Part shown: positions 1 to 64,000 of the stretch, in pieces
How the letters are laid out: the number at the start of each line of letters is the position of its first letter
How positions within the stretch are numbered: position 1 is the stretch's first letter
IMG/VR virus record: IMGVR_UViG_3300025030_001449
Span: 27,174-91,173 of that record
Strand: one strand, 5' to 3'
Source of the DNA: a virus
Length of the DNA stretch: 64,000 nucleotides
Made by a program: the position numbers and the translations under genes
The notes under the pieces: generated by a model
Told to the model about the DNA's origin: nothing
The model's input: the letters and a program-made list of their open reading frames with translations, nothing else
The model's database searches: none

Positions 1-632
1 TATCCTTTTAAATTATCTTTTCTATCTATTCCATTATAGATATACTTACTCCATTCATGTTTACTGATACTATTACTATATTGTATTTGTAATGGTTCTA
101 ATCCACAATAATAACAATTTTGTAATGTTAATTTTTTAAATTGTTCTTTTGTTAGATTAAATTTTAAATTTCTAATTTTTGCACTTCTAATATACTGAGT
201 AAATAAACTATTTAATCCCGATTCTCCCTTATTTATTCTTCTATATGTATTACCTTTATGTGCCTTTGAAGACATTTCTCTTTGTAAACAACTACAACTT
301 TTTACCTTTCCGCTTTTTAAATGATGAGCTCCAACAATTTTAATTTTACCACAGTCACATTGGCATTTCCATAATGTATTATTAAATTTATCTTTTCCTA
401 TATATTTTAATGCTGTTAATCTATTAAATTTTTGTCCAGTTAAATCAAATATTGTAAACCCACCTCTTGGATCTTTTATTTTTGTGATACCGTTCTTTGT
501 TCTTTTTATTAATCCTGTCTCTGTTTCTCCAGTAATGATCCATTTTCCATCTTTTCTGGGCTTCGTGTATTTCTTCTTCGGTAAAATATTTTCTTTTTCT
601 TCCCATTGTTGTCTAATGTTTATTTCTTTCAT
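1..632 (-). CDS. HNH homing endonuclease, 3' part outside window
   Basis: The frame opens at ATG 630-632 and runs off the window edge without a stop, so about 210 residues are visible. Residues about 63-115 carry the small cysteine-containing module common in phage HNH and AP2 nucleases (FDLTGQKFNRLTAL, then CQCDCG and SCSCL). From about residue 172 an HNH-type zinc site starts (CYYCG ... NGIDRKDN), and the catalytic histidines should lie beyond the edge. It is probably a free-standing homing endonuclease. A host-type promoter near 776-812 and a late-type box at 646-655 both point at it. Confidence 0.75.
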   Translation of the reverse strand, partial: MKEINIRQQWEEKENILPKKKYTKPRKDGKWIITGETETGLIKRTKNGITKIKDPRGGFTIFDLTGQKFNRLTALKYIGKDKFNNTLWKCQCDCGKIKIVGAHHLKSGKVKSCSCLQREMSSKAHKGNTYRRINKGESGLNSLFTQYIRSAKIRNLKFNLTKEQFKKLTLQNCYYCGLEPLQIQYSNSISKHEWSKYIYNGIDRKDNLKG

Positions 633-645
633 AATTTATCGTTTC

Positions 646-655
646 TATATAAATA
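646..655 (-). promoter_or_regulatory. late-type box
   Basis: TATATAAATA on the plus strand, read as TATTTATATA towards the HNH gene, with 13 nt between box and ATG. Confidence 0.4.
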
Positions 656-743
656 GTCGACAAATTAAAAAAATCTAATAAAAATACAATAAAATTAAAT
701 ATTTGGTTCTTATTCCATATTTTATAATAACATTATATATACC

Positions 744-766
744 TGATAATATTGATGATATTATCA
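744..766 (-). other. 9-bp hairpin at promoter start region
   Basis: A perfect palindromic stem (TGATAATAT / ATATTATCA, loop TGATG) lies just downstream of the minus-strand TATCTTTG box, so it would be at or near the 5' end of the HNH transcript. A role in mRNA stability or regulation is inference. Confidence 0.35.
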
Positions 767-769
767 TGC

Positions 770-812
770 AAAATACAAAGATAAGTAAAATTATTTAAAA
801 AGAAAGGTTGTT
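770..812 (-). promoter_or_regulatory. Bacteroidetes-type promoter for the HNH gene
   Basis: The reverse complement holds TACTTATCTTTGTATT, matching the TAnnTTTG -7 box (776-783). The -33 box is weak (a CTTTCTTTT stretch). It leaves a leader of about 135 nt before the HNH start. Confidence 0.55.
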
Positions 813-3800
813 TAATATTTTATTCCATCAATATAAATAAATCTATCTGTATTTTTAACAGAATCAAAACATTTAAATCCAATCTTTTCCAATATTTGTT
901 TTAATTCATGTTCTTTACCTTTCCATTTTGAAGAAGGTTCACAAATAAAAATATTACCAAATGGTTTTAATGTTCTATATGCTTCTTTCAAATAATCTTC
1001 ATAATTTGATCCCATTAATGATAATGAAAATACTGCAACATCCAATGTATTATCTTTTAACGGAACATTACACATATCACAAGAAATAACCTTATTATTT
1101 ATTGCAACATAATCAAAACCATATATTTTATTATCAGGTAATTCATTAGATAATAAATTCTCACCACAACCAAAATCACCAACAACCCAATCTAACCTAT
1201 TTTTTATTTTTTTAGATATTTCAATATATGGAATTTCTGACCACGTTTTTCTTTGTTCACTATAAAGAGTATGATACAAATACCATTCTTCTGGTTCTTT
1301 TTCTATTCTATCTTTTGTTGTACTGGAATGAGAAACCGACCATCTTCTATTCATTTCAGAGAAATCCCCTAATTTTCTTTTTAATTTTTCAACAAACTCT
1401 GGATTTAATGGTATTTTTAATTCTTCTCTTTCAAATGTAATAATATTATTTTTATTTATTCTATCTAACCAATCTTTAAGTTCTTGTTTGGCATCTTCAA
1501 TCATTTTACCTTTTGGTGGTAATAGACTTTTTGGAACTCTCCCATCAATTGCCAAATCTGCTAGTGTTGCTTTATATTTAACAATATTAAATCTTTTTTT
1601 ATCCCAACTCCATTGTCCGTTATCCGTATTAATAATAACTTGGGGAATATAAACATTAACTTTATCAAAAAGAGAACCCTGTCTTTTTATTCTTCCAATT
1701 AATTGATCAAATTCTGAACTTGTCCAAGGGACACATAATGGAATTAATGTATCACACACTTTTTGTATTCCATCTACGCCAGTTCCAACTGGTGCCGAAC
1801 CAATCAAAACATCAACTTCTCTTCTTTTAAATCGTTCCAGACCCGCTTTATCGTCTCCAGTATAAAATCCCACACTAAATCCCAAATCTTTCACATATTT
1901 CCCAATATCGTCAATTATTCCTGTAACATAATAAGTATAGATTAAAGTGCCAGGTTTAATATATTGCTTTATTGCATCCAATTTTGGTTTTAACAAACAT
2001 TTTTCCAAATCAAGTACACCCCCCTTCGGTACATTTTTAATATCTTCCACTAAATGAGACCCATCAATATCAATTTTTTCTATATTAACTGAAATATCAT
2101 ATTTTGGTTTGTATCTCAAACCAGTTATGGTTAATGCTTTATACATTTCAATACCATTAATTATGGATCCTTTTGTATCCAAATCGTCATGTGATTGACC
2201 AGATAATAATTCAATTAGTTTTTTTGGTTCTTCTAAATTATTAATAACTGGAGTTGCAGACATTCCTAACAAATATAAATTTTTATTTAATTCTCTTGCT
2301 TTGATAATTAACTTATTTATAACATTTCTTCTTATTGATTCTTTATCTTCATCTCTTTGTTTTACATTTTGAATCTCATCCAAAATAATGTAATCAAAAA
2401 TATTATTTTCAAATAATTGGGAAGCAATATATTCACCATCTTCTTGTTGAAATGTTTCATAATTTAATATTAAATAATTGTTTTCATTATCTTTTGGCAA
2501 AGTAATATTATATTTATCGTTTAATATATTATAAGAATTAGCAGGAACGTTATCCAAATATTTTTTAACATAAATGTTATTATTTGTGAAATATTCATTT
2601 ATGGATTTAACCCACCCATCAACAATTGAATTATTACAAATAATCAATGTATTTTTTAATTTTGCTATTCTTCCAGCTAAAATTGCTGAAAGAGTTTTTC
2701 CTGAACCTACCCCAGACCAGTTCCCATAAATTTTTTCTTTTAATAATCTGTAAGATACAAGTAACTGCATGTCATTGGGTTTATATTTGAAAATATAATC
2801 TTTTGGTATTTTAAGATTTTTCATTTCATAATATTCTGTCAAAAACTCTTTCTTAATAATTTCAAAATTTTTACCACCATGTTCATTTTTCAGTTTGTCA
2901 ATGTTTACTTCTTTTTCATTTAAAATATTATTCCAAAATTCTTTTAATTTATTTTTTAATAAAAAATCAATATTTTCATCATCAAGTGATGCCGTTATCA
3001 TTTTATTATCCAGCATTTTTAATTTTTTTATTGCATCTTCATCATTGGGAATTAATTCTTCCTCTTTTTCATTTTCCGTAATATCTAATTTATCTTTTTC
3101 TAATACTTGTTCTGTAAATTGTAATTCTTTTTCAATTTCTTTTTCTTCTTCCTCACTATCAAATTCTGTTTCATCAGTTTTTTTAACTTTGTTTATTATA
3201 TCATTTAATATATCTTTTCTATGTTGGGAACCAGATTTGGAGGAAACAAAATCTTCCAATGAGCCAAGCTCTTTAAGTTTTTTGGCTAAATTATTTGAAT
3301 TTATAATTGTTATAAGTTCAACAGAAGATAAATTAATTAATTCAGATTGAAGAGATTTTAAAAAATCAATTATTGCTGATTTATTCCATTGATGTTGGCC
3401 ATTACCCAAATAACCTAAAAAATCAGCATAACAAGTAAATTCATTTTTATATGTACGTTCTGGGATTGATGGAATATTATTTGGTTTATTTATTTTCCAC
3501 CAATTTTCAAATTCCTCACAAGATTTCAAATTAAATTTATGAACAAATTCTTTTGCTTCTTCAAATGGTAAATGTTGTTTACTTTTTTCTAAATTAGATA
3601 AAATTCCACCACCTAAAAAATTTCCCCATGAAATCCAACCTTTATTTTTATAGGCGACTCCTGGTGTTTTGGGGATATTATTTGGAAGGTTATTGTTTTT
3701 CCAATATTCTTGCCATTTTGATATTGATTTCAAATTTAATTTTTGAACATATTCTTTTGCTTCTTTAAATGGTAAAAATTTTTTCAACTGATCAGCAATT

Positions 3801-4963
3801 CTACCTGTCCCTAAAAAATCACCCATTGAAATCCACCCATGATTTTTATAAGTTTTTGATAAGGTTCTTGGTAAATTATTTGGTTTATTTATTTTCCACC
3901 AATTTTCATATTCTTTCCCAGATTTCAAATTTAATTTTTGAACATATTCTTTTGCTTCTTTAAATGGTAAAAATTTTTTCAACCGACCAGAAACTATACC
4001 AGTTCCTAAAAAATCACCCCAAGATACCCATCCACTTTTTTTATATGTATTATCTGGGTATGCTGGAATATTATCTGGTTTATTTGTTTTCCACCAATTT
4101 TCATATTCTTTCCCAGATTTCAAATTTAATTTTTGAACATATTCTTTTGCTTCTTTAAATGGTAAATGTTGTTTACTTTTATCATATCCTATCCAGTCAG
4201 CCATGCTAATAAATTCTTTCTTATAAAGTCTATAAGGATTAATAGGGATATCGTCTGGTTTTTTTGTTCTATTCCATATTTTTAATTCATGCCCACTTTT
4301 AAATCCCTGTTGTCTAACAATCTCTCTACTATCTATAAATGATTTCCATTTTCTATTGTGGTTAGAAATTTTATCCTCACCCAACCAATGATATATGTCT
4401 TGCCATCCCTTATTTTTATATACTACATTTGGATTAATTGGTAAATCAATCGGATTATGTTTTTTAAACCAAATATTATATCCAACCCAACCATTCCTAA
4501 TATTTTCTTTTCTTATTTTTTTTAATGCTTTTTGAAATGGCAAGTTCCTTTTTAACTGATAACTATACCTATCTATATTTAATAAATCACACCAAAAACT
4601 ATTCCTCTCTCCATTATATTGTTTATTTAATTCATAATATGATTTAGGGTTTCGTGGAATACCTAAATCTCTATTTTTTCGATAAAATTCTAAATAATCT
4701 TTTGGATTTTTAATATTATTTTTCCTTACTAGTATTTGTAAATTTTTAAAAGATAACATTTTATTTTTTTCATAACCACATTTTTTACAACCACATCTGA
4801 GTTTATGAGAAGATGGTGTAATATAAAATGGTCCATGTACTGGACATATTATTTTAACTTTTGTCGTAGTATTAATATATTTTACCAATGAATAATCATA
4901 TTTATCCTCGTGAATCTCTTTGAATTGTTGAATAACTTCTTCTTTGGTTAGTTTACTTGGCAT
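812..4963 (-). CDS. SNF2-like helicase fused to Rrp8-like methyltransferase, with DUF723-like and PHINT-type repeats
   Basis: A 1383-residue multidomain protein. Residues 1-65 resemble DUF723 (KYDYSLVKY, then C-x-HG and CGCKKCG). Residues about 67-545 hold about seven repeats of the phage-integrase-repeat (PHINT) type, each ending in a W(G)DFLG-like motif; four are nearly identical in DNA. An acidic linker follows near 600-660. Residues about 700-1130 are a superfamily 2, SNF2-like helicase: GVGSGKT (about 747), DEIQ (about 861), SATP (about 902), QLIGRIKRQG (about 1089). Residues about 1240-1383 match Rrp8-family methyltransferases: DFGCGE for SAM binding, CDM..VPL, and VFSLSLMGSNYEDYL. Rrp8 proteins are nucleolar rRNA m1A methyltransferases, so the likely activity is SAM-dependent RNA (or DNA) methylation coupled to ATP-driven remodelling; the substrate is unknown. 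No obvious late box lies upstream. Confidence 0.85.
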   Translation of the reverse strand: MPSKLTKEEVIQQFKEIHEDKYDYSLVKYINTTTKVKIICPVHGPFYITPSSHKLRCGCKKCGYEKNKMLSFKNLQILVRKNNIKNPKDYLEFYRKNRDLGIPRNPKSYYELNKQYNGERNSFWCDLLNIDRYSYQLKRNLPFQKALKKIRKENIRNGWVGYNIWFKKHNPIDLPINPNVVYKNKGWQDIYHWLGEDKISNHNRKWKSFIDSREIVRQQGFKSGHELKIWNRTKKPDDIPINPYRLYKKEFISMADWIGYDKSKQHLPFKEAKEYVQKLNLKSGKEYENWWKTNKPDNIPAYPDNTYKKSGWVSWGDFLGTGIVSGRLKKFLPFKEAKEYVQKLNLKSGKEYENWWKINKPNNLPRTLSKTYKNHGWISMGDFLGTGRIADQLKKFLPFKEAKEYVQKLNLKSISKWQEYWKNNNLPNNIPKTPGVAYKNKGWISWGNFLGGGILSNLEKSKQHLPFEEAKEFVHKFNLKSCEEFENWWKINKPNNIPSIPERTYKNEFTCYADFLGYLGNGQHQWNKSAIIDFLKSLQSELINLSSVELITIINSNNLAKKLKELGSLEDFVSSKSGSQHRKDILNDIINKVKKTDETEFDSEEEEKEIEKELQFTEQVLEKDKLDITENEKEEELIPNDEDAIKKLKMLDNKMITASLDDENIDFLLKNKLKEFWNNILNEKEVNIDKLKNEHGGKNFEIIKKEFLTEYYEMKNLKIPKDYIFKYKPNDMQLLVSYRLLKEKIYGNWSGVGSGKTLSAILAGRIAKLKNTLIICNNSIVDGWVKSINEYFTNNNIYVKKYLDNVPANSYNILNDKYNITLPKDNENNYLILNYETFQQEDGEYIASQLFENNIFDYIILDEIQNVKQRDEDKESIRRNVINKLIIKARELNKNLYLLGMSATPVINNLEEPKKLIELLSGQSHDDLDTKGSIINGIEMYKALTITGLRYKPKYDISVNIEKIDIDGSHLVEDIKNVPKGGVLDLEKCLLKPKLDAIKQYIKPGTLIYTYYVTGIIDDIGKYVKDLGFSVGFYTGDDKAGLERFKRREVDVLIGSAPVGTGVDGIQKVCDTLIPLCVPWTSSEFDQLIGRIKRQGSLFDKVNVYIPQVIINTDNGQWSWDKKRFNIVKYKATLADLAIDGRVPKSLLPPKGKMIEDAKQELKDWLDRINKNNIITFEREELKIPLNPEFVEKLKRKLGDFSEMNRRWSVSHSSTTKDRIEKEPEEWYLYHTLYSEQRKTWSEIPYIEISKKIKNRLDWVVGDFGCGENLLSNELPDNKIYGFDYVAINNKVISCDMCNVPLKDNTLDVAVFSLSLMGSNYEDYLKEAYRTLKPFGNIFICEPSSKWKGKEHELKQILEKIGFKCFDSVKNTDRFIYIDGIKY
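3400..4190 (-). repeat. tandem PHINT-type coding repeats
   Basis: About 190-200 bp units inside the helicase gene. The stretch coding for LPFKEAKEYVQKLNLKS recurs three times almost identically, near 3720-3775, 3925-3975 and 4120-4170, with a diverged copy near 3530-3570. Recent tandem duplication is likely. Confidence 0.85.
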
Positions 4964-4995
4964 AATTATTTTTAATATTAAAAATTAAATTTTTC

Positions 4996-5418
4996 TTACT
5001 TATTATCAATTAAATCAATAACATTTTGGATGTTTAAAATACCAAAAATTAATAAAATTGAAATGAATGTAATAATTATCATCCAAATTTTATATTTTTC
5101 ATCATTAAAAGAAAGAAAACCAATAATTATATTAATTAGTTTAAAAAATAATATTTTATCATAAAAATAAAAACAATAAATCCAAAAAGTAAATTTAACA
5201 GTTTTGTCATCCCCGCCAGAATAACTAATTGTTTCATCACATTTTTCTTTTAAAGTATAACGCATAAAAATGCCCTCATTTGTTACTGTTTTTATCAAAT
5301 TATTTTTTATCTTTAAAAAAATCCAGTTGATTATTTCTATCAAAATTATTGTTAAACTTATCGCTACTAGCCAGCATATAATTGTTAAATTATTACTGAT
5401 ATTATTTATTATATTCAT
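4996..5418 (-). CDS. small membrane protein, unknown function
   Basis: 140 residues from ATG 5416-5418. A longer frame to 5574 exists, but a host-type minus-strand promoter lies at 5467-5503 inside that extension, so the internal start is preferred. There are three likely membrane segments (about residues 9-33, 81-100 and 112-130) around a polar region containing KCDETISYSGGDDKTVKF. The family is not recognised. It follows the RuvC-like gene with its own promoter. Confidence 0.65.
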   Translation of the reverse strand: MNIINNISNNLTIICWLVAISLTIILIEIINWIFLKIKNNLIKTVTNEGIFMRYTLKEKCDETISYSGGDDKTVKFTFWIYCFYFYDKILFFKLINIIIGFLSFNDEKYKIWMIIITFISILLIFGILNIQNVIDLIDNK

Positions 5419-5466
5419 AATCTTTTTACTATAAATATTATTTTTATTAATATGTTTATATTTCAA

Positions 5467-5503
5467 TTTTACAAAAGTAAGTAAAATAATTGAGATTTCC
5501 AAA
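5467..5503 (-). promoter_or_regulatory. Bacteroidetes-type promoter
   Basis: On the minus strand TTTGG (5499-5503) is followed by TTACTTACTTTTG, with a -7 box TACTTTTG at 5472-5479. It is placed to drive the membrane protein that starts at 5418. Confidence 0.75.
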
Positions 5504-5515
5504 TAAAAAACAAAA

Positions 5516-6133
5516 TTATTTTTTAAAATTATATTTTTGATTAATATAACCAATAGAAACACACACAGAATCACTCATGTCAAATGATTCTTTTTTCAAT
5601 ACGTTATTTTTTGAATATATCCATATAATTGAAGGATATTCTTTTTGAACCAAATCCCAAATCACCATTTTTTTATCAATCTCATAATCATAACCCCCAA
5701 ATAATACTGGATTTCCAGGTTTTTCAATTAATTCCCCATTTTTTTTAAATTTCCTTGGTTGCATTAATTCTGGAAATGCATATTTCCTTGATTCATAGGC
5801 ACTCAAATAACTTGGAACAATTTTAAATATGTCATAAATTACTTTGGATATCATTCCATTAAATTTAATTAATATTCCACATGTGAAAATATTATTGCTT
5901 GATATAAGTGGTTCTTCAATAACAATATCTGTTATTCCGATATCTTTATATTGTAATAAAAATTCTTTTACAATATCTACTTTTCTGAACATTTCCTCAA
6001 ACTTATTCTCTGGTTTTGGATTCTTTGGTTGTGGAGAAATATGTGTTAATGTTAATAATTTTTTATTTTGGTCCATTATACAAATTCCCACAGTTTTTGT
6101 TGAAATATCCAAACTTAAAATTTTATTGTTCAT
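5516..6133 (-). CDS. RuvC-like Holliday-junction nuclease (RNase H fold)
   Basis: 205 residues. The order of acidic residues fits the RuvC/RNase H nuclease fold: SLDISTKTVG (D9) on the first strand, IVIEEPL (E73/E74) on the fourth, and SFDMSDSVCVSIGY (about D185/D188) in the last helix. The length suits phage resolvases. It would cut branched DNA during recombination or before packaging. The exact subfamily cannot be fixed from sequence alone, and a role in mobile-element or guide-RNA systems is less likely because no extra domain is present. Confidence 0.7.
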   Translation of the reverse strand: MNNKILSLDISTKTVGICIMDQNKKLLTLTHISPQPKNPKPENKFEEMFRKVDIVKEFLLQYKDIGITDIVIEEPLISSNNIFTCGILIKFNGMISKVIYDIFKIVPSYLSAYESRKYAFPELMQPRKFKKNGELIEKPGNPVLFGGYDYEIDKKMVIWDLVQKEYPSIIWIYSKNNVLKKESFDMSDSVCVSIGYINQKYNFKK

Positions 6134-6151
6134 ATTATATTAAAAACTTAA

Positions 6152-6493
6152 TTATACTACTAAACCTTTCTTTTTTAAACTTTCAAATATTATTGCACTT
6201 TCTTTCTTCATTTCTTCATGCCATTTTTCATCTCTTGGTTTAAATTTTATCTCATCTTCATCATGTTCTTTCAATGCTTGTTTATTATTTCTATTAACAA
6301 ATTTCCAATAATATTTATTTTCTGGATCTATTCCTTGTTTTACCATATTATATCCATTTTCAATTATTAAATTTATTATTGGCTGGTGCCACGTTATTTG
6401 TTTTTGATCTTTATATTCGTCATAAGTTACAATAAAAAATACATCTGGTTTTTTCATATTTAATAATTTTATCCTCTTTAATTTATCTTTCAT
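6152..6493 (-). CDS. unknown protein, paralogue of the gene at 41570-41926
   Basis: 113 residues; an internal start at M13 is also possible. It shares PD(V/I)FFI.TY..Y.D, the pattern GY....GI....KYYWKFV and a charged C terminus with the 118-residue product at 41570-41926, so the phage keeps two copies. The start codon overlaps the stop of the upstream endonuclease (ATGA), implying translational coupling. No membrane segment or known motif was seen. Confidence 0.7.
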   Translation of the reverse strand: MKDKLKRIKLLNMKKPDVFFIVTYDEYKDQKQITWHQPIINLIIENGYNMVKQGIDPENKYYWKFVNRNNKQALKEHDEDEIKFKPRDEKWHEEMKKESAIIFESLKKKGLVV

Positions 6494-7644
6494 TTTATTA
6501 ATTCTTTAACTTCTTGTTCAGATAATAATTGTTTCTTTTCATTGAAAATCATAAATTCAAATCTCATATTCATTTCCAAACATTTTTGTTTTTTTAAAAA
6601 TATATTATCTTTTTTGCATTTATATGTCCATGTACTTTTAACTTCAATTATTTTGTTTTCTGATATAATGTAAATATCAGGATAGTATCTTCTTCTTTTA
6701 TTATTCTCTTTATTATACCAAATTTTACCTATTGTTTTCTCAATATCTTTATTATCAATTAATAAATCTTCTTCTTTATATATTTTTAATAATAAATCTA
6801 ATGCTAATGGTTCATATCCTTGAACTTTAATAATTTTACCAGACGGTAAAATATAATCCTTTAATTTAAATGCTGATTTTTGTTGTTTTTCAAAAATTTC
6901 TGAATTTTGTGAAACATTATTAGTACCATATTTTTTTAAATTTGTTTTCTCTGCTTTAATTCTATTATTATAATATTTATTACCATATTTTTCCAATTTT
7001 GTTTTTTCTACTTTTTTCCTTAATTCTGGAGATTGAAAGCAATTATCAACTCCAAATTTTTTATTATTAGTTTCTTTTCTCTTATTATATATTACTTTAA
7101 ATTCTTTATTTGATTTATTAGAATATGTTTTAGATATACTTTTTGGATTATTATAATTTTTATTTCCATATTTTTTTAATTTTGTTTCCTCTGATTGTTT
7201 TCTGTTATTATAATTTTCATCACCATGATTTTTTAATTTTGTTTGTTTAGTTTTTTCTGGATTATTAAAATAAGCATCGCCATATTTTTTTTCTTTTATT
7301 TCTAATAATCTATCAAATATTTTTTTATTTTGTATAGGAAAATTTACCCCATATTTTCTTAAAGAGGTTTTTTGGTTTTTGCCTGCAATATAGGCACATT
7401 TTTGAGAACAACTATACTTATCAATAAAATTTTTAACGTTTTTCAAATATGTTTGATATTTTATTTGTTTTTCTTTTCCACAGATATCACATTTAACTTT
7501 TATTTTTACTTGGCTTCCTTTTGATAAATGATTAACTGGTATATCAATAATATCATTATATTTTATATTTGTATATCCTAATTTTTGAAAATATTTTATA
7601 GTAAATGGTCTTATTGTTATTTTAACTGTTTTTGTTAATATCAT
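6490..7644 (-). CDS. homing-endonuclease-like protein with KYG repeats and a PD-(D/E)xK-type C terminus
   Basis: 384 residues. The N-terminal part has a zinc-binding module (CDICGKEKQIKY ... SCSQKC). The middle consists of short repeats of the type TKLKKYGNKNYNN, about seven units. The C terminus has a nuclease-like core, YYPDIYIISENKIIEVKSTW, where D, E and K fit a Vsr/PD-(D/E)xK active site. The N terminus and repeats are shared with the gene at 38465-39376, which ends in a different nuclease domain. Probably a selfish DNA endonuclease; catalytic activity is inferred. Confidence 0.7.
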   Translation of the reverse strand: MILTKTVKITIRPFTIKYFQKLGYTNIKYNDIIDIPVNHLSKGSQVKIKVKCDICGKEKQIKYQTYLKNVKNFIDKYSCSQKCAYIAGKNQKTSLRKYGVNFPIQNKKIFDRLLEIKEKKYGDAYFNNPEKTKQTKLKNHGDENYNNRKQSEETKLKKYGNKNYNNPKSISKTYSNKSNKEFKVIYNKRKETNNKKFGVDNCFQSPELRKKVEKTKLEKYGNKYYNNRIKAEKTNLKKYGTNNVSQNSEIFEKQQKSAFKLKDYILPSGKIIKVQGYEPLALDLLLKIYKEEDLLIDNKDIEKTIGKIWYNKENNKRRRYYPDIYIISENKIIEVKSTWTYKCKKDNIFLKKQKCLEMNMRFEFMIFNEKKQLLSEQEVKELIK

Positions 7645-7780
7645 TTTCTTTTTGTTTATTTAAATATTCTATTATTAATCTCTCAATTAATCTGGACTTA
7701 TTTATTAATGTAAAATTTGAATAATTTTTTAATCTATCAATTATTTTTTCTTCAACTGTAAATGTTACTTTTTTTCTCAT
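7622..7780 (-). CDS. ribbon-helix-helix DNA-binding protein
   Basis: 52 residues from ATG 7778-7780; a longer frame to 7822 would run through the late-type box and is rejected. KKVTFTVEEKIIDRLKNYS followed by NKSRLIERLIIEYL fits one beta strand and two helices of the CopG/Arc class. Its 3' end overlaps the endonuclease start by 23 bp, so the pair is probably co-transcribed. It may regulate the endonuclease or other phage promoters. Confidence 0.6.
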   Translation of the reverse strand: MRKKVTFTVEEKIIDRLKNYSNFTLINKSRLIERLIIEYLNKQKENDINKNS

Positions 7781-7797
7781 AATTATATTTCTTTTAC

Positions 7798-7807
7798 ATA
7801 TAAATAT
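7798..7807 (-). promoter_or_regulatory. late-type box
   Basis: ATATAAATAT on the plus strand, 17 nt from the start of the ribbon-helix-helix gene, and preceded (in minus direction) by the 3' element shared with two other structural genes. Confidence 0.5.
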
Positions 7808-7814
7808 TACATAA

Positions 7815-7856
7815 AATAGCAAAAGACCATTTATTTTAAATTATTTTTTAAAAAAG
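7815..7856 (-). repeat. 3' element shared by three structural genes, copy 1
   Basis: Directly after the fibre gene stop lies an AT-rich stretch containing AGCAAAAGACC (plus strand). The same kind of sequence follows the genes that end at 11291 and 26118, always between a structural-gene stop and a late-type box. Confidence 0.5.
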
Positions 7857-9038
7857 TTAGATTTTGATTTGTATATCGAAAACCACAATATTATTTTTAC
7901 TTTTGGGAACGCTTTCTGAAGTCTTGGCGATAGCTATAAGTTCTGGTGGATTCTTGCCATTATATAACCCAATTTCTGTAATATATAAATTGTCTGAATT
8001 TGTTGCGTTAACCATTCCTACCCCCCAAACATCCTCGGCGGTTTTATTAGTTGAAACGTTAAATTCTTGGAGGTCTCCTATGCAAATTATGTGCTGTATA
8101 AATTCTGTGACAAATGATCGAAACTGTATCTGGGCATTAGTAGTGATTCCAGTTTTAGTGAAATTGGTCCCAAACTGTTTTTCTAGTTCTTGAACTATAA
8201 CTGGATCATGAATTGTACAAAATCCGGCTGAAAGATATGCTACCCCCAGAATTAAATCTTTTTTCTTTCCAGCTGGAGTATCATCCATAAAATTTGCTAA
8301 AAATTTCCCACCCTTATCAAATGGTCTTTTATTTGATTGTCCTGTTGCCCATGACTTTGCAGTGTCACTATTTGGATTACTTGTTCTTGCACTTAAAGCA
8401 TCACTGAATAAAAATGCAACATTAGAGGGGTTATCTAAACTTGGTCCTCCAAATTCATGTGATTGAGGTTGTGGATCACTATAAAGTGAATCTGGGTCCA
8501 AAATACTTATAGGATCATCAAAATAACTACTATATAAATTTATTGTTGTTCCCCCCGATGGTACAGTTAATTTAATAGATTTACCATCAATTAATTCTCC
8601 ATAATGGTTTTTAGGTATATCAACAACAACTATTTTATTTTGATTCCCAACGCCTGAAAATGCAGTATTACTAAAACCGCCATTAGCAAATGTAGTTCCA
8701 GTGAATTTTATTTTTTGTTCATTTGTAATAGGATAATTAAAAGAAGAGAATAAATTCCCATATTGACGACTTGTCAAATCTGTTCTATCAGCAATAGTAA
8801 AACTAATATGATTAGATTTTGGTGAACCACTACTATCTAAAGTAATTAAATTCCCAGAATTCAACCATACTCTTTCTTTTTTAAATCCACCAGATGTTTG
8901 GTCAACTTGTTTTAAAAACGGGGCCAAGGAATTATCTTGTGGAGGTGGTGGTGGAGTTGGTTCAGGTTCTTGACCCTGCAATAGTTGACCTTTATCTTTT
9001 ATAAAATTTGGATCTGTAAGATTTAGATTTACTGGCAT
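7857..9038 (-). CDS. tail fibre or baseplate structural protein
   Basis: 393 residues. A proline-rich linker (PEPTPPPPPQD) follows the first 25 residues, then a glycine- and serine-rich beta-type sequence typical of fibres. The C-terminal ITEIGLYNGKNPPELIAIAK resembles the end of the product of 11291-13513 (ISEVGIYDNNRNLVAVGKI), suggesting a shared C-terminal domain. It is the last gene of the long structural run. Confidence 0.65.
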   Translation of the reverse strand: MPVNLNLTDPNFIKDKGQLLQGQEPEPTPPPPPQDNSLAPFLKQVDQTSGGFKKERVWLNSGNLITLDSSGSPKSNHISFTIADRTDLTSRQYGNLFSSFNYPITNEQKIKFTGTTFANGGFSNTAFSGVGNQNKIVVVDIPKNHYGELIDGKSIKLTVPSGGTTINLYSSYFDDPISILDPDSLYSDPQPQSHEFGGPSLDNPSNVAFLFSDALSARTSNPNSDTAKSWATGQSNKRPFDKGGKFLANFMDDTPAGKKKDLILGVAYLSAGFCTIHDPVIVQELEKQFGTNFTKTGITTNAQIQFRSFVTEFIQHIICIGDLQEFNVSTNKTAEDVWGVGMVNATNSDNLYITEIGLYNGKNPPELIAIAKTSESVPKSKNNIVVFDIQIKI

Positions 9039-9052
9039 ATTGTTCTATTTTC

Positions 9053-9063
9053 TATATAAATAT
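9053..9063 (-). promoter_or_regulatory. late-type box
   Basis: TATATAAATAT (plus strand), 14 nt from the start codon at 9038. Confidence 0.5.
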
Positions 9064-9071
9064 TATCAACT

Positions 9072-9710
9072 TTAAAATTTTAACCTAATATTATTTAATT
9101 CTGTTTTTTTTGATAAAATTTGAATATCTTTGATTATTTGTGTTTCTGATACTGGTTCTAATTTTTCTTCTTCCAATTTTATTTTTTGAAATTTACCTTC
9201 AATAACTTTAAGAAATTCTATCTGTTTCTTTTGTAATGTTTGTTTGATTTCCAACCCCCCTATTAATGTATTTTGATTTTGATTTAAGCCTAGCCACCAT
9301 CTGTTAAATTGAAAATTTCCATTATCATTTGTTTGTTCCAAGGGATTTAAAAATATTAAATGAAATTGATTGTTTTCATCTGATATTCCTTCATATTTTA
9401 ATGTGGATATTATATTTTTATCATTTGTATTCACCCCTTTTAATTGTATTTTACTACTTGTTTCTCTATTAATTCTTCCGATGGAAAGAGTATCTCTTGC
9501 AGGAAACTCAAAATTCAATATTTTTTCACTTATTATTGTACTATCTGATTTAGGTTTTAAATAAATAAATTGTTTATTTATTGCTGAAATATATTTTGGT
9601 AATGTTTCTTTTCTAGTATTATCAATAGAAAAATGATCCATTATATCATTTTTATTTCTTCTAATAATATCTGCATAAAACTTATTTATTGTTATTTGTT
9701 TAGTTGCCAT
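9072..9710 (-). CDS. unknown protein in the structural run
   Basis: 212 residues, not recognised. It is soluble and mixed alpha/beta, with a lysine- and glutamate-rich C-terminal half likely to form helices (QTLQKKQIEFLKVIEGKF). Its place between fibre-type genes and behind its own late-type box suggests a virion or assembly role, which is inference. Confidence 0.55.
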   Translation of the reverse strand: MATKQITINKFYADIIRRNKNDIMDHFSIDNTRKETLPKYISAINKQFIYLKPKSDSTIISEKILNFEFPARDTLSIGRINRETSSKIQLKGVNTNDKNIISTLKYEGISDENNQFHLIFLNPLEQTNDNGNFQFNRWWLGLNQNQNTLIGGLEIKQTLQKKQIEFLKVIEGKFQKIKLEEEKLEPVSETQIIKDIQILSKKTELNNIRLKF

Positions 9711-9714
9711 TTTA

Positions 9715-9725
9715 TATATAAATAT
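9715..9725 (-). promoter_or_regulatory. late-type box
   Basis: TATATAAATAT (plus strand) squeezed into the 19-nt gap between two genes, only 4 nt from the ATG at 9710. If it is a promoter, the mRNA would be nearly leaderless. Confidence 0.5.
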
Positions 9726-9729
9726 TCAT

Positions 9730-10185
9730 TTATTTCATTATTTCATAATTACCTTCTTTATTTGTCATATAAAAGTTTCCTCTAATATTATATAACTCAT
9801 AAGGAAATAAATCCATCCAGTATGTTTCTTTTCCAAATAATACATTTTTAACATTATTTGTGAATTTAACAGAATTAATATCAAAATAAATAATTGATAG
9901 TAAAACTACATCACCATTATTATTAAATATAATATTATTTCCCATCTTATTAAGACTATCTAACCATACAAAACCATTATTATTAAATTCAACATTATCT
10001 GGAATATATGTTATTAAATTAGAATCAATATAAGAACCATTAATAATAATTTTATTGTTTTTTATTTTATAAGGATATTTTTCCTTATTTAATATATCAA
10101 TGAATTCTTTTCTCCTTGAATCTGATTCTGAAATAATATTCTCTATTAATCTTTTAAATTGAGATTCTGTAATTATAATTTTCAT
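9730..10185 (-). CDS. solenoid-like repeat protein of the MKIIITESQFK family, copy 1
   Basis: 151 residues. The N terminus MKIIITESQFKRLIEN is followed by a short linker (ISESDSRRKEFIDIL) and then by units of about 21 residues of the type MGNNIIFNNNGDVVLLSI, suggestive of a small beta-solenoid. It ends with a conserved FGKETYWMDLFPYELYNI segment. Related genes lie at 16339-16863, 19393-19974 and 62980-63435, and relics at 13556-13616 and 42190-42250. Function unknown. The leader peptide contains I/L-x-E sites like those cut by T4-type prohead proteases, so packaging in the capsid is one possibility. Confidence 0.7.
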   Translation of the reverse strand: MKIIITESQFKRLIENIISESDSRRKEFIDILNKEKYPYKIKNNKIIINGSYIDSNLITYIPDNVEFNNNGFVWLDSLNKMGNNIIFNNNGDVVLLSIIYFDINSVKFTNNVKNVLFGKETYWMDLFPYELYNIRGNFYMTNKEGNYEIMK

Positions 10186-10192
10186 ATATTCT

Positions 10193-10203
10193 TATATAAA
10201 TAT
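10193..10203 (-). promoter_or_regulatory. late-type box
   Basis: TATATAAATAT (plus strand), 7 nt from the start codon at 10185. The flanking sequence is nearly identical to 42211-42250. Confidence 0.5.
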
Positions 10204-10313
10204 TTACTTATATTAAAAATAATCGGTTTTAATAATAATTTTAATATTTGTTCGTTATACCATAAAATAAAAAATAATTTGGTAAAAATTTAAAAATCAA
10301 TTAATTATAAATA

Positions 10314-11096
10314 TTAAACATATTCCCATTTATACCCTCCAGCCGTTTTAAATCTCTTTCTACAACAATTACAAATAACACTAGATATTATTCCTGTTTC
10401 TTTGCCTGCTATTTCTAAACTTTTAAATTGTTTAATAAAATTACCATTTTTATCATATTGATTAACTGATCTAGGATCAAATACGTTTTTTTCATGTTTA
10501 TGATCTTCTAAATTTAATTTTTCTCCTTTATATTTAAAAATATATCCGCCGGCAGTTTTCCTTCTTTTTTTATTTCTACAAACATTACTTATTTGTCCAT
10601 CACTGATATTTAATATTTTTCCAGCTTCTTTTATACTGTTCCATGTTTTAATAAAATTACCTTGTAAATCATATTGATCAACTGGTTTTAATGGATTAAT
10701 ATTTCGTCCCATCCTAGATTTACTTATATTTTTACAATGTTTTTTCGAAAATCCTACACCATATGCCCAATGATTTTTACCACTACCAAATCCAGTTCCG
10801 CCAGGAGTATTATTTGTTAATTTAAGCCCCCACGCCTTCATTTGTTCAATCCAATATGGTTCCCAAAATTCCCACTCATCTTCTGGAACAATATCTAATA
10901 TTTTTAATTCTGGCTCTATGCCTTCTTTTATTAATTTATATATCCAACGTTCATTATGTGTTCTCTCTTTATTAGAATTCTTTTTTTGTGATATTAAAAT
11001 ATGACTTCGTAATCTTCTTTTTACTTTATCAGTTTTGCCAACATAGCGAATTTCATTCGTTCTAGGATCTGATAAAGTGTAAATAAATATATCCAT
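10314..11096 (-). CDS. GIY-YIG homing endonuclease with NUMOD1-like repeats
   Basis: 260 residues from ATG 11094-11096 (MDIFIYTLSDP), where GIY-YIG domains normally begin. A TTG start at 11150 would add 18 residues and begin inside the structured leader. The N terminus shows IYTLSDP ... RYVGKT and the conserved arginines (KRRLRSH). Two C-terminal DNA-binding repeats follow: VDQYDLQGNFIKTWNSIKEA ... AGGYIFKY and VNQYDKNGNFIKQFKSLEIA ... AGGYKWEY. It is a free-standing selfish nuclease placed between structural genes. Confidence 0.85.
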   Translation of the reverse strand: MDIFIYTLSDPRTNEIRYVGKTDKVKRRLRSHILISQKKNSNKERTHNERWIYKLIKEGIEPELKILDIVPEDEWEFWEPYWIEQMKAWGLKLTNNTPGGTGFGSGKNHWAYGVGFSKKHCKNISKSRMGRNINPLKPVDQYDLQGNFIKTWNSIKEAGKILNISDGQISNVCRNKKRRKTAGGYIFKYKGEKLNLEDHKHEKNVFDPRSVNQYDKNGNFIKQFKSLEIAGKETGIISSVICNCCRKRFKTAGGYKWEYV

Positions 11097-11148
11097 TTTA
11101 TTATATTTCTTAAAATAAAATCCCTCACATTTATTGGGTAATCTATAC

Positions 11149-11210
11149 AATAGTTAAATTGAAGAGAAATAAATGGTATTGGGATTTTAAATATCTTATT
11201 TTTAACTATT
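11149..11210 (-). ncRNA. structured leader element, copy A
   Basis: A perfect 10-bp inverted repeat (AATAGTTAAA at 11149-11158, TTTAACTATT at 11201-11210) encloses 42 nt whose core resembles copies B (25979-26042) and C (39412-39509). On the minus strand it lies between a late-type box and the GIY-YIG start, so it would be part of a 5' leader of about 125 nt. The RNA nature is inferred from the conserved helix. Confidence 0.5.
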
Positions 11211-11229
11211 TTACATTACGATTACCTAT

Positions 11230-11240
11230 TATATAAATAC
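11230..11240 (-). promoter_or_regulatory. late-type box upstream of element A
   Basis: TATATAAATAC (plus strand), 20 nt upstream of the outer stem of element A. Confidence 0.5.
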
Positions 11241-11249
11241 CTGGTAAAT

Positions 11250-11290
11250 GAGCAAAAGGCCAATTATTTTAAATTATTTTTAAAGAAGGT
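11250..11290 (-). repeat. 3' element shared by three structural genes, copy 2
   Basis: Contains AGCAAAAGGCCAATTATTT (plus strand) directly after the stop of the gene at 11291. It resembles 7815-7856 and 26080-26117. Confidence 0.5.
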
Positions 11291-13513
11291 TTAGAAGTCT
11301 AATCCAAGCTCTATGATCACAGTTTTCCCCACTTTCTTTTCAATTGGTCTATTTATTTTTCCAACAGCAACAAGATTTCTATTATTATCATAAATTCCCA
11401 CTTCTGAAATAAATACTGAAGTTGTCCCATCAAATGTTGGGTTAATTGAAGTATTAAATTGATTTCCCCCCGCAGGCAAAACAAATTTTGTTTTATAGCT
11501 TATTGCCTGAATATCCGTTTCAATATTTCCAAAAAAGAATACTTCATCCCCAAATTGTAATTTTGTGTCTTGAGAAGTTGTTGGAATATCAATATAATTA
11601 TGTAAATTATAAGTATTTCCAGAATTTGTATCATATAATTCTTTTGTTATATTAAATATTTTTTGATTGGATGATTGATCCAAATCATCTGGATTAATTG
11701 TTGTTGCGGATGTTGTATTATAACTGGTTAAACCTGTTGTTTGATCAATCCATCTCCATAAATCTGCTTTGGGTCTTTGTCCAAGTGCTGTTCTTTGAAC
11801 TAATAATTTTAAATTTGTTGCATTCCAACCTGTGCCAGAATAAGTTGCCATATTGGCAACACTTCTCATATATGGTAATTTACCAAGTGGAAATCTAACT
11901 TGTGCAACCCCAGGAACTGGTGATTGAGATGTGTCTCCTGTAATTCGGACATAATTTTGACAATGTAATCCTGTTGTCATTCCAAGATTAATTGGTGTTC
12001 CAACAGTTGTTCCTGACCAAGTTCTTTGATTTTCAAATAAATAAGAAACCCATACTTGTTGTGTTTGTGGTGAAAATAAATTACTTCCCACGCTTGCAGC
12101 AACATCAACTGCTTTACCTTCTAATGTCGGTAATGTCCAATTTCTATTGGATTTATATAACATTGCTGCCAATAATTCCTCATCTTCAATGATAATAGTT
12201 TTTAAATCATTAAATACTTTACCAACAGTATTTCCAGAACTATCTGTTAAATTATAATAAGTTGTTGTAATTTTACCATTTGTTTTTGATGGGTCTAATG
12301 TATCTCCTACTATTAAATTCTTTTTAGTTTCCCCCACATTTGATAATTCTAGACCAAATGTCGTCCCATCATTATGATGCCACATTATAAGTGGTAAATG
12401 GAGTTTAACAGTATCTTTATGTAAACTTTCCCCATAATAATTTGAAATTGAATGATTTGTATAATGAATTATTCCTATTGCTTTTTGATCTGGTTTATCA
12501 AAAGTATAATTTAAATAATTTTTTATTCCTGTATATCCTGTAGAACCATAATCTGTATGTTCTTCATATGTTGTTAAATCATTCCCTGCAATTGTTTCTG
12601 TATGAACAATATTCATATTCCAGATATTAAGTTCATCATTTGCTAAATTAGATGTATTTGTAAAGGCAAGAGTATCTTCATTCCAATATTGTGTTGTTTC
12701 TCCAGAACCATAAAAAGTATCTATTGAATTACCAGAGGGATAAAAGAAAACATTTGCCAATGTTGTTTGAGATGCTCCAGATAATAGCCTACCCCCTGTT
12801 GTTGTTCCGCCTGTTAAAGCATTAAAATTTGGAAGAATTCCCCTGTCCGTAGTAATATCTAAAAATCCACTTGTTGCTAAATTTCCAGATATTGATTCAA
12901 TTTTATACCACAAATAAGGTATTGGTTGCCTATGATCAATATAAATTGCACTCCCGTTATTTGTTGATCTTGTAAGCGCTGACATTGAAGGGTTTCTCCA
13001 TTCAACTAACATATAATCATCAACTTTGGGTTGGGTTCCACCAGTAAAAGTTGATCCACTATAAACTCTCATTGATGTTGTTCCTGTTACACCAGAAATA
13101 TGAATTCTTGCATCAGCTTGATGTAAATAAGGTTTAGATGCTGGTGATTGAGCTGTGCGTAATGAATAATTATTAGATGTACCAGAAAAAAATCCTCTTT
13201 GTTTGGCAGTATTGGTTATTTCATTTTCTACAGGTACTATTGATGGTAAAGGTTTATAAAAATCTTCAGAAGTATAACTAAGTTTATCTTCAGCTGGAAT
13301 AAGATATTTTCCTATTGGTGATTTATCAAAAGGACTTAATATTCTGTTATTACTATGTACAAAAGAAATATCTTTTCCATAGGTATAATCAATTTCAGAA
13401 TCTCCAAAGGAAAATTGAGAAAATGTTAAAGCCCCACTTGATAAAAGTTTACGTCCTATGGTTGTAAGACGTGCCGAAAGAAGAGGCGAAGGCGTTTTAT
13501 TTATAAAGCTCAT
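11291..13513 (-). CDS. tail fibre or baseplate protein with SFGD N-terminal domain
   Basis: 740 residues. The N terminus (MSFINKTPSPLLSARLTTIG ... LTFSQFSFGDSEIDYTYG) belongs to a domain shared with 13618-15030 and 15312-16334 (GF(I/V) ... (K/L) ... FS(L/F)GDPD..Y). The long Gly/Thr/Ser/Asn-rich body suggests a beta-rich fibre. The C terminus ISEVGIYDNNRNLVAVGKI is shared with 7857-9038. The common N-terminal domain probably docks several fibre-like proteins to the same baseplate site; that is inference. Confidence 0.75.
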   Translation of the reverse strand: MSFINKTPSPLLSARLTTIGRKLLSSGALTFSQFSFGDSEIDYTYGKDISFVHSNNRILSPFDKSPIGKYLIPAEDKLSYTSEDFYKPLPSIVPVENEITNTAKQRGFFSGTSNNYSLRTAQSPASKPYLHQADARIHISGVTGTTSMRVYSGSTFTGGTQPKVDDYMLVEWRNPSMSALTRSTNNGSAIYIDHRQPIPYLWYKIESISGNLATSGFLDITTDRGILPNFNALTGGTTTGGRLLSGASQTTLANVFFYPSGNSIDTFYGSGETTQYWNEDTLAFTNTSNLANDELNIWNMNIVHTETIAGNDLTTYEEHTDYGSTGYTGIKNYLNYTFDKPDQKAIGIIHYTNHSISNYYGESLHKDTVKLHLPLIMWHHNDGTTFGLELSNVGETKKNLIVGDTLDPSKTNGKITTTYYNLTDSSGNTVGKVFNDLKTIIIEDEELLAAMLYKSNRNWTLPTLEGKAVDVAASVGSNLFSPQTQQVWVSYLFENQRTWSGTTVGTPINLGMTTGLHCQNYVRITGDTSQSPVPGVAQVRFPLGKLPYMRSVANMATYSGTGWNATNLKLLVQRTALGQRPKADLWRWIDQTTGLTSYNTTSATTINPDDLDQSSNQKIFNITKELYDTNSGNTYNLHNYIDIPTTSQDTKLQFGDEVFFFGNIETDIQAISYKTKFVLPAGGNQFNTSINPTFDGTTSVFISEVGIYDNNRNLVAVGKINRPIEKKVGKTVIIELGLDF

Positions 13514-13531
13514 GTTTTTAATTATTATTTT

Positions 13532-13542
13532 TATATAAATAT
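13532..13542 (-). promoter_or_regulatory. late-type box
   Basis: TATATAAATAT (plus strand), 18 nt from the start codon at 13513. Confidence 0.5.
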
Positions 13543-13555
13543 TTCATATTCAAAT

Positions 13556-13616
13556 TTATTTTATTATTTCATAATCACCTTCTTTTAAATTGACTTTCTG
13601 TAATTATAATTTTCAT
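13556..13616 (-). pseudogene. deletion relic of an MKIIITESQFK-family gene
   Basis: The minus strand starts with MKIIITESQFKR and stops at once. Overlapping in another frame are codons for EGDYEIIK plus TAA, which match the end of the complete family members (KEGNYEIMK). Start and end of the gene are thus joined with the whole middle missing, leaving a scar of about 60 bp between two fibre genes. Confidence 0.75.
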
Positions 13617-13617
13617 A

Positions 13618-15030
13618 TTAAATGTAAGTTATAAAAGGTAACGATAATTCCGTACTTGTTAAACCAGACCAATTATGTAAATCACCCAATGGATTTGAAC
13701 TTAATATCTGATTATTATTTAATGCGTTTGACACATCCAAATCAAAATTAATTTTTAATATTCCAATTTCATCGTTTATATTATCTGTTTTTGCTATAAG
13801 TGTTAATGGTTTTCTTGATAAATAGTTTATTGGTGTTGTTCCATTACCAGAATATACAATATTGAATAATCTATTGGTATTATTTGGATTTGAATTATGT
13901 TTAATGAAATTTCCCAATAATTTTATTTCTTCTTGAATCAAATCTCTTTTATAAAATCTTAAATAGTGATTTCTCCATCTTTTTTCTATTTCATCTGGAT
14001 TTTGAATCTCATCTCCCATTAATTCTTCTGGATCTTGAAGTATTTCACTTCTTGCTTCAAATATTTTGGGCCCATCAAATCCTGTATCAACTGATGCTGC
14101 TGGGATGATAACTCCTCCAGATATATTAAAATCAACATTTTCCAAGTCCGTATTTCTATAAAATTTTTTTATATTACTAATAATTGGAAATGTGGCAGTA
14201 GAAAATACATCTATATCTTGTAAATTTTGTCCTACATATCCCAATGACCTTGGATATATTATTAATCCTCCCTTACCAGCGCCACCCAATGATAATGTTT
14301 CCCCACTTAAATAAGATGATAATGCTATTACAAAAGGAGATGGATAATCACTAAAATCAAAACTTGTGGAAAGATATTTATTAATATTAACTGCAGGATT
14401 ATTTAATATTGTTTGATTTATATTAAAAAATCTTTTAAAATATTCCGTATCTGATGTTATCCCTTCACCGATTTTAAATTCTATTTCTTTTCTCTCTATG
14501 GTTTCCAGATTTGTTGTATTTGAACTGACAATAATAGCAATTTCAGAATAAAAGTCTGCAAATGGGGATTTTATTTGTTCGTCATATGTACTGCCAGATT
14601 GTCTTCCTTCTGATGATTCTAATAACAAATACTTAATCATTCTATCCAATTTAACAGTGCAATTTAATTGTTGATAATAAGAAGTATCTCCAGAATTTAT
14701 ATAATCCTCATTTTTTTTAAATTTAATTTTCCTGGTCTGTAATTTATTTTCAGAACCTCTCAATATTTTATTTCTTAAACTATTCTCATTAATACTGGAA
14801 TGAACAGAAAAAACACAGCCACTAAAATCTCCCGTTATATTGGGAACGTCTCCAGTAACTAGTGGTTGTGTTCCACCAGACCCCATATAACTATGATCTG
14901 GATCACCTAAAGAAAAAGTAGAAATTAACATTCTATCAATATCATTAATAAGATATTCTCTTCCCTTTTGAGTTAAAAGAGCATCAATCTCAATTTTAGT
15001 AGTTGTTGTTGCACTTGAAATAAATCCCAT
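13618..15030 (-). CDS. baseplate or fibre structural protein with SFGD-type N-terminal domain
   Basis: 470 residues. The N terminus MGFISSATTTTKIEIDALLT ... QKGREYLI ... ISTFSLGDPDHSYMGSGG matches the shared N-terminal domain of the products of 11291-13513 and 15312-16334. Residues about 330-365 hold a charged segment (EIEKRWRNHYLRFYKRDLIQ). The rest is beta-rich and virion-like. It sits behind its own late-type box. Confidence 0.7.
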   Translation of the reverse strand: MGFISSATTTTKIEIDALLTQKGREYLINDIDRMLISTFSLGDPDHSYMGSGGTQPLVTGDVPNITGDFSGCVFSVHSSINENSLRNKILRGSENKLQTRKIKFKKNEDYINSGDTSYYQQLNCTVKLDRMIKYLLLESSEGRQSGSTYDEQIKSPFADFYSEIAIIVSSNTTNLETIERKEIEFKIGEGITSDTEYFKRFFNINQTILNNPAVNINKYLSTSFDFSDYPSPFVIALSSYLSGETLSLGGAGKGGLIIYPRSLGYVGQNLQDIDVFSTATFPIISNIKKFYRNTDLENVDFNISGGVIIPAASVDTGFDGPKIFEARSEILQDPEELMGDEIQNPDEIEKRWRNHYLRFYKRDLIQEEIKLLGNFIKHNSNPNNTNRLFNIVYSGNGTTPINYLSRKPLTLIAKTDNINDEIGILKINFDLDVSNALNNNQILSSNPLGDLHNWSGLTSTELSLPFITYI

Positions 15031-15044
15031 TTAATTATAATTTT

Positions 15045-15055
15045 TATATAAATAT
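15045..15055 (-). promoter_or_regulatory. late-type box, back to back with an early promoter
   Basis: TATATAAATAT (plus strand), 14 nt from the start codon at 15030. It touches the TTTGG box of the plus-strand promoter that begins at 15055, so two promoter classes diverge from one point. Confidence 0.55.
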
Positions 15056-15090
15056 TTGGTTTTCTCATTTATTTTACTTATCTTTGTATT
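15055..15090 (+). promoter_or_regulatory. Bacteroidetes-type promoter
   Basis: TTTGG at 15055-15059 and TATCTTTG at 15079-15086 with about 19 nt between. It is followed by a leader containing TTAACTTAAAAC before the small gene at 15131. Confidence 0.8.
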
Positions 15091-15130
15091 ATAATTAACT
15101 AAATTTATTAACTTAAAACATTAAAAAATT

Positions 15131-15307
15131 ATGAAACTTAAAAATTCCCCTGGCAAAATAAATGAAAGAAGGAAAAAAGTATTGGAAAAACTACAAAACA
15201 AAAAAGAACCCAATCAAAAACAGTTAAAGGAAATCAAAACATTGGAATCAAAAATTGATCCAACCGCTAGAGAAAGAAGAACAAAAAAGAAAAGGGGGAA
15301 TAAATAA
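15131..15307 (+). CDS. 58-residue basic early-type protein
   Basis: MKLKNSPGKINERRKKVLEK begins a very lysine- and arginine-rich, probably helical protein that ends in TARERRTKKKRGNK. It has its own host-type promoter and a well-placed ATG, and ends 4 bp before the convergent stop at 15312. It could bind nucleic acid. It lies as a single plus-strand gene inside the minus-strand structural run. Function unknown. Confidence 0.7.
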   Translation: MKLKNSPGKINERRKKVLEKLQNKKEPNQKQLKEIKTLESKIDPTARERRTKKKRGNK

Positions 15308-15311
15308 TTAT

Positions 15312-16334
15312 TTAAATTGTTGGATCGATTCCTGAAAATTGAGTTATTTCTTTTATAGGATCACCATCAAAATTACTGGAATCTACTTGTTTTGAATTTG
15401 GTGGTATTTGCCCAGGTGTATATAATATTTTAATTGACCCAGAACACCAAGATTCCAGTCCTTTTCTTGTATTTCCCCCACAAATACTAATTGGTTGAGA
15501 TATGTTATTTCCTGCTAAACTATTAACATTACTTGTTACTCTGTTGTTATTTAAATAATAAACCCTTCTGAATTGAGAAAAATTATTTTTAACAATGGTC
15601 CTGGCATCTTGAACTATAGAATCTAATCTTCTTTTTGCTATTATAACATTTGTGTCATTAATTCCAGTTTGTCCTTTGGTATAATATAAAAATAATGGGC
15701 CAGTAACAGGACCAAATATAACATTACCACCAAAATTCTTTTCACTATAAACGATTAATGTTGTATCAACATCTATAACTACTGCAACTAAAGTAGTTGT
15801 CATAGAAATTAAATTTTCAATATTATTATATTTACCAGTACCCAGTCCGTTTCCATTAGTTCCTATTGTTTCATATATTCTTCCACCATCAATACTATAA
15901 TTAAGTGGTTTGGCACCAACCATATCAAATCCTTGAAAGTGTACACCGCATTTAGTAAATTCAAATATATGAGACCTTGATAAATCAATATTATTTTTAT
16001 TAACAATTAAAAAACTTGTTTGTTCTCTTATTTGTGTTGTATTCATACAAGACATTGCTGAAAGTGGTGTACCACTAACACTTGGGCCACTAATACCAGT
16101 AATATCTGGTATATTTCCTTCAGTTAATATATTGCCAACAATTCCATCAATAACAGGATTTTTAGTTATATCGGGCGGAGTTCCTCCTTTTGCAATTAAA
16201 TAATTTATATCTGGATCACCAAAACTAAATTTTTTAACAATAAGACCACTTTTATCATCACCAATAAGATATTTTCTCATATTTTCTGTTAATGATACTT
16301 TTAATGTACGAGTATTGGCACTTACAAATCCCAT
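15312..16334 (-). CDS. baseplate or fibre structural protein with SFGD N-terminal domain
   Basis: 340 residues. The N terminus MGFVSANTRTLKVSLTENMR ... VKKFSFGDPDINYLIAKGG is the third copy of the domain shared with 11291-13513 and 13618-15030. The remainder is rich in Gly, Asn, Ser and Thr. Virion protein by context. Confidence 0.7.
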   Translation of the reverse strand: MGFVSANTRTLKVSLTENMRKYLIGDDKSGLIVKKFSFGDPDINYLIAKGGTPPDITKNPVIDGIVGNILTEGNIPDITGISGPSVSGTPLSAMSCMNTTQIREQTSFLIVNKNNIDLSRSHIFEFTKCGVHFQGFDMVGAKPLNYSIDGGRIYETIGTNGNGLGTGKYNNIENLISMTTTLVAVVIDVDTTLIVYSEKNFGGNVIFGPVTGPLFLYYTKGQTGINDTNVIIAKRRLDSIVQDARTIVKNNFSQFRRVYYLNNNRVTSNVNSLAGNNISQPISICGGNTRKGLESWCSGSIKILYTPGQIPPNSKQVDSSNFDGDPIKEITQFSGIDPTI

Positions 16335-16338
16335 TTGT

Positions 16339-16863
16339 TTAATTTTTTAATATTTCATAATTATCTTTTTTATCACTCCACATATGAAATTTTCCCTTAA
16401 TATTATAAAACTCATAAGGAAAATGTTCCATCCAGTATGTTTCCTTTCCAAAATATACATTTATAACATTATTTGTGAAATTAACAGAATGAATATCAAA
16501 ATAAAAAATTGAATCTAACCATATATTACCTTTATTATTAAATATAATATTATTTCCCATTTTTTTGAGGAAAAGTAAAGTTACAGAACCTTTATTATTA
16601 AATTCAATATTATTTCCCATTCCTTTAAGAAATTTTAAATTTACATGACTATTATTATTAAACTCAACATTATCTGGAATATATGTTATTAATTTAGAAT
16701 TTATATACTCACCACCAATAATAATTTTATTATTATCCTTTATTTTATAAGAAACGTTTTCCTTATCTAAAATATCAATAAATTCTTGTCTTTTAATATC
16801 TGATTCTAAAATAATATTTTCAATTAATTTTTTAAATTGACTTTCTGTAATTATTATTTTCAT
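16339..16863 (-). CDS. solenoid-like repeat protein of the MKIIITESQFK family, copy 2
   Basis: 174 residues. It has the same architecture as 9730-10185 with one extra 21-residue unit (MGNNIEFNNKGSVTLLFLKK then MGNNIIFNNKGNIWLDSI). The leader reads MKIIITESQFKKLIENIILE. It starts 4 bp from the preceding structural gene's end, like an insertion between virion genes. Confidence 0.7.
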   Translation of the reverse strand: MKIIITESQFKKLIENIILESDIKRQEFIDILDKENVSYKIKDNNKIIIGGEYINSKLITYIPDNVEFNNNSHVNLKFLKGMGNNIEFNNKGSVTLLFLKKMGNNIIFNNKGNIWLDSIFYFDIHSVNFTNNVINVYFGKETYWMEHFPYEFYNIKGKFHMWSDKKDNYEILKN

Positions 16864-16868
16864 ATTTT

Positions 16869-16879
16869 TATATAAATAT
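16869..16879 (-). promoter_or_regulatory. late-type box
   Basis: TATATAAATAT (plus strand) in the 17-nt gap between two genes, 5 nt from the ATG at 16863. Confidence 0.5.
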
Positions 16880-16880
16880 C

Positions 16881-19391
16881 CTAGTATTTATTAATAATTG
16901 CATCGTTTGTATCAGTCTGGACTATTCTGCTAAAAGTAGTAGCAGAAATAACTTGATTTTTTAAATTTGTAAAATGTTTTTCGTTTGTTATTCTATAAAT
17001 AAAAGTTTGATTATTCCCACTAATACTGGGGAGTGTAACACTGTATGTACTAGTATTGGCACTATAATTTGTTGTTGCGCTATAATGAACATTTCCAGTA
17101 AATGTAAATCCAGTATTTGTTGATGCCACCAAATTCACTATAAATTTTCCTTTATTATCTATTGTTTTAGGAACAAACCAATCTATTTCTGGTGTTCTTG
17201 TGGTAAGTGAACCCTGAACTATTGTATTTCCTGTTATTCCACTAAACGTATATCTTGGTTTAAGATAATATGCCAGTATTATATCATTTAATTCTAAAGT
17301 TGTTTGATTTAAAAATATTATTCTTGTTGCAAGCGATGACGATAAACCATAATCTTTTTTTGGTGTTAATTTAGCACCATTTAATATAACGCTTAAACTA
17401 TTTTCATCTCCCACCTCAATATCAGTATAATATTCATATATATTTTCTGTTGTATTAAAATATACTTTATTTGATGATTGCGCGCCAGTTGCTCCACTTA
17501 TTATTGCTGCTGTAATCTGGTGTTGTTCGACATGAAATGCTTGTGCCAAACCAGTTCCTCTAACATATGAGGCAGTTATTGTATCTCCAGATTCATCATA
17601 TATTTTATCTGTTAAATCAACAATTCTTTTATCCGCAAGCGTTGTGTTTATACTGGCACCAGTCCATTCATTACCAGGTTTTAAGGTTAAACCATTAACA
17701 TTTACCTGGACATCTCCTAATGGTGAATTAGATAATGTAAATCTTGTTTGTCCTCCTGCACCAATATCAAATTTTTCATGGACATAAGTTACTGTTGCAG
17801 CAGATGCCAGATCAGCAAAAGTAAATACTGGTTCATCTGGACTTTTTAATGAAACAAAATATTCATCATATGTATCATCATATATTCTATAAGGTAAATT
17901 ATTATTTAATACACTTCCAGTATTAATTGTTATTCCTGTTAAACCCGATAATATAGTATTATCAAAAAAATAATCAACAAATCCTTTATATTGATTTTTA
18001 TATTTATTTAAAGTAAAATCTTCATATAAATTAAATTTATTTCTATTTTTTATTATTTCATTTTTATTTTCAAAGCTAAGAGTTTTACCAGTCAATACAT
18101 CAGCAGTAATATTAAATTTAGGTTTTATAATATATTCACCTTTATCTTCTAAATTTGAATTTGGTATTGAATCTATTATTGTCGGACTACTCCCTGTAAA
18201 TCCAGAATATGGCAATTCTTTTTCATATATTAATTTGTCAAATGCCCCGGTATATATATTTATTTTTCCCCCCATATTACTATCAAATTCACTTGAATAA
18301 TAAACTGTATCTGGGGTTGTTATATTTGGTTCAAATATTAATTTTCCATTTTCAATAAAATTTTCTGATATACCACTAGTTACAGCACTTAATCCCATCC
18401 CAAAAGAGGACTTTGAAATATAAAATGGATGGTTTTCTGCATCAATATTAAAAGTATATTTATTTCCTCTATATAATTTTAATTCTTTACCTTCAATACC
18501 ATCAACAATATAACTTAAAGTATCTGCAGATACTCTTGGAAATGATGTGGCTGTTGTTGCACTAAATTTTATGGGAAAATTAGTATCATCTAATTTATAT
18601 GGAGGTGGTGTTGCTAATCTTTGCGTAGTATTTCCATAAGTATTTCCCTCTTTTACAAATATTTCCACACCCTCTATAATATCTGAAGTTTCATCCCAAT
18701 CGGGCGTTCTTTTTAATGAAGATAATTCACCAACAGTATTAGCTATATATATTCCATTTTGACTTGATGTTGTTTGAGATCTGACAAGTACCCTATCTCC
18801 ACTTAATAAAGTTTTGCCATTAAATGCAGCATTTCCAGAACCTACTGATGCAAGATTTATAATATTAGATACTGTTGCAACTCTTACATCTGATTTAAAT
18901 GATAAAAATAACGGATGTTTAGATGTTTTTGAATTTACCTTTACATTATATGTTAATTTTGGATCAACATAATCTTTATTATATTTATAAACTTCATAAC
19001 TCAATATATTTTTAGTTGTTGCAGTAGTACCAAATGATGTACTATCATAATAATTAAAATCTAAAAATTGAGTATTACCAGTGAAAATAAAATTAATACT
19101 TTTACCAGTAAATGCTGTCATATTATATGGAAAAAATCCTTTGCTTGTTCCTGATATTGAATCTGTTATTCCGCTAGCAATCTTTGTTCCACCAGAAATA
19201 TCATATCCCTGGGTTAGAACATCAAATTCAACAATATTTGATAATAATTGAAAGTCTGGTTTTTTTGTTGCTAATTTTTGTCCAGATATTGGATTCATAC
19301 CAGAACCACCCATATCCCCACTCACAATAGAAAACTCATCAGTTTCTATTGTTCTTTGTCCCATTCCTAACTTACCAACTATAGTTCCCAT
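16881..19391 (-). CDS. large tail fibre protein
   Basis: 836 residues. Residues about 195-270 carry the common fibre domain with DRVLVRSQTTSSQNGIYI ... LKRTPDWDETSDIIEGVEIFV. Other parts are beta-rich with many Ser, Thr, Gly and Asn residues (for example GGQTRFTLSNSPLGDVQVNV). Probably a trimeric host-recognition fibre or a long baseplate appendage. It begins 2 bp from the end of another family gene (19393). Confidence 0.75.
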   Translation of the reverse strand: MGTIVGKLGMGQRTIETDEFSIVSGDMGGSGMNPISGQKLATKKPDFQLLSNIVEFDVLTQGYDISGGTKIASGITDSISGTSKGFFPYNMTAFTGKSINFIFTGNTQFLDFNYYDSTSFGTTATTKNILSYEVYKYNKDYVDPKLTYNVKVNSKTSKHPLFLSFKSDVRVATVSNIINLASVGSGNAAFNGKTLLSGDRVLVRSQTTSSQNGIYIANTVGELSSLKRTPDWDETSDIIEGVEIFVKEGNTYGNTTQRLATPPPYKLDDTNFPIKFSATTATSFPRVSADTLSYIVDGIEGKELKLYRGNKYTFNIDAENHPFYISKSSFGMGLSAVTSGISENFIENGKLIFEPNITTPDTVYYSSEFDSNMGGKINIYTGAFDKLIYEKELPYSGFTGSSPTIIDSIPNSNLEDKGEYIIKPKFNITADVLTGKTLSFENKNEIIKNRNKFNLYEDFTLNKYKNQYKGFVDYFFDNTILSGLTGITINTGSVLNNNLPYRIYDDTYDEYFVSLKSPDEPVFTFADLASAATVTYVHEKFDIGAGGQTRFTLSNSPLGDVQVNVNGLTLKPGNEWTGASINTTLADKRIVDLTDKIYDESGDTITASYVRGTGLAQAFHVEQHQITAAIISGATGAQSSNKVYFNTTENIYEYYTDIEVGDENSLSVILNGAKLTPKKDYGLSSSLATRIIFLNQTTLELNDIILAYYLKPRYTFSGITGNTIVQGSLTTRTPEIDWFVPKTIDNKGKFIVNLVASTNTGFTFTGNVHYSATTNYSANTSTYSVTLPSISGNNQTFIYRITNEKHFTNLKNQVISATTFSRIVQTDTNDAIINKY

Positions 19392-19392
19392 T

Positions 19393-19974
19393 TTATTTTA
19401 TTATTTCCCATTCATCTTTTTTATCATTCCACATTTTAAAATTTCCTTTAATATTATATATCTGATAAGGAAATTCATTCATCCAGAATAATTCTTTTCC
19501 AAAATATACATCCCCAACATTATTTGTGAAATTAACGGAATTAATGTTAAACCATATAATTGAAGTTAACCATACATTATCTTTATTATTAAATATAATA
19601 TTATTTCCCACCCCTTTAAGAAAAGGGAAATATACATAACCATCATTATTAAACTTAATATTATTTCCCATTTCTTTAAGAGAAGGTAAATCTACATAAC
19701 CATTATTATTAAACACAATATTATTTCCCACCCCTTTAAGAAAAGGGAAATATACATAATCATCATTATTAAACACAACATTATCTGGAATATATGTTAT
19801 TAATTTAGAATATATATTCTTACCACCAATAATAATCTTATTGTCATTATTTATTTCATAAGAAATATTTTCCTGATTTAATATATCAATAAATTCTTTT
19901 CTTTTTGAATCTGATTCTAAAATAATATTTTCAATTAATCTTTTAAATTGACTTTCTGTGATTATTATTTTCAT
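19393..19974 (-). CDS. solenoid-like repeat protein of the MKIIITESQFK family, copy 3
   Basis: 193 residues, the longest copy, with two additional 21-residue units. GVGNNIVFNNNGYVDLPSLK alternates with GVGNNIIFNNKDNVWLTSI, and the DNA repeats near 19600-19660 and 19720-19780 are almost identical. It is packed tightly (1 bp) between two large structural genes. Unit number varies between paralogues, so growth by unit duplication is likely. Confidence 0.7.
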   Translation of the reverse strand: MKIIITESQFKRLIENIILESDSKRKEFIDILNQENISYEINNDNKIIIGGKNIYSKLITYIPDNVVFNNDDYVYFPFLKGVGNNIVFNNNGYVDLPSLKEMGNNIKFNNDGYVYFPFLKGVGNNIIFNNKDNVWLTSIIWFNINSVNFTNNVGDVYFGKELFWMNEFPYQIYNIKGNFKMWNDKKDEWEIIK

Positions 19975-19975
19975 A

Positions 19976-22453
19976 TTAATCTATATGTTTACTTGAAAAG
20001 TTTGATTGCCAAAATCCTTCAGTATCAACCAATGTCCCAGTATTTCCTTCTCTAACTGGTATATTCTTTCCTTCTATACAAAAAGTACATATTGAACCAC
20101 TAATATCTTTTGGTTGATCTTCTTGAAATTCTGATCCATCATTTATTCCATGCCTATAAACAAATTTTTGTCTGTTAAATACTGTATTTCTATATCTTTC
20201 ACCGTTTTCCCATATTGTTGTTGATGGGATTAACTGATCAATTAAATCAAACCAATAATTTTCCAATAAATCAATATATTTAATTACCTTTGGTACATTT
20301 AATGCTTTACTTTGTAAATTACCTTCAGTTTGACTTCTGTAATAATAATCAAAATAAAGTTTTCTTAATGTGGGATATCCACCACCCTTATTATCTGAAA
20401 TTACTTTTCTGTTTTTTACATCAATAAAATGAGAATATATTTTATTTATATATTGTGCAAAACTTAAATTGGCAACATTAAATTTTGTATATTTATCATC
20501 AGGATATGGATATGTTCTACCAGTGGGAGAAACTGGATAATCAAAAGATAATTTATTATAATTATAAACATCACATTCTATTGCTTTTGCAACATCCAAA
20601 TTCATATCAACTTCTTTTGTGTTTAATATTAATTCACTTCTTCCAGAATAATCTGCTTGTCTTGTTAAACTTCTATTATAAACTCTATGTTCATTATCTT
20701 TAGTTGAATAAACCCATGATTTTTTATCATCTGGTACTTTATTAAGTTGAAATCCTGCTAATATATATGGTTCAAAGTAAGATTGTCCCCCATCATATGG
20801 TCCAAGATGAATTCCAACTGATTGATCTTTTTTGCCTAAAACATCAATTTCTTCTCTCCATCTTCCAAATTGTTGAAAATAATAATCTGGTTTATTCTCA
20901 GGTATTGCAGGAAATCCCTCATCATCAAAAAAATCTGTTAATCCAGATAATGATTGATCGTTTGGATTTATTTTACCAGAGACAAGATAAACATGTTCAT
21001 TTATATCAATTAAACAATCTGGGGCCCCAATAAATTTAAGTAAAAATTCCAATACTTTTCTTGTCCCTTTTGATTTAAATAACCAATTAGTATTTAATAC
21101 AATTCTTCTCCATAATTCAATATCCATCTCAGCTGGCGTGAAATTTTTTGAATGACCACTAAAAGATATTCTACTACTTGTTTTACCTAAAAATGAAGTT
21201 AATAAATCTTCTTCTCCAACACTTTTTAAAACCCCCCATCCTAATGTTTTTGCTAAATTTTTAACTAATTGATCTGGAATATTTTCTTTTTTATCATAAG
21301 TAATTCTATTGGCAAATGCAAGACCATCAATAAATGTTTTAACCTCATCAAATTCTCTACCATAAATTTTTAATAGTTTATCTATTTTTCCATCAGGAGT
21401 ATCAAATTCTTTAAGCGCTGTTGTTGTAAAAAACCTTGCAACTAAATTTGTTTTATATGCGTCTTGCTTATCTGCCAGTAACAATAAACTTTCCAAATAA
21501 TCTTTATAATTGTCTGTATCAATATCTAAATTATATCCATCTTTTACTGGCCAAGTAAATTGTTTGTTGATTAATACAATTCTACCACTTTCAGTTTCTA
21601 TTGGGTCTTGAAATTCTGCAGTAAATTTTGGTTTTACTTCTCTGTTTAAAACATAACTTTCAAAATTACCTAAACCATTAAAAAATTCTTCAACATGTTG
21701 ATATCTGGGTTTTATGTGATAAGTTGTTGATAGTGTAGTAGTTGTACCAGTAATGGAGGGAAAAACATTTCCTTTTGTTTTAAACCATAAATTTTTATCT
21801 GTGTCTGTACTTCCTGTAAATGAAATAACATCAAATTCTTTATTATTACTATTTAAAACAGAATATCTTTTAAAATATTTTTTAATATTTTTAAAATTCT
21901 TTTCAGATTTGAAATCCGTTAAATTTGATAAAGAATCAAAGGTTTCCAATGATTTTGAATCTTCTCTATAAATTAATTGAAATTTATTCTCAATAAAATC
22001 TGTGGGGGTTCTAAATGTTGCCTCATCTAATGTCTGATTATAAGAATAATTTAAAACAGTATTTTTTGTTTCTGTATTCTGGATATTATTTAGATATAAT
22101 GCACCAGGGAATTTAAGTATAATTTCAGAAAGTGATACTCTAATAAATTCTCTGAGTGAACCAAAATAAGCATAATTTGATATATTACTTCTATCAATAT
22201 TAAGAACTACATCTATATTATTTGAAAGTAGGGTTTTAGCTTCTTTTACATCATTTAATTTTAATGATTCTAATGTGATAGCAGTTGAAAAAATTCCAAG
22301 TTTCCCCTCATATTTTTTAGATACTTTGGGAGATAAATCTGTGGTTGTGGAAAAATTACCAATCTGTGATATTATACTACCTTCTGTAACTTTAAAATTA
22401 ATTAAATTTGAATTATCAATATTTTTTCCTACTATCTTTGTCTTTTTTGCCAT
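19976..22453 (-). CDS. baseplate protein with P2 gpI-like segment
   Basis: 825 residues. The region around residues 380-510 (LVKNLAKTLGWGVLKSVGEE ... ELWRRIVLNTNWLFKSKGTR ... FLLKFIGAPDCLIDINEH) is typical of phage tail protein I and baseplate proteins. A C-terminal part (DLIDQLIPSTTIWENGERYR ... FVYRHGIN) often recurs in such proteins of Bacteroidetes phages. It probably connects the baseplate to fibres. Confidence 0.65.
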   Translation of the reverse strand: MAKKTKIVGKNIDNSNLINFKVTEGSIISQIGNFSTTTDLSPKVSKKYEGKLGIFSTAITLESLKLNDVKEAKTLLSNNIDVVLNIDRSNISNYAYFGSLREFIRVSLSEIILKFPGALYLNNIQNTETKNTVLNYSYNQTLDEATFRTPTDFIENKFQLIYREDSKSLETFDSLSNLTDFKSEKNFKNIKKYFKRYSVLNSNNKEFDVISFTGSTDTDKNLWFKTKGNVFPSITGTTTTLSTTYHIKPRYQHVEEFFNGLGNFESYVLNREVKPKFTAEFQDPIETESGRIVLINKQFTWPVKDGYNLDIDTDNYKDYLESLLLLADKQDAYKTNLVARFFTTTALKEFDTPDGKIDKLLKIYGREFDEVKTFIDGLAFANRITYDKKENIPDQLVKNLAKTLGWGVLKSVGEEDLLTSFLGKTSSRISFSGHSKNFTPAEMDIELWRRIVLNTNWLFKSKGTRKVLEFLLKFIGAPDCLIDINEHVYLVSGKINPNDQSLSGLTDFFDDEGFPAIPENKPDYYFQQFGRWREEIDVLGKKDQSVGIHLGPYDGGQSYFEPYILAGFQLNKVPDDKKSWVYSTKDNEHRVYNRSLTRQADYSGRSELILNTKEVDMNLDVAKAIECDVYNYNKLSFDYPVSPTGRTYPYPDDKYTKFNVANLSFAQYINKIYSHFIDVKNRKVISDNKGGGYPTLRKLYFDYYYRSQTEGNLQSKALNVPKVIKYIDLLENYWFDLIDQLIPSTTIWENGERYRNTVFNRQKFVYRHGINDGSEFQEDQPKDISGSICTFCIEGKNIPVREGNTGTLVDTEGFWQSNFSSKHID

Positions 22454-22473
22454 TTATCTAAAAGTATATTTTT

Positions 22474-22484
22474 TATATAAATAT
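22474..22484 (-). promoter_or_regulatory. late-type box
   Basis: TATATAAATAT (plus strand), 20 nt from the start codon at 22453. Confidence 0.5.
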
Positions 22485-22540
22485 TTGATTTATCAAAAAA
22501 CTAATTAAATATTCAATATGAGTTGAAAAACAAAAACTTA

Positions 22541-22981
22541 TTATTTAACCAAAACTAAAACAGTCAAAATCCCCACACCAACTATTAATACTTTATTGAA
22601 AAAAACATTTCTATTTAATTTCTTTTCAATTTTCTTATTCTTATCAGTTAATTCACTTACAATTCCATCTTTTTCATTTATAATTTTACCTTTTAGTATT
22701 AATTGTTCTTTTAAATTATTTATAAGTTCCTTATCTTGAATAATAACTAATTCATAGTCAGATACTTGTCTATTTAAAGAATCAGTAAGTTCTTTATATT
22801 TATCTTTTTCTAATTTTAATACATTTAATTTTTTAACCTGGTCAATAGTTAACAATAATAAAGTATCATTATTCTCACTAATATACAATTTAGGATACTC
22901 ATTACTGGTTAATCCAGGTTGAGAAATACTTAATTGTGCTATCAGTAGAAAGATTATTAATATCAGAAATTTTCTTATCAT
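22541..22981 (-). CDS. exported coiled-coil protein with C-terminal membrane anchor, spanin-like candidate
   Basis: 146 residues. A signal peptide (FLILIIFLLIAQLSIS|QPG) with the S|Q cleavage pattern common in Bacteroidetes is followed by a coiled-coil region (about residues 50-120) and a C-terminal hydrophobic segment (VLIVGVGILTVLVLV). It overlaps the upstream gene by 80 bp in another frame, as Rz/Rz1 pairs do. No lipobox cysteine is present, so a classical outer-membrane spanin is not supported. A lysis role is inferred. Confidence 0.55.
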   Translation of the reverse strand: MIRKFLILIIFLLIAQLSISQPGLTSNEYPKLYISENNDTLLLLTIDQVKKLNVLKLEKDKYKELTDSLNRQVSDYELVIIQDKELINNLKEQLILKGKIINEKDGIVSELTDKNKKIEKKLNRNVFFNKVLIVGVGILTVLVLVK

Positions 22982-23246
22982 AATTTTTATATATTATTTT
23001 TATATTTTCTTTTCTTGTTTCGATATTAAAAAGTGAACTATCTCTTTGTTTTTCCAAAATATTATAAATGGAATCCTTTTCATTTATTTGTTTTTCTAAT
23101 AATTTTATTTTTTCTTCTTGTTTTGATATCTCAATATCATATTTATCATATTTTGGATTATACTTATATAAGAAAAAATATCCCAAAGCACACATCCCAA
23201 TAATAACTAAAATATATTTAGCGTCTTTATTTAATTCAATTTTCAT
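22902..23246 (-). CDS. Rz-like inner-membrane spanin candidate
   Basis: 114 residues. One N-terminal membrane segment (YILVIIGMCALGYFFLYKY) is followed by a long charged coiled coil (KQEEKIKLLEKQINEKDSIY). Topology and size fit an i-spanin. The 3' end overlaps the next exported protein gene and the 5' end overlaps the HNH gene by 11 bp. No endolysin or holin was recognised next to it. Confidence 0.55.
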   Translation of the reverse strand: MKIELNKDAKYILVIIGMCALGYFFLYKYNPKYDKYDIEISKQEEKIKLLEKQINEKDSIYNILEKQRDSSLFNIETRKENIKIIYKNYDKKISDINNLSTDSTIKYFSTWINQ

Positions 23247-23892
23247 TATTTTTAACCCAATTTAACTTATTACTTTTTTGTCTATTATCTTCAGTACTTA
23301 ATGGTTGTAAATTTGTCCAATGAAAACATTTTTTTTGTTCCTCTTCAATTGAAAAATTAAAGGAACTACAAGGTATGATATGGTCTACTTCCCAGTATGA
23401 ACCATAGTTATCCCAACTCATACTTTCATCAAATTGATTTTCCAAATATATTTTTAAATCTTTGATTGAAGATCCAATTAAATTAATAGTTGAATTTGAC
23501 TTTATATTTCTTTTTAATGCATTACTTAATCTGTTCCGTAGGTTATATGTTAATTTGAAGGTGGGATCTTCTTTTCTTCTTTTTTTATTATAATTTTTAT
23601 TTCTTTCTTTTACTTTATCAAGGTTGTTCAAATAATATTTTTTATTATAATCTGGATTATTTTCCTTCCATTTTTTCTTAATTTCTTTATTTTTTTCAGG
23701 ATTATTCAATACCCATTTTTTACGTTTTTCTTTTAATTTTTCAGGGTTATTTAAATAATATTTTTTATTTATTTCTTTAATGCAATTTTTGCAAGTATTA
23801 AAATAACAACCCTTCGTTTTATTATAATAATAATCTTCAATTGGTTTTTCAACATCACACTTAATACATTGTTTTAATCCACTATTATACAT
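23236..23892 (-). CDS. HNH endonuclease
   Basis: 218 residues. An N-terminal zinc-binding stretch (CIKCDVEKPIEDYYYNK ... CKNCIKEINKKYY) precedes lysine-rich repeats (YYLNNPEKLKEKRKKW). The C-terminal HNH core is WEVDHIIPCSSFNF ... HWTNLQPLSTEDNRQKSNK, with DH, the central N and the last conserved residues in the usual spacing. Probably a homing nuclease inserted next to the lysis-type genes. Confidence 0.85.
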   Translation of the reverse strand: MYNSGLKQCIKCDVEKPIEDYYYNKTKGCYFNTCKNCIKEINKKYYLNNPEKLKEKRKKWVLNNPEKNKEIKKKWKENNPDYNKKYYLNNLDKVKERNKNYNKKRRKEDPTFKLTYNLRNRLSNALKRNIKSNSTINLIGSSIKDLKIYLENQFDESMSWDNYGSYWEVDHIIPCSSFNFSIEEEQKKCFHWTNLQPLSTEDNRQKSNKLNWVKNNEN

Positions 23893-23937
23893 AATTTATT
23901 TTTTCCTTTTTACGTTATTTAATTCAATTTTCATATT

Positions 23938-24900
23938 TTATAAAAATAAATCATATAATCTAAACAATTTTCTTCTTAATTTTTCTCCCTGTTTATTAAT
24001 AAATAATTGATATTTTTTCATTAGGGAATTAACTTGTTCTTCTGTTAAAATATTATATCCAATATCCAATCTATTTGTTGAGGTTAATTTAAAAAAATTC
24101 CATAAATATTTAATTTTGTCAATTAAATTTAATTTTATTATATAATTTTTAGATTCTTCCATAATTGTAAAAAATATTCTTTTATCATAATTATCAACAC
24201 CTTTTAAATTACTATTATCAAATTCTTTAAAAATATTATAATGAATCATAATTATTGAAGTTTTATACCCATCCGTATTTTTAATATATTCTGAAAACCA
24301 ATTATTAAATTGTTGATTATTTTTAATCATTCCCTTTGTCCATCCTTGTTGTTCTAATAGTGATTTTAATTCTCCATATATTCCAGACACCTTAGAATTA
24401 ATTTCGCTTTCTATTGATCTGTCCAAAATATCTACAAATTTATCTACAACTTCTCTATTTTTTTTAATAAATCTTCTTGAAAAATTTGATGCCTCTATTG
24501 GTCTTAATCTATCTGCTGTTTTCCTTTTTCCAAGCATAAAAAATTGTAATGCATGATTAACTTCATGGGGTATATCTTCTAATAAATTATTATTAATAAT
24601 ATTAAAAAATAATATGGTGTTATTATTTGTTTTTTTAGATTTTCTAATATCAAAATAACTCGCCTGACTTTTATCATTATAATCAATAATAATTTTATTT
24701 ATTTTAACATTTTCTAATTCTGGCAATTGATTCTTATTAATTGCGTATTGCCCATATTGTTTATCTTTTAAATAATTTATTAAAAATTTTGATAATATAT
24801 CAACATCAATATTGGCCCCCAATTTTTCATTTAACATTTGAAATACCTTATCTTCTATAAACATTTTAAATTGTTGTTCATTTAATCTTATAATTTTCAT
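23938..24900 (-). CDS. zincin-like metallopeptidase candidate with MKII-type N terminus
   Basis: 320 residues from ATG 24898-24900; a GTG three codons earlier is possible. IPHEVNHALQFF (near residue 118) contains the HExxH zinc motif. The N terminus MKIIRLNEQQFKMFIED resembles the leader of the MKIIITESQFK family. Structural context and the leader suggest a protein carried in the virion or acting in head maturation. The third zinc ligand is not identified. Confidence 0.6.
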   Translation of the reverse strand: MKIIRLNEQQFKMFIEDKVFQMLNEKLGANIDVDILSKFLINYLKDKQYGQYAINKNQLPELENVKINKIIIDYNDKSQASYFDIRKSKKTNNNTILFFNIINNNLLEDIPHEVNHALQFFMLGKRKTADRLRPIEASNFSRRFIKKNREVVDKFVDILDRSIESEINSKVSGIYGELKSLLEQQGWTKGMIKNNQQFNNWFSEYIKNTDGYKTSIIMIHYNIFKEFDNSNLKGVDNYDKRIFFTIMEESKNYIIKLNLIDKIKYLWNFFKLTSTNRLDIGYNILTEEQVNSLMKKYQLFINKQGEKLRRKLFRLYDLFL

Positions 24901-24901
24901 A

Positions 24902-25384
24902 TTATGCACTTATTTCCTTAGACCATTTTTCTGACCATATTGTCCAATATGATTTTAATTTTTGAAGTGTTTCAATAACAGAATCTGTTAAATGTAATTG
25001 TTCTGATGTTATATAAACTGATTCTATATCATCTAATGAATAAATCCATGAAATATTTTCTTTTATAAGTTTACCACTCCACTCCACATTATCACCATAA
25101 ATTTTAAATTCTCCATATTCAACTGGAGAAGAAACAGAAGATTCAAATTGTTCTTTTTCTTCTTGTAATTCTTCATCCGTTAATTCTTCATCATCTTCTC
25201 TTATAAGTGATTGTTGTTTTTCACCAAATAAAAGATTATCTTCTTTTTTTTCATTGTTACTATCATTATAATCCTCTTTAATTAATTGAGATTGAGGTTG
25301 GTTTTTAGTTTTATTATATTCTTTCATTTTTTTGATAAGAGATTTCATTTCATCATATCCATTAATGGTGTTAGTGTTTTTCAT
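24902..25384 (-). CDS. acidic protein, possible internal core protein
   Basis: 160 residues, strongly acidic in the middle (REDDEELTDEELQEEKEQ). The first half has SQLIKED and SLIRED, each with an I-x-E pattern like T4-type prohead protease sites. It lies immediately before the zincin-like gene (1-bp gap) and behind a late-type box. A scaffold or core role is inference; the family is not recognised. Confidence 0.5.
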   Translation of the reverse strand: MKNTNTINGYDEMKSLIKKMKEYNKTKNQPQSQLIKEDYNDSNNEKKEDNLLFGEKQQSLIREDDEELTDEELQEEKEQFESSVSSPVEYGEFKIYGDNVEWSGKLIKENISWIYSLDDIESVYITSEQLHLTDSVIETLQKLKSYWTIWSEKWSKEISA

Positions 25385-25400
25385 AATATTTTGTATTTTT

Positions 25401-25411
25401 TATATAAATAT
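25401..25411 (-). promoter_or_regulatory. late-type box
   Basis: TATATAAATAT (plus strand), 16 nt from the start codon at 25384. Confidence 0.5.
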
Positions 25412-25440
25412 CCCTTAAAACTAAAATAATTCATTTTTTA

Positions 25441-25477
25441 TTTGGATATATCAAATATTTTACTTACCTTTGTATTA
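25441..25477 (+). promoter_or_regulatory. Bacteroidetes-type promoter
   Basis: TTTGGATATATC at 25441 and TACCTTTG at 25465-25472, then an A-rich leader with AACTTAAAACTTAAAA before ATG 25500. Confidence 0.85.
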
Positions 25478-25499
25478 TTAAACTTAAAACTTAAAAACA

Positions 25500-25976
25500 A
25501 TGAAAAACAAAATGATAACAAATCAAACATTAAACGCAATTAAAGAAAACATAATTAATGGGGCCAAAGAAAATTTTATTAATGATGGATACCTTGCCCC
25601 TGTTGCCATTATTCTTCCCAAAATAGGCGAATTGAAAATGATTCTTTTAAATCTCTCCACCATTGAAGAAAAAGAAAAAACAGAGTTATTTCTTAAAGAA
25701 TATGTTATAAATAATAATGCTTTAATGATAATGACCATTTCGGAATGCTGGATGAAAAAAATGGATAAAAAAGAATTTGAACTTATTGGGGGGTCATTAA
25801 AAAATGTTGAGGATAAAACAGAGGGGGTTATTATTACATTTGAAACTGCATTTACCTGTGAATTAATTCAATTTGAAATTGATAAAGAAAAACAAATTTT
25901 ACATAATGAAATGAGAAGCACAGAATATGAAGGTAGATTTTCAAATATTCTCAAAAAACCAATAAATGAAAATTAA
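25500..25976 (+). CDS. early-type protein, unknown function
   Basis: 158 residues with a good host-type promoter. It is soluble and alpha/beta, with a segment NDGYLAPVAIILPKIGELKM followed by a helix-rich part. No catalytic motif was recognised. It is an isolated plus-strand gene between two minus-strand structural operons, and its stop is followed directly by element B. Confidence 0.7.
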   Translation: MKNKMITNQTLNAIKENIINGAKENFINDGYLAPVAIILPKIGELKMILLNLSTIEEKEKTELFLKEYVINNNALMIMTISECWMKKMDKKEFELIGGSLKNVEDKTEGVIITFETAFTCELIQFEIDKEKQILHNEMRSTEYEGRFSNILKKPINEN

Positions 25977-25978
25977 TC

Positions 25979-26042
25979 AATAGTTAAATTGGAAAGAAAA
26001 TAAATGATATTGGGATTTTAAATGCTTATTTTTTTAACTATT
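25979..26042 (-). ncRNA. structured element, copy B
   Basis: The outer arms AATAGTTAAA (25979-25988) and TTTAACTATT (26033-26042) are identical to copy A, and the enclosed core (GGGATTTTAAAT) is very similar. On the minus strand it follows a late-type box by 20 nt; on the plus strand it directly follows the stop at 25976. Unlike A and C, no homing endonuclease lies downstream on the minus strand. The transcribed strand is uncertain. Confidence 0.45.
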
Positions 26043-26061
26043 ATTTATTTAAATCATCCAC

Positions 26062-26072
26062 TATATAAATAC
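26062..26072 (-). promoter_or_regulatory. late-type box upstream of element B
   Basis: TATATAAATAC (plus strand). The arrangement relative to element B matches copy A. The next minus-strand gene starts far away, at 25384. Confidence 0.45.
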
Positions 26073-26079
26073 CTGTTAA

Positions 26080-26117
26080 ATAAGCAAAAGACTAATTATT
26101 TTTAAAAAAAATTTAGA
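26080..26117 (-). repeat. 3' element shared by three structural genes, copy 3
   Basis: Contains AAGCAAAAGACTAATTATTT (plus strand) directly after the stop of the gene at 26118. Similar to 7815-7856 and 11250-11290. Confidence 0.5.
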
Positions 26118-27017
26118 TTAGAGTCCCTCTATTATTGTAGAAAATAATTGTGAAGTATCAATTACTTCTTTAATTTGTCTTACTTCATGTGTTGGCTCAT
26201 TAAAGTTTGGTGAAAGTATTTCAAATTCATTAAATTGTTTATAAATATTCTCATCAAAATCATAAATTGTTCTCATCCCAGAACTTAAATCTTTAACTTG
26301 ATTCCCATATAAACCTATGGCCAAAGTATCAATAGAGTGTGAAGTTAATTCTACTTCGATCATCAATGGATTAAAGAAAGTATTTGATATAATTATATCA
26401 GTATTTGGTTGCCCTATAATTGGAATTGCATTGCTTTTTATGCTTGGTGCAGAACTCGGAGTTAATGTACAAAAAACTAAACTACCTGTAGAAGTAAAGC
26501 GATATTTCACTGCTTTTTGTGTAACTGTTTCCAAATTTTCGGTTACAGGCTCGCAACGATTATTCGATGTTATTATCCTAAATAAATTAGGAATTTTACT
26601 GCCATCTGGATTTAAATATTCGATCCTATATCCAACTAATTGTTGATCAGAAAGTTTATTTTGAAAATCAGATAAATCAGATCTATTAGAATCTAAAATA
26701 ATTCCTTTAACATCAGGAATTGAACTCAAATTTCCACAATCAACAATTTTTGTTTTAAATTCTTTTGGTCTTATAACAATATTATAAAATCCTTTTATAT
26801 TGAAATTTGCTGCTGGTAATTTTAAGCCATATAAACCTCCCAATATTTGATTTGGTTGATCTGGGTGATTTACAGGAGTTAAAACATCATTTGGGTCCAA
26901 TCTGTTCACAGAGCCCAGAATTACACTTTCTCTTGATGGGGAGAAAGTATAAAATATTTCTACGGATGAGATATCGGGATTTGCACTACGAATTACGCCA
27001 TAAGATCCAGTTGACAT
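26118..27017 (-). CDS. virion structural protein (baseplate region)
   Basis: 299 residues, beta-rich. The stretch NIVIRPKEFKTKIVDCGNLS ... PDVKGIILDSNRSDLSDF and a later STGSLVFCTLTPSS look like a tail-associated protein but no family name can be given. It ends a tight run of minus-strand genes (33132 down to 26118) and starts behind a late-type box. Confidence 0.55.
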   Translation of the reverse strand: MSTGSYGVIRSANPDISSVEIFYTFSPSRESVILGSVNRLDPNDVLTPVNHPDQPNQILGGLYGLKLPAANFNIKGFYNIVIRPKEFKTKIVDCGNLSSIPDVKGIILDSNRSDLSDFQNKLSDQQLVGYRIEYLNPDGSKIPNLFRIITSNNRCEPVTENLETVTQKAVKYRFTSTGSLVFCTLTPSSAPSIKSNAIPIIGQPNTDIIISNTFFNPLMIEVELTSHSIDTLAIGLYGNQVKDLSSGMRTIYDFDENIYKQFNEFEILSPNFNEPTHEVRQIKEVIDTSQLFSTIIEGL

Positions 27018-27031
27018 TTTAAGTATATTTT

Positions 27032-27042
27032 TATATAAATAT
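27032..27042 (-). promoter_or_regulatory. late-type box
   Basis: TATATAAATAT (plus strand), 14 nt from the start codon at 27017. Confidence 0.5.
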
Positions 27043-27055
27043 TATCTAAATTAAT

Positions 27056-28099
27056 TTATTGTTCTGAAATTATAAAATATTTTCTTTGATATTTTATTAA
27101 ATGCCCCACCCCCATTATTTCTGCTAATCTATAATGATTTTCAAAAACACTCAATTCGTTTCTATCAATAAAAATATCACTATCTATTTTAGGTAATTGA
27201 ACCAACCCCATTTTAATTTCTTCTTTTATTGCTGGAAGTAAAGTGGTATTATATATATTCCAACCAGAAAATACGGTTATATTTGATGGAAGAAAATCAG
27301 ATGGTATTTTAAAATTTGTTTCATTATTATCTATAAATGTTTTATAATCGATTGGGGTAAGAGTATAGTCAATAAATCCTCTGTTAGTATTGATATCTGT
27401 TCCACTAAATCTTACCCACTTATTTCCCGGTTCTGGTTTATTTACAATAAATGGATCAAGTAATTGAAATCTTTTTACTTCATTTAATTTACTGTCGGTT
27501 TCACCTGTTATAACATAATTTTGATTTGTAATAAAATCACTTAATTGAAAATTTTGTGATATCCCTGTTGTTATAATTATTCCAGAACCACTATTATCAG
27601 TACCACTATATTCTGATAAAATAACATCAGTTATTTGCCCAGTAGTAATATTTACTATATCAGCAAAATTTAACCCAGGAATTGATTTATTTATTTTATA
27701 TACTGTTTTATCAAAATTGGGATTTGGTTTTGGCATAATCATCTGTACAATAACAGTATCTATTATATTACCAAAAGATATATTTAATTCTGTTCCTATT
27801 TGTATTTCAGGAAATAAAACTGAATTATCTTCAATTCTTATAAAAAAATTACCAAATACCCCCAGATACATACCAATATCTGAAAATATCTGACCATCAC
27901 CTTTTGCCAGTTGATTACAATTACCAAATATTTCCTTATTAATTTCTTCAGTTATATCAGTATAAAGTCCAATATTATCATATGATTGTTTTAAAAATAT
28001 TCCAATCTTCAAATCTGGTTGAATAAAATTTGGTGGAAATATTGTATTCCCAGATATTGTTAAACCATTTAATATTATTTTTCTTTTTATAAGTTCCAT
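27056..28099 (-). CDS. virion structural protein, unknown
   Basis: 347 residues with mixed beta strands and many Asn, Ile and Thr residues. The family is not recognised. It lies 3 bp after the end of the gene at 28103, so both are probably translated from one late mRNA. A baseplate or tail role comes from context only. Confidence 0.5.
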   Translation of the reverse strand: MELIKRKIILNGLTISGNTIFPPNFIQPDLKIGIFLKQSYDNIGLYTDITEEINKEIFGNCNQLAKGDGQIFSDIGMYLGVFGNFFIRIEDNSVLFPEIQIGTELNISFGNIIDTVIVQMIMPKPNPNFDKTVYKINKSIPGLNFADIVNITTGQITDVILSEYSGTDNSGSGIIITTGISQNFQLSDFITNQNYVITGETDSKLNEVKRFQLLDPFIVNKPEPGNKWVRFSGTDINTNRGFIDYTLTPIDYKTFIDNNETNFKIPSDFLPSNITVFSGWNIYNTTLLPAIKEEIKMGLVQLPKIDSDIFIDRNELSVFENHYRLAEIMGVGHLIKYQRKYFIISEQ

Positions 28100-28102
28100 T
28101 TT

Positions 28103-28849
28103 TTAATTATTGTCTATTACAACTTCAATTATTGTCAAACGACTTACTGGTTTACTTTGAAAAGTAGATTGAACAGCATCTATAATTTCATAAGTATTAT
28201 TTTTATTAAATATAAATTTAAAATATAAAAATTCATCTTTATAATCATTAGCATTAACTTTACCAGAACCACTTTTTACAGGATTAAAAAAGGATATTCT
28301 TTTCCCTGTTTTAGCATTAAAAAAAGTTAATTTCATAAAAATATCTTTTGGAAAATCAATATCTTTTAAATAATATAAAAAATAACCCTCATCTCCAGGA
28401 TTAATTAAAAATCTGGATATAATTGATATTCTGTCTATATTTTGATTAATAGGTATTGTAGGAATAATGGTACTAAATAATTTAGTTTGTGTTCTTGAAT
28501 CCATTGAATCATAAAAATCCATCACATAAAAACTATTTGAAAATACCTTTTTTAATCTGTCATCATTTGAAGTTCCATCAGTGTTAAAACCAATATATTT
28601 ATAATCAAGATAAAAAGTTTCAGTATCACAATCATAAAAATTAATACGGAATTGAATTGGTTTTGGAAATAAAATAGGTGAATATCTAACTTTTTCTAAA
28701 TCTTTATTTATATTTACAGATTTTCTCTTTTCTTTTCTTATAAGTTCTTCAATTATTTCTGAATTATCCATCGGGTCAAATTCCAAATTTAATGGAATTA
28801 TTATATTTGTATCTCCACTTGCGGTTAATATTTTATATTTTAAACTCAT
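28103..28849 (-). CDS. virion structural protein, unknown
   Basis: 248 residues. FYDCDTETFYLDYKYIGFNT, FINPGDEGYFLYYLKDIDFP-type stretches and a beta-rich C terminus were seen, but no recognised domain. It is packed 6 bp after the preceding gene in the same operon. Confidence 0.5.
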   Translation of the reverse strand: MSLKYKILTASGDTNIIIPLNLEFDPMDNSEIIEELIRKEKRKSVNINKDLEKVRYSPILFPKPIQFRINFYDCDTETFYLDYKYIGFNTDGTSNDDRLKKVFSNSFYVMDFYDSMDSRTQTKLFSTIIPTIPINQNIDRISIISRFLINPGDEGYFLYYLKDIDFPKDIFMKLTFFNAKTGKRISFFNPVKSGSGKVNANDYKDEFLYFKFIFNKNNTYEIIDAVQSTFQSKPVSRLTIIEVVIDNN

Positions 28850-28855
28850 GTTAAA

Positions 28856-30901
28856 TTAACATTTTTTTGGATCATTATTATCAGTTTGATTTTTATTTTC
28901 CTCATCTTTGGAACTTGTTCCTGGGCCACTTGGCCCTGGTTCGGGTGTAGATTTATCACCTTCTGCAATACATTTATCTTTTGCATCCAATGGGGACCCC
29001 GTTCCACTTCCAAATTTATTGGTAACTTCAATTGTAGTAGAATCAATTGGTTTTATTGTCATAAACTTCCCACCACCAAAATCAACATTATTAATTGGTG
29101 ATACCTTTCTCACATATAAATTATAATTATCATATAAATAATGATGATCATTAATAAATGGATAATCAACACCATCTCCATCTTCTATTTGACCAATATC
29201 TAATAAATCTTTCCATTTCATATTTCCCTCATTATCTACTTTACTTGCATAAGTTGGAATTCCAATTGTTGTCCCAGTATTTCCTATTTCAATATTGCTA
29301 GAAAATTTTTTAATATCTATTTTATAAAATGGTTTATAATATTTTATGCTTCCAGTTTCTAAATAAACAATAATATTATCAATAACAACAGAATCTCTAG
29401 AAATCCCATTACTATTAAAAGTAAAATCAAATCCCAAATTTCCGTTTTCTGTACATTGTAAAACCTCTGTATATGTTCCAACTAATGTTCTAATAGTACC
29501 TAGGTTATTACCACATTTTACTCTTACTTCTAATTGTCCATATGATGGATTTGGAACGCTAGTTATATCAAAACTAATTGTATAAAATTTATCTATTTCT
29601 AGTTTATTAATACTAACAGAACCTGCCCAAATTCCCGATGTATTACCATATATATAAAATAATGAATTATTAAGTATTAATATAGTATTTAATGATGTGA
29701 CTGGATTCAATAATTTCAACCACCCCTTATCATAATTATTATCAAAACTATCTTCAAATATAAGATCACCACATTCATTATATCCAAATTTATGAAATCT
29801 TGTACTGACAATTTCTTGAGTTAACAAATTATGATCAAATAATACTTCATCCCCAATATATGATTCTCCTATATTTTTTGTAAAATTACTAACTGAATCA
29901 GTATAAACCCTATTAAATCCTTCTTCTAACTCAATCATTTTTGTTGATCCAGATTTAACAATACCTAAATATAAGTCTGAAATTGGTCTTCCCAAATAAT
30001 CTTTTAATCCAGATATTTCAATATCCTTATTAAAAATAAATTGAACGATTTGATCATTAAAAATATTTTTTTCAAACCCAGATTTAAAAACACTATAATC
30101 ATTAACATCTGTTAATATTTTAAATAATCTTCTGTATTTCTTTTTTGATAAACTTTTAGTTTTTATAACTATATTATCAATATCTAAATCATTTCCTATC
30201 CCATTTTGAAAACTAAAAGCTATAACATTATTAAATGTAGGAATTAATCTTTCGCTATATACTCCATTTGCACTTCTAAAAGTTCCAACAGTATTTCCAA
30301 ATCGCACTCTTACTCTTCCATTATTTTTAAGATTTTTTACTTCATATGTGATTTCATATTCTATATCAATATCAATAATGTTTTCTATTACAGCAATAGG
30401 ACTATTATTAACTCCACTATATCTCATTACTCCGTCAATTATTTGTAATGCCGATGTATTTTGTCCAGCAAATCCCCACCCTTTATTGACATTATTATAA
30501 AATGTATCTTCAAAAATAATTTCATCAAATCCATCGCTTATTGTATCAGAACTAAAAGGATAAAGAATCTGTATTACCCAATTATTCTTGTCTAATAAAG
30601 TAATATCATTATTTGATATTTCTTTAAATTTTTTAGTAAAAAATATAGTATCCTCTGGGCTTGATGAATTAATATTAGTAATTTTTGTAATTTCATCATA
30701 TGTTAATAAATTTATTTTACCATATATTCTATATTGTGTTGACCTTTGCCTTTCAATATTAAATTGTTCATCAAGATTAAATAATGAATTAATATCCCCC
30801 TCTCTTAATAATCTATTTTTACTTTCAAGATTTAATTTAATTTGAAAATCTTGATCCGTAGATAATAAATGTTTTTTACTGGATAATAGATGCTGAGTCA
30901 T
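28856..30901 (-). CDS. large virion protein with repeated jelly-roll-like modules
   Basis: 681 residues. Two internal repeats start with (I/L)(I/F)(E)(D)(T/S)F(Y/D)NN..KGW (about residues 128-140 and 385-397) and continue into GxLxVR(V/F)(K/G)(C/F)GN..GT.R, resembling duplicated carbohydrate-binding-like beta sandwiches. The C terminus is Pro/Gly/Ser-rich (STPEPGPSGPGTSSKDEE). It may bind the host surface; that is inference. The ATG overlaps the previous stop. Confidence 0.6.
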   Translation of the reverse strand: MTQHLLSSKKHLLSTDQDFQIKLNLESKNRLLREGDINSLFNLDEQFNIERQRSTQYRIYGKINLLTYDEITKITNINSSSPEDTIFFTKKFKEISNNDITLLDKNNWVIQILYPFSSDTISDGFDEIIFEDTFYNNVNKGWGFAGQNTSALQIIDGVMRYSGVNNSPIAVIENIIDIDIEYEITYEVKNLKNNGRVRVRFGNTVGTFRSANGVYSERLIPTFNNVIAFSFQNGIGNDLDIDNIVIKTKSLSKKKYRRLFKILTDVNDYSVFKSGFEKNIFNDQIVQFIFNKDIEISGLKDYLGRPISDLYLGIVKSGSTKMIELEEGFNRVYTDSVSNFTKNIGESYIGDEVLFDHNLLTQEIVSTRFHKFGYNECGDLIFEDSFDNNYDKGWLKLLNPVTSLNTILILNNSLFYIYGNTSGIWAGSVSINKLEIDKFYTISFDITSVPNPSYGQLEVRVKCGNNLGTIRTLVGTYTEVLQCTENGNLGFDFTFNSNGISRDSVVIDNIIVYLETGSIKYYKPFYKIDIKKFSSNIEIGNTGTTIGIPTYASKVDNEGNMKWKDLLDIGQIEDGDGVDYPFINDHHYLYDNYNLYVRKVSPINNVDFGGGKFMTIKPIDSTTIEVTNKFGSGTGSPLDAKDKCIAEGDKSTPEPGPSGPGTSSKDEENKNQTDNNDPKKC

Positions 30902-33132
30902 TATGAAAAAAATTTTTGTTTAACTAAATCTAAAGAATTCGTGGTTCCTCCACCCATTCCAAAATAAAAATAAAAAGAAAATTTTGAATTATTGGTAGAA
31001 TTATATAATGTTTTCATATTACTACCTTTATGTGTAATAGATGAATCATAATTACCTCCACCATTATTTTCACACAGCCATTTTCTAATATTATCATCAA
31101 AAGTTTCTGATGTTATATCTCCATTTGAATTTATAGTTATTTCTTGTCCAATTTCACAAGTTCTTGTAATTATTTCTTCTCTTCCAGATTTTACTATTTG
31201 ACCACTAATGCCTGTTCCATCAATATCGGTATTGGTCTCAAAAAATCCTTCATTTTCATAACCTGGCAATTTATAACTGCTGTATGGTAATTTATCAAAT
31301 AAAAATAAAGCATCTGGATTACTAAATTCTTCTGTATCTTTAGTTATACTACCCAAATCAGTTATATTTGTTGCAAATAAAAAAACATTTGGGGCAGAAC
31401 CCGCATGAGAAGCATAAAATGGATTTGTACCTCCTGGAACCCAATCAATAAAACCACCATTAGGACCAAAATTATATTGAGTGGCAGAATTGTTTTCAGT
31501 AAATCCAGAGTTATCTATGATAAACTTATAACCTTGGGGAGATCGGAAACTAAACCATGAGTTCGCATCACTACCATTAGATGGAAGTGTTTTAAAAATA
31601 AATGAATATAATGAACCATTAACCCAATTATTATAAAAATCATAAGATTTTTCATAACTCTCACTTATAAATTCACTAAGAGAATCATTTACAATAGCGC
31701 CTGCATCATATTTAAATGCAACATATGTTGGAATTGAATATCTGATATTATCCTTTATTCCTGTTAAATTAGTATTAATTCTATTAAATGGAAATTTTAA
31801 TGACCAAGGGCACTCATTGCCTCTTTGAATTCCTAAAAACCTTCTTATTCGTATTAAATTGCTTGAACCATTATATCTAGGAATATATTGCCTAACAGTA
31901 TATAATCTTTTCCATTTCATTCTATAATACTCTGCGTCATTCTCCCCAAAATGATTACCCATATTTGGGATGCGATAATATCCAAATCTTTTATCCCCAA
32001 TTAAATCATTCGGATGATTTTTTTCAAATCTTATTACAAATCTAACATCTATCTCTGTGGGAAGACCTTTAAATACATCTGATGAATCCACTAATTTACC
32101 AAATTCATCTGTAAATTTTCTAGATCTATTCATTGGTATAGAAAATGCCCAGTCTCCATGTCTTCCATTTATGCCAAAATCTTGGGTAGGAAGAGATTCT
32201 ATAGTACCATCTTCTAATTTTGTTGCAGCAAATACCTTACCAAAACGAGGATCTGGATGAATATGGCATGCATTATTTCTTTCCCCCCATTTATCTGCGT
32301 CCGGTTGAAATACGTCTCCATCTGTTTCAATATAATTATTCTCATGATCAGCATAAATGCTACCAAAAAATATGGAACTTGGTGTTATTTCAAAATTTTG
32401 AATATCAAAATCTGTTCTGACAATTCCTATTTCACATTGTTCTGAATTACCCCAAAATGGTAATATTTCCACAGATTTATTCTGTGTAACTATTTGTGTT
32501 AATTCATTTAAATTTGTTGATTTTTTAAACCTTGTATTACTTTCAAATAAATTTTCACTATATCCTTTTTCAATTAATTCAGATGGAGTTGAACTGACAA
32601 AACCAATATCACTAAAATCCACATCCATATGAATTGTGTGTGTACCAACTGGAATCCCCATTATCATATAATCCCCAGAACTATTTGTTGTTGTAGTAAA
32701 TTTATAATATTTTTCATATACTTCCAAAACAAGGTCATTGTCCAAAATTTCTCTTTTTGACGGAAATGTTCCAACTGGTTGATGAGTTGTTCTTTGTTTT
32801 TCTTTGGATAATAAATTATATCTTATGCCATCTTCATTTTTATCTGTAACCCCTTTATATGGATATAAAAAATTAATTAATTGATTATTTTCATCTTCTT
32901 CTGATAATGGAATAAAAACAGATATTTTACAATTTGGAATACCAAAACTTTTTGTTGAAACTCTTCCCACAATACAGCCATAATCTGCACACATGCTTCT
33001 AAAAACATCTTCTTGTCTTAATTTTATAGATAATATATCTAAAGTATCAAAATCACTTGTTAGATATACCTTAATATATTTATCTGGACCATTTGGGGTG
33101 GTCCTGATTCTTATGGATTTATTTTCCTTCAT
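30901..33132 (-). CDS. large virion protein with carboxypeptidase-regulatory-like domain
   Basis: 743 residues. Residues about 145-175 (FTTTTNSSGDYMIMGIPVGT then HTIHMDVDFSD) match the small beta-sandwich found in regulatory-like domains of surface proteins. RVSTKSFGIPNCKISVFIP near residue 55 fits the same fold. It is the first gene of the operon behind a late-type box. Probably a baseplate or tail component. Confidence 0.6.
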   Translation of the reverse strand: MKENKSIRIRTTPNGPDKYIKVYLTSDFDTLDILSIKLRQEDVFRSMCADYGCIVGRVSTKSFGIPNCKISVFIPLSEEDENNQLINFLYPYKGVTDKNEDGIRYNLLSKEKQRTTHQPVGTFPSKREILDNDLVLEVYEKYYKFTTTTNSSGDYMIMGIPVGTHTIHMDVDFSDIGFVSSTPSELIEKGYSENLFESNTRFKKSTNLNELTQIVTQNKSVEILPFWGNSEQCEIGIVRTDFDIQNFEITPSSIFFGSIYADHENNYIETDGDVFQPDADKWGERNNACHIHPDPRFGKVFAATKLEDGTIESLPTQDFGINGRHGDWAFSIPMNRSRKFTDEFGKLVDSSDVFKGLPTEIDVRFVIRFEKNHPNDLIGDKRFGYYRIPNMGNHFGENDAEYYRMKWKRLYTVRQYIPRYNGSSNLIRIRRFLGIQRGNECPWSLKFPFNRINTNLTGIKDNIRYSIPTYVAFKYDAGAIVNDSLSEFISESYEKSYDFYNNWVNGSLYSFIFKTLPSNGSDANSWFSFRSPQGYKFIIDNSGFTENNSATQYNFGPNGGFIDWVPGGTNPFYASHAGSAPNVFLFATNITDLGSITKDTEEFSNPDALFLFDKLPYSSYKLPGYENEGFFETNTDIDGTGISGQIVKSGREEIITRTCEIGQEITINSNGDITSETFDDNIRKWLCENNGGGNYDSSITHKGSNMKTLYNSTNNSKFSFYFYFGMGGGTTNSLDLVKQKFFS

Positions 33133-33148
33133 ATATGATTGTTTTTTA

Positions 33149-33159
33149 TATATAAATAT
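33149..33159 (-). promoter_or_regulatory. late-type box
   Basis: TATATAAATAT (plus strand), 16 nt from the start codon at 33132; candidate promoter for the 26-33 kb structural operon. Confidence 0.5.
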
Positions 33160-33187
33160 TTCAAATTTAATAATTTTTAATAAGGAC

Positions 33188-33241
33188 TATTGACTTTTTC
33201 AAATATTATGTTTATCTTTGTATTATATATTAAAAAAATAA
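33188..33241 (+). repeat. 54-bp inverted repeat, left copy, containing a promoter
   Basis: Identical, in opposite orientation, to 35110-35163. It contains TTGACTTTTTC and the -7 box TATCTTTG (33213-33220), so it works as a host-type promoter for the gene at 33299. Confidence 0.85.
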
Positions 33242-33298
33242 AGAACAATAAAATGAAATTTTTATTGCTATTCTATAATTTTTAAAATTAAATAAATT

Positions 33299-33610
33299 AT
33301 GAAGAATATATTAAATAAAATTGGAATGTTTTTGACCAAAAAACTTCATTTATTGTTAGTTGTTTGTAATTTTTTTAAAAAAACAGTTTATTTCTTTGAC
33401 ACATATTTTAAAAAGATACAGTACAAACAATTTACAGAGTTATATTTAGAAACAATTTCTCACTCGACATCTTTAAGTATGTTGGTATATACTGACAAAC
33501 CAGACAAAGAAAAAATAGAAGAGATAAGAAAAATGAGTGATGATTTTGTTAAACTTACACAGAAATATTCAAAAAAATACAACTTACCAAAATCTATATT
33601 ACCTTCCTGA
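33299..33610 (+). CDS. small basic protein with hydrophobic N-terminal stretch
   Basis: 103 residues. A short hydrophobic segment (LHLLLVVCNFF, about residues 17-27) is followed by a soluble helical part ending in KYSKKYNLPKSILPS. The stop overlaps the convergent gene by 12 bp. Promoter in the 54-bp repeat. Function unknown. Confidence 0.6.
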   Translation: MKNILNKIGMFLTKKLHLLLVVCNFFKKTVYFFDTYFKKIQYKQFTELYLETISHSTSLSMLVYTDKPDKEKIEEIRKMSDDFVKLTQKYSKKYNLPKSILPS

Positions 33611-33859
33611 CAAGTAAACGTATACAAAGTTTCCTTCATCATCATTATTATCACTTATTGCTAGACCCCTGACAGTAATGTTTTCCTTAATTTTCTTTGA
33701 TTCTTCTATTGTTGAACATTCTATTACAGTTTTTGGATCTGGCAATTTATTATATTCATCAATATTGTTAGATAAACTTATTTTCCAAGTTCTCTGTACT
33801 TGACCTATTTTATGATGATTATGAATAAATCCCACCAGGACCAATAAATTATAATTCAT
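33599..33859 (-). CDS. unknown protein
   Basis: 86 residues from ATG 33857-33859; a GTG at 33883 would overlap the lipoprotein gene. MNYNLLVLVGFIHNHHKIGQ starts an alpha/beta protein ending in NDDEGNFVYVYLSGR. Not recognised. Probably co-transcribed with the lipoprotein gene. Confidence 0.55.
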   Translation of the reverse strand: MNYNLLVLVGFIHNHHKIGQVQRTWKISLSNNIDEYNKLPDPKTVIECSTIEESKKIKENITVRGLAISDNNDDEGNFVYVYLSGR

Positions 33860-33873
33860 ATTACTTTTTTTAT

Positions 33874-34143
33874 TCAGGGACACGGATATTCTCCATCACA
33901 TTTTTTACATTTATAATCATATTCTTTTTGTCGATGAGTCCATTCTATTAATTCTTGTTCAGTTTGTGATTCATGACGTTGAATCTCAATACTTGACCCA
34001 CTACCGTGACTTAATTTACCATCAGTACAAAAGGTTAACCAATATCCATCCTTTTCACATATATAACATACTTTTTTAACACATCCTGGACTAATAATCA
34101 AAATAATTATCAACCCTGAAAACAAGATTTTTATTTTTTTCAT
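33874..34143 (-). CDS. cysteine-rich lipoprotein
   Basis: 89 residues. A signal sequence (ILFSGLIIILIISPGC) ends in a lipobox cysteine at about residue 21. Four further cysteines form CYIC and CKKC pairs, suggesting a metal site or disulfides in the periplasm. A superinfection-exclusion lipoprotein is one possibility, without direct evidence. Confidence 0.6.
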   Translation of the reverse strand: MKKIKILFSGLIIILIISPGCVKKVCYICEKDGYWLTFCTDGKLSHGSGSSIEIQRHESQTEQELIEWTHRQKEYDYKCKKCDGEYPCP

Positions 34144-34186
34144 AACAATAGGATATTATAATTATTAATTGACAAAGTAATTCATT

Positions 34187-34225
34187 ATTTGTGAATTATC
34201 AAAATAAAATATTATTTTTGTAAGA
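34187..34225 (+). promoter_or_regulatory. weak Bacteroidetes-type promoter
   Basis: ATTATTTGTG is followed by TATTTTTG (34213-34220), about 65 nt before the gene at 34285. Match is weaker than at the other sites. Confidence 0.4.
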
Positions 34226-34284
34226 TTTATTTTATTCTTTTATGTTTCGAAATTACAAACTCACTCAAAAAAACATATTAGACT

Positions 34285-34716
34285 ATGACAAATATTAAAA
34301 TAACTGAATGTCCCTACTGTAAAGAGGAAATTAAAGAGGGTGCCATAAAATGTAAACATTGTGGATCTGAATTAGAGACAATTAAAGATTATTCTGGGGG
34401 TAGTTATAGTACTATGATAATAAGGGTAATATTCATTACTTTATTTAACCTTCTTTTATCTTGGGGTATTATAACATGGTTAGCCAGTGATGGAAGTAAA
34501 AATAATATTTTAAGTACTGTTAAACCAGTATATTCGGTTACTAATGACTTAATTGGTTATTATTCTGATTGGTCACCTTTTTTGGGACACTATGCACATT
34601 TATCTATTATAGGTTGGTTTTTAATGTTGTTAATTTTTAGTGGTTTAGAATATTTTTGGGTATATAAAAAAATACGCAGATTTACGCAAAAAAGAGAGGG
34701 ATTAAAAACCGAATGA
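34285..34716 (+). CDS. zinc-ribbon membrane protein
   Basis: 143 residues. The N-terminal zinc ribbon CPYCKEEIKEGAIKCKHCG (residues 8-26) precedes two membrane segments (about 48-67 and 107-126). Such proteins are common in bacteria and phages without a known role. It overlaps the next gene by 4 bp. Confidence 0.75.
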   Translation: MTNIKITECPYCKEEIKEGAIKCKHCGSELETIKDYSGGSYSTMIIRVIFITLFNLLLSWGIITWLASDGSKNNILSTVKPVYSVTNDLIGYYSDWSPFLGHYAHLSIIGWFLMLLIFSGLEYFWVYKKIRRFTQKREGLKTE

Positions 34717-34958
34717 ATCAAAGACAGATTTACAACAAATTCCTGGAAAGTATAAGAAATAAATTTAGAATAAATATTAAACCAGTTAAACCTGATTATT
34801 CATCTGAATCTGAACGATTAAGAAATTTACCTAAAAAATATCCTACGGAAATACCAAATAAAAATGTACTCAACCACATAAAGAATTTAACATTAAGTGA
34901 ATGGATTACAATTATTATTGGAATAATATCACTCATACTTATGACCATATTTTATTAA
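34713..34958 (+). CDS. tail-anchored small membrane protein
   Basis: 81 residues, charged, with a C-terminal membrane segment (WITIIIGIISLILMTIF). Translationally coupled to the zinc-ribbon gene by overlap. Function unknown. Confidence 0.6.
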   Translation: MNQRQIYNKFLESIRNKFRINIKPVKPDYSSESERLRNLPKKYPTEIPNKNVLNHIKNLTLSEWITIIIGIISLILMTIFY

Positions 34959-34964
34959 TAAACA

Positions 34965-35123
34965 TTTCGGTATAAAAAACTACAAACAACAAAGGGTTTA
35001 AGAAATGGTGGGGACCGTGGTTGTATTAAGTTTTGTAATTTCTATTTAATTTTGTTCGTTTGACTGGATTGTGAGTTTTTAAACCACCACTTCTCAAACC
35101 CTTAAAACGTTATTTTTTTAATA
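34965..35123 (-). ncRNA. candidate structured small RNA
   Basis: Arms at 34992-35011 and 35084-35103 form a 20-bp stem. On the minus strand the two differing positions become G-U pairs, while on the plus strand they are A-C mismatches, so the minus strand is the likely RNA. A host-type promoter (-7 box 35131-35138) sits just upstream, and a U-rich run (TTTGTAGTTTTTTATACC) follows the stem as a possible terminator. The 72-nt A/C-rich loop region has no open frame. No known RNA family was recognised. Confidence 0.65.
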
Positions 35124-35163
35124 TATAATACAAAGATAAACATAATATTTGAAAAAGTCAATA
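35110..35163 (-). repeat. 54-bp inverted repeat, right copy, containing a promoter
   Basis: Exact reverse complement of 33188-33241. Its TATCTTTG box points leftward into the small RNA. Confidence 0.85.
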
Positions 35164-35172
35164 TCTTTAAAA

Positions 35173-35411
35173 TTATTTTTTTCTTACTTTTGGAACTCTC
35201 CAATTTGGGGAAGAACTTGATTTTGACCTATTCATTGCCTTCTCCTCTTGTTTTTTAATTTCATCATTTTCTTCAATTAAATGATTGATAAAAAACTTTC
35301 TTTCATGGACTGGCATATTCATAACATCCGAATATGAGAAATTTCCATGTTTTACCAGAGCATAAATCTCTTTCCAAATATAAACTTTATATTCATCACT
35401 TCTTAAGAAGG
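35173..35411 (-). CDS. frameshift extension of the gp26-like protein
   Basis: An open frame of about 79 codons with no early start codon. It is reached by a -1 shift at the run of ten T (minus strand) before the stop of the upstream gene. The product continues SFLRSDEYKVYIWKEIYALV, then YSDVMNMPVHERKFFINHLI, and ends in a basic tail (NWRVPKVRKK). The pattern W(K)EIY ... DV..MPVxER is typical for C-terminal parts of T4-like baseplate and tail-chaperone proteins. Programmed frameshifting and a sequencing error in the homopolymer are both possible. Confidence 0.55.
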
Positions 35412-36200
35412 AAAAAAAAAATCTATGCTCATTGGAACTTGTTGTTTAAAAACATTACCATTTGGAGATTCAAACTCATATGTAAAGTCAACTCCAGGTT
35501 CAATTTTATCAATATATTTTCTAAATGCCAAAGAATCTGATGCTGGCATATTTTCAACGAATTGAGATATCCAGATTTTATCTGTTTTATCCTCAACTCT
35601 TGTTATCATTGTTGATAATCTTGTTGTTAATAAATTTGATATTCCATTGGAATTTTTACTTAATTTTGAAAGACTTTCAATCGTTTTAAGTATTTGTTGC
35701 TCCAGTCCTGCAGTTAATAGCTTAAATTTAATTTTTTTCTTTAATTTAGGGAGGGTGAAATCAAATTCCATATTTTCATCTGGTTCTGCCCCCAATCCTT
35801 TTGTTTTTAATTTTGATAAATCAACTTCAGTTTCAAACTCCTCTCCACTATTGGGGTCAGTGACTTTAACAGGATATTTTTCACCATAACCAGTACATCT
35901 GAGAAACACCATTATTGCATTTCTATCACCAACCAATAAATCAGAAGGTTTAATATCCTTGTCTATAATACACACTTCTAAAAGTTTATCAAAAACAGTT
36001 CCGCTTCGGACCAAATTTGGTGATGTTAAGATATTCTCGCATTTAGTTGTCATAAATGCTACCTTTATTCTATCTTTTTTATTTGGATATAATATCCCAT
36101 CCGATGGAAGTGGGACAATATCATACATTTTTTCAAATTCATTTTCTGGTTCCGTAAAATATTGTTTTGATTGTGGTACTAATTTTTCTGCTGTTTCCAT
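35403..36200 (-). CDS. gp26-like baseplate hub protein (T4 baseplate family)
   Basis: 265 residues. FEKMYDIVPLPSDGILYPNK, then VRSGTVFDKLLEVCIID and LLVGDRNAIMVFLRCTGYGE, follows the T4 baseplate protein family (gp26). The zero-frame end is MSIDFFFPS. T4 gp26 helps to assemble the baseplate hub. A short T run at the end allows a -1 extension (see 35173-35411). Preceded by a late-type box at 36235-36243. Confidence 0.75.
   Translation of the reverse strand: METAEKLVPQSKQYFTEPENEFEKMYDIVPLPSDGILYPNKKDRIKVAFMTTKCENILTSPNLVRSGTVFDKLLEVCIIDKDIKPSDLLVGDRNAIMVFLRCTGYGEKYPVKVTDPNSGEEFETEVDLSKLKTKGLGAEPDENMEFDFTLPKLKKKIKFKLLTAGLEQQILKTIESLSKLSKNSNGISNLLTTRLSTMITRVEDKTDKIWISQFVENMPASDSLAFRKYIDKIEPGVDFTYEFESPNGNVFKQQVPMSIDFFFPS
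35412..35421 (-). other. candidate -1 frameshift site
   Basis: Ten consecutive A on the plus strand (U10 in the mRNA), two codons before the zero-frame stop. Slippage by -1 keeps UUU pairing and opens the extension. Confidence 0.5.
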
Positions 36201-36234
36201 GTTTTTTAATATTTAGTATTATAGTTATTATATG

Positions 36235-36243
36235 TATAAATAT
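36235..36243 (-). promoter_or_regulatory. late-type box
   Basis: TATAAATAT core (plus strand), 34 nt from the start codon at 36200. Confidence 0.4.
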
Positions 36244-36264
36244 ATCAACATTAAATTTTTTTAA

Positions 36265-36726
36265 CTAATTTTTATTAATATCAAATTTTCTTAATGATGT
36301 TTTATCACCCCTTACCCACGAATTTTTGTATCTTTCCTCTTTGTTTGAACAACTTTCACATAATGTAACAATCCATCCTGTCGTATGTCCGACATTTTCT
36401 GTTGTCCCACATTTTTCACAAATATGATATGACATATTCTCTGCAAGTTGAATCATTCCATCTATACGATTATCCCCACCATTTGTATAAAAACATAAAG
36501 CACCGAACTTTTCCTTCACTTGGACTGCCTCAACTTGTGGAATCTTTAAATGTTCATTTAAATCAATATAACTTTGAATTGAATTACATAATTGATCCAA
36601 TAAAAAAAACCAACCTTCATCAGTATCAATGCCCCAGCACATGCAAGTTTCCATCATTGACAAATCCTTTTGTCTGAATATTTTAGGATATTTGTTAAAT
36701 AATTTTTCTTGTAATTCTTTAGTCAT
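36265..36726 (-). CDS. zinc-binding phage protein, unknown function
   Basis: 153 residues. CWGIDTDEGWFFLLDQLCNS, then QVKEKFGALCFYTNGGDNRI, belongs to a phage-wide conserved pattern. A zinc site CEKCG ... CESC lies near residues 107-133. Function not known to me. It sits between the gp26-like gene and a homing endonuclease. Confidence 0.65.
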   Translation of the reverse strand: MTKELQEKLFNKYPKIFRQKDLSMMETCMCWGIDTDEGWFFLLDQLCNSIQSYIDLNEHLKIPQVEAVQVKEKFGALCFYTNGGDNRIDGMIQLAENMSYHICEKCGTTENVGHTTGWIVTLCESCSNKEERYKNSWVRGDKTSLRKFDINKN

Positions 36727-36784
36727 AATATTTAAATTTAATATAAAGATAAATAGTTTTTTGAAAAAAGTAAAGAATAACTGA

Positions 36785-37816
36785 TTATTTTAATTCTTTT
36801 ATCAGTTGTTCAACAACCTGAGTTCTATTATTTTTTATATCATTTTCCCAAAATCTTAATAATTTGATATTATTATTTTTACATAATTTATTTTTATATT
36901 TATCATTTCTCAATGTTTGTTTTTGTATATTATATTTGGGTTCTGGATGAATATTTGGGTTACAGTGATACCAATCACCATCAACTTCAATTAAAATATC
37001 TTTATTTGGGATATAATAATCAAACAAGCTATTATTCAAATTATATTGATTTATAAATTCTATATTTAATGTTTTTAATATTTTATCAAATTCTTTTTCA
37101 AGATTACTTTTCTTTTTATGCTGTTTAGAACGAAACCATTTTATTCTTCTCTTTCTTGCATCATCTCTGTTTTTAGGGTCTGACCAATATTTTATTACTC
37201 CTACTCTAGTCTTTTCTATTTGTTCTTTGGTTCTTTTAATACCAGTTAATGCTATTGATAATTTTCTTGATCTTTCTGGGGTATTTATTTTTTCAGAATA
37301 TAGTTTAACTCTTTCATCTGTTTCTTTTGTTAAACCTTTATTCCATATAACAATTTCTCCAGATTCATGCATTTTTCTTTGTGTATTTGCTGATTTTATT
37401 TTTTCTTCTGGTGTATGTTTTAAATTACATTTAATTCTTGCAATATGCCCTCGTTTATATTCTCTAAAACCACTTTTATCACCTAAAAATTTAGTGATCT
37501 CACCACACCCACACTTACAAGTTGGAGATATATTATTTAATTTGAATTGAATATATGTTTGTTTTGATGAAATTTTATGTGATCTTGATCTGTGCCGCCT
37601 TAAACTACTATATTTTTTAAAACCAATATTACATTCTGGACATTTATACGGATAATTTATTCCTTCTTTTTTTAATTTTCTTTTTATATGATTTTTTGTT
37701 CTACATTTACTAGAACAATATTTGGCAACGCTTATTCTTGATAAAAATTCATCGTTACAAACTATACAAATACATTTAAATCTGAGTGAATATCTATCTT
37801 CTTTTTTATTTTCCAT
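36785..37816 (-). CDS. homing endonuclease with zinc fingers, NUMOD3-like motifs and Vsr/DUF559-like nuclease
   Basis: 343 residues. The N terminus has C-x2-C and C-x3-C pairs (CIVCNDEF ... YCSSKC) and a C2H2 finger (YKCPECNIGFKKYSSLRRHR). The middle carries NUMOD3-like stretches (HTPEEKIKSANTQRKMHESG, TKEQIEKTRVGVIKYW). The C-terminal nuclease has FDYYIPNKDILIEVDGDWYH, with the D/E-x-D-x-W/H set of Vsr-like enzymes. Selfish nuclease between tail genes. Confidence 0.8.
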   Translation of the reverse strand: MENKKEDRYSLRFKCICIVCNDEFLSRISVAKYCSSKCRTKNHIKRKLKKEGINYPYKCPECNIGFKKYSSLRRHRSRSHKISSKQTYIQFKLNNISPTCKCGCGEITKFLGDKSGFREYKRGHIARIKCNLKHTPEEKIKSANTQRKMHESGEIVIWNKGLTKETDERVKLYSEKINTPERSRKLSIALTGIKRTKEQIEKTRVGVIKYWSDPKNRDDARKRRIKWFRSKQHKKKSNLEKEFDKILKTLNIEFINQYNLNNSLFDYYIPNKDILIEVDGDWYHCNPNIHPEPKYNIQKQTLRNDKYKNKLCKNNNIKLLRFWENDIKNNRTQVVEQLIKELK

Positions 37817-37828
37817 AAATCCTTTTTA

Positions 37829-37838
37829 TTATAAATAG
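37829..37838 (-). promoter_or_regulatory. late-type box, diverged
   Basis: TTATAAATAG (plus strand), 12 nt from the start codon at 37816. Confidence 0.35.
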
Positions 37839-37912
37839 TTGAATATAACAAAAAGGAATGGTTATTGTGGAGAAATTTTTAAATTAATTTTATAAAAAAA
37901 CCAGTTGGAAAA

Positions 37913-38401
37913 TCAATAATTCGCAATAGCCCTAAAGTACCGGAGCGTAATTTGCACATCCATTAATCCGTCATCTTCATAACTTAAATCTCCAAAATCT
38001 GCTGATTGAACCCATGCATTTTCCAACAACCATTTTTCAATTTCAATTCCTGTTGGGTCTAATCCTTTTAACACAATATTTTTCATATAACCAGCAGCAT
38101 ATCCCATTCTACCTGTAACAGATTCAGTACACAACCTTATCCATTCCATTATTTTTTGAGATGAACTTGGGCCAATTGGGTCAATAAAAGTAATATCTAT
38201 TGGCTCCCATAAGTACCTGCCAGCAACCCAAGTAGAAGTATTCATATATGGAATTTCTACTTCATTAACAGTATATTTTGGTCTTCCACCAGATCTAACT
38301 ACCCAGTGATCAATTATAGAACCATTATCAAATTCAAAAACAAATCTATTTTTCCTTTTTGGCTCGTAATCTATAGGAACTCGGGTAAATAATTGTGCCA
38401 T
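37913..38401 (-). CDS. tail tube protein (gp19-like)
   Basis: 162 residues, the size of T4 gp19. RKNRFVFEFDNGSI, then NEVEIPYMNTSTWVAGRYLW, WEPIDITFIDPIGPSSSQKI, and a C-terminal ADFGDLSYEDDGLMDVQITL fit the tail-tube fold of contractile phages. It would form the inner tube through which DNA passes. The sheath gene lies apart at 47310-50222. Confidence 0.8.
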   Translation of the reverse strand: MAQLFTRVPIDYEPKRKNRFVFEFDNGSIIDHWVVRSGGRPKYTVNEVEIPYMNTSTWVAGRYLWEPIDITFIDPIGPSSSQKIMEWIRLCTESVTGRMGYAAGYMKNIVLKGLDPTGIEIEKWLLENAWVQSADFGDLSYEDDGLMDVQITLRYFRAIANY

Positions 38402-38439
38402 GTTATTATAATTTTAATTTAAATATTATTATTCTTAAT

Positions 38440-38448
38440 TATAAATAT
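38440..38448 (-). promoter_or_regulatory. late-type box
   Basis: TATAAATAT core (plus strand), 38 nt from the tail-tube start at 38401. Confidence 0.4.
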
Positions 38449-38464
38449 CATCAAGTTAAAAAAA

Positions 38465-39376
38465 TTACAAAATATTTTTATTATATTCTTCAATTAATTG
38501 TTTTAATATTTGATTCCTATTGTCAAATCTTTTAAATAATTCTTCTTTTGTTATGGAACACTTATCATGTTTGCCAATATTTTTCTTATACGGTAACATA
38601 TCAAGATTAACAATATCACCAATAATATAAATAGGAATATTTTCTTTAAATCCGGCATTTCTTGAAAACATATGTTCTAACCAATATCCTCTGTTTGCCC
38701 TTTTTTCATTATTTTTTAATAAATATAAAGGCTGAGTTCTACTATAACTATCAATTCTTTTTCTATATAATTTAAAATCTGGCATTTGTTTAATATATTT
38801 ATCATATGGTATTCCAGTTACTGACTCTATCATTTGTATTCTATTATTATAATTTTTATTTCCATATTTTTTTAACTTTGTTTCCTCTGATTGTTCTCTA
38901 TTATTATAATTTTTATCACCATGATTTTTTAATTTTGTTTGTTTGGATTTTGTTTTAACTTCTTCTAATTGAGCAGGGAGTTTCCCATCATATTTTTCTA
39001 AACAATTTTTTTGATAAGTTTCAACCATTTCATTCCACCTTCCTTCCATTGTTTTTAAAAATTGTACTCTATTATTAAATGTCTCATTATCATAGCGTTC
39101 TTTTTTAGTTAATTTACATTTAAAAGATGAGCATTTTGGAGAACAAGAATATTTACCATATCTATTGATACTTTGAATATAAGTATTATATCTTATTTCT
39201 TTTTCTTTTTTACAAATATCACATTTAACTTTTATTTTTGATGGACTTTTTTCCATTAAATGTTCAGGCAAAACTTCTATTCTATCTTTTACATTAACAC
39301 TATATCCCAATTTTATAAAATGATACAAATTTGTAGAAACAATTCCTATTTCTATTTTTTGATTTGGTATAATCAT
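38465..39376 (-). CDS. homing endonuclease with KYG repeats and HNH-like C terminus
   Basis: 303 residues. The N-terminal zinc module (CDICKKEKEIRYNTY ... SCSPKC) and the repeats TKLKNHGDKNYNN and TKLKKYGNKNYNN are shared with 6490-7644. The C terminus differs: EHMFSRNAGFKENIPIYIIG, then NLDMLPYKKNIGKHDKCSIT, which resembles phage HNH-type nuclease ends (H, N, K). The two genes are a clear case of domain exchange. Element C lies in its leader. Confidence 0.75.
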   Translation of the reverse strand: MIIPNQKIEIGIVSTNLYHFIKLGYSVNVKDRIEVLPEHLMEKSPSKIKVKCDICKKEKEIRYNTYIQSINRYGKYSCSPKCSSFKCKLTKKERYDNETFNNRVQFLKTMEGRWNEMVETYQKNCLEKYDGKLPAQLEEVKTKSKQTKLKNHGDKNYNNREQSEETKLKKYGNKNYNNRIQMIESVTGIPYDKYIKQMPDFKLYRKRIDSYSRTQPLYLLKNNEKRANRGYWLEHMFSRNAGFKENIPIYIIGDIVNLDMLPYKKNIGKHDKCSITKEELFKRFDNRNQILKQLIEEYNKNIL

Positions 39377-39411
39377 AATTCTTTTTTTAAATAAAACCCC
39401 CCACTATATCC

Positions 39412-39509
39412 ATTGAACACTTTGCTAACATAGATAGATAGGAAAGATGAATATAAGAAGGGTTTTTAATATGTTATTTTCACCTATGTTTTTATTAAAA
39501 GTGTTCAAT
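39412..39509 (-). ncRNA. structured leader element, copy C
   Basis: A perfect 12-bp inverted repeat (ATTGAACACTTT at 39412-39423, AAAGTGTTCAAT at 39498-39509) with a nested 7-bp helix (AACATAG 39427-39433, CTATGTT 39484-39490). The core between resembles A and B (GGAAAGA ... GGG.TTTTTAA.ATG.TTATTTT), yet the outer stem has a different sequence, so the helix rather than the sequence is conserved. On the minus strand it lies between a late-type box and the endonuclease start. Confidence 0.55.
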
Positions 39510-39519
39510 ATATAAATAT
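39509..39519 (-). promoter_or_regulatory. late-type box upstream of element C
   Basis: TATATAAATAT (plus strand), directly adjoining the outer stem of element C and about 130 nt from the endonuclease start at 39376. Confidence 0.45.
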
Positions 39520-39545
39520 CATCAAATTAAAAATATTTGATAAAA

Positions 39546-39585
39546 TATTAGGAAATGTCATTTATTTTACTTACCTTTGTATTAT
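39546..39585 (+). promoter_or_regulatory. Bacteroidetes-type promoter
   Basis: TTAGGAAATGTC, then TTTTACTTACCTTTGTATT; -7 box TACCTTTG at 39572-39579. It drives the MTHFR-like and HisRS-like pair. Confidence 0.75.
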
Positions 39586-39607
39586 ATTTCATATAAAACA
39601 ATAATAA

Positions 39608-40330
39608 ATGTATCAAATACAGTACAATAAGATGAAAAACCAAATAGAAATAACGTCCAAAACAAACATAGATAATCTTTCAGGTTATAATGATATTTTT
39701 ATAACCTGGCTACCCAATGAATCCTTTATTAATATCTTAAATAAGGTAATAGAACTTAAAAACAAGGGATTTAACCCAATTCCTCACATTCCAGTTCTAA
39801 AAATTAAAAATAAAAAAGAACTTAAATTTATATCTCATATTTTATCTAAATACACAAATACTTTATTACTTATAAGAGGTTCAGGAAAACAAGAAGGAGA
39901 ATTCAATACCGTTGAATCTGTCATAAAAACAGGGATTTTAAATAATTTTAAAATTGGGGTTGCTGGGTTTCCTGAAGGAAATGGTAATCTTGACTATAAT
40001 CAAACTTTAAATATTTTAAAACAAAAGTCATCATACAGTGATTTTGTTGTTACACAATGGTCATTAAATAAAAAATCTATTAAGAGATTTTTGGATGAAT
40101 CACCATTACCAGTTTATCTTGGTATCCCCAATAAATGTAATTTAAAACAATTATTAAAATTCAGTAAATTATGTGGTATTGAAAATAGTATTAAATATTA
40201 TATTAATAATTCTAAAATTAATTTATTAAAATTAATGATTAATGGATTTAATCCTTCTGATATTATTAACGAATTTAAAAATCATAAAAATTTAAAAGGA
40301 TTTCATATATATAGTTTTGGAAAAATATAA
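39608..40330 (+). CDS. methylenetetrahydrofolate reductase-like TIM-barrel protein
   Basis: 240 residues; an alternative start at M9. FITWLPNESF, then GFNPIPHIPVLKIKNKKEL (about 53-71), LLLIRGSGKQEGEF (about 92-105), IGVAGFPEGNGNLDY (about 119-133) and DFVVTQWSL follow the order of motifs in the MetF/MTHFR family. It is shorter than MetF (about 290), and the first strand with the catalytic glutamate is not obvious. It may act in one-carbon or methionine metabolism or have a changed role. It is followed 13 bp later by the HisRS-like gene. Confidence 0.7.
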   Translation: MYQIQYNKMKNQIEITSKTNIDNLSGYNDIFITWLPNESFINILNKVIELKNKGFNPIPHIPVLKIKNKKELKFISHILSKYTNTLLLIRGSGKQEGEFNTVESVIKTGILNNFKIGVAGFPEGNGNLDYNQTLNILKQKSSYSDFVVTQWSLNKKSIKRFLDESPLPVYLGIPNKCNLKQLLKFSKLCGIENSIKYYINNSKINLLKLMINGFNPSDIINEFKNHKNLKGFHIYSFGKI

Positions 40331-40343
40331 AAATATTAAGTAA

Positions 40344-40979
40344 ATGAAAACTATTAAAGAAACATGTTACAAAGGAACAAGAATACTTGTAGGTAATGAA
40401 AAAAGAATCATAATAAACAAAATGTGTGATTACTTAATCAAAAAAAATTATGAGGAAATCTCAATTCCCATTATTCAGATGCAAGAAATATTTGCAAATA
40501 AAATTGGCAAAGAAAATAACAATCTAATGTTTAATTTTAGTGATAATGGAAATAGAAATATTTGCTTATCTCCAGAATATACTGCAGTAATTCAAAAATT
40601 ATCAAACACTCAATTCAAATTTCAAAACGACATAAAGTTATTTTATATCCAAGAATGTTTTAGGGGTGAAAAACCTCAAGCAGGAAGATACAGACAATTC
40701 ACTCAATTAGGTGTGGAAATTATTAATCCTAAAAAAAACTATTTGGAAGAATTAATAGTTATTGCAAGCGATTTAATAGAATATTTTAAAATAAATGAAT
40801 TTAAGATAAACAGAAATGTTACAAGAGGGTTAGAATATTACAAAGAAGGAAAAGGTTTTGAGATTTATTATGATAAATTAGGAAATTCAAAACAAATATG
40901 TGGTGGTGGGGAATATAATGGTGGGGTTGGTTTTGCTATTGGAATTGATAGATTAATTTCTTTTTTTATAAAAAATTAG
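40344..40979 (+). CDS. minimal HisRS-like class II synthetase catalytic domain
   Basis: 211 residues, about half a normal HisRS. Class II motif 2 is FRGEKPQAGRYRQFTQLGVE (about 106-125). The HisRS signature is RGLEYYKEGKGFEIYYD (about 157-173), and motif 3 is GGGEYNGG-GFAIGIDRL near the end. The anticodon-binding domain and part of the insertion domain are missing. Such truncated forms may charge tRNA poorly, regulate, or attach histidine to another target. Upstream partner: the MTHFR-like gene. Confidence 0.75.
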   Translation: MKTIKETCYKGTRILVGNEKRIIINKMCDYLIKKNYEEISIPIIQMQEIFANKIGKENNNLMFNFSDNGNRNICLSPEYTAVIQKLSNTQFKFQNDIKLFYIQECFRGEKPQAGRYRQFTQLGVEIINPKKNYLEELIVIASDLIEYFKINEFKINRNVTRGLEYYKEGKGFEIYYDKLGNSKQICGGGEYNGGVGFAIGIDRLISFFIKN

Positions 40980-40999
40980 TTTTAAAATATTAAAAAAGT

Positions 41000-41404
41000 T
41001 TAAATAACAAATAATAGTCCCACCGATATTAAAAATAATATTGTTCTGTTTAATGGTGTCATGTATTTGGTCCAAAAAGATGTTGATGTTGTTGATTGCG
41101 CAAACCATTTTTTTGAATATAAATTATCATAATTATATATTTTCTTTTTTAATATGTGCCTTGTTGTATAATATGACCCATTATGGAAAAATGAAAAATT
41201 CAAAATTAATGACAATAATAATAAAAAATTAAAATCTGATAAATAAAATAGCATAAAACACACCATAGATCTTTGAATAACGAATATGATGTGTTCGTTA
41301 AATAATTTTTCTGAATAAAGATTATAATGATGATAAAATATAGCATCTCTAATTCCCTCTACAATTGAATATAATACCCAAATTATAAAACAAATATAAA
41401 TCAT
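41000..41404 (-). CDS. membrane protein, unknown function
   Basis: 134 residues with about three to four membrane segments (residues 1-18, 41-55, 59-75, 117-134) and a polar loop KKKIYNYDNLYSKKWFAQST. Start overlaps the previous stop (TAATG). Not recognised. Confidence 0.6.
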   Translation of the reverse strand: MIYICFIIWVLYSIVEGIRDAIFYHHYNLYSEKLFNEHIIFVIQRSMVCFMLFYLSDFNFLLLLSLILNFSFFHNGSYYTTRHILKKKIYNYDNLYSKKWFAQSTTSTSFWTKYMTPLNRTILFLISVGLLFVI

Positions 41405-41583
41405 TATCTATTTTTTTTAAGTGATTTGAATAATGAAACAATCAATTTAATTAAAATAATTAATGCGAAAGCAATAAAAACCCCAAATCCAATCATGTGT
41501 AATCCTGATAATGATAGGACTAAAGATAATAGTGCCAGCCATAATTCAGGATAAAGTAGAAATATTTCTTTAATTATTTTCAT
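41404..41583 (-). CDS. 59-residue two-helix membrane protein
   Basis: MKIIKEIFLLYPELWLALLS starts a small hydrophobic protein with two adjacent membrane spans (about 14-30 and 32-50) and a basic tail (FKSLKKNR). Its start overlaps the end of the gene at 41570 and its stop overlaps the next start, so the set is a translationally coupled operon. It could be holin-like by size and topology, but nothing else supports that. Confidence 0.55.
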   Translation of the reverse strand: MKIIKEIFLLYPELWLALLSLVLSLSGLHMIGFGVFIAFALIILIKLIVSLFKSLKKNR

Positions 41584-41926
41584 TATTATTAATTTTTTTA
41601 TTTTCTTCTTCTGTTTTAATAAATCTTCTTACTGCTTCCATTGTGAGTTCTTTTCTATGTTGCCAATATGCATCATCCTTTTTAATTTTTGAAATATCAA
41701 ATTCTTCATAACCTTCTATTAAATTTTGTTTTGATTTTTTAACAAATTTCCAAAAATATTTTTTTTTATCATGTGATATTCCCTCCCTTTCTAAAACATA
41801 TCCATGATCTAATATTATGGGAATTAAATTTCTATAAGGGTTTAATAATTTTTCATCTATATAATCCTCATAAGTTTCAATAAAAAATATATCTGGTGTT
41901 TCCATTGTTATTAATTTTTTAAACAT
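41570..41926 (-). CDS. unknown protein, paralogue of 6152-6493
   Basis: 118 residues. PDIFFIETYEDYIDEKL, then DHGYVLEREGI and KKYFWKFVKKSKQ, match the protein at 6152-6493. C terminus charged. No known domain recognised. Confidence 0.65.
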   Translation of the reverse strand: MFKKLITMETPDIFFIETYEDYIDEKLLNPYRNLIPIILDHGYVLEREGISHDKKKYFWKFVKKSKQNLIEGYEEFDISKIKKDDAYWQHRKELTMEAVRRFIKTEEENKKINNNENN

Positions 41927-41939
41927 TTCTTTTCTTTTA

Positions 41940-42170
41940 TTATATTTTTTTAGATTTTATTGATGTATTATTTTTTATATTTTTATAAAAATATTTACCT
42001 TTACTGGGATTTTTTAAAAAATTAAGATATTGTTGTAAGCTCACTGGACTATATTTATAAACCCCCCCATGATGAAATTTTAATACCAATGTTTTTAATT
42101 CTTCATCATATCCAATTTCTTTTATGTTTGAAGACCTGGGAACAGAAACCATTTTTATGTTATTTTCCAT
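41940..42170 (-). CDS. KTSC domain protein
   Basis: 76 residues. VPRSSNIKEIGYDEELKTL, then VLKFHHGGVYKYSPVSLQQY and KGKYFYKNIKN, match the KTSC domain, which starts with the SS-I-x-x-IGYD pattern and ends in (K/G)xYF. These small domains are found alone in bacteria and phages; the biochemical role is unclear (nucleic-acid binding has been suggested from fusions). Confidence 0.8.
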   Translation of the reverse strand: MENNIKMVSVPRSSNIKEIGYDEELKTLVLKFHHGGVYKYSPVSLQQYLNFLKNPSKGKYFYKNIKNNTSIKSKKI

Positions 42171-42189
42171 GTTATTAATTTTTATTTTA

Positions 42190-42250
42190 TTATATCGTAA
42201 TGATTATAATTTTCATATTCTTATATAAATATTTACTTATATTAAAAAAA
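42190..42250 (-). pseudogene. 5' relic of an MKIIITESQFK-family gene with its late-type box
   Basis: On the minus strand ATG at 42214-42216 reads MKIIITI and stops. The start codon and about 35 bp upstream, including TATATAAATAT (42222-42232), are almost identical to the region before 10185. Only the promoter end of a copy remains, and it may now serve the KTSC gene. Confidence 0.7.
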
Positions 42251-42262
42251 TTTAATAAAATA

Positions 42263-42299
42263 TTTGGTTTTCTCATTTATTTTATTTACCTTTGTGATT
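42263..42299 (+). promoter_or_regulatory. Bacteroidetes-type promoter
   Basis: TTTGG at 42263-42267 and TACCTTTG at 42287-42294, then a leader with TTAACTTAAATTATTAAC before ATG 42338. Very similar to the promoter at 15055. Confidence 0.85.
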
Positions 42300-42337
42300 A
42301 ATTAACTTAAATTATTAACTAAAACACTAAAAAAATT

Positions 42338-42901
42338 ATGAAAAAAGGACTATTAATATCCCTAATTATTACAGTAATAGTGGGGGGTGGATTGTTTTTC
42401 TCTTATACGGGGGCTAACAACAAAGAAATAAAATTACGTAAAAATGTTGAGGCGCAACAAGATGTTTGCAAATCAAATTTTGATAAAATGTTTAAAACAA
42501 TAGCAAAAATGGCACAAGTTCCGACAAAATTTATGGAAGATGCCAAAGAAGCATTTAAAGAAATCTATCCCAGCTTAATTGCTGGAAGATATGATAATTC
42601 AAGAGGTGGGGCATTAATGTCATGGGTACATGAACAAAATCCACAATTTGATATGAAAGCAGCTGGAGTATTATATGAAAATCTACAGATTGCAATTGAA
42701 TCAAATCAACAGGAATTCTTTTATGAACAAAAAAAACTTATTGATTATAAAAGAGAACATTCAACATTTATTAATATGTGGTGGAATAGTCATGTTTGGA
42801 AATTATCTTCAAGAGGTGATGTTGAGATAACAACCATTACTTCTGATAAAACTGAAGATGTATATAAAACAGGTAAAGATAATGATTTAAATGTATTTTA
42901 A
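42338..42901 (+). CDS. LemA-like membrane-anchored protein
   Basis: 187 residues. N-terminal membrane segment (LLISLIITVIVGGGLFFSY), then NNKEIKLRKNVEAQQDVCKS, which corresponds to the start of the helical LemA domain. The helices run to about residue 165 (FFYEQKKLIDYKREHSTFIN). LemA proteins are found in many bacteria and in some large phages; role unknown. First gene of a plus-strand run. Confidence 0.7.
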   Translation: MKKGLLISLIITVIVGGGLFFSYTGANNKEIKLRKNVEAQQDVCKSNFDKMFKTIAKMAQVPTKFMEDAKEAFKEIYPSLIAGRYDNSRGGALMSWVHEQNPQFDMKAAGVLYENLQIAIESNQQEFFYEQKKLIDYKREHSTFINMWWNSHVWKLSSRGDVEITTITSDKTEDVYKTGKDNDLNVF

Positions 42902-42960
42902 TTAATTTATTTTAATATTTAAAATTATGAAAAAAAATTGCAGATAACTCTCACAGGAAG

Positions 42961-43176
42961 ATGGCAAAACATTTAAAAATAAAGACAGAAAGTGATAATG
43001 ATGTCCATTTTAATGGAGTATTTGATGACCATACATTATGCGGATTAGACACGAATGGTGATAGCCATTTAAGAATAGGGATACCAATTGAGGTTAAAAC
43101 AAAAGTAAATTGCAAGCAGTGTATATCGTTAATATCATACTGTTATTCTATAAAAAAGAGCGAATGGATAAACTAA
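42961..43176 (+). CDS. small protein with possible zinc site
   Basis: 71 residues. HTLCGLD near residue 24 and VNCKQCISL near 49 could form an H-C-C-C metal site. Not recognised. Lies 60 bp after the LemA-like gene. Confidence 0.5.
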   Translation: MAKHLKIKTESDNDVHFNGVFDDHTLCGLDTNGDSHLRIGIPIEVKTKVNCKQCISLISYCYSIKKSEWIN

Positions 43177-43207
43177 TAACACCCCCTGTTGATTTACCAT
43201 AAATAAA

Positions 43208-44329
43208 ATGGATTTTCAATTTATATTTCTTGCATTACTTATTCCATTATTTACTGCCATAATTTTATGGTTTTGGTTTAAACATCAAACTGTATGGTGG
43301 GAGTTTTTTATTCCATTTGCTGCATCAATTATAATAATTCTTATATTCAAATTTACAGCAGAATGGTCAAGAACAAGAGATATTGAATATTGGGGAAGTT
43401 CAGTAGTAATTGCAGAATATTATGAAGATTGGAATGAATACATTCATCGAACTTGTACATGTTGTTGTGATGATGAGGGCAATAATTGTTCAACTTATGA
43501 TTGTTCTTATGTTGATTATCATTCTGAATATTGGATAATAACAGATTCTAATGGAGAATCAATAAGAATAACTGAAAAACAATATAAAGAACTTGTTAAT
43601 AAATTTAAAAATGAAATATTTGTTAATCTTAATAGACATTATTATACCAATGATGGAGATAGATATGTTTCTACATGGGATAAAACAGATGAAAAATTAG
43701 AACCTGTCATTACAGTACATAATTATGAAAATAGGGTCCAAGTATCAAATAGTGTTTTTAATTACCCGGAAGTGTCTAAAAACGATATTAAAGAGTATAA
43801 ATTATATGAGTATCCAGAAATATATGAAAATTATAAACAAAAATGTATTTTGGGTAAAAGTGATGATAGTATTCAAAATTTAGCTGAAAGAAAATTACAA
43901 ATATTAAATTCAAAACTTAGTTTAAAAAAACAAGTTAAAGTTTTTATTCTTTTATATAATAATTTACCTGTTATATCAGCAAATTTACAAGAATCATATT
44001 GGAAAGGTGGTAATAAAAATGAATTTATTATTACCATTGGAATTGATGATAAAATGAATGTTAAATGGTGTAAACCATTTTCATGGACAGAAGTTGCTGA
44101 AATTAAAATAAGAGTTAGAAATTTTGTTGAAAAACAAGATAAATTAAATTTAAATGAATTAAGTGATTTTTTATATAAAGAAATAGATGATAAATTTATC
44201 AGAAAACAATTTAAAGAATTTTCTTATTTATCTGTTGAACCAACAGATGGTCAAACTATTGCTGCATTTATAGTAACATTGATTATAAATATATTATGTT
44301 CGTTATTCGTTATTAAAAATGAAATTTGA
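43208..44329 (+). CDS. membrane protein with cysteine-rich loop, unknown
   Basis: 373 residues. Two N-terminal membrane segments (about 2-21 and 30-48) and one at the C terminus (about 350-368) frame a large soluble region. A cluster of seven cysteines (RTCTCCCDDEGNNCSTYDCS) lies near residue 79-98. The soluble part would face the cytoplasm or periplasm depending on topology. Family not recognised. Confidence 0.65.
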   Translation: MDFQFIFLALLIPLFTAIILWFWFKHQTVWWEFFIPFAASIIIILIFKFTAEWSRTRDIEYWGSSVVIAEYYEDWNEYIHRTCTCCCDDEGNNCSTYDCSYVDYHSEYWIITDSNGESIRITEKQYKELVNKFKNEIFVNLNRHYYTNDGDRYVSTWDKTDEKLEPVITVHNYENRVQVSNSVFNYPEVSKNDIKEYKLYEYPEIYENYKQKCILGKSDDSIQNLAERKLQILNSKLSLKKQVKVFILLYNNLPVISANLQESYWKGGNKNEFIITIGIDDKMNVKWCKPFSWTEVAEIKIRVRNFVEKQDKLNLNELSDFLYKEIDDKFIRKQFKEFSYLSVEPTDGQTIAAFIVTLIINILCSLFVIKNEI

Positions 44330-44335
44330 TAAAAT

Positions 44336-44373
44336 ATTTGTTTATTTCAATTATTTTACTTACCTTTGTATTC
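44336..44373 (+). promoter_or_regulatory. Bacteroidetes-type promoter
   Basis: TATTTGTTTATTTC, then TACCTTTG at 44361-44368 and a TTAACTTAAATTACTTAAC leader before ATG 44412. It overlaps the end of the preceding gene's flank. Confidence 0.8.
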
Positions 44374-44411
44374 TAATTAACTTAAATTACTTAACTTAAA
44401 ACTTAAAAATT

Positions 44412-44765
44412 ATGACAACATTATTAATCGTTTTGTTAATATTAACAATAAGTAATATTATTTGGCTTATTTTAGATTTAACATTAAATGATGGCAAATT
44501 GTGCCAAATTCCAAGTGTTATTTTAATGTTCATAGTGATTATTGGTTGGGGGTTAGGCGCCCTTTTACCCATAAAAACAGAGGAAGTTAAAATAACTACT
44601 CCCATTGAAATAATAAAATCTTCAACAAAAGTATATGTTGAAGTTGATAATAAATCGTGGGAATATAATACTATAAATGATAGTACAGTATTTTATTATT
44701 TAATAGATTATAATATGTATGGTGGAGAACTGTATAGAGAATTAAAATATAGAATTAAAAGATGA
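44412..44765 (+). CDS. small membrane protein
   Basis: 117 residues. Two membrane segments (about 3-22 and 33-53) are followed by a soluble C-terminal part (VYVEVDNKSWEYNTINDSTV). Unknown function. Confidence 0.6.
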   Translation: MTTLLIVLLILTISNIIWLILDLTLNDGKLCQIPSVILMFIVIIGWGLGALLPIKTEEVKITTPIEIIKSSTKVYVEVDNKSWEYNTINDSTVFYYLIDYNMYGGELYRELKYRIKR

Positions 44766-45048
44766 GATATTAAGAGAAGGTTGGGGTAAATTTACAAGAT
44801 TTCATTGTAAAGTGGGGTATGTTGATAGATGGATAGGAGATTGCATTAATCATCCAAATAATGAAACAAAACATCAATGGCAATTAAATTCTTTTGATAC
44901 ATATTATCGGTTAAATGGTGGTGAGTGGGTTAATGATAGGGAAATTGGAAGAGATATTTATATTAATTTACAACAATTTAGGGAAGAATTTTCAGCTGAT
45001 GAAATTTGGGATATAACATTAAAAGAAACATTAAAAAATGATAAATAA
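44746..45048 (+). CDS. small protein without a clear ATG
   Basis: An open frame from 44746 to a TAA at 45048, about 100 codons, in which the first usable start is GTG at 44812 (78 residues: MGYVDRWIGDCINHPNNETK). The sequence upstream (DEILREGWGKFTRFHCKV) looks equally protein-like, so the true start may be a rare codon overlapping the previous gene, or the start was lost. Unknown function. Confidence 0.45.
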   Translation, partial: NIELKDEILREGWGKFTRFHCKVGYVDRWIGDCINHPNNETKHQWQLNSFDTYYRLNGGEWVNDREIGRDIYINLQQFREEFSADEIWDITLKETLKNDK

Positions 45049-45066
45049 TTTAAACCTTATAAAATT

Positions 45067-45660
45067 ATGGAAAAATCACATGAAATAATATATATTGATG
45101 ATTATGCAATAATTGTCAGTGATGACGATATTGAAATTGGAGATAGGAGATTGGATTTATTTAACATGACAATAGGTTTTTGCATTAATGAAAAAGACAA
45201 AACTTTTCTAAATAAACGCCTTAAAGGTGTTGTTGTATTTAAGAAAATTATTGCATCAACTAAATTAACTTGGATACCTGAAACTCCATTGTTTAGTTTA
45301 CCTAATGAAATTAATAAATTAATCAGAGAATATTTTAATGGAAGCAATTCAATCAATTTAGATATTTATGAAAATAAAGATTTTGCTGAATTTATTTACA
45401 AAGCAGTACAAAAAAAGTATTCAGAAGAAGATTTGAGAGATGCCATTATGTATGGTTATCAAACTTGCATGAGAGGAGGAAATATTGATAAAGATAAATA
45501 TGTTGAATCTCTCAATAAATCTAAAAAACCTATAAGTTGTATAGTTGAATATGAAACTATTTGGGCAAGAAATACAGATAGGAATGTACCCACAGAAGCA
45601 GATTTTGATTATAAACCAAAAATAGAAAATGGTAAACTTGTAATAACGAAATTTAATTGA
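45067..45660 (+). CDS. unknown phage protein
   Basis: 197 residues. The stretch KKYSEEDLRDAIMYGYQTCMRGG is of a kind frequent in small proteins of large phages. It ends 4 bp into the next gene (overlap). No known domain. Confidence 0.6.
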   Translation: MEKSHEIIYIDDYAIIVSDDDIEIGDRRLDLFNMTIGFCINEKDKTFLNKRLKGVVVFKKIIASTKLTWIPETPLFSLPNEINKLIREYFNGSNSINLDIYENKDFAEFIYKAVQKKYSEEDLRDAIMYGYQTCMRGGNIDKDKYVESLNKSKKPISCIVEYETIWARNTDRNVPTEADFDYKPKIENGKLVITKFN

Positions 45661-45851
45661 AAAAAATGATAAACTTTAAACAAAAATTTTCAACAGGAGA
45701 TAATATAAAAGTATTATCTGGTATTGAACCTCTTTTCACTAAAATAACTAGAGTTAAATGGAATGATAAAAATAAAACATATTTCTATTATTTTTTAGAT
45801 GAAGAAGGTAAAGAATGGCATGAAGATGAAAGTACAATAGAACTTGTTTAA
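45657..45851 (+). CDS. small SH3-like protein
   Basis: 64 residues. FSTGDNIKVLSG ... YFLDEEGKEWHEDESTIEL resembles short beta-barrel SH3-like or KOW-like proteins. Overlaps the preceding gene by 4 bp. Confidence 0.5.
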   Translation: MKKMINFKQKFSTGDNIKVLSGIEPLFTKITRVKWNDKNKTYFYYFLDEEGKEWHEDESTIELV

Positions 45852-45904
45852 TTAAATATAAAAATGTTTATTAACCTGGCAAAACTGTAATTAAAACTTA
45901 AAAA

Positions 45905-46188
45905 ATGAAAAATGATTTAATAGTGTCATCACATAAATTGTGTTTAAAGTTGAGAACTAAATTTAACGAAAATACTACTTTTTGGCATAGGAATGAAAAC
46001 TCTATAGAAATTTATGTAGATACTTTTTTTTATGGAATAAATTATTAGATTCTGGAAAATATACAGAAAATGAATTGATTAGTTATTTTATTGAAATGTT
46101 AAAGAAAAAATATTTTGAATATATAAAAGGTAAATCAATTACATTTAAAAGAAACAATACAACCTTTTCTAAGCATTCTTTTTTTTAA
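45905..46188 (+). CDS. unknown protein, interrupted by a frameshift at T8
   Basis: The frame from ATG 45905 stops after 48 codons, but just before it a run of eight T (46024-46031) allows a -1 shift into a frame that continues WNKLLDSGKYTENELISYFI to TAA 46186-46188. Together about 94 residues would be made. Programmed slippage, a homopolymer sequencing error, or a decaying gene cannot be separated here. Confidence 0.45.
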
Positions 46189-46193
46189 AAAAA

Positions 46194-46895
46194 ATGAAGC
46201 CAGGCGAATACGAAAAATTAATTATTAATTGTGGTGAAACAGCATTTTCAATTATTTCATTTATTAAAAATACAAGAAATAAATATAATATCCCTTTCAA
46301 AGATAAACTCATATTACATATTGATATGTTGTCAAAGGAGTTAGAAATGAGGGACATACAAGTATGCAGATGGGAAGGAAATATATCAAAATCTAATATG
46401 GGTAATCTATCAAAAATTGAATATGATTTATATGAATTATTTAAAAATGATATTTTTTTTGATTATATAAATATAGATGGTTATAATGTTTATTTAGAAC
46501 TCCCCACAATAGAAAAAAAATTACAATTAAATCTATACATTAATGAAATAAAAAGATTGGAAGGTCAAAAAATAAAATATCAAAATAAATTATCCAATAA
46601 GAATTTTGTATTAAAAGCACAAACCCACATAGTGGAAGCAGAACAAAAAAAATTAACTGATACTGAGAATAAAATACAAAGTTTAAAATCCATTATTTTA
46701 ATGTTTAATTGTGGAAAAGAACATTATGACTTGTTAGTAGAATTAGGTAATCATGAACAAATTAGTTGGGAGATACAATATGGGCGAGAATTACAATCAA
46801 AAATTGAAAAATATGAACCAGAATGGTTTGATGAAATTTATAATGAGCAAATAAATGAAGATGAAATTAAATTACTGCATCGTAAATTTTTTTAA
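46194..46895 (+). CDS. coiled-coil protein, unknown
   Basis: 233 residues. LEMRDIQVCRWEGNISKSNM is followed by a long helical middle (about residues 100-165: NEIKRLEGQKIKYQNKLSNK ... VEAEQKKLTDTENKIQSLKS), probably coiled coil. No recognised domain. Confidence 0.6.
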   Translation: MKPGEYEKLIINCGETAFSIISFIKNTRNKYNIPFKDKLILHIDMLSKELEMRDIQVCRWEGNISKSNMGNLSKIEYDLYELFKNDIFFDYINIDGYNVYLELPTIEKKLQLNLYINEIKRLEGQKIKYQNKLSNKNFVLKAQTHIVEAEQKKLTDTENKIQSLKSIILMFNCGKEHYDLLVELGNHEQISWEIQYGRELQSKIEKYEPEWFDEIYNEQINEDEIKLLHRKFF

Positions 46896-46908
46896 ATAAT
46901 AACATATT

Positions 46909-47232
46909 ATGAAATTAATTATACTTTTCTTTATTATATTATTAATTAGTTTTAATAATATAAAAACTGATGTTGATGACATTTATGAAATTAACGGAAC
47001 GGTTATTGAAACATCATATAATCTCCCCGCCATAAACAGGGAAAGTAGATATATTTTATTAATATTATATAATGATATGAAAATTATAATAGATGTAAAA
47101 GATGGGAATAACATTAAAAAAGAACATATGATGATACTAATAGATAAAAAAACAAAAATTAAAGTTTTGGCCAAAATGATCAATTTTAGGACTTATACGT
47201 GTTATGCTGATAAAATTAAAATAATTGAATAA
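46909..47232 (+). CDS. exported small protein
   Basis: 107 residues with an N-terminal signal-like segment (LIILFFIILLISFNN) and a beta-rich rest (YEINGTVIETSYNLPAINRE). Probably periplasmic or membrane-anchored. Last gene before a terminator. Confidence 0.6.
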   Translation: MKLIILFFIILLISFNNIKTDVDDIYEINGTVIETSYNLPAINRESRYILLILYNDMKIIIDVKDGNNIKKEHMMILIDKKTKIKVLAKMINFRTYTCYADKIKIIE

Positions 47233-47262
47233 AATTATTAAAAATATTTTTTTAAGCATAAA

Positions 47263-47289
47263 AAAAAGGAAGACAAAATCTTCCTTTTT
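47263..47289. terminator. bidirectional hairpin terminator
   Basis: A perfect 11-bp stem (AAAAAGGAAGA, loop CAAAA, TCTTCCTTTTT) lies between the convergent ends at 47232 and 47310. It gives a T run in both directions. Confidence 0.85.
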
Positions 47290-47309
47290 AGTATAAAATT
47301 TAATAATTA

Positions 47310-50222
47310 TTAGATATTTTCAAAAGCAGCACCGCTAGCCATAACGTTAAAGTCTAAAATTATAAATTCCGCAGATTTTACTGGTTTTAACCATATAGAA
47401 CCCCTCAGTTCATTTCTATCAATACTTTCTGAAGTATTATTTGTATCGTCCATTACAACCTTAAATTCTACAAGTCCTCTTTGTTGTTTAATTCCATCAA
47501 GTATCGGATTAACTAAACTTAAAAATTGATCTCTTAATTCCTGGTCATTTTGTTCAAATACCAATCTAATTGCTATTGCAGATATTAATTTACGAGTTTG
47601 TAACAACAATCTTCTAACATTGACTCTATCAAGAGCACTTTCTTTAACTTGTAAAGTTTTCTGTCCCCAGATTGTTACACCAACATCACTAAAAGTTGCA
47701 ATTGGGTTAATTCTTCCTTTATATAAAGTATCTCTATCTTCTTGAGTTAATTTTCTTTTTGCTCTTTTTGCTTTAGTTAAACCTCTTGTCATACCTGCTG
47801 GTGCGAACCAAGGAAATGCAATATTGTCGGTTAAAGCAATATTTCTAACAACCTCACCTGTTGGTGGCAAATAAATATTAACACCATTTTCATTATCTCT
47901 CATTTGAATCCAAGGATAATAAGTTGCCGAATATGAACTATCAATATCAGCAGCATCTAATAAATCAACAGTATCGTCTGCTAATGTTGAACTATCATCA
48001 GCATCAGGTGTAGTTACAATATATAAACTATCTGCTCTATCATCTTCAATCATATCAATCGCTTCATTGACAAGAGCCAAATGATCACTGAAATTAATTC
48101 CAGGAGTGGCAAATAAGTTAATATTAACACTTTCAGGATTTTTAAAGGTATTAATACCTGTTAAATAAGCATAATAATCACTTTCTGCTATTTCTTCATT
48201 TGTAGTATTAGTAAATAATCCATTAGTTATTTCATTATTATATCCAGTTTGTCCTATTCTATAGGTATCTTTATTTGTTCTGGAAGTACGGAAAACATCC
48301 CAACCATCAAATCCACCAGCAGGAACTAATGTAAATTTCCTACTTTGACGTTTTTCATAATAAGTGTCAGCACCAACATCTGAAGTGGTTCTTATTTTGG
48401 CTGCTCCCTGATCAAATGTATGAGTATTTGCAGTTATACCACTTGCACCTTCATCTAAGTGAAATCCTTTTGTTAATCCAGTCCAAGTTCCTTCACCCTG
48501 ATAAATAAAATGTGATTTATCAATTCCCTTACCTTTTTTACTTGATTTTATAGTTTTATTATATGCAGTTTCAGAAATTCCAAGATAAGTTTTACTTAAT
48601 TTTCTTGTAGAACTTTTTTCATCAGATGTATATGTTTGTTTATAAAGAATCGGGGGTTTTGTTTGACCGGAATAATTATGTTGTACATATCCCTCAAATC
48701 CTGCAGGAAACGCATCGTTAGGATGTTTTTCATCAAGTTCCAGCATAATATAATTAGATCTTAAAGTATAATCTAAATCATCAGTTCCTATTCTTTTAGC
48801 AACATAATTATTAAGAGTTGGTTCCATTATACATCTTGTAAATCTTTCAAGAATAACAGGGTTATCGTCAGTATCAGTAAAGTCCCTGACAATTACATCA
48901 AATTCTTTTGTTTCAAGATTAATATTTTGGATTGAAATTTTAATTTCTTCATTAGCAAAATCACCATCTGAAATAGATATAATCTTAAATAATCTATTTA
49001 CAGTATTTCCCCTCACTTCTGAAACAACCCAAGGAGTTTCAGGCGTGTTCCATTTTCTCTTATAATCTGTAAGATCAAAAGATTGCAATAAAGTAGATCT
49101 AAGACCATATAATCTATTATCATCATCTAATTTCTTAATCAATTCAGGATAATGCTCTTCAACATATATTTTTGTTGATTTATCTGTAGGTTCTTTACCT
49201 AATACTTTTGTAATATAATTTTCATTTGTATCAAGCAATGAAACTTTATAAGTTTCACTTGTTCTTGTATCTGTACCTGCAGATATCGTAAATTCACCAA
49301 AAGGATCAGCGTTATCTGAATCGGTACTGTAAATATTTGAAGAATCAGAAAATGTTACGCCAGTTACGTTTTTTGTGAGAGTGTCGCCATTATAAGAACC
49401 TCTTGATCTTATTGTTGCAACAACAATATCTTCATATGCTGATTGTGAAGAACCAGAATAAGTTATTACAGTTCCGCTTGCAGTTCCGCTTAACACACTA
49501 TTATTACTTGTTACAGTAGAAGAAGTAACAGTTATAGTAAATGCAATACCACTAAAACTATTTGTACCATTTCCCTCTGATTTATCCCATGTATTATAAT
49601 AATTAGTAGTTGTATTGGCACTAAAAGATTGTGTCGTACCAGAATTGGATGCGGTTATTTGTGTTAAAAATTGATTTGCTTTTGTTTCAATATCTTTTGA
49701 TATATTTATAGTATCAAGTGTAAGACCTTCTGCTGTAATTCCTGAAAATCTCCAAGTTGCGCCAGAAAAATATGCCATATCAACAGTAGTATTAGATGGG
49801 AACGCAATATCTTTTCCTGTTGTCCCTCCACTATGTGCAAACACTGTACTATTTGAAGTTTGTCCAGTTTTAGTTTTATCAACATTTGCTTCTGTACTTA
49901 TAATCCAAGATCTACCAGCATCATATCCTGATAAACCAAGAATCCTTGTTACAAACAATTGATTTGATTCTGTTAAATATTGTCTTGCAATATATGACAA
50001 TTCATATTTTGGAGCTCCGCCAAATTGTTTTTGATCTAAATTTCCAAATTTCTTTTTGAAATCATCCCAATTGCTTACTGCAACTGCTTCCATTGCTGGT
50101 CCTTTTTTTGTTTCACCCGCAAGCCCAAGTGTAGTGACTGCCACAGTTGACGTTACAAATGATAAATCATTTTCTCTTACAAAAATTCCCGGACTCACGA
50201 AGGTTGTTTTTTCTTTTGCCAT
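47310..50222 (-). CDS. tail sheath protein
   Basis: 970 residues. It begins with the typical sheath start (FVSPGIFVRENDLSFVTSTV, GPAMEAVAVSNWDDFKKKFG). The C-terminal third holds the conserved sheath domain: TPDADDSSTLADDTVDLLDA, YPWIQMRDNENGVNIYLPPT, WFAPAGMTRG, INPIATFSDVGVTIWGQKTL and NVRRLLLQTRKLISAIAIRL. It is larger than T4 gp18 (about 660), with added beta-rich insertions near residues 120-340. It contracts to drive the tube. Confidence 0.95.
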   Translation of the reverse strand: MAKEKTTFVSPGIFVRENDLSFVTSTVAVTTLGLAGETKKGPAMEAVAVSNWDDFKKKFGNLDQKQFGGAPKYELSYIARQYLTESNQLFVTRILGLSGYDAGRSWIISTEANVDKTKTGQTSNSTVFAHSGGTTGKDIAFPSNTTVDMAYFSGATWRFSGITAEGLTLDTINISKDIETKANQFLTQITASNSGTTQSFSANTTTNYYNTWDKSEGNGTNSFSGIAFTITVTSSTVTSNNSVLSGTASGTVITYSGSSQSAYEDIVVATIRSRGSYNGDTLTKNVTGVTFSDSSNIYSTDSDNADPFGEFTISAGTDTRTSETYKVSLLDTNENYITKVLGKEPTDKSTKIYVEEHYPELIKKLDDDNRLYGLRSTLLQSFDLTDYKRKWNTPETPWVVSEVRGNTVNRLFKIISISDGDFANEEIKISIQNINLETKEFDVIVRDFTDTDDNPVILERFTRCIMEPTLNNYVAKRIGTDDLDYTLRSNYIMLELDEKHPNDAFPAGFEGYVQHNYSGQTKPPILYKQTYTSDEKSSTRKLSKTYLGISETAYNKTIKSSKKGKGIDKSHFIYQGEGTWTGLTKGFHLDEGASGITANTHTFDQGAAKIRTTSDVGADTYYEKRQSRKFTLVPAGGFDGWDVFRTSRTNKDTYRIGQTGYNNEITNGLFTNTTNEEIAESDYYAYLTGINTFKNPESVNINLFATPGINFSDHLALVNEAIDMIEDDRADSLYIVTTPDADDSSTLADDTVDLLDAADIDSSYSATYYPWIQMRDNENGVNIYLPPTGEVVRNIALTDNIAFPWFAPAGMTRGLTKAKRAKRKLTQEDRDTLYKGRINPIATFSDVGVTIWGQKTLQVKESALDRVNVRRLLLQTRKLISAIAIRLVFEQNDQELRDQFLSLVNPILDGIKQQRGLVEFKVVMDDTNNTSESIDRNELRGSIWLKPVKSAEFIILDFNVMASGAAFENI

Positions 50223-50252
50223 AATTTAAATAATTTTATTTTTTATTTTATA

Positions 50253-50263
50253 TTAATAAATAT
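50253..50263 (-). promoter_or_regulatory. late-type box, diverged
   Basis: TTAATAAATAT (plus strand), 30 nt from the sheath start at 50222. Confidence 0.35.
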
Positions 50264-50307
50264 ATGAAACATTACTAAAAGTCATAATTTCTAATATTTT
50301 ATTAAAA

Positions 50308-50370
50308 TTATCTTTTTCTGGTATTTTTGGATAATTTTTTAATTTCTTGTTCAAATAATAATTCTTTTTT
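50308..50370 (-). pseudogene. C-terminal relic of a KYG-type endonuclease
   Basis: On the minus strand a short frame reads KKELLFEQEIKKL before its stop, resembling the last residues of the product of 6490-7644 (KKQLLSEQEVKELIK). Probably a leftover of a lost endonuclease gene beside the early promoter at 50372. The match is short. Confidence 0.4.
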
Positions 50371-50371
50371 A

Positions 50372-50408
50372 TTTGGATATGTCAATTATTTTACTTACCT
50401 TTGTATTA
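50372..50408 (+). promoter_or_regulatory. Bacteroidetes-type promoter
   Basis: TTTGGATATGTC at 50372 and TACCTTTG at 50396-50403. It drives the ArgRS-like and TyrRS genes. Confidence 0.85.
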
Positions 50409-50424
50409 ATTAAATTAAAATACT

Positions 50425-51603
50425 ATGAAAATAGATATAAATAAAATAAAAACAACACCACCCAATTTTGGATTTAATTTTTCTATTTTTGGAAAACCAT
50501 CTGATGAAATTAAAGAATGGTGTAAATATTGGAAGTTGGGTATGGCAGATTCTGGTCCTTATACAAATATTATTATCAATGATAATTTTGATATATCACA
50601 AGCCTTTAATAGTCATAAAATATATGATTATATTGATGGATTTAGTCCAAATTTAAATAAACACTTACATGTTGGTCACTTATCCAATTTAGTTATTGCT
50701 AATGCTTTTCAGAAATTGGGAATTGGTAATAAATTTATTGCTATTCTTGGTGATACATTAGATGGTCAAATTAAAAAAAAGGATGCCTTAAATTCGTTTT
50801 TAAATAATTGTAAGGATTTTGGATACAAAGTGGATGATATTTATTATGCTTCAAAAATGGAATTAGAGGATAACTCACTATTAATAGACGGTGATAATGA
50901 TTATATTGGATCTAAGGTTTTCGATTTAGGTGATGAGAAGCTAGTTGGAATTAAAAATTCTGGATTCACTACATATTTCTATCAAGATGTTGCCTTGGCT
51001 AGTAAATTAAATTCATCAACTTTATATCTAACTGGATTTGAACAGGATAACCATTTTAAGAGTTTAAAAAAACTATATCCAAAAACAAGTCATATGGGTT
51101 TAGGGTTAGTTCTATTAGATGGTAAAAAAATGTCCAATAGCAAGGGTAATATCATCTACCTTAAAGATTTTATTGACAATTTAATGAATCTATTCAATAA
51201 TGATATTAAGCTCGTATATAACATAATTGCTGGTCAAATTTTAAAATCGGCCCCCCCCACAAATAAATCAATAGATACAAAACTAATTGATAATCCTAAA
51301 TTATCTCTTGGACTTTATTTAAGCTACACGCTGGCACATATAAAGAGTTGTGGGGTATCTACTCAAAATAATGACTCATTCTACTCAAAAGAGTTAGAAT
51401 TTTATGAGTTAAAATCCAAATGTAACCTATCTCCAAATTTATTATTTAAGTCATTATCCAATCATTGTAAGTATATTAATAAATTATATGAAAGTAATTA
51501 TATAAGGGGTAATGATAAAAATATTAAAATATTTTCTGACCTAATATCAGATTTAGAATTGGGAATGAGTAAACTTGGATTATTTTCAATAGATAAAGTT
51601 TAA
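50425..51603 (+). CDS. compact ArgRS-like class I synthetase
   Basis: 392 residues. FSPNLNKHLHVGHLSN (HIGH motif as HVGH, 82-85), ILGDTLDGQIKKKDA, and GLGLVLLDGKKMSNSKGN (KMSNS, 235-239) fit ArgRS. A short C-terminal helical part (NPKLSLGLYLSYTLAHIKSC ... LLFKSLSNHCKYINKLYE) resembles the DALRD anticodon-binding domain. The N-terminal Add1-type domain of ArgRS is missing and the protein is about two thirds of normal length. It may supply charged tRNA or modify another target. Confidence 0.75.
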   Translation: MKIDINKIKTTPPNFGFNFSIFGKPSDEIKEWCKYWKLGMADSGPYTNIIINDNFDISQAFNSHKIYDYIDGFSPNLNKHLHVGHLSNLVIANAFQKLGIGNKFIAILGDTLDGQIKKKDALNSFLNNCKDFGYKVDDIYYASKMELEDNSLLIDGDNDYIGSKVFDLGDEKLVGIKNSGFTTYFYQDVALASKLNSSTLYLTGFEQDNHFKSLKKLYPKTSHMGLGLVLLDGKKMSNSKGNIIYLKDFIDNLMNLFNNDIKLVYNIIAGQILKSAPPTNKSIDTKLIDNPKLSLGLYLSYTLAHIKSCGVSTQNNDSFYSKELEFYELKSKCNLSPNLLFKSLSNHCKYINKLYESNYIRGNDKNIKIFSDLISDLELGMSKLGLFSIDKV

Positions 51604-51627
51604 TATATAATCATAATTATAATAATT

Positions 51628-52695
51628 ATGGATATTTTTCCACAAAATAGTAACTTGGAAAATTTAACCAGAGTTAAATTTGGCATTGATCCCACATTCT
51701 CCAAACTTCATTTGGGACATTTTGTTCCATTAAGAACTATTAAAAAATTACAAGAACAAGGCAAAGAAATAACAATAGTGCTTGGAACGTTTACTGCTCA
51801 AATGGGTGATCCATCAGGTAAAGATAAAACCAGACCAATTCTTTCTGAAAAAGAAGTTAAAAATAATAGTGAACAAATATTAGAACAAATTAAATCTGTT
51901 CTTGACCCAGGATTTAAAATATTTAAAAATGTAGATTTGTTTAATTCCATGACCGTTCCTGAATTATTATTAACATTTTCTAAATTTACTATACAAAATT
52001 TATTAAGTAGGGAATCATTCCAAAAAAGAATAGAAAATAATCAAAGCATTGGACTTCATGAATTAATTGTTCCTATTTTACAAGGAAAGGATTCACTTCA
52101 TTTAAAAAGTGAAATAGAGGTTGGTGGTAGTGATCAGTTATTTAATTTTCAAATTACACGTAAATTACAAGAATTAAATAATCAAATTCCTGAAGTATGT
52201 ATAATGACACCAATTATTAATGGAATCGATGGTAAAAAAATGAGTAAAAGTTTAGGAAATTGTATTTTTTTAGATGAACCAACTAAAGATATTTTTGGTA
52301 AATGTATGAGTATTTCAGATAAAACTATGGAAGAATGGATTCCTTTATTAACAGATCTTGATAATTTACCTAAAAATCCAATGGAACGTAAAAAAACAAT
52401 GGCTTTTGATATTATTAGACAATTAAGAGGCAAAGAAGAAGCCATCTGGGCAATTAAAGATTTTGAAAAAACCATTCAAAATAGAAGTTTACCAGAAAAT
52501 ATAAAAAAAATCCCCATTTCTGATTTGATTTCTTGTATACAAAAAATAAAAAATTGTAGTAAAAATGAATCGAGAAGATTAATAAAATCTGGTGCTGTTA
52601 GTATTATTGATAGTGGTAAAATTGATGAAACTTTTGAATTGAAAATAGGTCAAATTCTAAAAATTGGGAAAAGAAATTTTGGTAAATTAGCTTAA
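51628..52695 (+). CDS. tyrS: tyrosyl-tRNA synthetase
   Basis: 355 residues. KLHLGH (HIGH type, 28-31), GGSDQLFNF, and GKKMSKSLGN (KMSKS, 204-208) are typical for bacterial TyrRS. The C-terminal S4-like RNA-binding domain is present (NESRRLIKSGAVSIIDSGKI). It lies 24 bp after the ArgRS-like gene. It is probably a functional enzyme that keeps tRNA-Tyr charged late in infection. Confidence 0.9.
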   Translation: MDIFPQNSNLENLTRVKFGIDPTFSKLHLGHFVPLRTIKKLQEQGKEITIVLGTFTAQMGDPSGKDKTRPILSEKEVKNNSEQILEQIKSVLDPGFKIFKNVDLFNSMTVPELLLTFSKFTIQNLLSRESFQKRIENNQSIGLHELIVPILQGKDSLHLKSEIEVGGSDQLFNFQITRKLQELNNQIPEVCIMTPIINGIDGKKMSKSLGNCIFLDEPTKDIFGKCMSISDKTMEEWIPLLTDLDNLPKNPMERKKTMAFDIIRQLRGKEEAIWAIKDFEKTIQNRSLPENIKKIPISDLISCIQKIKNCSKNESRRLIKSGAVSIIDSGKIDETFELKIGQILKIGKRNFGKLA

Positions 52696-52719
52696 TTTGC
52701 TTAAAGATTTCATTTATTT

Positions 52720-53499
52720 TTATTCTCCAGATAAAACTGTATTTCCTGATAATGTTATAAAATCACTATCTACCTCTTGAAACATTATAATTTTTTGTAC
52801 TGCAGGTTTTATTTCAAATTCATCTTCGTTTTGAATATAGCCCATAAGATTAAAATTATAAACCTGTTTATAAAACCTATCACCACTAAAATCTTCAATT
52901 GTTGATTCATCACTTGGGTCATCTTCTAAAATTATTGGCATATAAAAATTTTTTATTTTTGTATAAGATTGCCTTGAAGAAAAATCAGTTAAAATTAATT
53001 CAGCGAATTTATTTATGTCCTGAATATATTTTGAAAGAAAAAATAATTGGAAGCGGCAGTCGACCTGAATTGGTTGTGGTATCTTATAAATATCTGCTCC
53101 TCGATAAGATGAAAAGGTTGGTACTCTCATATAAGTAAACGTTTTACGTCCAGGAATATTATATAGTTTATTTAATGATGTCCCAGGTGCTGGTGGAGAT
53201 GATCTTCTTATACTAATAAGTGGCATAATTGGATTTTTATCTTTATCAAGATATTTCCACGATTTAGAAAATTCGGCCCAGCGTTCAGATGGTAAAAAAA
53301 CAACTGGAATTTTCTTACCATCTAATGTAAAATTTAATTCTTCAATAAATTCTTTAAATCCATTTTCCAGATCTTTAATAGAAATACCAGGGGGAAAATA
53401 GGATGTTTTAGGATCTACCGAATTAAGTAATTCGTCTATACGCTCTTGGCCACGTTTAGCTGGCGATATATTAACTTGACGCTTTTTTGGCATACTCAT
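52720..53499 (-). CDS. gp15-like tail terminator or sheath stabiliser candidate
   Basis: 259 residues, near T4 gp15 (272). IYKIPQPIQVDCRFQLFFLS then KYIQDINKFAELILTDF resembles the gp15 strand-helix core in which the tail-terminator subunits assemble on the last tube ring. The N terminus is basic (MSMPKKRQVNISPAKRGQER). The family match is by eye only. Convergent with tyrS. Confidence 0.5.
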   Translation of the reverse strand: MSMPKKRQVNISPAKRGQERIDELLNSVDPKTSYFPPGISIKDLENGFKEFIEELNFTLDGKKIPVVFLPSERWAEFSKSWKYLDKDKNPIMPLISIRRSSPPAPGTSLNKLYNIPGRKTFTYMRVPTFSSYRGADIYKIPQPIQVDCRFQLFFLSKYIQDINKFAELILTDFSSRQSYTKIKNFYMPIILEDDPSDESTIEDFSGDRFYKQVYNFNLMGYIQNEDEFEIKPAVQKIIMFQEVDSDFITLSGNTVLSGE

Positions 53500-53518
53500 A
53501 AATAATATCTTTTATTTA

Positions 53519-53529
53519 TTAATAAATAC
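53519..53529 (-). promoter_or_regulatory. late-type box, diverged
   Basis: TTAATAAATAC (plus strand), 19 nt from the start codon at 53499. It overlaps the plus-strand promoter region at its right end. Confidence 0.35.
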
Positions 53530-53565
53530 TTGTTTATTTCAATTATTTTACTTACCTTTGTATTC
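53529..53565 (+). promoter_or_regulatory. Bacteroidetes-type promoter
   Basis: CTTGTTTATTTC, then TACCTTTG at 53553-53560. It is nearly the same as the one at 44336. Confidence 0.8.
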
Positions 53566-53583
53566 TAAAACTTAAAATAAAAT

Positions 53584-53715
53584 GGAAGATCAATTACTAA
53601 AGAAAAATTAATCAAGGATAGTATTGAAAGAAATTTTTGGGTTATTTATCCTGCATGGAAATTTACTCAAAATAAAGATAAACTATTGAATTTAATTCCT
53701 GAATATCCAGAATAA
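53584..53715 (+). CDS. small protein, start codon out of frame
   Basis: The first ATG after the promoter (53582) gives only nine codons. One frame over, an open stretch reads GRSITKEKLIKDSIERNFWV ... LLNLIPEYPE and stops at 53713-53715, 3 bp before the next ATG. It looks like a real 44-residue protein whose start needs a frameshift or a non-ATG codon, or contains a sequence error. Confidence 0.4.
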   Translation, partial: GRSITKEKLIKDSIERNFWVIYPAWKFTQNKDKLLNLIPEYPE

Positions 53716-53718
53716 ATT

Positions 53719-54090
53719 ATGAAAAAAAGAAAATATAAAATAGGAGATAAAGTTATTTTAATTGATAATCCTAGAGAGCTTGGTGAATCAAATAAATTTT
53801 ACAAAGATAAAGTATATAAAATAACAGATATTAAAATTGCCTATCAAAATAATACACAAATAATTAATTCTTTAGATAATTTAAACTGTTGTTTAGTAAA
53901 TACAAGATTTGAATATTATTATGAAAAATCATTAGATACCCTATCTACTAAAATATTTATTAGTACATCCTCAGGATATGGGGATTATAATATAATAAAA
54001 AAATTTATTGAAAAAGAAGAAACTTTGACACATGAAGAGCTCAAACAATGTGCTTTAATTTGGGAAAAATATAATAAAAATGAAAGATAA
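53719..54090 (+). CDS. SH3/KOW-like protein, paralogue of 58651-59091
   Basis: 123 residues. The N terminus KYKIGDKVILIDNPRELGES is KOW/SH3-like. The C terminus KEETLTHEELKQCALIWEKY is shared almost word for word with the protein at 58651-59091. Unknown role; two copies in one operon region. Overlaps pseT by 11 bp. Confidence 0.65.
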   Translation: MKKRKYKIGDKVILIDNPRELGESNKFYKDKVYKITDIKIAYQNNTQIINSLDNLNCCLVNTRFEYYYEKSLDTLSTKIFISTSSGYGDYNIIKKFIEKEETLTHEELKQCALIWEKYNKNER

Positions 54091-54988
54091 TCTAAAAGTA
54101 ATCATACTAATTGGCATAAGCGGTGCCGGTAAATCAACATGGGCAAAAGATTTTATTTCCAAAAATCAAAATTATGTCAGAGTTTCCAGAGATGAATTCA
54201 GATACATGTTAAAAAACCAACAAATATGTGAAAACAAAATTGAAAATTTAATAACTGAATTATGTGAAGATGTTATAATAAAAAGTTTAATTAAAAAACA
54301 AAATGTTATTATTGATAATACCAATCTTAAATTAAAATATATCAATAATTTTATTAAACTTGTTCAGGATTATGCAGATATTGAATATATATTATTTGAT
54401 ACATCAGTGGAAAAATGTATAGAAAGAGATAAAAATAGAGAAAAACAAGTGGGAGAAAAAATAATTAATAAAATGAACAATGATTTAAAAATTTTAAAAG
54501 AAAATTTTAATTTTCAATATGTTAAGAAAAATAAAACTAGAAAAATTATAAAACCTGATTTTAATTCTGAATTACCTAACGTAATTTGTTTTGATATAGA
54601 TGGAACCTTAGCATTAATGGGGGATAGAAGTCCATATGATTGGGATAAAATTAGTATTGATTCTCTTAATGAAATTGTTGCTGAACAAATTGAGTTTCAT
54701 AGATATATGAAAAGAAAAATAATTATTTTATCTGGCAGAGATTCTTCTTGTAAAGAATTAACAGAAAAATGGTTAAAAACAAATGGAATTAAATATGATT
54801 ATATTTTTATGAGAAAAGAAAATGATTTTAGAAAAGACAGTATTATCAAAAAAGAATTATATGAAGAAAATATAAAAGATAAATTTAATTTATTATGTGT
54901 TTATGATGACAGAATTTCTATAATTAAGATGTGGGCCGAATTGGGAATATTTTGTTTTAGTGTGAATCAAGATTTAAAATTTTATTAG
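54080..54988 (+). CDS. pseT: polynucleotide 5'-kinase / 3'-phosphatase (T4 Pnkp type)
   Basis: 302 residues, as T4 PseT (301). The N-terminal kinase has P-loop GISGAGKST (12-20) and VSRDEFRYML. The C-terminal HAD-type phosphatase has CFDIDGTLA (D172, D174), IILSGRDSS and VYDDRISIIKMWAELGI. It heals 2',3'-cyclic phosphate and 5'-OH ends so that an RNA ligase can seal tRNAs cut by host anticodon nucleases. No RNA ligase is visible in this window. Confidence 0.92.
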   Translation: MKDNLKVIILIGISGAGKSTWAKDFISKNQNYVRVSRDEFRYMLKNQQICENKIENLITELCEDVIIKSLIKKQNVIIDNTNLKLKYINNFIKLVQDYADIEYILFDTSVEKCIERDKNREKQVGEKIINKMNNDLKILKENFNFQYVKKNKTRKIIKPDFNSELPNVICFDIDGTLALMGDRSPYDWDKISIDSLNEIVAEQIEFHRYMKRKIIILSGRDSSCKELTEKWLKTNGIKYDYIFMRKENDFRKDSIIKKELYEENIKDKFNLLCVYDDRISIIKMWAELGIFCFSVNQDLKFY

Positions 54989-54998
54989 AATTTTAATT

Positions 54999-55337
54999 AT
55001 GAATAAAAAACAAATAAAAAAAATTATAGAAAAAATAAATATTGATAATTGGAATAACTGGGATTTAAAATCTGGTAAAATTTTAACTCGATTTAATCCT
55101 TTTTATTTTGATAATAATAATGTTAAAAATAGAATAGTAATCCTTACAGAATTAATAGGAAATTGGGAAAAATTATTAAATTCTAAAAAATATATAAAGG
55201 AACAATTAGAAAATTATTTAAAAGAGATTATTATAAAAAAATACTTTAAAAATAATGAAAAAATTACAATAAAATATGAACATGATATTCATTTTACGGA
55301 TATAAGTAACAACAAAGAAATAAATGAACAAGAATAA
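54999..55337 (+). CDS. unknown small protein
   Basis: 112 residues, lysine- and isoleucine-rich, probably helical (INIDNWNNWDLKSGKILTRF). It overlaps the phosphoesterase gene by 14 bp. Not recognised. Confidence 0.55.
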   Translation: MNKKQIKKIIEKINIDNWNNWDLKSGKILTRFNPFYFDNNNVKNRIVILTELIGNWEKLLNSKKYIKEQLENYLKEIIIKKYFKNNEKITIKYEHDIHFTDISNNKEINEQE

Positions 55338-55911
55338 AAAATATAATTCATCAGAAATAAATGTTTTTTTCAGCTCTGATTTTCACCACAGTCATGTAAA
55401 CATAGTTAAAGGAACAACTGTTTGGCCAGATACCTCTAGTTGCAGAAATTTTAATAGTATTCAAGAAATGAACCAAACAATTATTAATGGAATAAATAAT
55501 AAAGTTGGAGAAAATGATATTTTATATAATTTAGGGGATTGGTCATTTGGACATCCATCGAATATTCAATATTTCAGAAATCAAATTATCTGTAAAAATA
55601 TTCATCTAATATTGGGGAATCATGACAAATATATAAGAAAAAATAAAGATGATATTCAAAATATATTTTCTTCTGTTCAGAATTATGCAGAAATACAAAT
55701 TGATAATCAAAGAATAATATTATTTCATTATCCCATTGTTAGTTGGGCAGGAATGAAAAGGGAAACAATTCACCTATTCGGACACGTTCATTCAAAATAT
55801 CAAGGACAAGGAAAATCCTTGGACGTTGGAATTGATAATTATTATAAATTATTTGGTACTTATGAGCCTTTCTCATATAAAGAAATTTTAAAAATAACTG
55901 AAAATAAATAA
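55324..55911 (+). CDS. calcineurin-type metallophosphoesterase
   Basis: 195 residues. All five blocks are present: SSDFHHSH (D19, H21), LGDWSFG (D72), GNHDKY (about 98-101), LFHYP (about 134) and GHVHSKY (about 153). A small single-domain enzyme, probably a phosphodiesterase or nucleotide phosphatase. Its closeness to pseT suggests a role in RNA end processing, which is inference. Confidence 0.85.
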   Translation: MNKNKKYNSSEINVFFSSDFHHSHVNIVKGTTVWPDTSSCRNFNSIQEMNQTIINGINNKVGENDILYNLGDWSFGHPSNIQYFRNQIICKNIHLILGNHDKYIRKNKDDIQNIFSSVQNYAEIQIDNQRIILFHYPIVSWAGMKRETIHLFGHVHSKYQGQGKSLDVGIDNYYKLFGTYEPFSYKEILKITENK

Positions 55912-55916
55912 CAAAA

Positions 55917-56126
55917 ATGGCTTATACAAAACAAGATATTAAAGATTTTCTTGAAGATTACATATATGATAAGGGAGTTATTATTAATCATTTACCTAAA
56001 ATGGATTATAAAGATAAAATTATTGAAGATTGGCTTGAATTTGAAGATATCTGGGAAATATCCAAAATAACAAGAAAAACACCAACCCAAATTGTTAGTA
56101 TATTAAAAAATTGTGGGATATATTGA
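55917..56126 (+). CDS. small acidic protein
   Basis: 69 residues (MAYTKQDIKDFLEDYIYDKG). A possible helix-turn-helix-like stretch near the C terminus (IWEISKITRKTPTQIVSILK). Could be DNA-binding; not recognised further. Confidence 0.5.
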   Translation: MAYTKQDIKDFLEDYIYDKGVIINHLPKMDYKDKIIEDWLEFEDIWEISKITRKTPTQIVSILKNCGIY

Positions 56127-56147
56127 AAAAAAATAATTCACTTTTTA

Positions 56148-56184
56148 TTTGGATATGTCATTTATTTTACTTACCTTTGTATTA
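56148..56184 (+). promoter_or_regulatory. Bacteroidetes-type promoter
   Basis: TTTGGATATGTC at 56148 and TACCTTTG at 56172-56179, then AACTTAAAAACA before ATG 56211. Confidence 0.85.
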
Positions 56185-56210
56185 TTAAAATATATTAAAA
56201 CTTAAAAACA

Positions 56211-56585
56211 ATGAAAAAATTAATAATATTCTTACTTGTTATTTTAACATTAAATGTTAATGCACAAACATTTTATAACAAATATACAAGTTTTAATCCA
56301 TATAATGGCCAATCTCAAACATATAATAATAAAGAAAGAAATGATGATAATGATGGAAGGGATAGAAGATTTGAACTTGGAATTATTATTATGGGTGTTG
56401 GCCTAGTTACAATGTTAGCAGCAACATATTCTTACACTTCCTACAGTTATAATCAAAATTATTATAATTATGGATATAGTTATGCAAGAGAAACTGATAG
56501 ATATGTGTTTTTTACTGGTGTTGGATTATCTGTAACAGGCTTAACTATTTCTTTAGCTAATAGTGGGAAAAAATCAAGAAGATAA
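56211..56585 (+). CDS. exported membrane-associated protein
   Basis: 124 residues. The signal peptide LIIFLLVILTLNVNA|QTF has the A|Q cleavage pattern frequent in Bacteroidetes. Two more hydrophobic segments (about 56-71 and 99-115) flank a Tyr/Asn-rich loop. Unknown function; a host-envelope role is likely. Confidence 0.65.
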   Translation: MKKLIIFLLVILTLNVNAQTFYNKYTSFNPYNGQSQTYNNKERNDDNDGRDRRFELGIIIMGVGLVTMLAATYSYTSYSYNQNYYNYGYSYARETDRYVFFTGVGLSVTGLTISLANSGKKSRR

Positions 56586-56649
56586 CAACTGACCTGTTGG
56601 AAGAACATTTAAAATTGAAGGGAGTAACAACTAAATAAATTAAAATATC

Positions 56650-58638
56650 ATGTCTTGGTTTAATAAACAATTTGGAAATATGGAAACATCATTTGGTGAA
56701 AGAACCAAATCAACAAAAGGAAACAAAGGAACAAGTTTTTGGGGAAAAAGATTATTTGATTTTAATAATAATGATAAAGAACCCACAATTCTTGAAAGAA
56801 CTAAACTTCTTAAATCTGTAAGAAATTTTGTTAAAATATTAACTGGAAAGGATATTCCTGTTAGATATTCTTCTGAAGGGGAGGATAAAAGTTTTACTGA
56901 TAGTAAAACAATTACTATTTCTGGAAATGTATCAAAAGAATTTGATGCTACCTGTGGACTAGCAATGCATGAAGGAACTCATATTGTTTTAACTGATTTT
57001 GAAATTTTACATCAAATAATGGATGAAAAACAAAGGAAACAATTATTAGATAAAAAATATTTGAATTATATTGGGTTAATTAAAGATTTGTTAAATATTA
57101 TAGAGGACAGAAGAATTGACGATTGGCAATATAAAGAATCCCCAGGATATAAAATATATTATCAGGAAATGTATAAGAAATATTTTGAATCAGATAAAAT
57201 TAATGAATTAATAAACAACAAATTTGTAGTTTGTGAAGAAACAAAACAAAAAATAGATTTAACTGAAGAAACGGTACAAAACTATATGTTTTATGTTATC
57301 AATATAACTAACCCAAAAGTTAAAATGAATGAATTAAAAGGACTTCCAGAAATATGGAAATTAGTTGATATTAAAAATATTGATAGACTGGGTGATAATA
57401 AAAAAGGAACTAAAAAGGCATTGGGTGTTGCACTTAAAATTTTTGATATTATTGAAAAATATGTTACAAAAGAAGATATGAAAAAAAATGAGGGTGATAA
57501 AAGTAAAGATAATGAACCAATTGAATATGATGGGCCATTAAAAGATTTAAAATCAGGAAATGGTAAAGGAGGAAAACTTGTTAAATTGGGACCAAATGCA
57601 CTTAAAGAACTACAGAATTTATTAAAAAAACAAAAAGATTTTTTAAAAAGTTTGGTTAAAAAACAAAAAGTTGATTCTGAAACAAATAATAAAATTAATG
57701 TTTTAATAGAATCAGATACAGAAGAAATTGAAATAAAAAAACAACAAGATAGAGAATCCAATGATGGGGAACACAAAGTTATTACTGTCAATAACATTAC
57801 AATGAATACAATCCAATCAAACATATATAAAATATTTAATTATTATAATTCTTATCAGGATGAAAATGTTAATCGGGGGATAATGCTTGGAACCATGCTG
57901 GGGAAAAAACTTCAAACAAGGCAAGAAGAAAGAACTTTAATAACACCCAGATTAAATATCGGGAAAATTGATAAAAGAAGATTATCAAATTGCGGTTATG
58001 GTTCAGATGATATATTTTTTACCAAAACTACAGATAAATATGGAGATATATCAGTTCATATTTCATTAGATTTAAGTGGTTCAATGACTGGTAATAAATG
58101 GACAAATACAATGATTTCTGCTATTGCTATTGCAAAAGCAGCATCAATGACAAAAGGAATAAGAGTTCAAATATCATTGAGATATTCTGATGGTATTAAT
58201 GATAACCAACCTGAGCAAGCAATTGTTATTAATTTTTATGACTCAAAAATTGATAGTCCTAATAAATTGAAATGGTTTAAATATGTTTCACCTCATGGTT
58301 GTACTCCAGAAGGATTATGTTATGAGGCACTTATGACTAAAATTATGAAACCACTTTTAAATAAAAATTCTTTATTTATTAATTATTCTGATGGATATCC
58401 TGGAATGTGTACTATGGGAACACAAGAGGGAATAATAATTACAAAACAAGCAGTTAATAAAATAAGAAATTCTGGGGTTGAAATACTGTCTTTCTTTATT
58501 AATGAAAATGGTTTAGATGATATGAATTCATTTAAAGAAATGTATGGAAAAGGTACAACAAATATTAATGTTACAAGTTTAATACCGTTAGCAAAAGAAT
58601 TAAATAAGAAATTTCTTCAAATGGGAAAACTTAATTAA
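56650..58638 (+). CDS. VWA protein with zincin-like motif (CobT-like)
   Basis: 662 residues. Near residue 107 MHEGTHIVLTDFE contains HExxH. Residues about 280-370 are charged linker and helix. The C-terminal von Willebrand A domain has the MIDAS start DLSGSMTGNKWT (474 on), later YVSPHGCTPEGLCYEALM and NYSDGYPG. Together with the MoxR/CobS-type ATPase at 59302 it forms the ATPase plus VWA pair known from cobaltochelatase and MoxR systems, which act on metal insertion or protein remodelling. The target here is unknown. Confidence 0.8.
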   Translation: MSWFNKQFGNMETSFGERTKSTKGNKGTSFWGKRLFDFNNNDKEPTILERTKLLKSVRNFVKILTGKDIPVRYSSEGEDKSFTDSKTITISGNVSKEFDATCGLAMHEGTHIVLTDFEILHQIMDEKQRKQLLDKKYLNYIGLIKDLLNIIEDRRIDDWQYKESPGYKIYYQEMYKKYFESDKINELINNKFVVCEETKQKIDLTEETVQNYMFYVINITNPKVKMNELKGLPEIWKLVDIKNIDRLGDNKKGTKKALGVALKIFDIIEKYVTKEDMKKNEGDKSKDNEPIEYDGPLKDLKSGNGKGGKLVKLGPNALKELQNLLKKQKDFLKSLVKKQKVDSETNNKINVLIESDTEEIEIKKQQDRESNDGEHKVITVNNITMNTIQSNIYKIFNYYNSYQDENVNRGIMLGTMLGKKLQTRQEERTLITPRLNIGKIDKRRLSNCGYGSDDIFFTKTTDKYGDISVHISLDLSGSMTGNKWTNTMISAIAIAKAASMTKGIRVQISLRYSDGINDNQPEQAIVINFYDSKIDSPNKLKWFKYVSPHGCTPEGLCYEALMTKIMKPLLNKNSLFINYSDGYPGMCTMGTQEGIIITKQAVNKIRNSGVEILSFFINENGLDDMNSFKEMYGKGTTNINVTSLIPLAKELNKKFLQMGKLN

Positions 58639-58650
58639 TTATTTTTAATA

Positions 58651-59091
58651 ATGAATAAAAAAATAAGAAATTATAAACCTGGAGATAAAGTTATCATTTT
58701 AAAAAATAATTATTGTAATCATAAGGTGGGAGATGTTGGATTTATCATAATGCAAAATCCAAATCCGGGTTTTAATAATTGTTGGGTTGTTGATGTAAAA
58801 AGAAAAATAAGTATATCTGGAAACTGGACACCTTATGTTTCCTATTTAGATGAAAATATTGAATATTATTATGAAAAACCATTAAAAGAATTAAGAAATA
58901 AAATATATAATGATTATTATAACACTTTATTTTTGGCTAAGGGAATTAAAATAAATAAAGATGTTTATGGAACAATAAGTAATTTTATTAATAAAGAAGA
59001 AACTTTAACAAATGAAGAGATTAAACAATGTGCATTAATTTGGGAAAAATATAATAAAAATTATGAAAAAATCAAAAAAAATAAAAAGTGA
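58651..59091 (+). CDS. SH3/KOW-like protein, paralogue of 53719-54090
   Basis: 146 residues. YKPGDKVIILKNN begins a KOW/SH3-like part. FINKEETLTNEEIKQCALIW matches the paralogue. Located between the VWA and AAA genes. Its end overlaps the next small gene by 29 bp. Confidence 0.65.
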   Translation: MNKKIRNYKPGDKVIILKNNYCNHKVGDVGFIIMQNPNPGFNNCWVVDVKRKISISGNWTPYVSYLDENIEYYYEKPLKELRNKIYNDYYNTLFLAKGIKINKDVYGTISNFINKEETLTNEEIKQCALIWEKYNKNYEKIKKNKK

Positions 59092-59224
59092 AAAAGAGCC
59101 AATGGAAGAAATTCCAGTCATAAATCTTGATGAAATTGAAATTAATGAAGAAAAAGAAACCAAACAAGAAGATAATAATGATAATAATATTTCAGAAAAT
59201 AATCCATTTGTTAGCAATAATTAA
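59063..59224 (+). CDS. 53-residue acidic protein with ENNPFVSNN tail
   Basis: MKKSKKIKSEKEPMEEIPVI starts a charged, probably disordered protein ending ISENNPFVSNN. The same kind of ending (ENENPFTTNN, SKENPFAKNN) occurs in the two next products, so the tail is probably a functional peptide. Starts inside the end of the previous gene. Confidence 0.6.
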   Translation: MKKSKKIKSEKEPMEEIPVINLDEIEINEEKETKQEDNNDNNISENNPFVSNN

Positions 59225-59231
59225 TTTTTTA

Positions 59232-59268
59232 TTTGGATATGTCAATTATTTTACTTACTTTTGTATTC
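59232..59268 (+). promoter_or_regulatory. Bacteroidetes-type promoter
   Basis: TTTGGATATGTC at 59232 and TACTTTTG at 59256-59263, then a TAACTTAATTTATTAACTT leader before ATG 59302. Confidence 0.85.
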
Positions 59269-59301
59269 TAATTAATAACTTAATTTATTAACTTAAAAAA
59301 A

Positions 59302-60531
59302 ATGAAAAAATTAAAAAAAGAAATGGAAAATCCACCCCAATTAACCAAAACTAAAAAACAAGTTCCAGAAACTAAAAATACTTATCAACCAATTGAAGGT
59401 GATATTATTAAAGTAACAAAACAAGATGATGGTAGAGTTTATTTTGCAAGCATTGTTGGAACAAATAGTGATGTTACTGACCATATTGATTTAGATATTA
59501 GAAAACAATCATATGAAAAAGGAAAGAATATTATTTTTGAAAACGGAGAATATCAATTAGTTGATAAAGATTATGTACCACAAATACCAGAAAATCAAAT
59601 ATTTGATATGAGTTTTGTACATAACAGTTATAAATATAAACCTAAAAAGCTTTTTATTAATGAATTAAAATGGAAATATCTTATAAGAAATATACTTAAG
59701 TCAAAGAATATTATTATGACTGGCCTCTCCGGTTCAGGAAAAACTATAAGTGCTTTTCATGCTGCCAGTACTTTAAAAAGAAAATTATTTAATATTCCTT
59801 TAGGTTCTACGCAGGACCCACGGGCAGCACTTATTGGAAATACTTTTTATAACAAAGAAAAAGGAACATTTTTTAATGAAAGCACATTTGTTCAGGCAAT
59901 TCAAACAGAAAATGCTGTTATTCTCTTGGAAGAATTATCAAGAGCACATCCTGAAGCATGGAATATTCTTATGCCTGTCTTGGACAAAGAACAAAACTTT
60001 TTAAAATTGGACGAAGCAGAAGGGCAGCCAGTAATTAAAGTTGCAAAGGGGGTTTCTTTTATTGCTACTGCAAATGTTGGAAGTGAATATACTTCAACAA
60101 GAGTATTTGATAGAGCACTATCTGACAGGTTTACAACTATTGAAATGGATGTACTTAACAAGGATGAAGAAGTTGAATTACTTACAATGTTATATCCAGA
60201 TATTAATAAAAAAACAATTGAAGCCCTTGCTAAAATAACACATGAAACAAGAAAAGATCAAGAATCAGAATCCCCCAAATTAAACACTGCAATTAGTACA
60301 CGAATGTCAGTTGAAATGGGAGAAATTATTAATGATGGATTTTCATTACTGGAAGCAATGGAAGTATGTGTTCTTCCGTTTTATAATTTATCTGGGGGCG
60401 CAGAATCAGAAAGAGAGTACATTATGCAACTCATTCAGAAACATTTGCCTAATGATGAAGATGATAAAGAATTAGTTGGTGATAAAAATGATGAACGAGA
60501 GAATGAAAATCCATTTACTACTAATAATTAA
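59302..60531 (+). CDS. MoxR/CobS-type AAA ATPase
   Basis: 409 residues. Walker A is GLSGSGKT (141-148), Walker B VILLEELSRAHPE (206 on), and the sensor region is FIATANVGSEYTSTRVFDRA then LSDRF, typical for CobS and MoxR ATPases with an arginine finger. The first 100 residues are a separate N-terminal domain. The acidic C-terminal tail ends ENENPFTTNN. It is the likely motor partner of the VWA protein. Confidence 0.88.
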   Translation: MKKLKKEMENPPQLTKTKKQVPETKNTYQPIEGDIIKVTKQDDGRVYFASIVGTNSDVTDHIDLDIRKQSYEKGKNIIFENGEYQLVDKDYVPQIPENQIFDMSFVHNSYKYKPKKLFINELKWKYLIRNILKSKNIIMTGLSGSGKTISAFHAASTLKRKLFNIPLGSTQDPRAALIGNTFYNKEKGTFFNESTFVQAIQTENAVILLEELSRAHPEAWNILMPVLDKEQNFLKLDEAEGQPVIKVAKGVSFIATANVGSEYTSTRVFDRALSDRFTTIEMDVLNKDEEVELLTMLYPDINKKTIEALAKITHETRKDQESESPKLNTAISTRMSVEMGEIINDGFSLLEAMEVCVLPFYNLSGGAESEREYIMQLIQKHLPNDEDDKELVGDKNDERENENPFTTNN

Positions 60532-60558
60532 ATTATTAATATTTTAAAAAAAAATAAA

Positions 60559-60759
60559 ATGAAAAAAGCTAAAAGATATTTTCCCTTTGATAATCAAAAA
60601 TTATCTAAATGTCATAATGTTCCTTTTATTGAGGGAACAAATTTATGTATTTTCTGTAAAAAACCTTCTCTTACAGTAATATCAGAAAAAAAGGAAGAAA
60701 TCGTAGATTTAAAAAGGGATAATATTTCAAAAGAAAATCCTTTTGCTAAAAATAACTAA
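60559..60759 (+). CDS. small zinc-type protein with NPF tail
   Basis: 66 residues. CHNVPFIEGTNLCIFCKKPS could bind a metal with three cysteines and a histidine. The C terminus is SKENPFAKNN, as in the neighbouring genes. Unknown function, probably linked to the ATPase. Confidence 0.6.
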   Translation: MKKAKRYFPFDNQKLSKCHNVPFIEGTNLCIFCKKPSLTVISEKKEEIVDLKRDNISKENPFAKNN

Positions 60760-60768
60760 ATGTGAAAA

Positions 60769-61071
60769 ATGACAACGGAGATACAAATTATAAAAGAACT
60801 TAATGTAATTTTTTATAAAAGAGGATGGAAATTATTGCCCCCAGATAATATCTATCAGAATGATAGTGAGCTTACATGGTATAAGGTTATTCTCAGTGAT
60901 GTTTATTTAGATAGAAGTTTTATACCTTATAAAAAACATTTAAATAAATTTACAATTGAAGAATTAGATAATTACGTTGTTGAATTTATTAACCCAGTAT
61001 GTAAAAAATATAAAATTGATAATATACATTTTGCTGATGAAGGAAAACCAAATAGTATACAAATTAAATGA
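60769..61071 (+). CDS. unknown protein
   Basis: 100 residues, alpha/beta (IIKELNVIFYKRGWKLLPPD). Overlaps the next gene by 4 bp. No known domain. Confidence 0.55.
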   Translation: MTTEIQIIKELNVIFYKRGWKLLPPDNIYQNDSELTWYKVILSDVYLDRSFIPYKKHLNKFTIEELDNYVVEFINPVCKKYKIDNIHFADEGKPNSIQIK

Positions 61072-61628
61072 AAAACATTAAAGTTTCTGATGAAACACAT
61101 AAAGAATTAATTGAATGGGTTACTCATAAAGAAATAAAAATAATAGATATTATTGATAGTCTCATTAATACTGGGCTAATGACAGAAAAATATGGGCTAT
61201 CTTTTTTTCAAACCATAATAAAGAAAGAAGGATTTGTTTCAAAAAACGAACTCAGTAATTTGGAATCTGATTTAAAAAAAGAATTTTTTGATAATGGGTA
61301 TGACAAAGGACTTAAAATAGGAGAAGAAAATGGTTATAAAAAAGGTTATAAAGAATCACAAGAACTAAAAGATAAATTTGTTAGGCCCAAAAGTAAAAAT
61401 AATAAAGAAGAAAATATAATAATAAAAGAAATTGTTAAGGAAAAAATTATTGAAAAAGAACCTTCTTTTGAAAACTTGTTATTATATTTTGGAAATAAGG
61501 ATTTAACACATGAAGAACAAAGACAAGTTTCAGATTTTATAAGAATGTTTAGAATGAAATATGAGGATATTTATGGTGAAGAAAAAAATACAAGATTTGT
61601 TAGACTGGAACAAAAAAGGAAAAAATGA
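61068..61628 (+). CDS. helical protein with RHH-like N terminus
   Basis: 186 residues. The N terminus (NIKVSDETHKELIEWVTHKE) resembles ribbon-helix-helix or antitoxin-like starts. A glycine-punctuated helical middle (NGYDKGLKIGEENGYKKGYK) and a long basic and acidic helix follow. Overlaps both neighbours by 4 bp, so it is translationally coupled. Confidence 0.55.
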   Translation: MKNIKVSDETHKELIEWVTHKEIKIIDIIDSLINTGLMTEKYGLSFFQTIIKKEGFVSKNELSNLESDLKKEFFDNGYDKGLKIGEENGYKKGYKESQELKDKFVRPKSKNNKEENIIIKEIVKEKIIEKEPSFENLLLYFGNKDLTHEEQRQVSDFIRMFRMKYEDIYGEEKNTRFVRLEQKRKK

Positions 61629-61942
61629 AAGAAATAGGGGAAGAAAAAATAAAGTTTAAAAGATTTGAAAATTGGTTAATAAAAAATTATACAAATTTTT
61701 TAGATAATAAAGAATATATGCTTAAAGTAAATCATTTTTATTGTACATATTCTGGTGTAGGTACTCATCTTAGGTTACTAACTAATATATTTCCAAAATG
61801 GAATGATTTATTAAAAAAATATAGACATGAACAATTGATTGATTATTTTATGGGAGTGGTTAGAATAAAATTACCACAATTAAAAGGAACAAAATTGATA
61901 TTCACATCAAATAAAGAAAAAGAAATAAATGTAATAATTTAA
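61625..61942 (+). CDS. unknown protein
   Basis: 105 residues (KFKRFENWLIKNYTNFLDNK). Probably alpha/beta; not recognised. Ends 6 bp before the DnaJ start. Confidence 0.55.
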   Translation: MKEIGEEKIKFKRFENWLIKNYTNFLDNKEYMLKVNHFYCTYSGVGTHLRLLTNIFPKWNDLLKKYRHEQLIDYFMGVVRIKLPQLKGTKLIFTSNKEKEINVII

Positions 61943-61948
61943 AAATTA

Positions 61949-62971
61949 ATGAATAAAGACCCATATCAAATATTAGGACTTAATAAAGATGCATCACAAG
62001 ATGAAATTAAAAAGGCTTTTAGAAAAAAAGCAATACAACATCACCCAGATAAGGGGGGGGATGAAGAAAAATTCAAAGAAATTAATTGGGCAAACTCAAT
62101 TCTCTCTGATTCACAAAAAAAAGAACAATATGATAACTTAGGTCATGTTGGAAAAGGACAAGAATTTGAGGGGTTTAATATGAATGATATATTTTCTCAT
62201 TTTGAAAATATGTTTGGTTTCAGAAGAAACAGGCAAGGATATAATAATCAAAATAAAGGTACTAATTTAAGAATTAAAATTAAAGTAAATTTAAAAGAAG
62301 TATTAGAAGGAACTCAGAGAAAAATTAAAATAAATAGACATGTTAAGTGTGATAGTTGTTCTGGAAGGGGTGGAACAGGGGAAATAACATGTTTAAATTG
62401 TAAAGGTTCTGGGCAACTAACAAATTCACAAAGAACAGCATTTGGTATGTTCCAACAAACAATAATATGTTATATTTGTAATGGTTCTGGTAAAATAATT
62501 CAAAATAAATGTCATAATTGTTCTGGAGAAGGAATAATACCGAAACAAGAATATCTTGGAATAGAAATACCAAAAGGTGTGGAAGAAGGAATGCAATTAA
62601 ATATGCCAGGATATGGGAATTGTGGGAAAAATAATGGTCCAAATGGAGATTTATTAATATTAATAGAAGAAGAAAAACATCCTCACTTAATAAGAGAAGG
62701 TTTAAATGTTATTTATAATTTAGATTTAAATTATGTTGATGCTTGTTTGGGATCAAATATTGAAATACCTACAATATTAAATAATACTAAAATTGATATT
62801 AAATCTGGAACACAACCTGGAAAAGTATTAAAATTAAAAAGAAAAGGATTACCAAATATAAATAATTCTTATGAGGTTGGAGACCAATTAATAAACATAA
62901 ACGTAATTATTCCAAACAATCTAAAATCTGAAGAAAAACATTTATTAGAACAAATAAAAGAATTAAAATAA
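61949..62971 (+). CDS. dnaJ: DnaJ (type I Hsp40 co-chaperone)
   Basis: 340 residues, slightly shorter than E. coli DnaJ. J domain: DPYQILGLNKDASQDEIKKA with HPD at 32-34. Zinc-finger region 134-195 with all four CxxCxGxG repeats (CDSCSGRGG, CLNCKGSG, CYICNGSG, CHNCSGEG). The C-terminal peptide-binding domain follows. It should recruit host DnaK. Linked to the MoxR/VWA cluster, so a joint role in folding or remodelling is plausible. Confidence 0.95.
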   Translation: MNKDPYQILGLNKDASQDEIKKAFRKKAIQHHPDKGGDEEKFKEINWANSILSDSQKKEQYDNLGHVGKGQEFEGFNMNDIFSHFENMFGFRRNRQGYNNQNKGTNLRIKIKVNLKEVLEGTQRKIKINRHVKCDSCSGRGGTGEITCLNCKGSGQLTNSQRTAFGMFQQTIICYICNGSGKIIQNKCHNCSGEGIIPKQEYLGIEIPKGVEEGMQLNMPGYGNCGKNNGPNGDLLILIEEEKHPHLIREGLNVIYNLDLNYVDACLGSNIEIPTILNNTKIDIKSGTQPGKVLKLKRKGLPNINNSYEVGDQLININVIIPNNLKSEEKHLLEQIKELK

Positions 62972-62979
62972 ATAATTTA

Positions 62980-63435
62980 ATGAAAACTATTCTAAAAACA
63001 AAAAGACAAGAATTCATTGATATTTTAAATAAAGAAGATATTCCTTATAAAATAACTCCCCCCTTTCGGGGGGTTATGAAAAACAATAAATCCTCCCCCT
63101 CGGGAGGTTATAAGATTATTATTGATGGTTCTTATATAAATTCTAAATTAATAACATATATTCCAGATAATGTTGAATTTAATAATAAAAGTTTTGTAAG
63201 TTTATCTTCTCTTAAAAAAATGGGAAATAATATTAAGTTTAATAATAAGCATAATGTGTGGCTAATTTCAATTTTTTATTTTAATACATTTTCTGTTAAT
63301 TTCACAAATAATATTCATGATGTATTTTTTGGAAAAGAAACATACTGGATGAATTTATTTCCTTATGAATTATATAATATTGGGGGAAATTTTCATATAA
63401 TAAATAAAAAAAATGAATATAAAATAATAAAATAA
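62980..63435 (+). CDS. solenoid-like repeat protein of the MKIIITESQFK family, copy 4, with GC-palindrome inserts
   Basis: 151 residues, the only plus-strand copy. The leader is reduced (MKTILKTKRQEFIDIL instead of MKIIITESQFK...). Two 8-codon insertions (TPPFRGVM and SSPSGGYK) stand on each side of the KNNK codons conserved in the other copies, each encoded by a GC-rich palindrome. The remainder (YIPDNVEFNNKSFVSLSSLK ... FGKETYWMNLFPYELYNI) matches its paralogues. Confidence 0.7.
   Translation: MKTILKTKRQEFIDILNKEDIPYKITPPFRGVMKNNKSSPSGGYKIIIDGSYINSKLITYIPDNVEFNNKSFVSLSSLKKMGNNIKFNNKHNVWLISIFYFNTFSVNFTNNIHDVFFGKETYWMNLFPYELYNIGGNFHIINKKNEYKIIK
63055..63078 (+). repeat. 24-bp GC palindrome insert 1
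   Basis: CCCCCC (63058-63063), loop TTTC, GGGGGG (63068-63073). It is in frame and is absent from the paralogous genes. Strikingly GC-rich in this AT-rich genome. Confidence 0.75.
63091..63114 (+). repeat. 24-bp GC palindrome insert 2
   Basis: CCTCCC (63092-63097), loop CCTC, GGGAGG (63102-63107), followed by TTATAAG, whereas insert 1 is followed by TTATG. Same size and pattern as insert 1, separated from it by 12 bp of conserved sequence. Confidence 0.75.
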
Positions 63436-63437
63436 AA

Positions 63438-63686
63438 AAAACTATAAAATTAGAAGTCGGTAAAACATATAAAAATTATGGTGTGTATCTTGGAATTACC
63501 ACAGTTTACGAATATAGTGGAAAAGTACATGAAGAACATAGATTTAGGTCTAATAAAACTGAAAATGATTTTGATGGATTTGATAATATTCCAGTGATTA
63601 AAGAAATCAGGACGGATGATGAAAAGATATTGAAGAGAATAGAACATGAAAATCAAATTAATTATAAAAAAAATCATTATAAATAA
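63438..63686 (+). CDS. small protein without ATG
   Basis: Open frame directly after the previous stop. It reads KTIKLEVGKTYKNYG before the first usable start (GTG 63483, 67 residues MYLGITTVYEYSGK). The upstream part looks coding, so the start may be a rare codon (ATA, near 63432) or a mutated ATG. Unknown function. Confidence 0.45.
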   Translation, partial: KTIKLEVGKTYKNYGVYLGITTVYEYSGKVHEEHRFRSNKTENDFDGFDNIPVIKEIRTDDEKILKRIEHENQINYKKNHYK

Positions 63687-63810
63687 ACGACCAGAAAAAT
63701 GGGGTAGTGGATTATGGACAAAAAAACATACAATATATCTTTTATTTGGAATATTTCCAATTTGGCATGATTATTATTATTATATTAAAAAAATAAATAA
63801 TAAAAAATGA
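63646..63810 (+). CDS. 54-residue hydrophobic basic protein
   Basis: MKIKLIIKKIIINKRPEKWG starts inside the preceding frame. A hydrophobic core (IYLLFGIFPIW) and a tyrosine run near the end suggest membrane association. Ends with TGA overlapping the next ATG. Unknown. Confidence 0.5.
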   Translation: MKIKLIIKKIIINKRPEKWGSGLWTKKHTIYLLFGIFPIWHDYYYYIKKINNKK

Positions 63811-64000
63811 AATCAAAAGAAGATTATTTTATTGAGTTATTAAAAGTTTTAAAACCAAAAACTCTTAATGAACATCCAGATTATATATTTTATGTTTATA
63901 AAGATAAACTTTATATTGAATATAATAAAAAAACTAACCATGCCTGGGTAGATTATAATAGAATATGGAAAATTTTTTCATCCAAATATCATTGTAATTC
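63807..64000 (+). CDS. unknown protein, cut by window end
   Basis: At least 64 residues (MKSKEDYFIELLKVLKPKTL ...). The ATGA overlap with the preceding gene supports the start. Not recognised. Confidence 0.5.
   Translation, partial: MKSKEDYFIELLKVLKPKTLNEHPDYIFYVYKDKLYIEYNKKTNHAWVDYNRIWKIFSSKYHCN

Follow-up and report, generated by a model that had tools for sequence, protein, structure and literature searches.

The stretch of DNA analyzed here (the window; 64,000 nucleotides of a virus contig from IMG/VR) carries a gene, designated helMT, which forms a single uninterrupted ORF of 1383 aa on the minus strand (812-4963). The following features were assigned to the gene and its product:

812..4963, minus strand: helMT, whole gene, encoding an array, a Snf2-type motor and a Rrp8-type methyltransferase (1383 aa; relatives with the same order)
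4763..4954, minus strand: N-terminal DUF723-like zinc-knuckle module, residues 4-67 (phrog_681, 6.7e-13; Pfam DUF723, E 0.31)
3377..4753, minus strand: seven INT_rpt (PHINT-type) repeats, residues 71-529 (repeat HMM)
2894..3376, minus strand: linker, about residues 530-690, its second half acidic and of low complexity (poorly conserved in the family alignment)
1574..2782, minus strand: Snf2-type SF2 motor with two RecA lobes and complete motifs, about residues 728-1130 (Pfam, fold)
815..1387, minus strand: Rrp8-type SAM-dependent methyltransferase, residues 1193-1383 (Pfam, PDB sequence, profile and fold matches)
1004..1030, minus strand: FSLSLMGSN, the Rrp8 signature at the motif-IV position (sequence)

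The C-terminus of helMT is a true Rrp8-type methyltransferase. Residues 1193-1378 match Pfam Methyltransf_8 (PF05148) with 135 bits (cut-off 27; E 4.7e-39), and generic methyltransferase models score far below it, the next best at 27.8 bits. In a PDB sequence search, human RRP8 (2zfu) was the best match (4e-30; runner-up 0.03), and the methyltransferase profile matched 2zfu with 180 bits (E 4.5e-52). The same structure was also the top fold match, with a TM score of 0.82 (by target length) at 2.3 A. A sequence-only reading of this DNA had assigned the domain to Rrp8 from motifs that are indeed found where it placed them, and had suggested both the Methyltransf_8 search and the fold comparison with human RRP8; the better fit to generic DNA methyltransferases that it considered as an alternative was not observed, as the Rrp8 match is far better. 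Rrp8 residues outside the SAM motif (YH, W, P, CD, LxLxGxN and EAxR) are present in helMT. In addition, the methyltransferase domain has 17 residues that do not vary among 32 relatives, and human RRP8 shares all 17, so that, judged from sequence, the chemistry of helMT is probably conserved with that of Rrp8.

The motor has a fold of the double-stranded DNA Snf2 type and is predicted to track along double-stranded DNA. SNF2-rel_dom (29.3 bits vs cut-off 24.9) and ResIII (38.6 vs 22.5) both match above their Pfam cut-offs, and Helicase_C lies slightly under its own (23.1 vs 23.5). As the sequence-only reading had proposed for a Snf2-like helicase, the motifs are intact (I, GVGSGKT at 751; II, DEIQ at 862; III, SATP at 902; V, GTGVDG at 1060; VI, QLIGRIKRQG at 1087), and these catalytic motifs are conserved throughout the helMT family. 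Besides 2zfu, the top fold matches were structures of Mot1, Chd1, Ino80 and Isw1 on DNA or nucleosomes, and ZorD. A search of BFVD gave only helicases among the top matches.

The seven repeats of the N-terminal array were counted with a repeat HMM, in agreement with the previous estimate of about seven PHINT-type repeats; Pfam INT_rpt itself reaches 14.2 bits in helMT vs a cut-off of 26.5, and 42.3 bits in the relative L007. The claim of a DUF723-like zinc module fared less evenly: Pfam DUF723 stays below its cut-off (11.5 bits vs 20.9), but residues 4-67 match the related phage endonuclease family phrog_681, and DUF723-type modules similar to that of helMT occur in phage endonucleases. Among the relatives, one position is occupied by 4-12 copies of INT_rpt, 1-9 DUF723-like modules or 1-9 copies of DUF4379. 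These three repeat families have been exchanged, with at least four changes of array type on the tree. In L012, L016 and L052 the array is an ORF of its own immediately upstream, and two relatives carry a sigma-70 region 4-like HTH. A fold search with the INT_rpt array returned nothing with E below 0.1 (model pTM 0.28); as no solved structure matches this model, DNA binding by the array remains putative.

Rrp8 has been treated as a eukaryotic ribosome enzyme, residing in the human and yeast nucleolus. RNA is the only tested substrate of Rrp8, a point against the genome-conflict reading favored below. Eukaryotic Rrp8 introduces m1A into helix 25.1 of 25S/28S rRNA (PMC6085284), and this activity, together with the shared active-site residues, would fit a helMT that methylates host rRNA, tRNA or mRNA for RNA modification or translation takeover. 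We consider such a role decidedly unlikely, given the dsDNA Snf2 fold of the motor and the array modules, which are those of DNA endonucleases; moreover, loss of m1A645 acts via the expansion segments ES7b/c and eL32. Bacteria are not known to possess these eukaryote-specific structures, to which the rRNA site is tied. The methylation of rRNA for translation takeover, as suggested from the sequence at first, is thus not borne out. Defence evasion, the other use suggested there, may still apply.

The fusion is encoded by about 20 IMG/VR contigs, by three plasmids and by more than 20 genomes of bacteria and archaea, and other genomes from three phyla contained it at frequencies of 0/394, 5/291 and 2/299. 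The relatives on viral contigs were found by means of a two-row alignment with human RRP8; patterns derived from a single sequence were too specific and gave no matches. Nearly every full-length relative has the motor and methyltransferase in one protein, so the separate genes contemplated by the sequence-only reading are not the rule, and the search of phage sequences for this domain order, which it had recommended, recovered the IMG/VR contigs mentioned above. The recurrence of the same fusion in many relatives also indicates that helMT is not an assembly artefact. Virus and cell copies are interleaved in the tree, with at least five switches, and no copy of the motor-plus-methylase part was found in isolate phages. 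The earlier supposition of a phage invention is not supported, given the occurrence of helMT in bacteria, archaea and plasmids; it belongs to a rare, horizontally moving family of three-part proteins. Literature searches on Rrp8 with phage, SNF2 or Methyltransf_8 yielded no description of the fusion, and Rrp8 goes unmentioned in a survey of 224 jumbo phages, in keeping with the earlier view of an unusual combination. The rare and patchy distribution of the fusion over phages, plasmids and bacterial and archaeal chromosomes suggests an undescribed mobile nucleic-acid-modifying system.

Genes of mobile elements are found next to several copies. HNH, GIY-YIG and other homing-type ORFs lie close to helMT in the window, as they do in L004 and L007. 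An IS1595-type transposase is located immediately upstream in L011, L021 and L075 have similar ORFs, and some copies are broken or remnant. These observations are consistent with helMT as a selfish-gene accessory, kin to free-standing homing elements, in which the array would pick the target and the motor and methylase would aid spread or repair. Such a role is nevertheless very unlikely in our estimation, since no nuclease domain was found in the protein, the preservation of its catalytic residues suggests that it has an independent function, and homing genes are common along the whole contig anyway. RuvC-like and primase-like genes are also found near helMT, and in jumbo phages Snf2 helicases serve in recombination and lie near RNA polymerase genes (PMC7824862), which could point to a transcription or recombination helper, that is, a RapA/UvsW-like motor with a regulatory methylase. 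This we regard as more improbable still, because a core function is hard to reconcile with a patchy family that also occurs on plasmids and chromosomes and swaps its arrays.

Defence-type genes adjoin a few relatives: PDC-S02 in L022 and L023, the KAP NTPase PDC-S49 in L028 (with DarTG nearby) and FRG in L026. PADLOC detected defence families in the 20 kb around helMT, and likewise in controls taken from those genomes. No full-length defence-protein match to helMT itself was obtained with PADLOC, only weak partial helicase matches (DrmD, 3.6e-05; PbeA). Near helMT, the contig also carries further genes of DNA metabolism, among them at least two for N6/N4 DNA methylases, and the motor is weakly matched by the DarB-family phrog_10089 (5.6e-05). 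As phages and plasmids also couple a Snf2 ATPase to a methylase of the adenine type (PMC5512222), phage helMT might mark the phage's own DNA as the motor moves along it, shielding it against host restriction in the way proposed for the DarB-type dyad of phage P1. We judge this unlikely: the methylase does not belong to the N6-adenine class, with no (N/D)PP(Y/F/W) motif in the whole protein (all 1383 aa), m1A would harm the genome that carried it, and at most of the chromosomal loci seen no restriction enzyme is paired with helMT.

Because m1A prevents Watson-Crick pairing, it would disable its target rather than protect it, which makes attack on a competing genome the most likely use. We thus tentatively favor, at somewhat below an even chance, that helMT is a mobile, array-targeted Snf2 motor that delivers an adenine methyltransferase in genome conflicts. 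In this scheme, the array would recognize a target in nucleic acid, most likely in DNA, from which the motor would track onward along double-stranded DNA, and the methyltransferase would methylate adenine, with N1 the probable position by analogy with Rrp8. Snf2 motors normally work without strand separation, and the N1 of adenine is buried in double-stranded DNA, so that methylation of plain double-stranded DNA would need base flipping. The methylated substrate may be DNA, or RNA held at DNA as a nascent transcript or R-loop. A phage-borne helMT would hit a rival phage or the host, a chromosome- or plasmid-borne one would hit invading DNA, and swapping of the array would retarget the protein. 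The prediction that follows is an m1A or other adenine mark used as a weapon.

A further proposal concerns the origin of eukaryotic Rrp8. In 395 genomes of two phyla, PF05148 matches of at least 127 bits occurred in frames of the fused kind (869-1514 aa) and in one broken frame of 285 aa, and every other match had at most 41.5 bits. It is conceivable, although rather doubtful, that eukaryotic Rrp8 descends from the methyltransferase end of a mobile prokaryotic Snf2-Rrp8 protein, the prokaryotic enzyme tracking DNA to put m1A on rival nucleic acid. Human RRP8 formed a long branch with no supported grouping in the methyltransferase tree. If true, a mobile prokaryotic enzyme would be the source of eukaryotic Rrp8, and a genome-conflict weapon would have turned into a ribosome-modification enzyme.

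Comparison with known systems places helMT among several of them. It has in common with Rrp8/nucleomethylin (PF05148) the whole catalytic domain, including the pre-SAM region SxxT...YH...W..P; eukaryotic Rrp8, however, is nucleolar and has no motor, and the fusion to a Snf2 motor makes helMT a member of the Methyltransf_8 domain family, not a Rrp8 orthologue in architecture. With phage homing endonucleases it shares the N-terminal DUF723, INT_rpt and DUF4379 modules, a motor and a methylase standing in place of the nuclease. The DarB-type dyad likewise joins a Snf2 motor to an adenine methylase in phages and plasmids (PMC5512222), whereas helMT has a C-terminal methylase of the Rrp8 family without an NPPY motif, a repeat array in front, and no large polyvalent protein. 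Similarly, BREX, DISARM and ARMADA (PMC12839542, PMC12458937) are prokaryotic conflict systems with a Snf2 helicase and a methylase. None of their core partner genes was seen in the regions inspected around helMT genes, and their methylase is PglX-like, while that of helMT is Rrp8-type and part of one fused protein. With the complete catalytic domain of Rrp8 on a motor that moves among prokaryotes and has retargetable arrays, helMT adds a new methylase type to the Snf2-methylase systems known from phages and plasmids.

The window comprises bases 27174-91173 of a virus record 91,173 bases long, and the presence of structural genes identifies it as phage DNA. Its tail sheath protein (970 aa) matches phrog_23 at 4e-65, and in tblastn comparisons the structural genes are closest to Microcystis and Flavobacterium phages. 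The fused gene helMT is flanked on one side by one HNH-type and one primase-like ORF plus two N6_N4 DNA methylase genes, and on the opposite side by one RuvC-like ORF and one for a homing endonuclease. The features referred to are as follows (L003 belongs to the same record; its two methylase genes lie just outside the window):

812-4963, minus strand: helMT, a single ORF of 1383 aa
6490-7644: homing-endonuclease-type ORF (DUF7487)
10314-11150: GIY-YIG/NUMOD1 ORF
L003:9528-10334 and L003:6942-7613: two N6_N4 DNA methylase genes

Homing-type genes are abundant on this contig. Judged by sequence alone, the same record also holds IS200/IS605 TnpB-like ORFs (L003:706-1845, minus; 7670-8848, plus) and, at L002:270-5964, a run of sugar/cell-surface type genes (radical-SAM-like, aminotransferase-like, NAD-dependent epimerase-like and methyltransferase-like).

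The sequence-only reading had assigned the C-terminal part of helMT to the Rrp8 type and the remainder to a SNF2-like helicase with complete motifs and about seven PHINT-type repeats, and all three assignments were upheld. Residues 1193-1378 match Methyltransf_8 at 135 bits against a cut-off of 27, and human RRP8 was the sole solid match in the PDB sequence search (4e-30; next, 0.03). Human RRP8 scored 180 bits (E 4.5e-52) against a profile built from 32 helMT relatives, and it is identical at 17 of the 17 methyltransferase-domain residues invariant across all of them. When the AlphaFold2 model, which covers residues 640-1383 (mean pLDDT 84), was compared with PDB folds, human RRP8 ranked first (TM 0.82 by target length, 2.3 A), followed by Snf2-type motors acting on DNA or nucleosomes; the Zorya helicase ZorD is also among the matches. 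Motifs I, II, III, V and VI were all found in the motor and are conserved among relatives. The (N/D)PP(Y/F/W) motif of DNA N-methyltransferases is absent from the whole window helMT protein.

In a sample of 395 genomes from two phyla, PF05148 matches fell into two separate score classes: an upper one (127-172 bits) of fused-kind frames of 869-1514 aa plus one broken 285-aa frame, and a lower one (at most 41.5 bits) of generic methyltransferases matching only part of the model. True Rrp8-type domains in this sample are thus confined to the helMT family. This is suggestive as to where eukaryotic Rrp8 came from, although human RRP8 itself obtained no placement on the methyltransferase tree.

At the N-terminus, a zinc-knuckle module that also occurs in phage endonucleases (residues 4-67) precedes seven PHINT-type (INT_rpt) repeats at residues 71-530. 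Copies 4 and 5 (window 3776-4162) share 99% identity over the first 78 bases and 84% over the entire repeat, indicating that one half-unit is homogenised while the other varies; the variable half may mark the target-determining part. In relatives, the array position is occupied by INT_rpt (4-12 copies), DUF723-like (1-9) or DUF4379 (1-9) repeats, with an additional sigma-70 region 4-like HTH at two loci (L086, L039), and at three loci (L012, L016, L052) the array lies on separate ORFs immediately upstream. At L016:944-7884, on a 308-kb phage contig, INT_rpt and DUF723-like repeats run over several ORFs and abut helMT upstream. From its sequence, the helMT neighbour L038:7653-9881 pairs DUF4379-like repeats, an array type also used by helMT relatives, with an apparent Vsr/DUF559-type nuclease end.

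Successive rounds of an alignment-query search in IMG/VR yielded 18, 20 and finally 23 loci, on contigs of up to 379 kb, and nearly all full-length members are fused as in the window. Among 84,980 species genomes, 36 loci were picked up by a pattern-based scan, which makes the count a lower bound; they lie in Bacteroidota, Spirochaetota, Chloroflexota, Cyanobacteriota, Chlamydiota, Planctomycetota, Myxococcota, Thermoplasmatota, Nitrososphaerota and others. Plasmid copies occur in Crinalium (one) and Rhodococcus (two), annotated as zinc-ribbon domain-containing protein. Within phyla, helMT was found in 0 of 394 (phylum of genome G001), 5 of 291 (cyanobacterial, G008; two without the methyltransferase) and 2 of 299 (G025) other genomes. 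Two of the cyanobacterial genomes surveyed carry motors lacking the Rrp8 domain (L105:6881-10696 and L106:9735-14543); both are much extended at the N-terminus, and in one of the extensions a sigma-like HTH motif was recognised by eye. A few loci contain nothing but a remnant of the methyltransferase or a broken copy.

Virus and cell copies interleave in a 43-row tree, whose starred branches cannot be explained by fewer than five switches. The window helMT clusters with two virus contigs and one Flavobacteriaceae genome (100/100). The position of the IMG/VR member L086 is nearly identical to that of a cellular copy, so a few contigs labelled viral may be misclassified. An IS1595 (ISXO2)-type transposase lies upstream of helMT at L011:5932-6873, and ORFs judged similar by eye lie at L021:5052-5978 and L075:977-1930. 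At some cellular loci, helMT is directly adjoined by PDC-S02 (L022 and L023, an Mrr nuclease domain being present in the latter), PDC-S49 (L028, where DarTG follows at a greater distance) or FRG (L026); PADLOC families match among 126 helMT neighbours and likewise among 115 control proteins.

The architecture would place a recognition array before a DNA-tracking motor and an adenine methylase. Retention of the Rrp8 active-site residues suggests m1A chemistry. Since m1A blocks base pairing, the natural reading is that helMT would interfere with the genome or the transcripts of a rival, consistent with the mobility and the three interchangeable arrays; substrate, strand and direction of conflict are what we infer. 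The rRNA function known from eukaryotes is not easily transferred, because the mark acts there through ES7b/c and eL32, which are not known from bacteria.

The sequence-only reading took the combination to be undescribed, and among the papers searched we found none that connects Rrp8 to phages or to Snf2 in such a way; a jumbo-phage survey of 224 genomes leaves Rrp8 unmentioned. Like DarB (PMC5512222), helMT is a Snf2-methylase dyad, but its methylase is of the Rrp8 type, without the DarB methylase motif, and it has a repeat array in addition.
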